Assembly: GCA_903871555.1 (NCBI GenBank)
Contig: CAIQHM010000068.1
Location: 1 to 36,661 of the forward strand
Direction: 5' to 3'
DNA from: an uncultured Actinomycetes bacterium
GTDB taxonomy: Bacteria > Actinomycetota > Actinomycetes > Nanopelagicales > Nanopelagicaceae
Length of the DNA stretch: 36,661 nucleotides
Shown: one piece after another, positions 1 through 36,661 of the stretch
How positions within the stretch are numbered: the first letter of the stretch is position 1
How the letters are laid out: each line of letters opens with the position of its first letter
Position numbers and translations under genes: made by a program
The notes under the pieces: model-generated
What the model was told of the DNA's origin: nothing
The model's database searches: none
What the model saw: only the letters and a program-made list of their open reading frames with translations

Positions 1-1754
1 CTGTAGCAACTTATCAAGGGCTCGCTGGAGTTGTTGATACCAGCGTCTACCACTTACAAAACCAAGTTTTACTTGCAACCATGTTTATGTGGAGTATCGG
101 CTTCCTAGCCGGAATTGGCGCATTCATTGGACCAATTCGCTGGTTGATCGGAAAAGATTTAACAGCTGAAGAACAGCTTTATATGGCCGGTGACGGTCAA
201 GGCATTAAGCGTTATTTCAAATATTGCACTGACCACAAAGTTGTAGGTATCCAATATCTCTGGGGAGTTATTGCAATGCTTGCAGTTGGTGGAGCAATGG
301 CTATGTTGATTCGTACTGATCTTGCTGCCCCTGGTGGACATTTCATCACACCATCTGTCTATAACTCTCTTGTTGGTTTGCATGGAATCACCATGATTGT
401 TGCGATGATTATTGTTGCTACTGGTCCTTTCGGTAACTTCATTATGCCAATCATGATTGGCGCAGCAGATATGGCATTCCCAAGACTTAATGCGCTTTCT
501 TGGTGGGTTCTATTCACTGCAATTCCAGTCTTGTTAAGCGCTTGGTTCTTGGGTGGAATTCCGACAGGTTGGACTGCATATGCACCACTAAGCGTTCAAG
601 CTGGTCCTGGCATGAATGCATTTGTTGCAACAATTATTATCTTCGCAGTTTCAACTGCTGTTGCTGGTGCAAACATCACTGCAACCGTTGTTTCAATGCG
701 CGCAAAGGGTATGTCTTGGAACCGCGTTCCAATTTTCGTAATTGGTGCAACCGTTTCAGTGGCACTTGCAATTCCAGCTTTCCCTACTTTCATGCTCTCA
801 ATGATCATGACCGCGATGGATCGCTCATTCTTAACTGGTTTCTTCGATGCCAATGTTGGTGGAACTGGTTGGCTTTACGCCCACTTGTTCTGGATCATGG
901 GACACCCTGAGGTTTACGTAATTCTGATTCCTGGCGTTGCGATACTTCTAGAAATTGTTCCGGTATTCGTTCGCAAGCCATTGTTCTCATATACCGCAGC
1001 GGTAGTTGGTTTCGCTGGAATCACTGGACTATCTGTTCTGGTCTGGGCCCACCACATGTATATCGCTGGTTGGATGCCAATGCTTAATGGACCATTCATG
1101 GTCACGACAGAAATGATTTCTGTTCCGACTGGACTTATCTTCTTGGTAATTCTTGGAACACTTTGGAATGGCAAGCCTTGGCTTAAAGTTCCGATGCTTG
1201 CAGTTTATGCATTCTTATGGAATATGTTGATCGGTGGTGTTACTGGTCTTTATCTATCAGATGTTCCTGCTGATATGTACTTGCATGGATCTATGTTCGT
1301 TACTGCGCACTTCCATTACACGCTAATGGGCGCTGCACTAACGGGCGCTGTTGCCGGACTTTCATACTGGTATCCAAAGATGACTGGTCGCATGTTGCAT
1401 GAGCGCGCAAGTTATATTTCATTCTGGGCGGTACAAATTGGATTCCAAGTTCTTTACCTTGGAATGTTTATCGCCGGAGCTGAAGGACAACCACGTCGCG
1501 TAGCTGACTATGCCGAGCAATTTGCAACTTCAAATAAAATCAGCACTTTGGGCGCTTATCTAATTGGAGTCGGCTTCATTGTTCTTCTTTGGGCTGTAAT
1601 TCATTCATGGCGCCATGGAAAGATTGCGCCAATGAATCCATGGGGGGCAAAGACTCTGGAATGGACAGTTCCTTATCCAGTCCCATTGGTTAACTTTGAT
1701 ACCCCACCTGTCGTAACAAGTGATCCTTATGGATATGGAAGGAGTGCAAAATAA
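1..1754 (+). CDS. ctaD: cytochrome c oxidase subunit I, 5'-truncated by window edge
   Basis: Catalytic subunit of a heme-copper terminal oxidase in the cytoplasmic membrane, reducing O2 to water and pumping protons. The frame is open to base 1. The first in-window ATG (81) has no ribosome site and lies inside a hydrophobic helix, so the true start is upstream. Counting from that ATG: heme a ligand H101 (in LHGITM), D-channel D130 and N137, CuB site H275-P-E277-V-Y279 with the cross-linking Tyr, H324/H325, heme a3 ligand H410 and heme a ligand H412, and a QPRR heme-propionate pair. About 75 residues, including at least one extra membrane helix, precede the usual helix-I region (CTDHKVVGIQYLW). 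Two usually conserved residues differ: the K-channel Lys after PTG is Ile353, and the Asp following H402 (non-redox metal site) is Gly403. Family assignment is certain; subclass is not. ctaE starts at the next base after the stop overlap. Confidence 0.96.
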   Translation, partial: VATYQGLAGVVDTSVYHLQNQVLLATMFMWSIGFLAGIGAFIGPIRWLIGKDLTAEEQLYMAGDGQGIKRYFKYCTDHKVVGIQYLWGVIAMLAVGGAMAMLIRTDLAAPGGHFITPSVYNSLVGLHGITMIVAMIIVATGPFGNFIMPIMIGAADMAFPRLNALSWWVLFTAIPVLLSAWFLGGIPTGWTAYAPLSVQAGPGMNAFVATIIIFAVSTAVAGANITATVVSMRAKGMSWNRVPIFVIGATVSVALAIPAFPTFMLSMIMTAMDRSFLTGFFDANVGGTGWLYAHLFWIMGHPEVYVILIPGVAILLEIVPVFVRKPLFSYTAAVVGFAGITGLSVLVWAHHMYIAGWMPMLNGPFMVTTEMISVPTGLIFLVILGTLWNGKPWLKVPMLAVYAFLWNMLIGGVTGLYLSDVPADMYLHGSMFVTAHFHYTLMGAALTGAVAGLSYWYPKMTGRMLHERASYISFWAVQIGFQVLYLGMFIAGAEGQPRRVADYAEQFATSNKISTLGAYLIGVGFIVLLWAVIHSWRHGKIAPMNPWGAKTLEWTVPYPVPLVNFDTPPVVTSDPYGYGRSAK

Positions 1755-2350
1755 TGTCAAACGATACTAAATTCCACGTCCATCACGATTCACCAGAAGC
1801 AGTTGGTCGTCGTGAACGTCTAGGTGTTCGTCTGCTGATAGTTGCAGATGGTGCATTTGTCTTCGGAATGATCTTCTCTTACTTCTACTTAAGAAACCTC
1901 GACCAAAATGGTGGATGGATTCCCAAGGAAGGCCACACTCTTAGCGTTTCATCAGGTTGGATTGCTATTTTGCCTCTAATCATTGCTGCGCTAGTTCACA
2001 AACTTGCGCAACGCGATGCCAGCCATCAAGGTAGTTTCTCTGTCATCACCCTGCTTGCTTATGTTGTCGGTGGCTATTACCAATTCCATCAACTAGCAAA
2101 TATGCCATTTATCGACGGTGAATCTGGAGCCTTCGAAGGTGCGTATGCATCTTGCTGGACTGTCATTGCTGCAGCAAATATGTTCCACTACTTCATAGCT
2201 GGTTTCATAGCCCTTGGCTTAGTACTTAGAAGCCGCAGAGCATCTGTTGACCCTATCCTTGAATCATGGAGATTTCGCACTGCTGCTTCTTGGTTTACCT
2301 GGATTGCAGTATCTGGAATCGCCTGTGCAATAACAACTTCTTTTATTTAA
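1754..2350 (+). CDS. ctaE: cytochrome c oxidase subunit III
   Basis: Membrane subunit III of the same oxidase, which in this family supports proton uptake and stability of subunit I. The 198 residues form about five hydrophobic helices, beginning after a short charged N-terminus (SNDTKFHVHHDSPEAVGRRE). The first helix carries the FGMIFSYFYLRN signature typical of bacterial CoxC/CtaE proteins of about 200 residues. The ATG shares its A with the last base of the ctaD stop codon (TAATG), so translation is coupled. A GGAAGGAG-like ribosome site lies just upstream inside ctaD. Subunit II and assembly genes are not in the window and would be expected upstream. A bidirectional hairpin terminator follows. 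Confidence 0.95.
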   Translation: MSNDTKFHVHHDSPEAVGRRERLGVRLLIVADGAFVFGMIFSYFYLRNLDQNGGWIPKEGHTLSVSSGWIAILPLIIAALVHKLAQRDASHQGSFSVITLLAYVVGGYYQFHQLANMPFIDGESGAFEGAYASCWTVIAAANMFHYFIAGFIALGLVLRSRRASVDPILESWRFRTAASWFTWIAVSGIACAITTSFI

Positions 2351-2369
2351 ATCGTTAAATAGAAGTTAT

Positions 2370-2400
2370 AAAAAGCCTCGCAGAAAATGCGGGGCTTTTT
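2370..2400. terminator. bidirectional rho-independent terminator
   Basis: Twelve-base arms (2370-2381 and 2389-2400) pair with a single G-U wobble around a 7-base loop. A run of A precedes the hairpin and a run of T follows it, so it can end ctaE on the plus strand and the convergent permease on the minus strand. The permease stop codon starts on the last base of the right arm. Confidence 0.88.
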
Positions 2401-3806
2401 TATTTCTCCTGCGCGGCAATCTTCTTTCGTGAAAGGAGGATGTGGCCAAAAAAACCAATTGCTAGCGCAATGATTACGCCAATATTCGAATAGGCCCAAG
2501 GCCCACTCTTTCCACCAATAAGACCTAAGAAATATCCTTGCCATGACAACCAGCTGGCGAAAGTATTTGTAACAAAGCCCCAGCCAATAATTGAACCAAC
2601 TGCAATTAGCGAAAGTGACTTAAGATTCCAAGAACCATAAATTCCTTTTGGGTTAAAGAGATCTGCTTCGACATAATCGCGCTTTCGCATAATTACATCA
2701 GCAACAAAGATTGCAGACCAGACGGCAATTGGAACGCCGAGTGTTATTAGAAAGCCCTGGAATGGACCGAAGAAGTTACCGGCTATCCAGACGATATAGA
2801 TAGTTCCAATTGTCATAATCACGCCATCTATTGATGCTGCGACGTGGCGCTTTACTGGTAATCCAACAGATACCAAGGTGATTCCTGATGAATATAGATC
2901 CAATATTGCGCCGCCAATAAGTCCGAGAATCGCTACTGCTGCGAAGGGAATCAAATACCAAGTCGGAACCAAAGTTGTTAGCGCACCGATTGGATCGCCC
3001 GCAATCTTTTCGCCAAGGGATTTACTGCTGCCTGCTAACAGTGAACCGTAAATAACCAGAATAATTGGAACAATCGAAGCACCAAATACTGTCCACCCAA
3101 TTACACCACGGCTAGAAACACTTCGTGGAAGGTATCTTGAATAATCAGCGGCAGAATTGACCCAACCTAAGCCAATTCCAGTTACTCCAAATATTAAAGC
3201 TCCAATAAATGCTTCGATACTTCCACTAGGGATTGCTGATATTGCGCTCCAGTCGACTTGGTCTGCTGTAAGAACGATATAACCAATTGTTAAAATTATT
3301 GTTGCGATTGTTAATACTTTTTGAATTCGCATAATCACTTGAAAACCTAAAACACCACCGAAAATTGTTAGCCCTGCTGCTATTGAAAACCCAAGTATGC
3401 GAGAGATATTGGGCTCGATATTTCCAACTCGAGTTAATACAGTTTCTGTTGCGAGTGTTGCGAGTGAAACTAAAACAGTTTCCCAGCCCACAAAGATTAA
3501 ATACGAAAGCAGCCCTGGGACAAGATTTCCCTTTACCCCGAAGGCCGCACGAGATAGCGTCATTGTTGGTGCATTTGCCCGCTTACCTGCCAGAGAACTA
3601 ATTCCAACCAAGCCAAATGAAGCTGTAGTTCCAATAATTGCTGCAAGAGTGGCTTGCCAAAATGAAATTCCAAAACCAAGAAAGAACGCACCGTAAGAAA
3701 GTGCAAGCAGTGAAACATTAGCTGCTGCCCAAGGCCAAAATAAACTTCTAGCCGAACCACTACGTTCATTTTCGGCGATGAAGTTTGTTCCATTCATTTC
3801 TAACAT
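2400..3806 (-). CDS. NCS1-family nucleobase/cytosine-purine permease
   Basis: Secondary transporter of the nucleobase:cation symporter-1 family, importing a purine, pyrimidine or related compound such as allantoin, hydantoin or thiamine precursor. The 468 residues contain about twelve hydrophobic segments. The RANAPTMTLSRAAFG stretch in the N-terminal third and the following helix (LLSYLIFVGWETV) are characteristic of this family, as is the length. The substrate cannot be read from sequence, and no nucleobase catabolic gene is adjacent. The start at 3806 (M-L-E-M-N-G) has a second ATG three codons in. A TACTCT hexamer (3814-3819) ends 7 nt before the first ATG, fitting a near-leaderless promoter. 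Only 36 bp separate it from the divergent MFS gene. Confidence 0.88.
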   Translation of the reverse strand: MLEMNGTNFIAENERSGSARSLFWPWAAANVSLLALSYGAFFLGFGISFWQATLAAIIGTTASFGLVGISSLAGKRANAPTMTLSRAAFGVKGNLVPGLLSYLIFVGWETVLVSLATLATETVLTRVGNIEPNISRILGFSIAAGLTIFGGVLGFQVIMRIQKVLTIATIILTIGYIVLTADQVDWSAISAIPSGSIEAFIGALIFGVTGIGLGWVNSAADYSRYLPRSVSSRGVIGWTVFGASIVPIILVIYGSLLAGSSKSLGEKIAGDPIGALTTLVPTWYLIPFAAVAILGLIGGAILDLYSSGITLVSVGLPVKRHVAASIDGVIMTIGTIYIVWIAGNFFGPFQGFLITLGVPIAVWSAIFVADVIMRKRDYVEADLFNPKGIYGSWNLKSLSLIAVGSIIGWGFVTNTFASWLSWQGYFLGLIGGKSGPWAYSNIGVIIALAIGFFGHILLSRKKIAAQEK

Positions 3807-3830
3807 GGGGTAAAGAGTAGAGGTAATCGA

Positions 3831-3836
3831 TACGAT
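3831..3836 (+). promoter_or_regulatory. -10 element for leaderless MFS mRNA
   Basis: TACGAT ends exactly 6 nt before the ATG at 3843, so the expected transcription start is the A of the start codon. There is no ribosome-binding sequence. Confidence 0.6.
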
Positions 3837-3842
3837 TAGCGC

Positions 3843-5003
3843 ATGTTTAAGGGTGATGAATACCGTAAAGCCAGATTAGCAACACTTATCGCCTTTCTTA
3901 TAAATGGTTTTTCAGTAGGAAATTTCGTTTCTAGAATTCCTGACTTTAAATCTGAACTTGGCATTTCAAATGGTGTACTTGGTGCGGCTTTATTATGTGG
4001 ATCTATTGGTGTGCTTTCAGCTCTTCGCCCAGCAAGCAGAGGTGCTGCTAGATATGGCAGTGGACCCTTAACAAAGTATTCTGCTTTTACTTTGGCCCTT
4101 GCTGTCCCATTGGTTGGCTTACTTTTTAACCTTCCGTGGTTTCTATTCTCGCTATTTATATATGGCGTTCTCTCTTCGATTCATGATCTATCAATGAATG
4201 CACACGCGGCGGCTTTAGAAAATAAAGCAGGCAAGCGAGTCATGAGTACTTTCCATGCGATGTGGTCGATTGGTGGTTTAACTGGTGGCGCAATAGGTGG
4301 GTTCATCGCCAGCACAGATATTCCACTTCGAGTCCATGCGCTTTCAATCGGAATTTTCATCTTCGGCATCGCACTTATTACTAGAAATTGGTTCTTGCCA
4401 GCAGTTGCAGATAAGCATGCAATCGAAAAACACGAGAAACGAAAAGTGCCGCGCAAATTCTTAATCCTTGGGCTACTTGGTTTATGTGGCGCACTTGGCG
4501 AAGGGGCAGCAGCGGATTGGGGTGGTGTGCTTGCTCGTGAAACTTTCCATTCTTCGGCGCTAATGTCAGCGCTGCCTTATGTCTTCTTCTCATTCACAAT
4601 GGTTTCCGGGCGGCTCTCTGGAGATTTTCTGGCACATAAATTCGGCGTCGTAAAACTTCTGACTTATTCCGGACTTCTCGCAGGCTTTGGTCTAACTGGT
4701 GGCCTTCTTATCGGAAATATTTATGGCGCAATCCTTGGTTGGTTCTTACTTGGAATCGGACTTTCAACAGTGATTCCAATGGCTATAAGTGCGACAGGAA
4801 CGTTGGCTAATCAAAAGTATTCTGGACAAGTATCCGCAGCAGAAGGCGTTGCTCTGGTTACTGGGGTTGCCTACTTTGGCTTTGTTGTTGGTCCGCCATT
4901 GATTGGATTCCTCTCAGATCTAATGACTTTACGCTGGGCGATGTTGGTTCCAGCTCTATTGGCAATAATTTTTGGATTGAGTGCAAAAAAAGTTTTGTCA
5001 TAG
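3843..5003 (+). CDS. MFS transporter, YbjJ-like
   Basis: Twelve-helix major facilitator protein of 386 residues in the cytoplasmic membrane. The segment around residues 113-150 (DLSMNAHAAALE, then STFHAMWSIGGLTGG) resembles the YbjJ/fucose-permease-like group, whose substrates are mostly unknown. It is probably an exporter or sugar-related transporter, because phosphomannose isomerase follows after 12 bp in the same direction. The ATG at 3843 is preceded by a leaderless-type promoter in a 36-bp spacer shared with the divergent NCS1 permease. The substrate is not inferable from the sequence. Confidence 0.85.
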   Translation: MFKGDEYRKARLATLIAFLINGFSVGNFVSRIPDFKSELGISNGVLGAALLCGSIGVLSALRPASRGAARYGSGPLTKYSAFTLALAVPLVGLLFNLPWFLFSLFIYGVLSSIHDLSMNAHAAALENKAGKRVMSTFHAMWSIGGLTGGAIGGFIASTDIPLRVHALSIGIFIFGIALITRNWFLPAVADKHAIEKHEKRKVPRKFLILGLLGLCGALGEGAAADWGGVLARETFHSSALMSALPYVFFSFTMVSGRLSGDFLAHKFGVVKLLTYSGLLAGFGLTGGLLIGNIYGAILGWFLLGIGLSTVIPMAISATGTLANQKYSGQVSAAEGVALVTGVAYFGFVVGPPLIGFLSDLMTLRWAMLVPALLAIIFGLSAKKVLS

Positions 5004-5009
5004 TAAATT
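5004..5009 (+). promoter_or_regulatory. -10 element for leaderless manA mRNA
   Basis: TAAATT ends exactly 6 nt before the manA ATG (5016). It starts one base after the MFS stop codon, so manA can be transcribed separately from the MFS gene although only 12 bp apart. Confidence 0.55.
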
Positions 5010-5015
5010 GCATTC

Positions 5016-6041
5016 ATGATTACACCTCAGAAACTCGCATCCAATCAATTCGATCATTTCTATAAAGGCGGATATCGCATTGGTGCCTTACGAAATGGTC
5101 CTGGTGGTCCAATGCGACCCGAGGAATGGATTGGTTCCATGACCACTCGCTTTGGCGAAAAAACTATGGGCTTATCAGTTCTATCTGATGGGAGTTATTT
5201 GCGAGATTCTGTAATTGCTAATCCAGAGAAATGGCTAGGCGCAGAACACTTAAATACCTTTGGCGCAAGTACTGAGTTGCTAATGAAATTACTTGATCCA
5301 GATCAAAGACTTCCAGTTCACTATCATCCAAATCGTAAGTTTGCTAAAGATCATCTTTCACTTAAACATGGAAAGACCGAGGCATGGATTATTTTAGAAG
5401 CACCTACTGGTGCAAATGTGGGACTAGGTTTCAACACCGAATTAAAGAAATCTGATGTTTCAAAGATGGTTGATGCAAGAGATGCCGATGGCTTACTTGC
5501 TTCACTGCAAAAATTTGATGTTAAAGCTGGAGACACTGTATTTGTTCCTGCCGGAACTCCACATGCAATTGGTGCTGGAATCTTTGTTCTCGAACTTCAA
5601 GAACCAACTGATTTATCTGCTCTGCTTGAGTGGAATGATTTCGCAGTTGATGGGGTTAAAGATGGCCATCTCGGTTTAGGTTTCGACACAGTTCTAGATG
5701 CGCTTCGATATACCCCAATTGAAAAAGAAGAGGCGAGCAAACTAGTCTTCTCAAATCGCTTGTTTAGTAATTCAGATCAATCAGTATTTACTGCAGTTGC
5801 AGATCCATATTTTCGCGCTGATTATCTTGCTGGCAAAAGCAGCAAAGTCGCTGCAGGTTTTAGTATCGCGTTGATTCTGGAAGGCAATGGAAATATTACT
5901 TTCGAAAATCACGCAGAAATTACCGCGGTTAAAGGTGATGCAATATTGATTCCACATTCAGCTGGAAGTTGGACTTTAAACGGTGCCAGCGGTGTCGTTT
6001 GTCGCCCACCGCTAGCTAAAGATGCTCCGCTAGCGCTTTAA
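5016..6041 (+). CDS. manA: mannose-6-phosphate isomerase, class I cupin type
   Basis: Zinc enzyme interconverting mannose-6-phosphate and fructose-6-phosphate in the cytosol. It supplies mannose units for polymers or feeds mannose into glycolysis. The 341-residue cupin shows the metal ligands H102 and H104 (PVHYHPNRKFA), E122 (GKTEAWIILEA) and H183 (VPAGTPHAIGAG), plus the PEEWIGS motif near residue 35. The C-terminal part is a second, poorly conserved cupin-like barrel. Some actinobacterial homologues are only called class I ManA-like, so a related sugar-phosphate substrate is possible. The stop lies 1 nt from the stop of the convergent epimerase gene. Confidence 0.87.
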   Translation: MITPQKLASNQFDHFYKGGYRIGALRNGPGGPMRPEEWIGSMTTRFGEKTMGLSVLSDGSYLRDSVIANPEKWLGAEHLNTFGASTELLMKLLDPDQRLPVHYHPNRKFAKDHLSLKHGKTEAWIILEAPTGANVGLGFNTELKKSDVSKMVDARDADGLLASLQKFDVKAGDTVFVPAGTPHAIGAGIFVLELQEPTDLSALLEWNDFAVDGVKDGHLGLGFDTVLDALRYTPIEKEEASKLVFSNRLFSNSDQSVFTAVADPYFRADYLAGKSSKVAAGFSIALILEGNGNITFENHAEITAVKGDAILIPHSAGSWTLNGASGVVCRPPLAKDAPLAL

Positions 6042-6042
6042 T

Positions 6043-6924
6043 TTAAGCGAGTTTATTGGCACGAACAATATGTTCAACCATGTACTTACGTGCATTTAGT
6101 GCCATTGGCTTATTTTCAGTCCAAAGATTGCGCCAAATTGCAAGTGCTAATGATAAATCTGGATGAACGATTGCTGAAGAGAAACTTTCAAAGGTAATAA
6201 CGCCTTTGTAATTTATCTTCGCAAGGGCGCCAAATAGTTCGTCAAAATCAACGTTGCCAGTTCCAAGTCCACCGCGGTGGCTTGCGCCAATGTGAACATA
6301 ACCAATGTGTTCAGCATTGTTAATGATCGGTGATGCTAGATCTTGTTCCTCAATATTCATATGATAAATATCGATATGGACCTTCACATTTGGTTCACCG
6401 ATATCTTTAATCATGACAACTGCCTGATCAATGGTGTTAATTAAATTTGATTCGTAACGATTGACTGGCTCTAAGCCAAGTGTGATTCCCTTTGCTTGCG
6501 CGGCAATTGCTAAGCGCTTTAACGAAGCTACAGCATTTGCGCGAGATTTTTCAGTTGCTGGGTGTGAGTATTTGCCAAGTGCGCTAAATAGCACGCCCCC
6601 TAGATAATCGCCTTCGATTCCCGCAACTACATCTAACGCAGCCATTAATTTAGCTTCACCTTTAGCAACAATTGCTGGGTCTTCATTATTTATATCTGCA
6701 TCAAACGAGAGACCTAGAGAACAAGCAGCCTTGATCCCAAATTCTTTAAGTGTTGCAAGTGTGTGTTCGGTATCGATAAGTGATGGATCTAGTGCTGGGA
6801 TTTCGATTAAGTCGTAACCCGCTTCAACAGTATTTTGGATTGCTTCACGACATTCTGCGTGAGACCAGCCGCCAACCCATACAAGAGCGTGGACACCTAA
6901 TTTATTTGGAAGTTGAATTGTCAT
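6043..6924 (-). CDS. sugar epimerase, D-tagatose/D-psicose 3-epimerase family
   Basis: TIM-barrel enzyme (AP-endonuclease-2 fold) of 293 residues, predicted to epimerise ketohexoses at C3. The metal-binding set is complete: E152 (GLEPVNRYE), D185 (VHIDIYHMN), H211 (GYVHIGASHRGG) and E246 (ITFESFSS), with R217 near the substrate phosphate or hydroxyl. These numbers coincide with those I recall for the Pseudomonas cichorii D-tagatose 3-epimerase. A broader label of sugar phosphate isomerase/epimerase is safe; the exact ketose is inference. The promoter of this gene lies in the last codons of the upstream D,D-carboxypeptidase, so it can be expressed separately from the envelope operon. Its neighbours manA and the MFS transporter suggest carbohydrate uptake or salvage. 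Confidence 0.85.
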   Translation of the reverse strand: MTIQLPNKLGVHALVWVGGWSHAECREAIQNTVEAGYDLIEIPALDPSLIDTEHTLATLKEFGIKAACSLGLSFDADINNEDPAIVAKGEAKLMAALDVVAGIEGDYLGGVLFSALGKYSHPATEKSRANAVASLKRLAIAAQAKGITLGLEPVNRYESNLINTIDQAVVMIKDIGEPNVKVHIDIYHMNIEEQDLASPIINNAEHIGYVHIGASHRGGLGTGNVDFDELFGALAKINYKGVITFESFSSAIVHPDLSLALAIWRNLWTENKPMALNARKYMVEHIVRANKLA

Positions 6925-6930
6925 GTGGCA

Positions 6931-6936
6931 AGTATA
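6931..6936 (-). promoter_or_regulatory. -10 element for leaderless epimerase mRNA
   Basis: On the minus strand TATACT ends exactly 6 nt before the ATG at 6924, directly beside the stop codon of the preceding gene. No ribosome-binding sequence is present. Confidence 0.65.
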
Positions 6937-7599
6937 TTAATTTTTGGTTGTCGCGCTAGTAGCCAAATTTCCCAGACTTTCCAGAGCATTCACCATCATT
7001 GGCGGACATAAATCTCCGGGCGCTATTACTGGTTCAAAGTGCCACCATTCATTCTCATAAATGCGGCAAAGTCCAAATAGTGAACCGTTCTCTTCTAACC
7101 ATTTCACCGCAATTTTATCGCCTGGGTAATTAACATCAATTGCAGTTCCCCAAGGGTGGTTTGAAATATCCTTTGGCAACACCCACTTAGAAGCCTCTTC
7201 TTCGCTGCCATATTTTCTAACAGCATCTGCAAATAATTTGGCCTGTACCGCCTGCGATCTAAAGCCTGAAGTTATCTGCAATTCATAACCAAGTTTCGCC
7301 GCAGCCACTTGAGCCGCTAAGAAGCGAACTTCGAATGTGTGATTTAAAGCTGTTGGTCTAATTTCTCCGTGAACGATTGGAGAAATTCCCAATGACTCTT
7401 CATTTAAAGTACAACCCAAGCTGGTGTCACTACTGCGCAATTCTTTATTAATTGCATTGAAGCAAAGTAATTTCTGCGGTGGTGGGACGAAGCTTTGTGA
7501 TTGTGGAATAGTGCCACTTCTTGCAATTCCAATAAGAGCCGCAACAAGTAGTAGGTATCCAAGAATCGCTAATAGAAAAATACTGCGTTCTTTAGACAT
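6937..7599 (-). CDS. membrane-anchored D-alanyl-D-alanine carboxypeptidase (VanY/M15B type)
   Basis: Zinc peptidase that trims the terminal D-alanine of peptidoglycan stem peptides outside the membrane. One N-terminal helix (residues 6-27) anchors it. The M15 motifs are SGFRS (111-115), H148 and D155 in SNHPWGTAIDV, and the ENEWWHFE block with E184 and H187. I start at the ATG at 7599, which overlaps the end of the phosphodiesterase gene by eight bases. An ATG 14 codons upstream (7641) would add a polar tail inside the upstream gene with no ribosome site. It is the last gene of the envelope operon. There is no vancomycin-resistance context (no vanH/A/X), so cell-wall housekeeping is the likely role. 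Confidence 0.88.
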   Translation of the reverse strand: MSKERSIFLLAILGYLLLVAALIGIARSGTIPQSQSFVPPPQKLLCFNAINKELRSSDTSLGCTLNEESLGISPIVHGEIRPTALNHTFEVRFLAAQVAAAKLGYELQITSGFRSQAVQAKLFADAVRKYGSEEEASKWVLPKDISNHPWGTAIDVNYPGDKIAVKWLEENGSLFGLCRIYENEWWHFEPVIAPGDLCPPMMVNALESLGNLATSATTKN

Positions 7600-8266
7600 A
7601 TTTTCGGGCTTTATCTGGATAGTTCGTGATAATCCCATCAATCTTCAGTTCTTTACAATATTTCATATCGCTGCCCTCATTAACAGTCCAAGAAAATATC
7701 CGTTTACCCCGTTTTCGCAAGGATTTAACTAATTTAGGATGGCGGCTAATTAAATCAATATTCAGCGCAACAATTTGGGTTGGGGAGAGAATCGCTTGCA
7801 AATAGAATTTCGAAACCGTGCAAGCGCTATTTTTCTTAGCAAATCTTCGTGCAGCAAACCAAGAGAAGGACATGCAAATTATTTCTATACCTGAATCAGC
7901 AATTTCGGCCTGCCTCTCTTTCAATAGTGCAAGAACTTTGCGTTCAATTGCACCGCCAAAAAGGACAGGATGCTTACTTTCGATTAATAAATCTTTACCA
8001 TTTGCAATCGCTAAAGTTAGGAGTTCCTCTAAAGAAATTACTTTGGCAAGTGTTTTTAACTCACTGAATTCTATTTTTGATACGCGCTTATTAATTCCTG
8101 AAATTCTCTCGGTAGATGAATCATGAAAACAGGCAATCTTCCGATCTTTCGTTAATCGAACATCGCACTCAAAGCCATCAGCTTGATCCTCCACAGCGGC
8201 AAGATAAGCAGCCATGGTCATTTCGGGCGATCGACCCGAAGCTCCTCGATGCGCGAATACCTTCAT
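7592..8266 (-). CDS. glycerophosphodiester phosphodiesterase
   Basis: TIM-barrel enzyme hydrolysing glycerophosphodiesters, such as deacylated phospholipids, to glycerol-3-phosphate and an alcohol. The 224 residues start with the diagnostic FAHRGASGRSPE (catalytic H6-R7), followed by the metal-binding FECDVRLT (E-x-D near residues 33-35) and the second catalytic His in ACFHDSS. The C-terminal IFSWTVNE and GIITNYPD blocks are typical. There is no signal peptide, so it is cytosolic. The start codon overlaps the stop of the glycosyltransferase gene as ATGA, indicating translational coupling. In this operon it may recycle or degrade products of the CDP-alcohol transferases. Confidence 0.93.
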   Translation of the reverse strand: MKVFAHRGASGRSPEMTMAAYLAAVEDQADGFECDVRLTKDRKIACFHDSSTERISGINKRVSKIEFSELKTLAKVISLEELLTLAIANGKDLLIESKHPVLFGGAIERKVLALLKERQAEIADSGIEIICMSFSWFAARRFAKKNSACTVSKFYLQAILSPTQIVALNIDLISRHPKLVKSLRKRGKRIFSWTVNEGSDMKYCKELKIDGIITNYPDKARKYV

Positions 8267-9015
8267 TTGCCAATGACAAAACGAATTGAATTCACAAATC
8301 CAAATTTCTTAACTGGTGGTTTTATTAAGAATGCAAAGCGCATAGGTAGTGCCCAGATACCAAAAACTCGAGTAAATATTTTTGAACGGGCCAAGATGTC
8401 TCTCTTTGTATTGCGTAAATTTCCGGAACTCTCGCTTGGATGCACAGCAACAACTATTGGAAGGAACTCCCCTTTTAGGCCTGCACGTAATGCGTCAGCG
8501 ATAAATATATATTCATCGCCCAAGTAATTCTCAGCGCCGGCGCCGAAATTTTCGTCAAACTTAATCCCCGCGGATTTTATGGCTTCAGAGCGAATCATGA
8601 TTTCATAAGTAGCAGCCTTGGCTGAATTTGTTAACTTTAAAGGGTGGCCACTTTTCGGATATACCTTACGCAACTTTCCATTCTCATCGATAGCCTGAAG
8701 TAATAAAAGCGCAATATTTGGATGAGACTCAAGATAGGAAACTGCATTGCTAATTCCTGGTTCATTGAAAGTGACATCATCATCACCAAAGAGCAGATAC
8801 TTGGACGTTGTATTCTCTATGACTTTGTTTCGGCTTTTAGTAACTCCACGGTTTGATAACTCGAGCACTTTAACCTCAGGATTTAGATCAGAAATAGAAA
8901 TTGATTCCGGATTCTGAATAACAACTAAGTTCTCTACAGAATCCAAGAATTTAATGTTCTTCGCGCGGTTAGCTAAAGTTGAATAACCGATCGTAAGGAG
9001 CGAGTTCTTATTCAC
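8263..9015 (-). CDS. family 2 glycosyltransferase
   Basis: Inverting GT-A glycosyltransferase of 250 residues that moves a sugar from a nucleotide-sugar to an acceptor at the cytosolic membrane face. Visible motifs are RGVTKSRN (56-63), the metal/nucleotide-binding GDDD (77-80), and an acidic catalytic block around 153-167 (FDENFGAGAENYLGDE). The C-terminus has a hydrophobic, basic stretch that may touch the membrane. The start is GTG and overlaps the upstream membrane gene by eight bases. Its setting between an ABC-like membrane protein and CDP-alcohol transferases suggests it glycosylates a lipid or polymer intermediate. The donor sugar is unknown. Confidence 0.86.
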   Translation of the reverse strand: MNKNSLLTIGYSTLANRAKNIKFLDSVENLVVIQNPESISISDLNPEVKVLELSNRGVTKSRNKVIENTTSKYLLFGDDDVTFNEPGISNAVSYLESHPNIALLLLQAIDENGKLRKVYPKSGHPLKLTNSAKAATYEIMIRSEAIKSAGIKFDENFGAGAENYLGDEYIFIADALRAGLKGEFLPIVVAVHPSESSGNLRNTKRDILARSKIFTRVFGIWALPMRFAFLIKPPVKKFGFVNSIRFVIGK

Positions 9016-9778
9016 TGTGGGTGCGAGCCCTTGCGAACCTCATTAAACCGCTGGAAATATTTGAGAGACTTGAATTCTGCATTCGTAAACCAAAGAATAG
9101 AACCACGGTATTTGAAGGGCTGATTTCACCGTTGTAACTAAAGAAAATAAGAGCCGCAAAGAGAATCAACATCGCCATACCTGACAATAAAATTCCAGTT
9201 TCACCCGATTTAATTCGAGTGCCGATCTTTACAGAATTTGGAACGTGTTCTTTCTTTGCTTTGGCTTTAACAAAACCACGCTGTGCCTTAATTTGATTCC
9301 TAAAGATTCTTCCAAGAATCTGGAAGATTACCAAAACCACAAGAATATTTAAAAGGCCAAATTTCCAATTTAGAAAGGTAAAGAAAAGAATTACTACGCC
9401 CATTTGAGTGAATATGCTCAAGAGTGATGTTAGTTCGAAGGCCAAAGACCAGCGCCAGTTTTCTTTGCTGCGATGGACTTCTTTGTCACTTGCTTTAAAG
9501 GCTCGATCAAAAACATTCACACGATAAATTCTTTGAAAATAGTGCCCGGCTCGTGTTGCGCCAAAGAAAAGGAAGAAACCTGCGATGTAAATAACTAAGT
9601 GCGATTTAGGAAGCGTTTCTTCGTTCATAATTATTTTAGTAAAAATCTTGGCTACTGCTAACTCAGAAACTGAGATAAAGGCAGCGATTAAAACCAAGCT
9701 GATTAAAATCAAGCGATATTTTGTGGTTGGAAATAGCTGCAGCAAAGCTGCTTTAAGCTGTCCTAAGATTTGGCGCAC
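9008..9778 (-). CDS. ABC-exporter-like transmembrane protein lacking an ATPase domain
   Basis: A 256-residue membrane protein with about four to six hydrophobic helices. The first pair (residues 21-45 and 62-75), the linker RIYRVNVFDRAFKAS and the later helices resemble the transmembrane half of a type-I ABC exporter. It stops at the point where a Walker-A domain would begin (LFFGLRMQNSSLSNISSGLMRFARA, then four more residues). No nucleotide-binding domain is encoded anywhere in this operon. I do not recognise a named family. The GTG start lies 3 nt after the upstream CDP-alcohol transferase stop. It could be a diverged permease using a distant ATPase, a scaffold, or the remnant of a full exporter whose C-terminal half was lost. 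Confidence 0.6.
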   Translation of the reverse strand: MRQILGQLKAALLQLFPTTKYRLILISLVLIAAFISVSELAVAKIFTKIIMNEETLPKSHLVIYIAGFFLFFGATRAGHYFQRIYRVNVFDRAFKASDKEVHRSKENWRWSLAFELTSLLSIFTQMGVVILFFTFLNWKFGLLNILVVLVIFQILGRIFRNQIKAQRGFVKAKAKKEHVPNSVKIGTRIKSGETGILLSGMAMLILFAALIFFSYNGEISPSNTVVLFFGLRMQNSSLSNISSGLMRFARARTHSE

Positions 9779-9781
9779 GGG

Positions 9782-10564
9782 TTAATTATTCCGTAGTTTT
9801 GCGGATGAGACTATCGCCGCGATATGTCCAACCGTAACAAATGCGGCGATTCCAAGGGCTATTTTCAGTGAAATTCCATTCGCCCCAAATATGGCGACAA
9901 ACATCGTAAATTCGACAGAATGAAAGATTCTTTGAGCTGGCAGATAATTGAATAACTTCCTCGCCTTTCGAAGCACTCCTTTTATTGGCAGATTTACTCC
10001 GGATTTATCTTGAATTTTAGATAGACCAGAGAATGCTCGTGCCACATGTACCGCATCATTTAAGCCCTTATTGATAATAACTAAGATCGCAAGTAGCGCA
10101 CCAAGATATGGATAAATTGAAGAGGTGAGTGACTCATTTGGCCAGTTAGCTAACCGCAGCCCAAAGCAGATCGGTAATAGCCCTTCTGCCGCATAATGAC
10201 CCAATTTATCCAAGAAGATTCCCATTGGAGATTTAGTTTCGCGCCATCTTGCAACTTCACCATCGCAGCAATCAACCAGCATTTGCAAGTGACTTAGGAA
10301 CAGCGCCAGTGCAAGCCCTATCCAACCTTGTATTAATAGCGCAGGACCAATTGATGCACCAATCAAAATCATCATCCAGGTAACACCATTTGCAGTAATT
10401 GGCGTTCGCAAAAGAATCCGTGTTAGGTAAGGTGAAATACTTCTTTGATATAAATCAGCAATCCAATGCTCGGATGTAGAACGCCCTGTTACAGAGACCG
10501 GTTGTGAAATTTCACGTATCTGCGCGATTGTTGGGCGCGCTGGACGGTTTGGATTATTATTCAT
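9782..10564 (-). CDS. CDP-alcohol phosphatidyltransferase family protein (variant motif)
   Basis: Integral membrane enzyme that replaces CMP in a CDP-linked alcohol or lipid with another alcohol. The signature D98-x2-D101-G-x2-A-R-x8-G115-x3-D119-x3-H123 is complete except that the fourth Asp, usually proposed as the catalytic base, is His. About six hydrophobic helices surround it. The 30-residue polar N-terminus is rich in Pro, Asn and Arg. It begins 3 nt after the stop of the larger CDP-alcohol transferase and is followed 3 nt later by the ABC-like gene. The product is unknown: a phospholipid such as a phosphatidyl-inositol-type lipid, or a phosphodiester-linked head group. Confidence 0.85.
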   Translation of the reverse strand: MNNNPNRPARPTIAQIREISQPVSVTGRSTSEHWIADLYQRSISPYLTRILLRTPITANGVTWMMILIGASIGPALLIQGWIGLALALFLSHLQMLVDCCDGEVARWRETKSPMGIFLDKLGHYAAEGLLPICFGLRLANWPNESLTSSIYPYLGALLAILVIINKGLNDAVHVARAFSGLSKIQDKSGVNLPIKGVLRKARKLFNYLPAQRIFHSVEFTMFVAIFGANGISLKIALGIAAFVTVGHIAAIVSSAKLRNN

Positions 10565-10567
10565 AAA

Positions 10568-12193
10568 TCAATTCTGACTTTTCTTATGTCCGAAAATCCA
10601 CTGCACGGAGGAGACAATGAAGAATAGGAAGCCGAAGTAATAAATAAGTGGCAGAAGTGAAAGTTCAAACCAGACCCAGATTGCAATTAGCACCAAGCGG
10701 CCAAAGATAAAGCCACCCAAAATTGATAGCCACCTTGGTTTGGCTTCATTTTGGAGTGCGCGATACATATTGTCGTAATGGTTAAAGAGAATTGCAAAGA
10801 GAAGCAAGAATAATTTCGGGCGATCTAGCTCGGTTATCAATGCCAATTCTATGAAGATTGCGCCTTCTAGAAGACGAAGCAAGGAAGGAACTAACCAATC
10901 AAATCTGTTTGTTGTGTTCTTGCTGTTAATGGAGTCAATTTGGTAATCAATTAGCTCTTTGTTTAGGCGATCCTTTGGCCAAGTTACAGTTTTACGAACT
11001 CTGCCGCGAAAGACTAAAGCGATGGAAATAAGCCCAAGAATTGGCATTATTGTGAAAGTAAAGGCTGGTCCGCCAATTACCGATGATGCGCTGATAACTA
11101 ACCAACGTTCTCCGATTGGAAATTGAATTGCTTTCTTAGACCAATATTCAAACCTAGATTTCTTCTCTCGTTCAGTCGTAATATATTGATCGTTCTTGAT
11201 TTCAAAATCAAGCGGTTCTAATTGCGAACTTCGAACCTTGTTTATTCGAGCAAAGTTGTAATCAGATAAGTGTCTAAAAGTTTGGAACAACATCATTCCC
11301 ATGGCAGGAATCCATAAATCTCGGCCGTTCTTTGCAGAACCATAAGCAAGTGCAAAAAAGACTAAATATTCTTTAATTCGATCAGTTATCGCATCCAACC
11401 ACGCGCCCAATTGTGAAAATTGCCTGGTGTATCTAGCAAGCTCGCCATCGACGCAATCAATAATGATGCTTAGCTGCAATAGAACTGCTCCAGCAAAAAT
11501 TGCCCAGAAAGTTCCGCGGCTAAATTCATAAGCTGAAAATAGACCCACTGCAAAGGAGATTAAAGTAACTTGGTTTGGCGTCATTTTTAATCGGACCGCT
11601 AGCCATGTGAATAGTTTTGAAAACTTTCGCAGGACAAAGACGGAGTAAAAACCGTCGTTAGCGCGGTTTGCTAATTTCAGTCGAAGGCGCGCATCATTTA
11701 ATTCAGAGATCTGCTTTGCAACTTTTGTACGTTCCCCAAGATCTGTTGATCGAATAAATGGTGCACCTGCAACTTCTGCTGGTGCGACAACGAGTGCGGC
11801 TCTAACTAATGCAACAAGAACCAGATCAATTGCATCTCCAGCATGATTAGTATTTTTAATCTTTGTAAGGATTTCAATTATTTCGCTGCGCTGCGATTGC
11901 GAGAGTCGAATTGCACCAAGGAATGTGTGATTGCCGTGACCAACTTCATGGAACCTAGAGGTTGCACCTGTTATACGCCCCTGGCTTACTCGGGTTTCTC
12001 CGCCTTTAACTTTTGAAACTAGGGCCGTCGTAACGGTTCTTGGATAATCGGTTAATAATTCGAGGTGAGGTTTTGTTACAACAGTGGCCTGGTCAATTAC
12101 AAGTAAGTCTTGATTTCCGGATTCAAAAGCTTCGAGAATCTCAGCAATCTTGCTCCCTTGGTTAACTTCTAAGGTGCGAAGATTTTCCGTCAT
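10568..12193 (-). CDS. DUF5941-like protein: degenerate nucleotidyltransferase plus CDP-alcohol transferase
   Basis: Composite membrane protein of about 541 residues. The N-terminal 150 residues look like a degenerate nucleotide-sugar transferase fold (a VSKVKGGETRV...HTFLGAIRL pattern) without a GxGTR signature. The middle holds a full CDP-alcohol motif: D246-x2-D249-G-x2-A-R-x8-G-x3-D267-x3-D271. The C-terminal 150 residues carry further helices. The architecture matches actinobacterial DUF5941 proteins as I recall them. The ATG at 12193 has TAGATT (12201-12206) 7 nt upstream. The frame stays open to an ATG at 12352, but that would overlap the divergent cytidylyltransferase by 97 bases. The sequence just before 12193 (IDILRIHARHDRLP) could be a real first strand, possibly from the TTG at 12262, so the start is uncertain. 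Confidence 0.82.
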   Translation of the reverse strand: MTENLRTLEVNQGSKIAEILEAFESGNQDLLVIDQATVVTKPHLELLTDYPRTVTTALVSKVKGGETRVSQGRITGATSRFHEVGHGNHTFLGAIRLSQSQRSEIIEILTKIKNTNHAGDAIDLVLVALVRAALVVAPAEVAGAPFIRSTDLGERTKVAKQISELNDARLRLKLANRANDGFYSVFVLRKFSKLFTWLAVRLKMTPNQVTLISFAVGLFSAYEFSRGTFWAIFAGAVLLQLSIIIDCVDGELARYTRQFSQLGAWLDAITDRIKEYLVFFALAYGSAKNGRDLWIPAMGMMLFQTFRHLSDYNFARINKVRSSQLEPLDFEIKNDQYITTEREKKSRFEYWSKKAIQFPIGERWLVISASSVIGGPAFTFTIMPILGLISIALVFRGRVRKTVTWPKDRLNKELIDYQIDSINSKNTTNRFDWLVPSLLRLLEGAIFIELALITELDRPKLFLLLFAILFNHYDNMYRALQNEAKPRWLSILGGFIFGRLVLIAIWVWFELSLLPLIYYFGFLFFIVSSVQWIFGHKKSQN

Positions 12194-12255
12194 AAGCGGT
12201 AATCTATCGTGCCTAGCGTGAATTCTTAAGATATCGATGGGTAAAGAAGGTAGAG

Positions 12256-12951
12256 ATGGCAATTCAAGTTGTGATTCTGGCGGCTGGTATGGGAACTCGT
12301 TTAGGTAAGCCGTGGCCCAAGCCACTGACAGCCTTATCTGATGGTCGATCAATCATGCAACAACAAATGGAAAATGTTGAAAAAGTTTTTGGTAATAAAG
12401 CAAGAATTACCGTCGTGGTTGGATTCAAACTTGAAATGATTATGGAAGCACACCCCCATGCATCATTTGTTTACAACGAAATTTATGATCAGACAAATAC
12501 ATCCAAGAGTCTTCTTAAAGCGTTAAGAGCTAGCCAAGAATCCGGTGTTCTCTGGTTGAATGGCGATGTTGTTTTTGATGCCAAAGTATTAGAACGAGTC
12601 GCATCTCGAATTGAATCTGAAAAATCTTTTGTTTGTGTTAATACTTCAGCAACATCTGATGAAGAAGTTAAGTACACAGTTGATGAAAAAGGATTCATAA
12701 AAGAATTATCGAAAACTGTAAAGAATGCTCTAGGCGAAGCAGTGGGAATTAATTTCATCTCGGCATCTGAAAAAGCACATGTAATCGCCCAACTTGAAAT
12801 CTGCGCCGAGCAGGATTATTTCGAACGCGGGCTTGAACTCGCAATTGAAAAAAATGGGATTCAAATGGAGCCGGTAGACATATCTGATCTCTTTGCCGTC
12901 GAGGTTGATTTCCAGGCAGATTTAGATCGTGCAAACCAGGGTTTGAAATAA
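12256..12951 (+). CDS. phosphocholine-cytidylyltransferase-type nucleotidyltransferase
   Basis: Cytosolic GT-A-fold enzyme predicted to activate a phospho-alcohol or sugar phosphate with CTP (or another NTP). The 231 residues show LAAGMGTRLG (8-17), K22 in PKPLT, a TNTSKSLLKAL stretch (80-90) typical of LicC-like cytidylyltransferases, the metal-binding NGD at 102-104, and the EVDFQADLDRA tail. A GAAGG ribosome site lies 5 nt before the ATG. It is transcribed divergently from the DUF5941-like CDP-alcohol transferase. The natural reading is that it makes the CDP-activated substrate for the transferases on the other strand, as in inositol-phosphate cytidylyltransferase/transferase pairs. The substrate is unproven. 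Confidence 0.84.
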   Translation: MAIQVVILAAGMGTRLGKPWPKPLTALSDGRSIMQQQMENVEKVFGNKARITVVVGFKLEMIMEAHPHASFVYNEIYDQTNTSKSLLKALRASQESGVLWLNGDVVFDAKVLERVASRIESEKSFVCVNTSATSDEEVKYTVDEKGFIKELSKTVKNALGEAVGINFISASEKAHVIAQLEICAEQDYFERGLELAIEKNGIQMEPVDISDLFAVEVDFQADLDRANQGLK

Positions 12952-14793
12952 CTATTTCTTAAATCTGTTCAAGCTCACCCGAATTGCTGCTTCTACTTCA
13001 TCAATCTTGGCCTCTGAAACTTTGTGTAAGAAAGTAATTGGTTTGATCTCTTCGATATCTAAATTAGGGTCAATTGCTATGGGATCCATAACCGGTACGC
13101 CAGCGCCCAACGCGTAATCTGAATATTTAATGCCGGTTCCATGTACATATTCTTCGAAACCTTTAAACACCACCAAGGCGCAAGGAATTCCATAGCTTTG
13201 GCAAGTAATCATTACATGCATTGCACTTGTTACTACGCTCTCGTACTCATTCAATTTCTCAATAAATGCAATGATGTCATTTGGGTGTGAAATTTGAACT
13301 GAAAGTTCATCAAAATTTTCTGGCAATCTAACGGGGGCCTGTAAATGTGTGTAATGGCGAACAAGTGCAATTCGTCCATTTGTTTCACCTCTGGTAAATG
13401 GCAATATCCTGGCGAGAACTACACCTGGATCGCCAAAACAAGTTATCTCCGGTCCGCCAGAGTCTCTTAATAATTTTGCAGTGTGTGGGCCGCGAACCGA
13501 AATGTAATCAGCTTTCGGATTTAGCGCATGTTTGAAAGAACTTACGCCAGTTCCAACGACCACAGAATTTGATTTAATGAATCTTCCAACTGAACCGAGG
13601 CTAACAATATGGCTCTTATTGGTTCTATTGGTGAGGCCCTGAAAAATTATTTTATTTTCGGTGTAATGATTAAAGATAAATGGCGTCAGCCAATCACCAA
13701 AATTTCCAGGGAAAGGGTTTTCCCACCAGGATAAAGAAATCTCTTTATTTCCTGGCTTTGCGGAATACGCAAGATAGCTCGATGCAACTTTTATTGCGGC
13801 GCTTTCATACCTATTAGGGAGGACTTTGCGCCTGAAATGAGAGAGTGAAACATTGAATTCAGCGAGGTTTCCACTTTTACCGGCTGCGACTAATTTATTA
13901 ATAGTTTGATTATTAATATTGTTATGGTTTTTGCCAGTTAAGAATCCGGTTATTCCTGAAGCATCAACGATTAACCTTAATTTAGTAGAAATTCTTAAAG
14001 GTAATTTCTCTTCAATTTTCCTAACAATGCGGAGCAATTCACGCTTTGGATGCAATAAACGTCTTGCGGTATTGCCTTTATGCTGTTCTACCAAATTCTT
14101 AAAGTTTTCTACCTGACCGCTCGATCCAAATCTAAAGAAAACTTCATGGCTTTCAAGCGATCCTACGCCTTTATCAACTGCGCAATTAGAAGGAATAATC
14201 TGAAACGTCATATTTCCTGAAGTTGCCCGCCAAGCTTCCTCAAAGAAGTAGTCATCGGTTGCGCGAACAGTTGCAACCTCTTCAAAATCGGCTGCCGCTT
14301 TAATCATCGCGCGTGCTTGGTTAGAATTATTTATTCCCCAGAAACATGGCTCCCAAAATCTTCCTCGATTTTGATATCCGATTTTGGTTGGACTGCTAAA
14401 CCCACGTTGAAAACCGATTAAGTCGGCCGATGAATTTAAAATGAAATCCGGAATAGAGAATAATTCGCAATCAACATCGATCCAAAAAACTTTTTTATCG
14501 GGGTTTTTTTCACAAACTTCGGCGATGAAACCAACTTTCCGGCGGCAAATAGCCGCCCAGTCTTCGCCCTCTTTTTTTGTGATTTCACGGAGGTCGTATT
14601 GGATTCCCAAGCTCTCTAAATTCGCTTTAAGCCTTGCACCATGAGCCTTGTAATAATCATCACTGGTGAAAAATGAGCAGACTATTGCGTTCTTGATTCG
14701 AATCTCGGGCTTTATTTCGGGAAGGGGTTTTGGCTTGAACTGGCTTTCGAGGGCGGCAAAAACGTCCTTACCTTGAAAATCCAGAGTGGTCAT
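12952..14793 (-). CDS. fusion of a glycosyltransferase domain and a polysaccharide pyruvyltransferase domain
   Basis: A 613-residue cytosolic protein with two recognisable parts. Residues 33-230 resemble a GT-A glycosyltransferase: a KAHGARLKANLESLG start, a WIDVDCE metal site (D106-x-D108), and a TDDYFFEEAW block near 179-188. Residues 350-600 match the polysaccharide pyruvyltransferase family (CsaB/WcaK-like): NFGDWLTP (364-371), SVRGPHT, CFGDPGVVL (452-460) and a SAMHVMI block. The linker of about 100 residues is basic and not recognised. The predicted role is to add a sugar and then a pyruvate ketal, giving a negatively charged surface polymer. A leaderless promoter precedes the ATG, and the sulfotransferase-like gene lies 92 bp upstream on the same strand. 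Activity in each half is inferred, not shown. Confidence 0.8.
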   Translation of the reverse strand: MTTLDFQGKDVFAALESQFKPKPLPEIKPEIRIKNAIVCSFFTSDDYYKAHGARLKANLESLGIQYDLREITKKEGEDWAAICRRKVGFIAEVCEKNPDKKVFWIDVDCELFSIPDFILNSSADLIGFQRGFSSPTKIGYQNRGRFWEPCFWGINNSNQARAMIKAAADFEEVATVRATDDYFFEEAWRATSGNMTFQIIPSNCAVDKGVGSLESHEVFFRFGSSGQVENFKNLVEQHKGNTARRLLHPKRELLRIVRKIEEKLPLRISTKLRLIVDASGITGFLTGKNHNNINNQTINKLVAAGKSGNLAEFNVSLSHFRRKVLPNRYESAAIKVASSYLAYSAKPGNKEISLSWWENPFPGNFGDWLTPFIFNHYTENKIIFQGLTNRTNKSHIVSLGSVGRFIKSNSVVVGTGVSSFKHALNPKADYISVRGPHTAKLLRDSGGPEITCFGDPGVVLARILPFTRGETNGRIALVRHYTHLQAPVRLPENFDELSVQISHPNDIIAFIEKLNEYESVVTSAMHVMITCQSYGIPCALVVFKGFEEYVHGTGIKYSDYALGAGVPVMDPIAIDPNLDIEEIKPITFLHKVSEAKIDEVEAAIRVSLNRFKK

Positions 14794-14799
14794 GGGCGT

Positions 14800-14805
14800 A
14801 ACTTA
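14800..14805 (-). promoter_or_regulatory. -10 element for leaderless GT/pyruvyltransferase mRNA
   Basis: On the minus strand TAAGTT ends exactly 6 nt before the ATG at 14793, inside the 92-bp spacer after the sulfotransferase-like gene. Confidence 0.6.
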
Positions 14806-14885
14806 GATAACTCCTCTGAACCGAGTTAAAGCGCTTGGAAAACTAAATGTAGACAGAAAGTGAATTTTAGGTTCAGACTTATTTC

Positions 14886-15989
14886 TTATTTACGAATACC
14901 TTTGCGAATATCGCGCTTAATCATCTTCCAAAGAACTTTGGCCACATAACGAGTTGGCAGTTTTTCTACCACTTTTAAATCTATTGCAATCAAAGCTTTA
15001 GCAGCTAGTTCAACCGGGATCATAGTTATTTCGGGATTATCGCCTACCGCAATCTGGGCGGATTCAAATGAATCAATATCTCCAATTATTTTGATTCCAA
15101 GGTTCTTTATTTTTTCGACATTCTTAGCCGAAACTTCCTTCGCAATATCTACGGCCCATTGTGGGGTTAATAGCCTGGCATCGCCAGGTTCGGGAGTTAC
15201 CTTGTTAGTTAGGTACTTAATGGCGCCATTTCTAATAAAGGTTTCATAGTCATGCCAGCTACGCTTCTTCGGAAACTTCTTGTTAATAGTGTTTAAAAGA
15301 GTTATCTCATTTAATGATAGTGAACGATTGCTATCTTTGTCGTTTTGCGGCGCTAAGAAACCCGGCTTTAATCCAAGAAGTGCATTAAATTGATCATACA
15401 TAAATTCTGGATTCTTCTCGTCGACAATAAGGAGAATTACATTCTCGCCGCCGAAATGCTTAATCCACTTTGCTAAAACATCGGCATGCATATGGCGAAC
15501 CCAGAATGATGGTGTAATTGTGGAAACTCCTGGTTCATCCAAGATCGAATGCAGCCACTTTTCATAGCTACTTTTTATACCGATTTTTAAATGTTGTTGA
15601 TAGGCAGATGGAATAATCTTCAAGAGTGGGCGTAGGGTGAAACAAATAGTTACATCACTTGTGCCAAGATCTTTCTTAAATTTTATGATTTGTTCTTCGG
15701 TTAATTCACATAAGAATTCCGAACTAATTAGAACGGTCGATTTTGCACCTTTTATTGTCTTTACAAATCTGCGCCACTTTTCATCAGTTGCCAGGACTCC
15801 TCCGCGATCTTCCCAACCCCAGGTTTTCCCCATAAGAGAATAAACAGCCTTGTGATGCGCTTTTCCACCAACGTGTGGATAAGTTATTCCTGCGCCATCT
15901 AATTCATTGGTGGCCGCAAAGAAGCTTGATTGAATGGCAGTTGTTCCGGTCTTATGGAAACCGGCATGAACAAATATTTTCTTCGCCAT
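14886..15989 (-). CDS. sulfotransferase-like protein
   Basis: A soluble protein of 367 residues with the 5'-phosphosulfate-binding loop of PAPS-dependent sulfotransferases near its N-terminus: VHAGFHKTGTTAIQ, with K13-T-G-T-T. Farther along, FTLRPLLKIIPSAYQQ resembles the 3'-phosphate-binding R...S segment. It would move sulfate from PAPS to a sugar or lipid acceptor. I use the ATG at 15989, because the loop normally starts within ten residues of the N-terminus. The alternative at 16040 overlaps the upstream hydrolase gene by 28 bases. A TAAAGT hexamer (15997-16002) ends 7 nt before the chosen ATG. Some members of this fold act on other activated donors, so sulfation is inference. Confidence 0.75.
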   Translation of the reverse strand: MAKKIFVHAGFHKTGTTAIQSSFFAATNELDGAGITYPHVGGKAHHKAVYSLMGKTWGWEDRGGVLATDEKWRRFVKTIKGAKSTVLISSEFLCELTEEQIIKFKKDLGTSDVTICFTLRPLLKIIPSAYQQHLKIGIKSSYEKWLHSILDEPGVSTITPSFWVRHMHADVLAKWIKHFGGENVILLIVDEKNPEFMYDQFNALLGLKPGFLAPQNDKDSNRSLSLNEITLLNTINKKFPKKRSWHDYETFIRNGAIKYLTNKVTPEPGDARLLTPQWAVDIAKEVSAKNVEKIKNLGIKIIGDIDSFESAQIAVGDNPEITMIPVELAAKALIAIDLKVVEKLPTRYVAKVLWKMIKRDIRKGIRK

Positions 15990-16012
15990 ATCCAAAACTT
16001 TACCTGTTGAAT

Positions 16013-16732
16013 TTAAATCCAGGTACTTATTTCTAGGCAAATTTGCTCAAATATCGCTCCCTTTGGGTCAATAAGTTCGAAGTGACCAAGATTGGGAACC
16101 TCTAATAATTGCGTATTTACGCTGGCCATTTTCGCTACGTAGTCCCTTGAAAATTGAATCGGAACTCGAATATCTAAAGATCCGTGCACTAGAAGGGTTT
16201 TAACTTCAAGCGCTGGTCTTTCCATAGGATTCAAATTGCTTCTCATCTTTGCTGGCGCGCCTAAGAAATCTGCCACAGCGCCTTCATCTAAATCTAATTC
16301 TTCTGCGCGCACTAAATCTGTTACGGCTGCAAGTGCAATGACACCAACTACTTTCGCATTTTCAGTTGCGATGAGTGCCAGATGCCCGCCGGCCGAATGC
16401 CCTATCAAAATTACTTTTTTAAAATTTCTTGAAACATCTGCAATCGCCAAATTTATATCATTTAAAGTAGCATCCGGATTACCGATGATTCTGCGATATT
16501 CGATAGAAGCCACTGGCCAACCAGATTCTGCAAATGCTGCTGCAAGCGGTGATACATGTCTTCGGTCAAATTCTGCGCGCCAGAATCCACCGTGTATTAA
16601 AACTATAATTGGCTTTGTAATTTCTTTAGGTAAGTAAAAATCAATTACTTGATCTTTAAATTCACCATAACTCTTGCTTCTAGTTGGTATAGCTGGTTCT
16701 AAATCAAAAACCGAACGATCTTCAACTCCCAT
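16013..16732 (-). CDS. alpha/beta hydrolase (esterase/kynurenine-formamidase-like)
   Basis: A 239-residue cytosolic serine hydrolase. The oxyanion segment HGGFW (47-51), nucleophile S113 in GHSAGGH, acid D187 in HGSLDIRVP and H217 in LGHFEL form a complete catalytic set. The HGGFW start and small size resemble the arylformamidase/esterase group, but the substrate cannot be fixed. The ATG lies 3 nt after the stop of the ABM monooxygenase gene, so the two form an operon. The 3' end overlaps the first, rejected start of the sulfotransferase-like gene. Confidence 0.85.
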   Translation of the reverse strand: MGVEDRSVFDLEPAIPTRSKSYGEFKDQVIDFYLPKEITKPIIVLIHGGFWRAEFDRRHVSPLAAAFAESGWPVASIEYRRIIGNPDATLNDINLAIADVSRNFKKVILIGHSAGGHLALIATENAKVVGVIALAAVTDLVRAEELDLDEGAVADFLGAPAKMRSNLNPMERPALEVKTLLVHGSLDIRVPIQFSRDYVAKMASVNTQLLEVPNLGHFELIDPKGAIFEQICLEISTWI

Positions 16733-16735
16733 TAC

Positions 16736-17023
16736 TTAAATAGAATCCATAACAGTAATTTTTTCGCCATTTACAAATTCGACTGCAATGCTCTGCCAGG
16801 CCTTACTTGCATCATTGACCATATGCGCATCCCATAATCGTCGATTGGTCCAAACTTCCCAAACACAAACTTGATTCTCGTTCTTGGTATCAAGCAAGAT
16901 TTCCAAATTCTCACAACCATCTTCGGTGCGGATATGTGCCCCATGCTTCTTAATATGTTCCGCAAAAGCTGCGCGCATTCCGGGCTTAACGTCAATCTCC
17001 ACGAATAAATAAACTTTGCTCAA
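16736..17023 (-). CDS. antibiotic-biosynthesis-monooxygenase (ABM/YgiN-like) domain protein
   Basis: A 95-residue single ABM domain, a dimeric ferredoxin-like fold found in small quinol monooxygenases and related proteins. The pattern YLFVEIDVKPGMRAAFAEHI, then ENLEILLDTKN, VCVWEVWTN and WDAHMVNDASKAW is typical. The start codon is TTG at 17023. It is chosen because an AAGGAGAG ribosome site sits at the right distance and no in-frame ATG is available. It is the first gene of a two-gene operon with the alpha/beta hydrolase, which suggests they act on the same aromatic or quinone-like compound. That last point is inference. Confidence 0.82.
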   Translation of the reverse strand: MSKVYLFVEIDVKPGMRAAFAEHIKKHGAHIRTEDGCENLEILLDTKNENQVCVWEVWTNRRLWDAHMVNDASKAWQSIAVEFVNGEKITVMDSI

Positions 17024-17162
17024 GGCTCTCCTTTTATTGATGAAAATATGCGTTCAGCCTACCTCGCGGGAGTGTTAGCCCTAGATGGGCGAAAGATATG
17101 TGTCCTAAATTATTTATTAATTCCCTCTAACCTCTAGCGCTCTTGGCTCAAAGTGGGAAGAT

Positions 17163-18998
17163 ATGGGCGTGACTAAAACCGTAATCCCATTACATCAAGT
17201 AACAATCAGATTTGCTGGCGACAGCGGCGATGGAATGCAACTAACTGGCGATCGCTTCACAATGGACACCGCAAGTTTAGGCAATGACATTTCGACGCTT
17301 CCTAATTTTCCGGCCGAGATTCGAGCGCCGCAAGGCACACTTCCGGGAGTATCTTCATTCCAACTTCACTTTGCAGATCACCATATTCAAACTCCGGGCG
17401 ATGCACCGGATGTTTTAGTCGCGATGAATCCCGCGGCGCTAAAAGCCAATATCAAAGAGTTGCAACGTGGCGCAATGATTATTGTAGATAGCGATGAATT
17501 CACAACTCGAAATCTTGCAAAAGTAGGATATGAAACAAATCCACTTGAAGATGGTTCATTAGATAGTTTTAAATTGCATCCGGTTGCGTTAACCAGTATT
17601 ACGGTTGCTGCACTTTCAGAGCTCAATGTAACTCGCAAAGATGCTGAACGATCCAAGAATATGTTTGCTCTTGGTTTACTAACTTGGATGTATCACAGAC
17701 CAACTGAATCTACTGAAAAATTCCTTGCGGCAAAATTTGGAAAGAAACCTGATGTTCTAGCTGCAAACTTGGCAGCGTTCAAGGCTGGTTGGAATTACGG
17801 CGAGACGACTGAAGATTTCGCCGTTTCATATGAAATCGCACCAGCCAAGATGCCACCGGGAACTTATCGAAACATGAGCGGAAACGTTGCAATGGCTTAC
17901 GGCCTAATTGCAGGTTCGAAGCGGAGCAATTTAAAACTCTTCTTAGGCTCGTACCCAATTACTCCGGCATCAGATATTTTGCATGAACTTTCAAAGCATA
18001 AAAAATTTGGTGTAATAACTTTCCAGGCTGAAGATGAAATTGCAGCTGTTGGATCCGCACTTGGTGCTTCGTATGGGGGTGCACTGGGTGTTACAACAAC
18101 TTCAGGTCCCGGTCTAGCGCTAAAAACCGAAATGATTGGCCTGGCAGTGATGCTTGAATTACCACTCATAATCATTGATGTGCAGCGTGGTGGACCTTCA
18201 ACTGGTCTTCCTACGAAAACTGAACAAGCTGATCTGCTTCAGGCAATGTTTGGTCGCAACGGTGAATCTCCTGCTGTAGTAATCGCACCTTCAACCGCTA
18301 CAGATTGTTTCGCAATTGCCTTAGATGCAGTCCGAATTGCAACAACTTATCGAGTTCCAGTTTTTATTCTCTCTGATGGTTACATTGCAAATGGAACGGA
18401 ACCTTGGAAAATTCCAAACGTTGATGATCTTCCAGATTTACGTGTTGAATTCGCAAAGACTCAAGAAAATTTCATGCCATACGAGCGCGATCCAAAAACT
18501 TTAGCAAGACCATGGGCGATCCCTGGAACTAAAGGCATGGAACATCGAATTGGTGGCGTTGAAAAAGCCGATAAGACCGGAGAAATTTCTTACGACCCTA
18601 CCAATCACGATTTAATGGTTCGTCTTCGTGCCGCCAAGGTGGCAGGCATTGAAGTGCCTAATTTAATTGTTGATGATCCAAATAACGATGCAAAAGTCTT
18701 AGTTCTTGGTTGGGGATCTACCTTTGGCCCAATCGCAGCAGCAATCGAAGCGCTGCGTGAAAATGGGCAGAAGGTTGCGCAAGCACACCTTCGTTATATA
18801 AATCCATTCCCTAAGAACTTGGGCGCAGTTCTTGCAAAGTATGACCGAGTTATCGTTCCTGAAATGAACTTAGGTCAACTCGCAATGTTGCTTAAGTCCG
18901 AATTCTTGAAAGACATCACGGGTTATAACAAGGTCCGTGGTCTGCCCTTCTCAACTAGCGAATTAATGGAAGTAATTATGGCGGTGCTAAATGACTGA
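17163..18998 (+). CDS. korA: 2-oxoacid:ferredoxin oxidoreductase, alpha (gamma-alpha fused) subunit
   Basis: Subunit of 2-oxoglutarate:ferredoxin oxidoreductase, converting 2-oxoglutarate and CoA to succinyl-CoA, CO2 and reduced ferredoxin. The 611 residues begin with the gamma domain (AGDSGDG at 18-24), then the pyrimidine-binding alpha domain (YPITPAS at 264-270, a GGPSTGLPTKTEQ block near 340-352) and a C-terminal domain with VLGWGSTFGP. This fused order is the actinobacterial KorA layout. A GGGAAG sequence sits only 2 nt before the ATG at 17163. The GTG two codons later (17169) would have better spacing, so the start may be there. korB overlaps its end by eight bases. The 139-bp spacer upstream shows no clear operator. 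Confidence 0.94.
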   Translation: MGVTKTVIPLHQVTIRFAGDSGDGMQLTGDRFTMDTASLGNDISTLPNFPAEIRAPQGTLPGVSSFQLHFADHHIQTPGDAPDVLVAMNPAALKANIKELQRGAMIIVDSDEFTTRNLAKVGYETNPLEDGSLDSFKLHPVALTSITVAALSELNVTRKDAERSKNMFALGLLTWMYHRPTESTEKFLAAKFGKKPDVLAANLAAFKAGWNYGETTEDFAVSYEIAPAKMPPGTYRNMSGNVAMAYGLIAGSKRSNLKLFLGSYPITPASDILHELSKHKKFGVITFQAEDEIAAVGSALGASYGGALGVTTTSGPGLALKTEMIGLAVMLELPLIIIDVQRGGPSTGLPTKTEQADLLQAMFGRNGESPAVVIAPSTATDCFAIALDAVRIATTYRVPVFILSDGYIANGTEPWKIPNVDDLPDLRVEFAKTQENFMPYERDPKTLARPWAIPGTKGMEHRIGGVEKADKTGEISYDPTNHDLMVRLRAAKVAGIEVPNLIVDDPNNDAKVLVLGWGSTFGPIAAAIEALRENGQKVAQAHLRYINPFPKNLGAVLAKYDRVIVPEMNLGQLAMLLKSEFLKDITGYNKVRGLPFSTSELMEVIMAVLND

Positions 18999-19992
18999 TC
19001 TACTGTTAACTAAAAAAGATTTCACTTCAGACCAAGAAGTTAAGTGGTGTCCTGGTTGTGGTGACTATTCAATTCTTTCAACCGTTCAGGGTTACCTTCC
19101 AGAACTTGGTGTACCTCGCGAAAACGTAGTATTTATTTCAGGTATTGGATGTTCATCTCGTTTCCCTTATTACCTTGAAACCTTTGGTATCCACTCAATC
19201 CATGGCCGTGCTCCAACTCTTGCGACTGGGCTTGCGATATCTCGCCCAGAGCTAACCGTTTTTGTTATTACCGGCGATGGTGACTCACTTTCAATTGGTG
19301 GAAACCATTTAATTCACGCCCTTCGCCGAAATGTGAATCTCAAGATTCTGCTATTTAATAACCGAATTTATGGATTAACTAAGGGCCAGTACTCACCAAC
19401 AAGTGAGCAAGGAAAAATTACTAAGTCAACTCCAGCTGGTTCATTGGATACTCCTTTTAATCCAATCTCACTTGCCCTTGGTGCAGAAGCAACTTTCGTA
19501 GCGCGCTCGATCGATAGCGATCGTAAACACTTAACAGAAATGCTTCGTGCCGCATCGGCTCATAATGGATCTGCGCTTATTGAGATCTATCAAAACTGTC
19601 CGATCTTCAACGATGATGCTTTTCAAATAGTTAAAGATGGTGAAACCAAGGGTGCTGCAATCTTGCAATTGGTTCATGGTCAGCCAATTAAATCTGCAAC
19701 TCATGGAGTTATCTACAAAGAAGGTGGGCTGCAAGTTGTTGCTCTAGATTCTGTTTCTGAAAGTGAATTAGTTATTCATAATGCAAATAATCCAGATCCG
19801 ACTTACGCATTTGCGCTTTCTAGACTCTCGTCTTCAATTCTCGAACATGTTCCAGTCGGAATATTTAGAGATGTCGAACGGGCTGAATATGGTGGGCTGG
19901 TTAATGACCAAGTTGCCGATGCCATTAAAACTCAAGGTGCTGGAGATTTAGCAACACTTCTTGCTGGCTCTGACACTTGGGTTGTCAATTAA
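18991..19992 (+). CDS. korB: 2-oxoacid:ferredoxin oxidoreductase, beta subunit
   Basis: Thiamine-diphosphate and iron-sulfur subunit of KorAB. Cys20 and Cys23 (WCPGCGDYS), Cys54 (GIGCSSR) and Cys203 (YQNCPIF) can hold the single [4Fe-4S] cluster. The TPP/Mg site is GDGDS (95-99) with N105 and N123-N124-R-I-Y-G. The LTKGQYSPTS segment after it is typical of 2-oxoacid enzymes of this group. There is no separate ferredoxin-like delta subunit, as expected for KorAB. It overlaps korA by eight bases, and the glutamate dehydrogenase ATG follows the stop with no gap (TAAATG). 2-oxoglutarate as substrate is supported by that neighbour. Confidence 0.94.
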   Translation: MTDLLLTKKDFTSDQEVKWCPGCGDYSILSTVQGYLPELGVPRENVVFISGIGCSSRFPYYLETFGIHSIHGRAPTLATGLAISRPELTVFVITGDGDSLSIGGNHLIHALRRNVNLKILLFNNRIYGLTKGQYSPTSEQGKITKSTPAGSLDTPFNPISLALGAEATFVARSIDSDRKHLTEMLRAASAHNGSALIEIYQNCPIFNDDAFQIVKDGETKGAAILQLVHGQPIKSATHGVIYKEGGLQVVALDSVSESELVIHNANNPDPTYAFALSRLSSSILEHVPVGIFRDVERAEYGGLVNDQVADAIKTQGAGDLATLLAGSDTWVVN

Positions 19993-21231
19993 ATGGCAAC
20001 AGAATCGGCTCTGGAAACTGCTCGTTCGCAATTACGTCGCGCCGTTGAGTTACTGAAACTTTCTGAGAACGATTGGCAGACGCTTTCAACTCCACGTCGA
20101 ATTCTTGAAGTTGCTGTTCCACTTCGTCGTGATAACGGAAATGTGGAAATGTATAAGGGTTTTCGCGTTCAATATTCAACAACTCGTGGCCCCTCAAAAG
20201 GTGGTGTTCGCTTTCACCCAACAATCGATATGGATGAAACGGTCGCACTTGCAATGTTGATGACTTGGAAATGCGCACTTACAAATCTGCCTTATGGTGG
20301 CGCAAAGGGTGGCATTGCAGTTGATGTTCATGATCTTTCGCTAAGTGAGAATGAACGTCTAACAAGGCGATACACCTCTGAAATTCTGCCAATCATCGGA
20401 CCTGAACGCGATATCCCGGCGCCAGATGTTGGCACTGATGAACGCAACATGGCCTGGATGATGGACACCTACTCTGTTAACGCAGGTTTCTCGGTGCCAG
20501 GTGTTGTTACCGGAAAACCAATTGTTCTAGGTGGCTCTCTGGGCCGTACATCTGCAACTGGTGATGGAGTAGCTATTTCAGCTATCGAAGCGCTGCGGGT
20601 AAAAGGAATTGCACAAGCAGGCGCAACAGTTGCAATCCAAGGTTTTGGAAAAGTTGGTTACTGGACTGCTATCGCACTTGAGAACTTCGGCTTAAAAATT
20701 GTTGCAGTCAGCGATGTTCATGGTGGAGTTACTGGTTTTAAGAGCGTTGCTGAACTCTGGGATTACTTCCAGGCTAATGGCAATCTAAATGCACCTGGTA
20801 CTGAAAAGTTAACCCAAGAAGAGCTAATTCAATTAGATGTCGATGTGCTAATTCCGGCAGCTCTTGCCGATGCGATCACCCAAGCAAATGCATCTAGCAT
20901 CAAGGCGAAGATAATTGTCGAAGGTGCAAATGCACCGACCACCCCAGGTGGAGATGCAATTTTAAATGATAAGAATATTCTTGTAGTTCCAGATATCTTG
21001 GCCAACTCTGGCGGCGTAATTGTTTCCTATTTTGAATGGGTTCAGGATAAGCAGAACTATTTCTGGACCGCAGATGAAGTTAAATCAAATCTAAATGACA
21101 TCTTGATGCGTTCATTCCGTGAAGTCGAATCAATGGCTACAAGCATGAATATTTCTTGGCGTGAAGCTGCACATGTAATTGGCGTGGCTAGAGTTGCTGA
21201 AGCCCATAAGCTTCGTGGTTTGTATCCATAG
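19993..21231 (+). CDS. gdhA: glutamate dehydrogenase (Glu/Leu/Phe/Val family)
   Basis: Oxidatively deaminates glutamate to 2-oxoglutarate and ammonia, or the reverse. The 412-residue length fits the small hexameric class. Catalytic and substrate residues are present: K69 (GPSKGGVRFH), K93 (MTWKCALTN), K105 (GGAKGG) and D145 (PAPDVGT). The Rossmann loop is GFGKVG (217-222), and D241 at the end of the second strand suggests NAD(H). The GNVEMYKGFRVQYSTTRGP stretch is characteristic of glutamate rather than branched-chain enzymes. It abuts korB without spacing, so glutamate-derived 2-oxoglutarate can pass straight to KorAB. A strong terminator follows. Confidence 0.92.
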   Translation: MATESALETARSQLRRAVELLKLSENDWQTLSTPRRILEVAVPLRRDNGNVEMYKGFRVQYSTTRGPSKGGVRFHPTIDMDETVALAMLMTWKCALTNLPYGGAKGGIAVDVHDLSLSENERLTRRYTSEILPIIGPERDIPAPDVGTDERNMAWMMDTYSVNAGFSVPGVVTGKPIVLGGSLGRTSATGDGVAISAIEALRVKGIAQAGATVAIQGFGKVGYWTAIALENFGLKIVAVSDVHGGVTGFKSVAELWDYFQANGNLNAPGTEKLTQEELIQLDVDVLIPAALADAITQANASSIKAKIIVEGANAPTTPGGDAILNDKNILVVPDILANSGGVIVSYFEWVQDKQNYFWTADEVKSNLNDILMRSFREVESMATSMNISWREAAHVIGVARVAEAHKLRGLYP

Positions 21232-21254
21232 CCAGTAAAGCGCTTTAGAAAATG

Positions 21255-21294
21255 ACTAAGCCCCACCGTTCTACATGGTGGGGCTTAGTTTTTT
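21255..21294 (+). terminator. strong rho-independent terminator after the korAB-gdh operon
   Basis: A perfect 13-bp stem (21255-21267 with 21277-21289), GC-rich at its core, with a 9-base loop and followed by six T. The other face also has an A/T-rich flank, so it may end the convergent phoX gene too. Confidence 0.92.
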
Positions 21295-21324
21295 AACTAA
21301 ACTATTGCTAGGCGCAGCTCAAGC

Positions 21325-22947
21325 TTAGTTAAATACCTTAGTCCAATCAGAGATAGTCAATGTGTAGTACTGACCACCTTCGACAGCTGAGTTATCTAAA
21401 TTCTTTTTAGATGACGCAGGCAATGAAACAAGATCTGGCCGAGCTGGGGAAAGTGCGCCCTTTACTCCGCTATCGATTGTTGTAACACCACTATAAGTGT
21501 GAATCTGGGCATTTAGCATTAGATAAGTTTTCTTATCTCCAGCTTTTGCAAGTAGCGAAGAAACATCAATCACTCCTGATGATTCTTCATCGATTGTCAT
21601 GTACTTGCTTCCTGCCGCTGTGAAGTACTTGCTATCGAACTTAGCCAAGGTTGCAAGCTTTCCATCAGATATGCGATAAGCAAGAACTCTTGCAATATGT
21701 GCATTGTTACCTGGATCTTCTTGGATAACTACGATGCCGCTATCTGTGACAGTGATGTTATCTGGCTTGCTCAGGTATGGGGCTTCTCCACCATTTAGAA
21801 GCATTTCTAAGTTTGCTCCCTCAAGTGGGTTCTGCGCATCCTTGAAAGTTAGGCGCCATAGTGCGCCACCATCTCGTGAAACACCAGGTTCGGCAGGATT
21901 TTCAGCGGTTGCAACTGGATCCTTATTTGATTCAGTGGTTACAAAGTAGAAAACATTTGGATTCTTTGGATCCCAGTTTCCATCTTCGATACGAGCGAAA
22001 GTTGTTCCGGCATCACGAGCACCCTTTGCAAATCCTGTGACATCAGTATTCCATTCAATCTTCTTGAATGTAGCCGCTGTTGGAGTTGACTTTGCAATTG
22101 TTGTGCGGAAAATATTATCTGTTGCAGCAGTTGGAACATTTAGCACATAAAGATCGCCATTTGTTAAACCAGCCTTATCGACACTTGTTCCTGTGCTCTG
22201 CTTCTTTCCTAAGTATAAGTGAAGTTGTGAATCAGTAGCAGATCCATCTTCAGTAATAACAGCTACTGTGTTCGGACCTTTCTTTGTTGCAGGAATTATA
22301 TTCTCCATTGATAACATTCCAACCCGAGGAAGTTGATATCCCGCACCAGCCATATCAAATGCAAATCCGCGAGAACTGTCACCTACTTCTTCGCCTGTAG
22401 TGTAAAGCCCTCCATCAAAACCGACTCCGTTATAGATGAATGTCCCGGCAGCTGTATAAGTTCCAGAACAGAAGCGACTTACGCCCCAACCAAATGATCC
22501 GGCAGCAGCATTCGTTGGTTCGCCACCAATTGGTGTTGAAACATATGCTCCAGTCTTATAGTTCCAGAAGTTCCAAGAAGTGATCAGTGGTTCTGCAGCA
22601 TCAAATTTATTAAGTGTTTTGCTGTAATTGAATTTTGTGATTGACACGCCCCATGGGCGATCTGTAGTTGCGCTCTTCATCGCAATCTTGTCGTTAATCG
22701 CTACTTCGTGATTTGAGAGAACTGTGATTCCACGACCATTTTCAGAAGCAAAGGCGCCCATTCCATCTGGAATTCCACGAATAACTGTTCCGCTTAAAAT
22801 ATCGCCGGTTGTTGCAATTGGATTAATAGCAACGGCATCGCTTTCGGCAACTAAATAGACTGGCTTACCTGCTGGCCAAGAAGCTGCAGTAAGTGAAATT
22901 ACTGCTGCAAAGGAAAAAATTCCCGCAGCTATTTTCTTTAAACTCAT
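21325..22947 (-). CDS. phoX: secreted PhoX-like alkaline phosphatase (DUF839)
   Basis: Extracytoplasmic phosphatase of 540 residues that would release phosphate from organic phosphomonoesters. A Sec-type signal peptide spans roughly residues 1-25 (K-K, a hydrophobic core, then S-L-T-A-A-S-W); there is no twin-arginine motif. PhoX-family marks are SNHE (78-81), the conserved Cys160 in RFCSG, TTGEEVG (183-189), RIEDGNWDP, KPDNI, and DEESSGVID near the end, consistent with calcium/iron binding. An AGGAGG ribosome site lies 6 nt before the ATG, so this mRNA has a leader, unlike many neighbours. Four GTT-type repeats about 105-142 bp upstream may be a PhoP box. A related DUF839 protein without phosphatase activity remains possible. 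Confidence 0.86.
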   Translation of the reverse strand: MSLKKIAAGIFSFAAVISLTAASWPAGKPVYLVAESDAVAINPIATTGDILSGTVIRGIPDGMGAFASENGRGITVLSNHEVAINDKIAMKSATTDRPWGVSITKFNYSKTLNKFDAAEPLITSWNFWNYKTGAYVSTPIGGEPTNAAAGSFGWGVSRFCSGTYTAAGTFIYNGVGFDGGLYTTGEEVGDSSRGFAFDMAGAGYQLPRVGMLSMENIIPATKKGPNTVAVITEDGSATDSQLHLYLGKKQSTGTSVDKAGLTNGDLYVLNVPTAATDNIFRTTIAKSTPTAATFKKIEWNTDVTGFAKGARDAGTTFARIEDGNWDPKNPNVFYFVTTESNKDPVATAENPAEPGVSRDGGALWRLTFKDAQNPLEGANLEMLLNGGEAPYLSKPDNITVTDSGIVVIQEDPGNNAHIARVLAYRISDGKLATLAKFDSKYFTAAGSKYMTIDEESSGVIDVSSLLAKAGDKKTYLMLNAQIHTYSGVTTIDSGVKGALSPARPDLVSLPASSKKNLDNSAVEGGQYYTLTISDWTKVFN

Positions 22948-23051
22948 TATGTTCCTCCTGTAGATGGATCAGTTGCGTAGGTGCATCCTTGGGCAAGACC
23001 GACAAACTCAGCCAAAACTCTTGGTATTGATTTGGCTAATTCCTAGTTAAT

Positions 23052-23089
23052 ATTTAACAGCAGCGAACCAAGATGAACTGTTAGTTAAC
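23052..23089 (-). promoter_or_regulatory. candidate PHO box: four GTT-type direct repeats
   Basis: On the minus strand four heptamers, GTTAACT, GTTCATC, GTTCGCT and GTTAAAT, start at 23089, 23078, 23068 and 23058, 10-11 bases apart. The actinobacterial PhoP box is built from 11-base GTTCACC-type direct repeats. They point toward phoX but also lie close upstream of the Rieske gene. This is suggestive only. Confidence 0.4.
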
Positions 23090-23115
23090 TACGATAAAAC
23101 AGCCAAGATCAGCGA

Positions 23116-23121
23116 TATTAT
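23116..23121 (+). promoter_or_regulatory. -10 element for leaderless Rieske mRNA
   Basis: TATTAT ends exactly 6 nt before the ATG at 23128. There is no ribosome-binding sequence. Confidence 0.65.
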
Positions 23122-23127
23122 TTTCGA

Positions 23128-23733
23128 ATGAGTTCATTTAACCGCCGTGGAATTCTTATTGCGAGTTTGGGAATTCTCTTTTCAGGATTTAACGCGGCGG
23201 TCGGCGCGCTTGAACAACCAGCTTTAAAACCTAAGCGGGTTGGGCAAGTTATTGTTTGGCGTAACAAGAAATATACGGCCATCAAATCCGGCAAGAAGAT
23301 TATTTGGAATAAGGGAATAACGATTGTGAGTACACCCTCACCAAAGAATTCACAATCGCCGATGCCGCAAGCATCAGTCGCCGACGCCAAGCCGAGTTCT
23401 GGGCCTCCCAAAATTACTGAAATTAGAATTGCTGCATCAAATGATCTTTCAGCAGGTGAAACTAAAATCTTCATGAATAAGGATTCTTACGGCCGAGGAA
23501 AACCCTACATAATTACGCGTTCAAATAAGGGTTTGGTGGCATTTGACAATGTTTGTACTCATGAAGGTTGCGGGGTTGAATTAGAAAATCACAAACTAAT
23601 TTGTAAGTGTCATATTTCATATTTCGATAGCAACACTGGCAAAGCAATTTCAGGCCCCGCAAATGCGCCTTTAAAGAGTTATGAGGTTAAGGAATCTAAC
23701 GGCGAGATTTTCGTTTTAGATTTTCCCTGGTGA
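23128..23733 (+). CDS. exported Rieske [2Fe-2S] protein, stand-alone
   Basis: A 201-residue electron-transfer protein. The N-terminus (MSSFNRRGILIASLG) has a twin-arginine-like pair before a hydrophobic segment, as expected for a Tat-exported or membrane-anchored Rieske protein. The C-terminal domain keeps all cluster residues: C143-T-H145-x2-C148 and C159-x-C161-H162, including the disulfide pair C148/C161, and then SYFDSNTGKAISGPANAPL. Residues 37-65 form a short repeat-like module (VWRNKKYTAIKSGKKIIWNKG) resembling basic modules I recall from secreted actinobacterial proteins. No cytochrome b or c subunit or oxygenase is adjacent, so the partner is unknown. The gene is convergent with tRNA-Arg two bases downstream. 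Confidence 0.88.
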   Translation: MSSFNRRGILIASLGILFSGFNAAVGALEQPALKPKRVGQVIVWRNKKYTAIKSGKKIIWNKGITIVSTPSPKNSQSPMPQASVADAKPSSGPPKITEIRIAASNDLSAGETKIFMNKDSYGRGKPYIITRSNKGLVAFDNVCTHEGCGVELENHKLICKCHISYFDSNTGKAISGPANAPLKSYEVKESNGEIFVLDFPW

Positions 23734-23735
23734 TC

Positions 23736-23811
23736 TGGTGCGCTTGAAGGGATTCGAACCCCTAACCTTCTGATCCGTAGTCAGATGCTCTATCCGTTGA
23801 GCTACAAGCGC
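23736..23811 (-). tRNA. tRNA-Arg (ACG)
   Basis: A cloverleaf is readable on the minus strand: acceptor GCGCTTG/CAAGCGC, D-arm GCTC/GAGC, anticodon stem TCTGA/TCAGA with loop CTACGGA (anticodon ACG at 23776-23778), and a T-loop TTCGAAT. The discriminator A and an encoded CCA follow. The wobble A would be edited to inosine by TadA, which is encoded at 34713. Confidence 0.97.
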
Positions 23812-23839
23812 AGGCGTGCTGGCAAATACTACCCGTTGA

Positions 23840-25120
23840 TTAAGGTTGCCCCAAACGCAATAGATCAGGGATTGAAACTGCCTTAACGCGTGGTTTCCCG
23901 CGGGCTTCACCTGCGGCAACTTCAGCATCGTTGATTCGTACCCAATATGCCTGGTCAACAATTTTGTGATCTGGTTTTAAAAGATTGGTTATGTCGCCAT
24001 CGTTCTTTGCTTCTTTTAAATCAGAAATCAATAACTGCATCACTTCAGCGGCATCACTCTTGTTTGTTCCGATAACTCCTGATGGACCGCGCTTTGCCCA
24101 GCCGACTGCATAAATATTTGAACCTTCAACACGGCCATCTACATTCGAAATCTTTCCCTTTTCGAAATTCACACCATCGATTGACTCTGCAACATATCCG
24201 ATGCCGGTAATAACTAAGTCGCAAGGAATTGTTACATCACCCTCTGGAGTTGAATAAACAATTGCTTCAACTTTATCTTTTCCTAGGATTTCTTTAGGGG
24301 TATGAGAGAAGAGAAATTCTAAAGAGCGCTCGTGCCCCTTCTTTGGAGTTTCTGTAACAGCCTTCATCGCCTCTAAGTTGCTAGCAAGATGCTTATCAAT
24401 TTCACCATTTGCTTCTGCGTTCTTGTAGGCAAGTGCAACTGCGGTTTCGCTTATATAAACATCGGTGTGCTCAAGCTTCGGCAGATCGCGAAGTTCAGGT
24501 GCGGTAAATGCAGCGAATTCGGCGCCACGGCGGCCAGTTATAAATACTTTTCTTATGTTGCTCTTATGCAAAGCTTCAAGTGCGTGATCAGCAGTATCGG
24601 TTTCATCTAACTCATCTGGATTAACCGCAAGCATGCGACCACAATCCATTGCAACATTTCCTGCGCCGATTACAACTGCAACTTTGCCGGTTAGATCAAC
24701 TTTGAAATCCTTAAAATCTGGATGTCCGTTATACCAGGGAACAAAATCGGCGGCGGAAATAGAATTAGCTAAATCTTCGCCAGGAATTCCAAGTTTCTTG
24801 CCGATGGAAGAACCTGTCGCCATAACAACAGCGTCATACTTTTTTGTTAAGTCAGCGAGTGAAATATCTTTACCAAGTTCAACATTTCCAAATAACCGAA
24901 AACCAGGTTCTGCTGCAATCTTTTCGAATACCTTCGCAACGGTCTTAATCTTTGGGTGATCTGGAGCAACTCCGGAACGAACAAGACCCCATGGAGTTGG
25001 CAGCCGTTCAATCATGTCGATTTCGAATGTTAAATTTTCAGTTACTGAATTTTGCAGAGCTTGTGCGGCAAAGTAACCAGATGGACCGGCGCCGACAATC
25101 GCAATCTTGTAATGCGGCAC
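23840..25120 (-). CDS. fprA: ferredoxin/flavodoxin-NADP+ reductase, adrenodoxin-reductase type
   Basis: Cytosolic FAD enzyme passing electrons between ferredoxin and NADP(H). The 426 residues show the FAD-binding GAGPSG (10-15), PTPWGLVRSGVAPDHP, the NADP-binding GAGNVAMD (152-159) with TGRRG after it, and the C-terminal GWAKRGPSGVIGTN block, all diagnostic of FprA. The start is GTG at 25120, preceded by a TTAGGAG ribosome site at 5-nt spacing. It is the obvious acceptor for the reduced ferredoxin made by KorAB, giving NADPH. The gene lies between two tRNA genes on the same strand, 21 bp after tRNA-Ser and 28 bp before tRNA-Arg, so the three may share transcripts. Confidence 0.95.
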   Translation of the reverse strand: MPHYKIAIVGAGPSGYFAAQALQNSVTENLTFEIDMIERLPTPWGLVRSGVAPDHPKIKTVAKVFEKIAAEPGFRLFGNVELGKDISLADLTKKYDAVVMATGSSIGKKLGIPGEDLANSISAADFVPWYNGHPDFKDFKVDLTGKVAVVIGAGNVAMDCGRMLAVNPDELDETDTADHALEALHKSNIRKVFITGRRGAEFAAFTAPELRDLPKLEHTDVYISETAVALAYKNAEANGEIDKHLASNLEAMKAVTETPKKGHERSLEFLFSHTPKEILGKDKVEAIVYSTPEGDVTIPCDLVITGIGYVAESIDGVNFEKGKISNVDGRVEGSNIYAVGWAKRGPSGVIGTNKSDAAEVMQLLISDLKEAKNDGDITNLLKPDHKIVDQAYWVRINDAEVAAGEARGKPRVKAVSIPDLLRLGQP

Positions 25121-25141
25121 AAGAACTCCTAACTATTTATC

Positions 25142-25233
25142 TGGCGGAGACGAAGAGATTTGAACTCTTGAAGGGTTTTACCCCTTACCTCGTTAGCAGT
25201 GAGGCGCACTCGACCGGGCTATGCGACGTCTCC
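25142..25233 (-). tRNA. tRNA-Ser (GCT)
   Basis: A class II cloverleaf on the minus strand: acceptor GGAGACG/CGTCTCC, anticodon loop CTGCTAA (GCT at 25195-25197), a long variable arm with an AAGGG/CCCTT stem, T-arm AAGAG/CTCTT, discriminator G and an encoded CCA. The pair closing the anticodon loop is A-C. Confidence 0.96.
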
Positions 25234-25272
25234 AAGTGTGGGGAAAGTTTACAACCTTAAAAGAGCTCCGTG

Positions 25273-25893
25273 TTACGCGAGATTGATTACGTTTTCAGCC
25301 CGATGGGCGGTCAATCCAATGAACTGAGCGTTGGCTTCATCGCTGCCCCGAGACCAGGCTTCGGCTTCATCGTGTGTTTTGCCATATTTAATATGGCGCG
25401 CAATTAATCTGGACATTCTTATTTCATCATCAATCTCGATAAACCAGGTGTGGTCAAGTAAAGGAAAAATACCTTCCCAATTATGTTCCTCAGAAAATAA
25501 ATAATTTCCTTCAATAACTATAACCCTTGCTGAACTTGGGACTAATCCTTCGTTCTCTTTTGACGCCTCTATTTCGCGATGAAATATCGGAAACCTATGT
25601 TCAATTTCGAGTTCAGTCTTAACCTTGCTTATCAATGAAGTAAATGGTTCGGTATCAAAAGTATCTGGGGCACCTTTACGATCTCGCCTGCCAAGGACAG
25701 TCAACTCTTCATTGCTTAGGTGATATCCATCCATTGGTATGACCGAGACTTCTTGTGAAGCAAAGAGTTCTTGAATCTTTTCTACGACAGTTGATTTTCC
25801 GGCACCGGGCTTTCCAACAATTCCGATAATGGTTCGTGGCTTATCGCCTTGCAGGATAGATTGAATTTGCGCGATGACAAGTTCGATACTCAC
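25273..25893 (-). CDS. P-loop nucleoside/pantothenate-kinase-like protein
   Basis: A 206-residue cytosolic kinase of the phosphoribulokinase/uridine-kinase/pantothenate-kinase superfamily. Walker A is G27-K-P-G-A-G-K-S-T35. The PMDGYHLSNEEL segment and the GAPDTFD pattern match the YggC/FrcK-like nucleoside-kinase group, whose members phosphorylate small alcohols or sugars. VIVIEGNYLF is the Walker-B-like strand. The substrate is unknown. The GTG start at 25893 is supported by a TATATT element exactly 6 nt upstream. Only 65 bp separate it from the divergent PepP gene. Confidence 0.82.
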   Translation of the reverse strand: MSIELVIAQIQSILQGDKPRTIIGIVGKPGAGKSTVVEKIQELFASQEVSVIPMDGYHLSNEELTVLGRRDRKGAPDTFDTEPFTSLISKVKTELEIEHRFPIFHREIEASKENEGLVPSSARVIVIEGNYLFSEEHNWEGIFPLLDHTWFIEIDDEIRMSRLIARHIKYGKTHDEAEAWSRGSDEANAQFIGLTAHRAENVINLA

Positions 25894-25899
25894 GCGTTG

Positions 25900-25905
25900 A
25901 ATATA
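25900..25905 (-). promoter_or_regulatory. -10 element for leaderless kinase mRNA
   Basis: On the minus strand TATATT ends exactly 6 nt before the GTG start at 25893. This decides the GTG as start. Confidence 0.62.
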
Positions 25906-25946
25906 TCCAATACTTGGGCTTCATAGAACTATTTTGAGTGAAGGGT

Positions 25947-25952
25947 TAGGCT
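25947..25952 (+). promoter_or_regulatory. -10 element for leaderless pepP mRNA
   Basis: TAGGCT ends exactly 6 nt before the ATG at 25959. The same hexamer occurs in front of serS at 7-nt spacing. Confidence 0.58.
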
Positions 25953-25958
25953 AGAGCC

Positions 25959-27401
25959 ATGAGCGAAGAGAAGGATGGAAGCCGCAAATACGATGCGGCG
26001 AATCCAAAACCTTTAGCTGATTTTATGAAAACTGGCTGGGCCCCAACTCCGTTGGAAGGAATTATTCCCAATCCGGCAATCAAGTTCTGTAAAGAACGAA
26101 TCAAGAAAATCTCTGCGAAATATCCGGGCAAGCGAATTGTTTTGCCAGCTGGTGGCTTAAAGGTCCGAAGTAATGACACTGATTTTCGATTCCGTCCACA
26201 TTCTGGATTCTCATATTTCACCGGGATAACTGGAAGTGATGCGGTTCCTGATTCAGTTTTTATTCTTGAACCTCGCGCCGATGGTCATGAAGCGCTGTTA
26301 TTTATTCATCCGCGTTCGCCTCGTGACACTGCAGAGTTTTATCGCGATGCCAAGCATGGTGAATTTTGGGTTGGCCGCCGAATGACTTTAGATGAAACAG
26401 AGCGCAAATATGGCTTTTCAGTTCGACAGATCGAAGATCTTGCAGATTTCTTGAGCGATGAGAAACCAGCTGTTTATGTCCGTGGTGAAAATAAAGTTGT
26501 TGATAAGGCAATCTCTAAAGATAAATCAGAGAGCGCAGAATTGCTGACTTATCTCTCTGAAATCAGATTGGTTAAAGATTCTTTTGAAATCGCTGAAATG
26601 CAGAAGGCGGTTGATGCAACTAATCGAGGCTTTGCTGACATGGTTCGAGTTTTTGGGGCAGCAACATCTGTAGCACGGGGCGAGCGAATAGTTGAAGCAG
26701 CTTTCTTTGGTCGGGCTCGGCTTGAAGGAAATGATTTGGGTTATGACACCATCGCAGCTTCCGGTTCACATGCTTGTATTTTGCATTGGATCCGAAATGA
26801 TGGCGATGTAAAGAGCGGTGATTTGATTCTGATTGATGCCGGAATTGAAGTTGATTCACTTTACACAGCAGATATAACTCGAACTCTGCCGATCAATGGA
26901 AAATTTTCACCAGCACAACGAAAGATTTATATGTTGGTATATGAAGCACAGAAAGCTGGCTTTGCCGCTGTTAAGCCTGGTGCAAGATTTAAAGACATAA
27001 CTGCAGCTGCTCATGCGGTACTTGCTAAAGGATTAGAAGAGATGGGCGTCTTGCCGATTACTGCTGAAGAATCATTAAAGCTAGATGTTGGCTTGCACAG
27101 ACGATGGACGGTTCACGGAGTAAGTCACATGCTTGGTATTGATGTTCACGATTGCAATGATGCGCGCCGAGAACAGTATTCCGACGGCATCTTAGAAGCC
27201 GGGATGATTCTTACTGTGGAACCTGGTTTATATATTCATCCAGATGACGAACTTTTCCCTGCGGAATATCGCGGGATTGGTGTGCGCATCGAGGATGATG
27301 TTTTAGTAACAGAAACTGGTTGTCGGGTTCTTTCAAATAAATTACCAAGTCATCCAGATGAGGTTGAAGTATGGATTTCAAACTTAACTCGTTCTAACTA
27401 A
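25959..27401 (+). CDS. pepP: Xaa-Pro aminopeptidase P (M24B)
   Basis: Cytosolic dinuclear-metal peptidase removing an N-terminal residue before proline. The 480 residues have an N-terminal aminopeptidase-P domain (FRPHSGFSYFTG near 78-89) and a pita-bread catalytic domain. The five metal ligands are present: D293 (LIDAGIE), D305 (YTADITRT), H390 (GVSHMLGIDVHD), E421 (TVEPGLY) and E445 (VRIEDDVLV). The start has a leaderless-type promoter. The first 30 residues are polar and probably flexible. The end overlaps the end of the convergent crcB gene by eight bases, leaving no room for a classical terminator between them. Confidence 0.94.
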   Translation: MSEEKDGSRKYDAANPKPLADFMKTGWAPTPLEGIIPNPAIKFCKERIKKISAKYPGKRIVLPAGGLKVRSNDTDFRFRPHSGFSYFTGITGSDAVPDSVFILEPRADGHEALLFIHPRSPRDTAEFYRDAKHGEFWVGRRMTLDETERKYGFSVRQIEDLADFLSDEKPAVYVRGENKVVDKAISKDKSESAELLTYLSEIRLVKDSFEIAEMQKAVDATNRGFADMVRVFGAATSVARGERIVEAAFFGRARLEGNDLGYDTIAASGSHACILHWIRNDGDVKSGDLILIDAGIEVDSLYTADITRTLPINGKFSPAQRKIYMLVYEAQKAGFAAVKPGARFKDITAAAHAVLAKGLEEMGVLPITAEESLKLDVGLHRRWTVHGVSHMLGIDVHDCNDARREQYSDGILEAGMILTVEPGLYIHPDDELFPAEYRGIGVRIEDDVLVTETGCRVLSNKLPSHPDEVEVWISNLTRSN

Positions 27402-27732
27402 CTATTTGAACACCAGCCCAAGCTGCGAAGAGCCCAAAAATAAGTGAGGCGCTGACATTTATGAGCGCATCACGATATTTGCGTAATTCATAGGCTAGAT
27501 AAAGATCGAGCATAAATGTTGACCATGTAGTAAATGCACCTGCGAAACCAATGGCTAGTAATTCATGCACTTTTTCACTTGATTTAAAAGTTAGGCCGAT
27601 AAAGAAAGAGCCAAGAATGTTTACAGTGAAAGTTCCATACGGCTTTGTTGTAAATCGCCTAATGTATTGATCGATTGCATATCGAGCAGGGGCACCAATT
27701 GCAGCACCAATCATTACTAATAAAGTATTCAT
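27394..27732 (-). CDS. crcB: fluoride channel CrcB/Fluc, second copy
   Basis: A 112-residue membrane protein with four helices that exports fluoride as an antiparallel dimer. The family marks GAAIGAPARY (9-18), YGTFTVN38ILGSF and GFAGAFTTWSTF (62-73) are present. Its ATG overlaps the stop of the first crcB gene by four bases. Two adjacent, differing copies usually form a heterodimer of fixed opposite orientation. The 3' end overlaps pepP. Confidence 0.93.
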   Translation of the reverse strand: MNTLLVMIGAAIGAPARYAIDQYIRRFTTKPYGTFTVNILGSFFIGLTFKSSEKVHELLAIGFAGAFTTWSTFMLDLYLAYELRKYRDALINVSASLIFGLFAAWAGVQIVS

Positions 27733-28082
27733 TCGCGCACCGGAATAGTTTTTCTAGCAATCGGAAGAACTATCGCAACAAGTAATAAACTTAGGACCAC
27801 ATTTGTTAGAAGATATAGAAGCCCACCATCTGTTGGTTCAATTGAATGAACGGTTACGGCAGAAAAAGTTGTCATACCAGCGCAGAAACCAGGAAGCAGA
27901 ATTAAACGTAATTTAGTGATTCCACGGCGCTCCATTAAAACTAGAAGCGCTGATGCAAGTGCAACTCCAATTAAATTAGCGATAAGCGTGCCTGGTCTAT
28001 CTTGTGGAATTAATAATCCAATTCCGTATCGAACCAATGTTCCTGCTACTCCGCCGAAAGAGACAAGTAGCAATGGGTTCAT
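27729..28082 (-). CDS. crcB: fluoride channel CrcB/Fluc, first copy
   Basis: Partner of the following crcB: 117 residues, four helices, with GGVAGTLVRYG (10-20), PGTLIAN36LIG and GFCAGMTTFSA (65-75). It starts 3 nt after the sdhB stop, so it is read from the succinate dehydrogenase promoter. No fluoride riboswitch fits in that gap, suggesting constitutive fluoride export tied to respiration-gene expression. Confidence 0.93.
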   Translation of the reverse strand: MNPLLLVSFGGVAGTLVRYGIGLLIPQDRPGTLIANLIGVALASALLVLMERRGITKLRLILLPGFCAGMTTFSAVTVHSIEPTDGGLLYLLTNVVLSLLLVAIVLPIARKTIPVRE

Positions 28083-28085
28083 GAA

Positions 28086-28847
28086 TTAAACAATACCTTC
28101 GCGCTTGCGAATCTTGGTGCCTAACCAGCGGATTGGATCGTATTTCACGTCAACTACGCGCTCTTTCATCGGAATGATCGCGTTATCGGTGATGCGAATA
28201 TGTTCTGGGCAAACTTCAGTGCAGCACTTTGTGATGTTACACATTCCAAGACCATGCTCTTCTTGCGCTTTCTGCTTGCGATTCTTAAGCAGATCGAGAG
28301 GGTGCATATCTAATTCGGCGATGCGGATGAAGAAGCGTGGGCCAGCAAAAGATTTCTTATTCTCTTCGTGATCACGAATAACGTGGCAAACATCTTGGCA
28401 AAGGAAACATTCGATGCATTTTCGGAACTCTTGACTGCGCTCGACATCAACTTGCTCCATACGGGCAGCACCAGGTGCCAAGTCTTTTGGATGCTCGTAT
28501 GCCGGAATCTCCATCGCCTTGCGGTAATTGAAAGAGACATCCGTTACGAGATCTTTTATAACTGGAAAAGCGCGAAGTGGTGTAATTGTAATTTCTTCGC
28601 CCTCTGGGAAAGATGCAACTTGAGTCATGCAAGCAAGACGTGGTTTGCCATTAATTTCCATTGAACAAGATCCGCATTTACCAGCTTTACAATTCCAGCG
28701 AACTGCAAGATCTCCCATTTGGGTTGCTTGCACACGATGAATCACATCGAGAACTACTTCGCCTTCATTTGCTTCTACCTCAACGTTTTTAAGTGCGCCA
28801 TCTGTTGCGTCACCACGCCAGATGCGAAGATTGATTTTGCGGGTCAT
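28086..28847 (-). CDS. sdhB: succinate dehydrogenase iron-sulfur subunit
   Basis: Electron-transfer subunit of succinate:quinone oxidoreductase on the inner membrane face. Its 253 residues carry the [2Fe-2S] set C53, C58, C61 and C73, followed by the two cysteine clusters KCIECFLCQDVC and CNITKCCTEVCP for the [4Fe-4S] and third centre. The ATG shares one base with the sdhA stop (TAATG). The short C-terminal tail (KYDPIRWLGTKIRKREG) is basic. Sequence and gene order C-A-B match the actinobacterial Sdh1 type rather than Sdh2. Confidence 0.96.
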   Translation of the reverse strand: MTRKINLRIWRGDATDGALKNVEVEANEGEVVLDVIHRVQATQMGDLAVRWNCKAGKCGSCSMEINGKPRLACMTQVASFPEGEEITITPLRAFPVIKDLVTDVSFNYRKAMEIPAYEHPKDLAPGAARMEQVDVERSQEFRKCIECFLCQDVCHVIRDHEENKKSFAGPRFFIRIAELDMHPLDLLKNRKQKAQEEHGLGMCNITKCCTEVCPEHIRITDNAIIPMKERVVDVKYDPIRWLGTKIRKREGIV

Positions 28848-30730
28848 TAGTTGGAACCACCTTTCGCAATTTCTTCCGGCGTCATATATTTTTCAAGTTC
28901 GTGAACATCAAAGAGATCAAATAACTCTTTAGGAATTGAAGGAAGTGGTTGTGCTTTTATATTTACCTTGTTTCCATCAAAACTTGAGATGTGGTTTACC
29001 TGGCGCCACTTTGAATTCATGCCTGGGAAATCATCACGAGTATGTCCGCCGCGAGATTCTTCGCGAAGAAGTGCTGACTTTGCAGTGCTTTCAGCGACCA
29101 ACAACATATTGTCTAAGTCGAAAGCCAAGTGGAATCCTGGATTGAACTTACGACCACCAGCAACTGCAACGTTTGCACTGCGAGCGCGAATTGCTGCAAT
29201 CTTTTCAATAGCTTCTTCAACTTCTTTTCCGGTACGGATGATGCCAACAAGATTATGAGTTACTTCTTGAAGTTCGGCATGCAATGAATATGAATTCTCG
29301 CCACCTGCACGGCTAAATGGAGCTTCGATTCGTGCAGCGGCATCTGTAATCGCTTTTTCGGAAACAGTTGCAGTTGGATTGCTCTTTACATAAGCAACTG
29401 CGCCCATTCCTGCGCGACGGCCAAATACCAAGAGATCTGAGAGCGAGTTTCCACCAAGGCGGTTTGAGCCATGCATTCCACCAGCAACTTCACCGGCGGC
29501 AAATAGCCCAGGAACTCCGATAGCCGCGGCAGTATCTGGTTCTACTTCAACGCCACCCATTACATAGTGACAAGTAGGGCCAACTTCCATCGCTTCTTTC
29601 GTGATGTCTACGCCAGCAAGTTCGAAGAATTGATGCCACATTGATGGCAGGCGCTTCTTAATAACTTCAGCAGACAAACGCTTTGAAACATCTAGGAAAA
29701 CTCCACCATGTTCGGTACCGCGCCCAGCTTTAACTTCAGAGTTAATGGCGCGCGCAACTTCATCGCGTGGAAGAAGTTCTGGCGGACGTCGGTTGTTATC
29801 TTGATCTAGATACCAACGATCTGCTTCCTCTTCATTATCTGCATAAATACTCTTGAAAACTTCTGGAATATATTTGAACATGAATCGTTCGCCAAGTGAG
29901 TTGGTAAGAATTCCGCCTTCACCACGAACAGATTCAGTAACAAGAATTCCGCGAACTGATGGTGGCCAGACCATTCCAGTTGGGTGGAATTGCAAGAACT
30001 CCATATCAACTAGATTTGCGCCAGCTTTGAGTGCGAGTGCATGACCATCGCCAGTGCCCTCCCAAGAATTAGATGTAATTTTGAAAGTCTTTCCAACTCC
30101 ACCAGTCGCAATAATTACTGCAGGGGCTTCAAATAAAACTTCATTTCCATTTTCGCGCCAGTAACCATAAGCGCCCGCAATCTTGCCATTCTCTTTCAAG
30201 ATTTCAGTGATGGTTAGTTCAGCGAATACTTTGATATGGCTTTCTGCATTTCCATTTTCGCGAGCATCGATCTGTTGAAGTGCGACGATGCGTTGTTGCA
30301 TTGTGCGAATTAATTCAAGTCCGGTGCGGTCGCCAACGTGGGCCAGGCGAGGATATTCGTGGCCACCGAAGTTACGTTGGCTAATTTTTCCCTCTTTAGT
30401 GCGATCAAAGAGCGCGCCCCACATTTCAAGTTCCCAGATGCGATCTGGTGATTCTTTAGCGTGTAGTTCAGCCATTCGGTAATGATTTAAGAATTTTCCG
30501 CCGCGCATTGTGTCGCGAAAGTGGACCTTCCAATTGTCATTGTCATTTACGTTGCCCATTGATGCTGCGGCGCCACCTTCAGCCATAACTGTATGGGCCT
30601 TGCCAAATAGGGATTTGCAGACGATTGCAACGCTTAGACCGGCTTCGCGTGCTTCAACTGCTGCACGCAAACCAGCACCGCCAGCACCGATTACTACAAC
30701 GTCGTACTTATATTTTTCAAGCGATGTCAT
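28847..30730 (-). CDS. sdhA: succinate dehydrogenase flavoprotein subunit
   Basis: Catalytic subunit oxidising succinate to fumarate. The 627 residues begin with the FAD-binding VVVIGAGGAG (11-20). H46 in GKAHTVMAEGG is the expected covalent FAD attachment. FLQFHPTG and MHGSNRLGGNSL are the substrate and FAD blocks. A weak AAGAGAG ribosome site precedes the ATG, 12 nt after the sdhC stop. It feeds electrons through SdhB to SdhC and quinone, and takes succinate derived from KorAB's succinyl-CoA. Confidence 0.97.
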   Translation of the reverse strand: MTSLEKYKYDVVVIGAGGAGLRAAVEAREAGLSVAIVCKSLFGKAHTVMAEGGAAASMGNVNDNDNWKVHFRDTMRGGKFLNHYRMAELHAKESPDRIWELEMWGALFDRTKEGKISQRNFGGHEYPRLAHVGDRTGLELIRTMQQRIVALQQIDARENGNAESHIKVFAELTITEILKENGKIAGAYGYWRENGNEVLFEAPAVIIATGGVGKTFKITSNSWEGTGDGHALALKAGANLVDMEFLQFHPTGMVWPPSVRGILVTESVRGEGGILTNSLGERFMFKYIPEVFKSIYADNEEEADRWYLDQDNNRRPPELLPRDEVARAINSEVKAGRGTEHGGVFLDVSKRLSAEVIKKRLPSMWHQFFELAGVDITKEAMEVGPTCHYVMGGVEVEPDTAAAIGVPGLFAAGEVAGGMHGSNRLGGNSLSDLLVFGRRAGMGAVAYVKSNPTATVSEKAITDAAARIEAPFSRAGGENSYSLHAELQEVTHNLVGIIRTGKEVEEAIEKIAAIRARSANVAVAGGRKFNPGFHLAFDLDNMLLVAESTAKSALLREESRGGHTRDDFPGMNSKWRQVNHISSFDGNKVNIKAQPLPSIPKELFDLFDVHELEKYMTPEEIAKGGSN

Positions 30731-30742
30731 ATTTATCTCTCT

Positions 30743-31543
30743 TTAGAATAAGTAGAAGTTGGTCCAGGCGCCAGATGAAACTTGGCGAACATAGATATCG
30801 GCGAAAGCAACTGCAAATAATGAAACCCAGGCAAATTGCTGATGGCTGTGATTCAGGATTGAGATTCTGGTCCAAAGTCGGTAACGAATTGGGTGCTTGG
30901 AAAAATGCTTCAAGCGACCGCCAATTGTGTGACGACATGTATGACAAGACAATGAATACATCCAGAGCATAAATGAACTAAATAGAAGAACGAGGGTTCC
31001 AACACTTACATGGCCCCATTGCTTCTCTTGATTGCGAAAAGCCAATATTGCATCATAAGTAAGAATTACGTTGAAAACTAAACCTGCATAAAAGAACCAG
31101 CGGTGTGCATTCTGCAAAATTAGTGGTGCGCGTGTTTCACCTGTGTACTTTTCATGTGGTTCGGCTACTGCGCATGCTGGTGGTGAAAACCAAAATGCTC
31201 GGTAGTAAGCCTTGCGGTAGTAATAACAAGTCATTCGGAAGCCAAGTGGAAATATCAGGATGAATAACGCTGGTGAGATCGCTGAACCAAAAAGCGTGAA
31301 ATTAAATGGTTGGCCCATAAGTGATGAACCAGGGACGCATTCGGTTGAAAGACATGGCGAATAGAAAGGTGAAATTAGCGGCTCTGCAAAATAATTAGCA
31401 TTTTCAAATGCGCGCAAGGTTGCATAAATGATGAATGAGAAGAGGACGCCAAAAGTAATTGCAGGCTGAACCCACCAACGATCAGTTCGAAGAGTTCGCT
31501 CTTTTATTTTTGCTCGTGATGCTGAAAATACGCCAGTAGCCAT
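30743..31543 (-). CDS. sdhC: succinate dehydrogenase membrane anchor, Sdh1 type
   Basis: A 266-residue membrane subunit with about five helices, resembling mycobacterial Rv0249c-type Sdh1 anchors rather than the usual short SdhC/SdhD pair. It contains a striking C200-H-T-C203-R-H205 motif at the end of the fourth helix, then NHSHQQF (231-237), plus C64 and C69 in a loop. A membrane-embedded Rieske-type iron-sulfur cluster has been reported for mycobacterial Sdh1, and these residues are the natural ligand candidates here. I start at the ATG at 31543. The open frame reaches a GTG at 31585, but that lies in the middle of a palindrome that looks like an operator. Neither start has a good ribosome site. 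Confidence 0.86.
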   Translation of the reverse strand: MATGVFSASRAKIKERTLRTDRWWVQPAITFGVLFSFIIYATLRAFENANYFAEPLISPFYSPCLSTECVPGSSLMGQPFNFTLFGSAISPALFILIFPLGFRMTCYYYRKAYYRAFWFSPPACAVAEPHEKYTGETRAPLILQNAHRWFFYAGLVFNVILTYDAILAFRNQEKQWGHVSVGTLVLLFSSFMLWMYSLSCHTCRHTIGGRLKHFSKHPIRYRLWTRISILNHSHQQFAWVSLFAVAFADIYVRQVSSGAWTNFYLF

Positions 31544-31562
31544 GGGGTAATTTTGGTCTGCG

Positions 31563-31601
31563 GCGTTAAATAACGCTAGATGCACGTGCGTCTAAGAGTT
31601 A
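31563..31601. promoter_or_regulatory. nested palindromes, candidate sdh operator
   Basis: Two overlapping dyads lie between tRNA-Ser and sdhC. GCGTTA-AA-TAACGC (31563-31576) is a perfect 6+6 dyad. A longer imperfect dyad (31571-31601) is centred on GCACGTGC (31582-31589) and extends outward as TAAC..TAGA on both strands. No other promoter for sdhCAB-crcB is evident, so a regulator may bind here. Confidence 0.5.
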
Positions 31602-31636
31602 TGAATTCCCCCACACGCTTAATTTCTTATAAAAAC

Positions 31637-31722
31637 TGGCGGAGGGCGTGGGATTTGAACCCACGAAACTTTCGTTTGCCGGTTTTCAAGACCGGTGCAC
31701 TCGGCCGCTATGCGAGCCCTCC
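31637..31722 (-). tRNA. tRNA-Ser (TGA)
   Basis: A class II cloverleaf on the minus strand: acceptor GGAGGGC/GCCCTCC, anticodon stem CCGGT/ACCGG with loop CTTGAAA (TGA at 31686-31688), a long variable arm, T-arm GTGGG/CCCAC, discriminator G and an encoded CCA. It lies between sdhC and the serS-HAD operon. Confidence 0.97.
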
Positions 31723-31747
31723 GTGGGCAAACTTACCCTCTAAATAC

Positions 31748-32566
31748 TTATGCGGGCAATTCGAGCAGCGCTTCGATGACGATTGCTACGCCATCGTGGT
31801 GATGGGCATCGGCCACAAACTTTGCATATTTCGCGCCATCGGGATGGCCATCCGACATCGCCCATGATCGTCCCGCCCATTGCAACATCGAGAAATCATT
31901 TGGATTATCGCCAAAGCTGACGCAATCATCTGCGGTTAAACCAGCGCGCTCGGCCATCTTGGCAAGAGTCTCACCTTTACTTATACCAAGGGCAGAAATT
32001 TCAATTAATGATTCGTTTGAATTTGAATGTGTGATGTTTGCAATTCCAGATAGTTCTCGTAGCGCTATCTCTAGCATTTGATCAGAGGTGAATTCATTAT
32101 TTACACATCGGCCCAACATCTTGAAAGCTGGTTCAGTAATCTTCTCTTCAATAAAATCTACGCCGATGTTATCTCGACCGATATCCCACTTAGTTGTGTA
32201 ATGTTTTTCGCGATGAAATTCATCACCGTATTCAAGTGCAAAGTGAATTCCTGGCAGGCTTTTGCGCAGGCGAGTTATTATCTCTAATTGAACATCTGTT
32301 GGCAGTAACCATTGCTCTAAAACTTTATCGTTCATTAAGTCATATAAGAGTGCGCCATTTGCACAGATTGCATTTCCAAATCCAAATGCTTCTCTAATCT
32401 CTACCATCCATCGTGGTGGTCGACCAGTCACAAAAAATATTTCGATACCAAGTTCGTGGGCTTTTCTAAATGCTGCAACCGTGCGATCTGAAATTGGGCC
32501 AAGGTGCGGAACAATTGTTCCATCTAAATCAGTTGCAATTAATTTAGGGCGTTTACCGGAAATCAT
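31748..32566 (-). CDS. Cof-type HAD-family phosphatase
   Basis: A 272-residue cytosolic phosphatase of the HAD IIB (Cof/YidA) class acting on sugar phosphates, flavin or cofactor phosphates. Motif I is D13-L-D15-G-T, motif II is FVTGRP (45-50), the motif III lysine is in [12 protein letters not shown], and motif IV is [12 protein letters not shown]. The large C2 cap lies between motifs II and III. Its ATG overlaps the serS stop as ATGA, so it is translated with serS. The substrate is unknown. Confidence 0.9.
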
Positions 32567-33828
32567 AGAGAAGGCACCAAAGTATCTACGCCCAAGAAAG
32601 GACGGAGCGCCTTTGGAACATTTATAGAACCATCTTCGTTTTGATGATTCTCCAGAATTGCAACAATCATTCTTGGTACCGCAACCAATGTGCCATTTAA
32701 CGTTGCTACAGGCTTAGTTCCGCTCTCGTCGCGATATCTGATATTTAAACGGCGAGCTTGAAACTCTGTGCAGTTAGATGTGCTTGTAACTTCACGATAT
32801 GCACCCTGGGTTGGGATCCAAGCTTCGCAATCAAATTTACGAATTGCACTTGAACCTAAATCACCTGATGCCACGTCTATGACTCTAAAAGGAACTTCCA
32901 TTGCCTTAAGGAAATCTTTCTCCCATTCAAGCAAGCGAAGATGTTCTGCTTTGGCATCCTCTGGCTTTATAAATGAGAACATTTCAACTTTATCGAATTG
33001 GTGAACTCGGATTATGCCTCGAGTGTCTTTGCCATAAGTTCCTGCTTCACGGCGGAAACAAGATGAATATCCGGCATATCTAATTGGTAAATTCTCGAGA
33101 ATTTCATCCATGTGATACGCAGCAAGTGGAACTTCACTTGTGCCGACCAGATAAACATCATCCTCTTCTAAATGATAGACATTCTCGGCAGCTTGGCCAA
33201 GGAAACCAGTTCCCTCCATTGCAGCTGGATTTACAAGTACTGGTGGAATTACTGGGATGAATCCAGCCTTCACTGCAGATGCAATCGCATAATTAACTAG
33301 TGCGAATTCCAGCATGGCACCTGGACCCGTTAAATAATATGAACGAGAGCCAGCAACTTTTGCCCCGCGTTCGGTGTCAATAGCTTTAAGTATTTTGCCT
33401 AATTCAACATGATCTTTCGGCTCAAAGCCCTCACCTTTAAAATCACGAGGCTTACCGATCTCTTCAATAACTTTGAAGTTTTCTTCGCCCCCAACTGGAG
33501 CATCTAAATCAATTAGATTTGAAATTCTTAACAAAAACTCGCGGGCTGCCGCTTCAAGTTCGCTCCGCTTTGAATCAGCGGCTTTTACGCGATTTGCCAG
33601 GTCTTTCGCATTCTCAAGTAGAGCTGTTTTCTCATCACCCTTTGCCGCGCCGACAGATTTAGATAGGGCGTTTTGCTCGGCACGTAAGGTTTCAAATTCA
33701 CTTAGTGCGGTGCGACTTAGCGCATCTGCAGCAATAAGTTGATCTACAACTGCAACATCTTCGCCACGAACTTTTTGAGAATGGCGAATTGCATCGGGAT
33801 TTTCGCGCAGTATTTTTAAGTCGATCAC
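32563..33828 (-). CDS. serS: seryl-tRNA synthetase
   Basis: Class II synthetase charging tRNA-Ser. The 421 residues have an N-terminal coiled-coil arm (roughly 30-105) that grips the long variable arm of tRNA-Ser. Class II motifs follow: [11 protein letters not shown], the motif 2 loop [22 protein letters not shown], and motif 3 [15 protein letters not shown]. The GTG start at 33828 has a TAGGCT element (33836-33841) 7 nt upstream, inside the end of pheA, consistent with a near-leaderless transcript. Its tRNA substrates are encoded at 25142 and 31637. Confidence 0.97.
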
Positions 33829-33842
33829 GTGTGCAAGCCTAT

Positions 33843-34679
33843 CTAGTTACTTTTACCAACGCGGGGATATGAGCCAAGAAAACGAATGTCTTCACAAATT
33901 TTGCGAACTCCAGCAACAGCGGCAGCAACCTTGGGTTCATCAATGTGTCCCTCGGCATCAATTATGAAATGGTAGTGACCAAGTTCGCGGCCAGTTGGTC
34001 TTGATTGAATAAAAGTTAAGTTCACATCTTGTTTTGCAAATTCAGTAAGAATTTCAAGTAGTGCACCAGCGTGATCGATACCAATAAATGCAACGAGGGA
34101 AGTGCGATCATTTCCGGTTGGTTTAGGTGTCGCGCCAGGTTTTTGTGCCACGATGAACCTTGTAACTGCGCCAGTGTTGTCGCCAATATCTTTAGCTAAT
34201 ATTTTCAGTCCGTAATTATTCGCTGCGATTTCAGATGCGATTGCTGCATCATAATTTCCATCTTTTAGAGCACTTGCTGCGGCGGCAGTTGAAGACATTT
34301 CAATTAATTCAGCTTGCGGATAATTCTTCGCAATATAAGTGCGGCATTGCGCTTCAGCATGTGGATGCGTAGCAATTTTTGTAATTGGCTTGCCGGAGTT
34401 CTCTGGCAAAATCATTAAGGAGAATGAGACTGGGAGTGTTGTCTCTGCGGTAACAACAAGCTGTGTGCCAACGGCAAGTTCATCTAAAGTTCTTGATACA
34501 ACACCTTCTACGGAATTTTCAATTGGAACTAAAACTTTTTCCGCTTTGCCTTCTCTTACCGCATCAAGAGCCGCAGTGACATTTGAATATGGAACAAGAG
34601 TGTCATCTTTGTTAGAAATCTGACGTAACGCAGCCTCGGTAAATGTCCCAGCGGGCCCGAGATATGCATAAGTTGTCAT
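33843..34679 (-). CDS. pheA: prephenate dehydratase
   Basis: Converts prephenate to phenylpyruvate in phenylalanine synthesis. The 278 residues begin [14 protein letters not shown], carry the catalytic TRFIV segment near 165-170, and end in an ACT domain. The Phe-binding ESRP of that domain reads QSRP here ([16 protein letters not shown]) and GALV reads GALL, so feedback control may be altered. There is no chorismate mutase domain, as usual in actinobacteria. The TACTCT element 6 nt before the ATG gives a leaderless promoter. Confidence 0.95.
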
Positions 34680-34685
34680 GAGAGA

Positions 34686-34691
34686 AGAGTA
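34686..34691 (-). promoter_or_regulatory. -10 element for leaderless pheA mRNA
   Basis: On the minus strand TACTCT ends exactly 6 nt before the ATG at 34679. A pyrimidine-rich TCTCTC separates them, with no ribosome site. Confidence 0.6.
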
Positions 34692-34712
34692 ACCGAGCCC
34701 GCATACTGCTCG

Positions 34713-35144
34713 TTAACGATATTTTTTAAAGAACTCGCTTAATAGCGCGGCGCATTCACTTTCCTTCACACCTGAAATAACTTCAACCCGATGTGGCGCT
34801 CGTGGATCGCGCAATACATCCCATACTGATCCGACTGCTCCGGCTTTCTCATCCCATGCGCCAAAAACAAGAACTTTGATTCGGGCTTGTGCGATTGCGC
34901 CGGCGCACATTGCACAAGGTTCAAGAGTCACAACAATTGTGTGGTTATCCAAACGCCATGAATTATTTGCAATTGCTGCTTGGCGAAGTGCAATGATTTC
35001 GGCATGCGCACTTGGATCTTTATCAACTTCACGTCGATTGCTTCCGGTCCCAACTAATTTTCCAGTCTCATTAAATACAAGTGCACCAACTGGAACATCA
35101 CCGGTTGCGAGCGCAGACTTTGCAACTTCAAGCGCTTGTTGCAT
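34713..35144 (-). CDS. tadA: tRNA-specific adenosine deaminase
   Basis: Zinc deaminase that converts the wobble A34 of tRNA-Arg(ACG) to inosine. The catalytic HAE (H47, E49) and P76-C77-A-M-C80 motifs are intact, as is GDVPVGALV (15-23). I start at the ATG at 35144, where homologues usually begin and a GAAGAAG stretch precedes it. A TTG at 35177 would add eleven residues (MSLNSNSFEEE) and lies 3 nt after the upstream stop, so it is a fair alternative. Its substrate tRNA is encoded at 23736. It forms an operon with its associated protein. Confidence 0.94.
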   Translation of the reverse strand: MQQALEVAKSALATGDVPVGALVFNETGKLVGTGSNRREVDKDPSAHAEIIALRQAAIANNSWRLDNHTIVVTLEPCAMCAGAIAQARIKVLVFGAWDEKAGAVGSVWDVLRDPRAPHRVEVISGVKESECAALLSEFFKKYR

Positions 35145-35180
35145 TTCTTCTTCAAAAGAGTTTGAATTTAAAGACAATCT

Positions 35181-35639
35181 TTATTGACTCTCATAAAGTT
35201 CGGCGAATTGATTACCAAATCCTAATTTGGAGGCAACTGCATCTAATTGTTCGTCAGGAAATAATTCAGGATCATCACAAAGCGCCTCAAGCTCCATCGC
35301 GCTCATTCCTAAATCCGCAAGCAAATCAATATCTCCACCTGGTTGAGAATCATCATCCTCTTCAGGGAAAGGCAGATCTAACATCTCAATTAAATCTGCT
35401 GCAAGATCAGATTCGAGCGCATATGTAACATCACTAATCATCATCTGCATTTGTGAGCCAAGGGCTCTTGCAACAATAAAGAATTCTTCCTCGATGGCAA
35501 CGAGTGCAATTGCGCCACCATTTGTTGCCTGCGAATTAAGTTGATCCATTATTGAACCTAGATCTCTGGCATGCGTTAGTTCTGCCACATTCCAGCGACC
35601 CTCTTCGTGCCACGCAATGATTCCAAAATCTTCAGCCAT
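35181..35639 (-). CDS. putative tRNA adenosine deaminase-associated protein
   Basis: An acidic 152-residue cytosolic protein of the actinobacterial family usually encoded next to tadA, with no known catalytic motif. The N-terminal half (FGIIAWHEEGRWNVAEL, then ALVAIEEEFFIVARALG) is probably a mixed alpha/beta domain. A strongly acidic linker (PFPEEDDD) leads to a helical C-terminal part with an ELEALCDDPELFPDEQL stretch. The ATG at 35639 has GGGGTGAG at ribosome-site distance; a GTG three codons upstream (35648) is the alternative. A role in TadA function is inferred only from conserved adjacency. Confidence 0.85.
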   Translation of the reverse strand: MAEDFGIIAWHEEGRWNVAELTHARDLGSIMDQLNSQATNGGAIALVAIEEEFFIVARALGSQMQMMISDVTYALESDLAADLIEMLDLPFPEEDDDSQPGGDIDLLADLGMSAMELEALCDDPELFPDEQLDAVASKLGFGNQFAELYESQ

Positions 35640-35743
35640 TGCGCTCACCCCCAGATCAGATTCTTATAGATGTTCTGCAGGCTTCATACTGACACTAAAG
35701 CGGGCAAGCGACAAGCCCTTACAGCGCGAGTAAGGTATGAGTC

Positions 35744-36382
35744 GTGAAGATTCATGTAGCGAACCATCCATTGCTTGCACATAAGTTGACCGTTCTGCGA
35801 GATGAGACAACAAACTCTCCGACTTTTCGCCAACTGACCGAGGAAATAGTTACTTTGCTAGCTTATGAAGCTACTCGTGAAGTTCGTACAACTCCAATAA
35901 CTGTTAAGACTCCAGTTGCAATTGCAGATGGTGTTGCACTTACAAAACCAAAACCTGTTGTTGTTCCTATTTTGCGCGCCGGCCTGGGAATGCTCGAGGG
36001 AATGACCCGGTTAATGCCCACCGCTGAAGTTGGCTTTCTTGGAATGATTCGCGATCACGAAACACTTCAACCATCTACTTATGCGAATCGTCTACCTGAT
36101 GATTTAACTGGGCGTCAGTGCTACATCCTTGATCCGATGCTTGCTACTGGTGGAACTCTTGTCGCGGCGATTAACTACCTTCTTGAACGCGGTGCAACAG
36201 ATATCACGGCAATTACAATTTTGGCAGCGCCTGAAGGAATTGCGCTTTTGGAGAGAGAATTTGCGGGAAAGAATTTGCCAATAACAATTGTTACCGGCGC
36301 ACTCGATGAAAAGTTAAATGAAAAGGGCTATATCGTTCCCGGCCTAGGTGATGCTGGCGATCGACTTTACGGAGTTGTGTAA
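35744..36382 (+). CDS. upp: uracil phosphoribosyltransferase
   Basis: Salvages uracil with PRPP to form UMP. The 212-residue protein shows the PRPP loop [10 protein letters not shown] (129-138), [16 protein letters not shown] and the uracil-binding [15 protein letters not shown] near the C-terminus. It starts with GTG at 35744. TAAGGT (35731-35736) ends 7 nt upstream, fitting a near-leaderless mRNA. The 95- to 104-bp spacer to the divergent TadA-partner gene shows nothing else. The malic enzyme gene begins 3 nt after its stop. The NCS1 permease at 2400 could be a uracil importer but is far away. Confidence 0.96.
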
Positions 36383-36385
36383 TAA

Positions 36386-36661
36386 ATGGCATCAACAAGT
36401 CCTGGTTATGGAATAACAATTCGAGTTGAAGGTCCACCTTCTGCCCAACCAGTTGCCGAAGTAACAACAGCGATCACTGCCGCCGGCGCCGCAATTACAG
36501 CGCTTGACGTTGTCGAATCATTCTTAGATCACGTTGTTATCGATGTAACTTGTGATGCGATTGATGCCGAGCATGCTGAAGCAATTACAGCATCTATCGC
36601 AAGTCATCCAGAACTAACTGTTCGCAAAGTTAGTGATAGAACTTTCTTGTTACACCTTGGC
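36386..36661 (+). CDS. NAD(P)-dependent malic enzyme, N-terminal ACT domain, cut by window end
   Basis: The first 92 codons of a gene that runs off the window. The sequence (GYGITIRVEGPPSAQPVAEV, later KVSDRTFLLHLG) matches the N-terminal ACT domain found on actinobacterial malic enzymes, which precedes the catalytic domain by a KVSDRTFL(M/L)HLGG junction as I recall it. The enzyme would decarboxylate malate to pyruvate and may be regulated through this domain. It is probably co-transcribed with upp, with TAATAAATG at the junction. The catalytic part is not visible, so the assignment rests on this domain alone. Confidence 0.8.
   Translation, partial: MASTSPGYGITIRVEGPPSAQPVAEVTTAITAAGAAITALDVVESFLDHVVIDVTCDAIDAEHAEAITASIASHPELTVRKVSDRTFLLHLG

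Follow-up and report, generated by a model that had tools for sequence, protein, structure and literature searches.

The window analyzed here, a stretch of 36,661 nucleotides from an uncultured member of the Nanopelagicaceae, carries between positions 6937 and 15989 a set of genes centered on two CDP-alcohol phosphotransferases (CDP-APs) and a cytidylyltransferase. Gene content, strands, and coordinates agreed with the initial annotation and are as follows:

6937..7641, minus strand: VanY-type D,D-carboxypeptidase, accessory (PF02557, E 1.5e-12)
7592..8266, minus strand: GDPD, cytoplasmic glycerophosphodiester phosphodiesterase (PF03009, E 1.6e-33)
8263..9015, minus strand: GT3, family-2 glycosyltransferase, GT2 (PF00535, E 3.4e-8)
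9008..9778, minus strand: ABCT, predicted transmembrane domain of a type-IV ABC exporter, with no nucleotide-binding domain (assigned by predicted fold)
9782..10564, minus strand: SML, small CDP-AP with histidine in place of the signature residue D4 (PF01066, E 1.2e-8)
10568..12193, minus strand: BIG, large CDP-AP of 541 amino acids (PF01066, E 3.6e-12; PF19365, E 6e-8), comprising a degenerate NTP-transferase domain, an intact CDP-AP catalytic domain, and DUF5941 (transmembrane helices TM7-10)
12194..12255, no strand: divergent BIG/NTP intergenic region of 62 bases, between start codons at 12193 (minus) and 12256 (plus)
12256..12951, plus strand: NTP, stand-alone cytidylyltransferase of the NTP_transf_3 fold (PF12804, E 3.5e-18)
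12952..14793, minus strand: pyruvyltransferase protein of 613 amino acids, accessory (C-terminal PF04230, residues 371-540, E 1.5e-10)
14886..15989, minus strand: sulfotransferase-like protein with a PAPS-loop-like GFHKTGTT motif (PF00685 below the cut-off)

The start listed for BIG at 12352 is too long, the ATG at 12193 being the equivalent start in most relatives. By sequence, BIG, SML, ABCT, GT3, GDPD, and VanY form, in this order of transcription, a minus-strand operon whose neighboring genes overlap or lie at most 4 bases apart, and NTP diverges from it on the plus strand, 62 bases from BIG, as had been described. The LAAGxGxRL...PK loop is invariant in NTP, which is found in or near most kin loci and is proposed to be a CTP:polyol-phosphate cytidylyltransferase. 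Its best PDB profile matches are PntC (6pd1), LicC (1jyk), and IPCT (2xme/4mnd), so that the earlier label of a phosphocholine-type enzyme names one of three close types. The literature search returned nothing on a glycerol-1-phosphate cytidylyltransferase.

The two CDP-APs are indeed different, as the initial annotation had stated, and two features had gone unnoticed there, namely the membrane extension of BIG and the loss of a catalytic aspartate in SML. With the CDP-AP signature written as D1xxD2G1xxAR...G2xxxD3xxxD4, BIG of the window possesses all eight residues (DCVDGELAR...GAWLDAITDR), and D4, in the form of DR, is kept by BIG in all 41 loci. Ten transmembrane helices are predicted for BIG, and its predicted model matches eukaryotic CHPT1/CEPT1 with Z 20.4-21.1 along about 300 residues over 190-553, TM7-10 included, which gives it, by prediction, the 10-TM fold of the eukaryotic type; the model also matches AF2299 and IPCT-DIPPS. 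The N-terminal domain has an NTP-like fold without the LAAGxGxRL...PK loop, and in several lineages DUF5941 is a separate open reading frame that begins at the end of TM6. Additional C-terminal helices of CDP-APs have been linked to lipid acceptors (PMC4634129); however, the acyl-tail chamber of CEPT1 was placed in TM1-6 (PMC10156783), and TM7-10 therefore need not imply a lipid acceptor. The 10-TM arrangement has been presented as absent from known prokaryotic structures (PMC10182977), and nothing on DUF5941 was found in the literature search. The predicted eukaryote-like extension of BIG looks new. A bacterial example of the 10-TM arrangement, naturally divided between two genes where TM6 ends, is relevant to how the arrangement originated.

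SML does not possess the fourth aspartate of the CDP-alcohol phosphotransferase signature, a residue regarded as essential. The D4 position is occupied by histidine in 31 of 38 loci and by alanine in the remaining seven, all from Streptomyces; in a second set it is histidine in 80/80 loci, this set overlapping the first in at least seven genomes, with about 110 distinct loci in all. In contrast to SML, all 26 other CDP-AP motifs from related genomes, BIG included, keep the aspartate. SML sequences form one clade (support 100/99) in a CDP-AP tree from which only the SML/BIG split was used because the outgroup branches are very long. SML occurs in related loci of other Nanopelagicales, Microbacteriaceae, Streptomyces, and others, usually together with NTP. 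The missing aspartate looks new, and a CDP-AP clade without it tests the accepted mechanism.

ABCT matched no Pfam family above the cut-off. Its AlphaFold2 model (pLDDT 83) resembles a type-IV transmembrane domain: all 50 PDB matches listed for it are type-IV ABC-fold proteins (Z 15.2-17.6), with MsbA reaching Z 17.6 over 249 residues at an rmsd of 3.2, and the Foldseek match was weaker (best E 8e-4). Since a profile search of PDB sequences gave chance-level matches only, the identity of ABCT rests on fold, and it is by predicted fold that the earlier description of an ABC-like membrane protein is supported. With its 256 amino acids, the protein stops after TM6 and contains no nucleotide-binding domain, although an ATPase encoded separately could serve as its partner. 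A TagG homolog is missing from seven of the eight tested genomes with ABCT and was found in all four without it, a pattern of exporter exchange that is confounded by phylogeny. An ATPase-less ABC-exporter membrane domain in such a locus, as predicted here, looks new.

The remaining genes differ in how firmly they belong to the locus. GT3 stands where kin loci have a GT2 (cl7), with about 20% identity to the cl7 glycosyltransferases in the alignment. GDPD, in which hydropathy revealed no transmembrane or signal segment, lies in the operon in 14/18 loci with ABCT. VanY, with one N-terminal transmembrane helix by hydropathy (17-45), closes the operon in genus g1 alone, and the pyruvyltransferase protein is confined to g1 and g2 (7 of the 18 loci with ABCT); because of this narrow distribution both were set aside as accessory, and the proposal that all parts serve one pathway is not supported. 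Of the suggested glycosyltransferase/pyruvyltransferase fusion, the C-terminal pyruvyltransferase half stands, but the N-terminal half has no match in Pfam, NCBIfam, or PDB sequences, the last search finding no relative of the protein. The sulfotransferase-like protein has a conserved PAPS-loop-like GFHKTGTT motif but scores 12.8 bits against PF00685 (cut-off 22); 8/12 members of its family match PF00685 (best E 4.4e-4), and a PDB search with the family profile found no sulfotransferase. In several Nanopelagicales (L110 and similar loci), its gene is part of the operon and lies between those for TagH and BIG.

Judged from its sequence, the locus is a derived, slimmed-down member of a teichoic-acid-type family spread across the Actinomycetota. 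Kin loci additionally carry a TagF-like polymerase, a TagGH exporter or, in Streptomyces-type loci, a glycerol-1-phosphate dehydrogenase (G1PDH). In locus L110, an LCP ligase lies beside TagF-like, TagGH, sulfotransferase-like, BIG, SML, and GT2 genes. PF04464 (TagF/TagB-type Glyphos_transf) is present in g6 and g13, where the TagF-like gene adjoins NTP, in one Microbacteriaceae locus, and in other kin. The genome of the window yielded no PF04464 match and no homolog of the L110 TagG at E 1e-3, and its LCP ligase (G000:C82, E 2.5e-41) lies outside the locus. Neither the core nor the sulfotransferase-like gene was found conserved separately with unrelated partners, and the suggestion of a phosphodiester-linked surface polymer or glycolipid holds in outline, given the company of the core in kin loci. 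The statement that no described pathway could be matched was too strong, as the locus is teichoic-acid-like and a 2026 synteny survey already groups Streptomyces tagG, tagH, araM, CDP-AP, GT2, and NTP with teichoic acid synthesis (PMC13118837). The literature search found nothing joining Nanopelagicales with teichoic acids, or joining CDP-alcohol, teichoic acid, actinobacteria, and cytidylyltransferase.

We consider it probable that this is a teichoic-acid-type locus of CDP-alcohol chemistry with a phosphate-rich surface product, probably a lipid or polymer. Gene content, kin loci, motif states, and predicted folds form the observed basis, from which we infer substrates, acceptor, transport, and product. 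NTP would form a CDP-polyol, most likely CDP-glycerol, and BIG would transfer the polyol phosphate to a lipid or glycolipid acceptor in the membrane, much as DAG is the acceptor for the cholinephosphotransferases of the Kennedy pathway. In SML, another base may stand in for the usual catalytic aspartate, or the protein may be a partner in binding or assembly; Microbacteriaceae would use it without BIG, beside a TagF-like gene. GT2 would add sugar, the sulfotransferase-like and pyruvyltransferase proteins negative charge; ABCT would replace TagGH in moving the lipid-linked product, and glycerophosphodiesters would be recycled by GDPD. As neither TagF nor TagG was found in the genome, a short phosphoglycolipid is more likely for the window than a long polymer. 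Glycerol 1-phosphate was dropped as the polyol in the window, since G1PDH was not found in the Nanopelagicales tested, where weak matches looked aroB-like by length and score; the polyol there could instead derive from sn-glycerol-3-phosphate or inositol-1-phosphate.

Other substrates would fit parts of this evidence. NTP could act as a cytidylyltransferase on inositol-1-phosphate, and BIG could resemble DIPP synthase and yield a CDP-inositol-derived phospholipid or solute, as suggested by the top NCBIfam match for the CDP-AP domain of BIG (IPCT/DIPPS model, 75 bits), its best PDB sequence matches (AF2299 and IPCT-DIPPS), IPCT 2xme among the NTP matches, and the presence of MIPS in most of 20 Nanopelagicales genomes. 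The arginine following D4 in BIG is found in inositol-phosphate users (PMC6506517), but further CDP-APs within the same genomes carry it too. We regard this reading as decidedly unlikely: the gene linked in Streptomyces-type loci is G1PDH (Fe-ADH, E 2.7e-70 to the G1P dehydrogenase model, below the equivalog cut-off) and not MIPS, which was not found in 4/20 of the Nanopelagicales genomes, TagF-like enzymes adjoin NTP in g6 and g13, the N-terminal domain of BIG has no NTP loop, and DIPPS has no counterpart of DUF5941. Activation of phosphocholine, phosphoethanolamine, or a phosphonate by NTP, with BIG making ordinary PC, PE, or phosphonolipid, would agree with the PntC and LicC matches and the CHPT1/CEPT1-like fold, yet is very improbable, as the E129/H133 pair proposed to be catalytic in CHPT1 (D3-3, D3+1) is replaced by two alanines in BIG of the window (GAWLDAITD), the locus has no kinase, choline, or ethanolamine gene, and bulk phospholipid needs no polymer or export genes, which kin loci have.

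Within the teichoic-acid-type explanation, BIG and SML might constitute one heterodimeric enzyme in which BIG performs the catalysis and SML is a pseudoenzyme; most CDP-APs of solved structure are homodimers. The two genes occur together in 38/41 loci fetched with BIG, above chance, and are adjacent in most; D4 is intact in BIG and lost in SML, where Streptomyces has alanine; and the D93N variant of MtPIPS retained binding with activity nearly abolished (PMC4634129). Nevertheless, in Microbacteriaceae SML adjoins a TagF-like gene, histidine is fixed, and neither BIG nor a further CDP-AP motif lies within about 6 kb, which weakens an obligate pair as an account of the missing D4. We regard the heterodimer as rather unlikely. 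Similarly tentative, and with a low chance of being correct, is the fuller version of the teichoic-acid-type explanation, namely a glycerol-phosphate (lipo)teichoic-type molecule made by a Kennedy-like route through a CDP-polyol, the 10-TM BIG, and a D4-less CDP-AP, with ATPase-less ABC-fold export in Nanopelagicales. Lipoteichoic acid is produced by Streptomyces and further actinomycetes, yet actinobacterial genomes had shown no clear LtaS orthologue, and how it is made has been called open (PMC3196553). If correct, the Kennedy-like route would be a way to lipoteichoic acid in bacteria without LtaS. The conserved locus joining G1P dehydrogenase, cytidylyltransferase, unusual CDP-APs, and TagGH offers a concrete candidate for the actinobacterial route in culturable strains.

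Among known systems, the wall teichoic acid pathway comprises TagD, TagB, TagF, TagGH, and LCP proteins. The likeness lies in the proposed CDP-polyol activation and in the TagF-like, TagGH, and LCP genes of kin loci, whereas NTP of the window is not TagD-type, the CDP-APs are additional, and TagF and TagG were not found in the genome. SbmA/BacA has an ABC-exporter fold without an ATPase; it shares with ABCT a transmembrane fold lacking a nucleotide-binding domain, but no Pfam match of ABCT to its family was seen. The Streptomyces block has NTP, CDP-AP, and GT2 as a core in common with the window; it contains TagGH and G1PDH, both absent from the window, which in turn has extra ABCT, GDPD, sulfotransferase-like, and pyruvyltransferase genes, and the passages of the survey consulted report synteny rather than motif or fold features (PMC13118837). 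AF2299 and IPCT-DIPPS of Archaeoglobus fulgidus resemble BIG in a cytidylyltransferase-like N-terminal domain fused to a full-signature CDP-AP domain; however, BIG has further helices (DUF5941), and it lacks the active N-terminal loop of the bifunctional IPCT-DIPPS, the likely active NTP being a separate gene. Finally, eukaryotic CHPT1/CEPT1 share with BIG the predicted 10-TM arrangement (Z 20-21), whereas BIG, without the E129/H133 pair, carries an extra N-terminal domain and has TM7-10 that are separately encoded in some lineages.

All of the genes on which the initial annotation had based its split CDP-activation block for an envelope polymer, with sugar, pyruvate and sulfate transferases, were found in the window, and the interpretation placed on them holds in outline. 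The observation itself stands overall, but two labels remain unproven: in the 613-aa protein described as a glycosyltransferase/pyruvyltransferase fusion, the pyruvyltransferase half was recovered and the glycosyltransferase half was not, and the sulfotransferase-like gene scores under the Pfam cut-off. The large CDP-alcohol phosphotransferase (CDP-AP) with DUF5941, hereafter BIG, starts at 12193, not 12352, and a divergent gap of 62 bases therefore separates it from the stand-alone cytidylyltransferase (NTP, 12256-12951, forward strand). The window genome has a size of 1.34 Mb. Elsewhere in the window (27394-28082, reverse strand), two small CrcB/Fluc-like membrane proteins of 112 and 117 aa lie side by side, as judged from reading the sequence only.

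BIG was detected in 39 of the 201 genomes of the order Nanopelagicales, and DUF5941 in 19 of the 396 genomes sampled across the phylum. The fetched BIG/DUF5941 loci were sorted into types, to which a Microbacteriaceae type was added from a separate scan using the small CDP-AP (SML).

Locus types and their gene content
Probable Streptomyces (g18) and several further actinobacteria: BIG, NTP, glycerol-1-phosphate dehydrogenase (G1PDH), SML, family-2 glycosyltransferase (GT2), TagG, TagH
Nanopelagicales groups g6 and g13: NTP and a TagF-like protein opposite BIG, SML and GT2
Nanopelagicales groups g1, g2 and g7, including the window: NTP opposite BIG, SML, an ABC-exporter-TMD-like protein (ABCT) and the family-2 glycosyltransferase GT3; glycerophosphodiester phosphodiesterase and a sulfotransferase-like gene in most
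Microbacteriaceae (BIG absent): SML, GT2 and a TagF-like protein, followed in most by TagH, TagG and NTP on the opposite strand
A single Nanopelagicales locus from deep Baikal (L110): TagF-like protein, TagG, TagH, sulfotransferase-like protein, BIG, SML, GT2, LCP ligase

Comparison of these types leads us to regard the window locus as a reduced and re-equipped member of the set. Neither a TagF family match nor a TagG homolog was found in the window genome, and an LCP protein is encoded there outside the locus.

Several further features of the fetched loci were recorded. In L110, the full Nanopelagicales locus, the LCP ligase has a SpoIID-domain protein as its neighbor (L110:9191-10903), and hopanoid-type squalene synthesis genes (hpnC/D/E-like), together with an IPP isomerase-like gene, adjoin the Streptomyces-type DUF5941 locus in L071-L074, these labels being taken from sequence reading. 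In L081 and L082, GT2-TagF fusion proteins lie next to BIG, and SML and G1PDH were not found in the stretch. Two g2 genomes (L058, L059) carry BIG, SML and ABCT in permuted order, and three Nanopelagicales-type loci (L105, L118, L121) are filed under the titles Bifidobacterium breve and Rubrivirga, which look wrong.

ABCT gave neither a sequence family match nor a PDB sequence match. In its predicted model (pLDDT 83), the protein ends after TM6, and all 50 structural matches listed are type-IV ABC-fold proteins (Z 15.2-17.6); in Foldseek itself, the E-values were weak and the TM-scores lay at about 0.4-0.65. Among 12 Nanopelagicales genomes tested, a small sample of related genomes, a TagG homolog was absent from seven of the eight with ABCT and present in all four without it. 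In S. roseosporus, a TagG serves as wall teichoic acid permease, and B. subtilis TagG can replace it.

Regarding the substrate, the profile matches of NTP are PntC, LicC and IPCT. G1PDH in the Streptomyces-type loci and the TagF-like neighbors point to CDP-glycerol as the probable activated alcohol. G1PDH was not found in the Nanopelagicales searched, weak matches being read as aroB-like by length and score, and myo-inositol-1-phosphate synthase (MIPS) is common in this order but not universal; the polyol of the window can therefore be named at candidate level only. A MIPS match was not found in four genomes of 82-94% completeness (G168, G062, G047 and G180, carrying loci L051, L052, L055 and L058, respectively). 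One report presents the Streptomyces gene synteny without a functional test (PMC13118837). Lipoteichoic acid in Streptomyces without LtaS has been described as an open question (PMC3196553), and for Streptomyces a distinct wall teichoic locus, carrying TagF and TarIJ, has been reported (PMC13274773).

Two features would probably surprise a specialist most: the loss of a signature residue from SML and the prediction of 10 TM helices in BIG. At the position of the fourth aspartate of the CDP-AP signature (D4), SML has His in 31 of 38 loci and Ala in the other seven, all from g18, the probable Streptomyces group; a second set shows His-Tyr there in 80 of 80 loci. The two sets share at least seven contigs, as judged from equal length (L106-L109, L116, L123, L124), which leaves about 110 distinct loci. 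SML sequences form one clade (support 100/99), and Asp occupies D4 in all 26 other CDP-AP motifs read from related genomes, BIG included. Replacement of D4 by Asn in MtPIPS nearly abolished activity but not binding (PMC4634129); SML must therefore either rely on a different base or forgo catalysis of the usual type. A role as a mere partner of BIG is disfavored, since SML is present without BIG in Microbacteriaceae.

BIG retains D4 in all 41 loci read. In its predicted model (pLDDT 86), the best structural matches of the membrane part are eukaryotic cholinephosphotransferases (Z 20.4-21.1, residues 190-553), on the basis of which DUF5941 would correspond to TM7-10; in four relatives (f40, f43, f48, f17), DUF5941 is a separate ORF from the end of TM6. 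The 10-TM form has been proposed as a product of duplication or fusion (PMC10182977). Extra C-terminal helices have been linked to lipid acceptors (PMC4634129), whereas the acyl chamber has been located in TM1-6 (PMC10156783), so that a lipid acceptor for BIG is putative. The model matches PIPS with Z 14 and AF2299 with Z 17.7, the latter alignment spanning the N-domain too. AF2299 carries a cytidylyltransferase-like domain, and the N-domain of BIG is likewise predicted to be NTP-transferase-like, although without the nucleotide loop.
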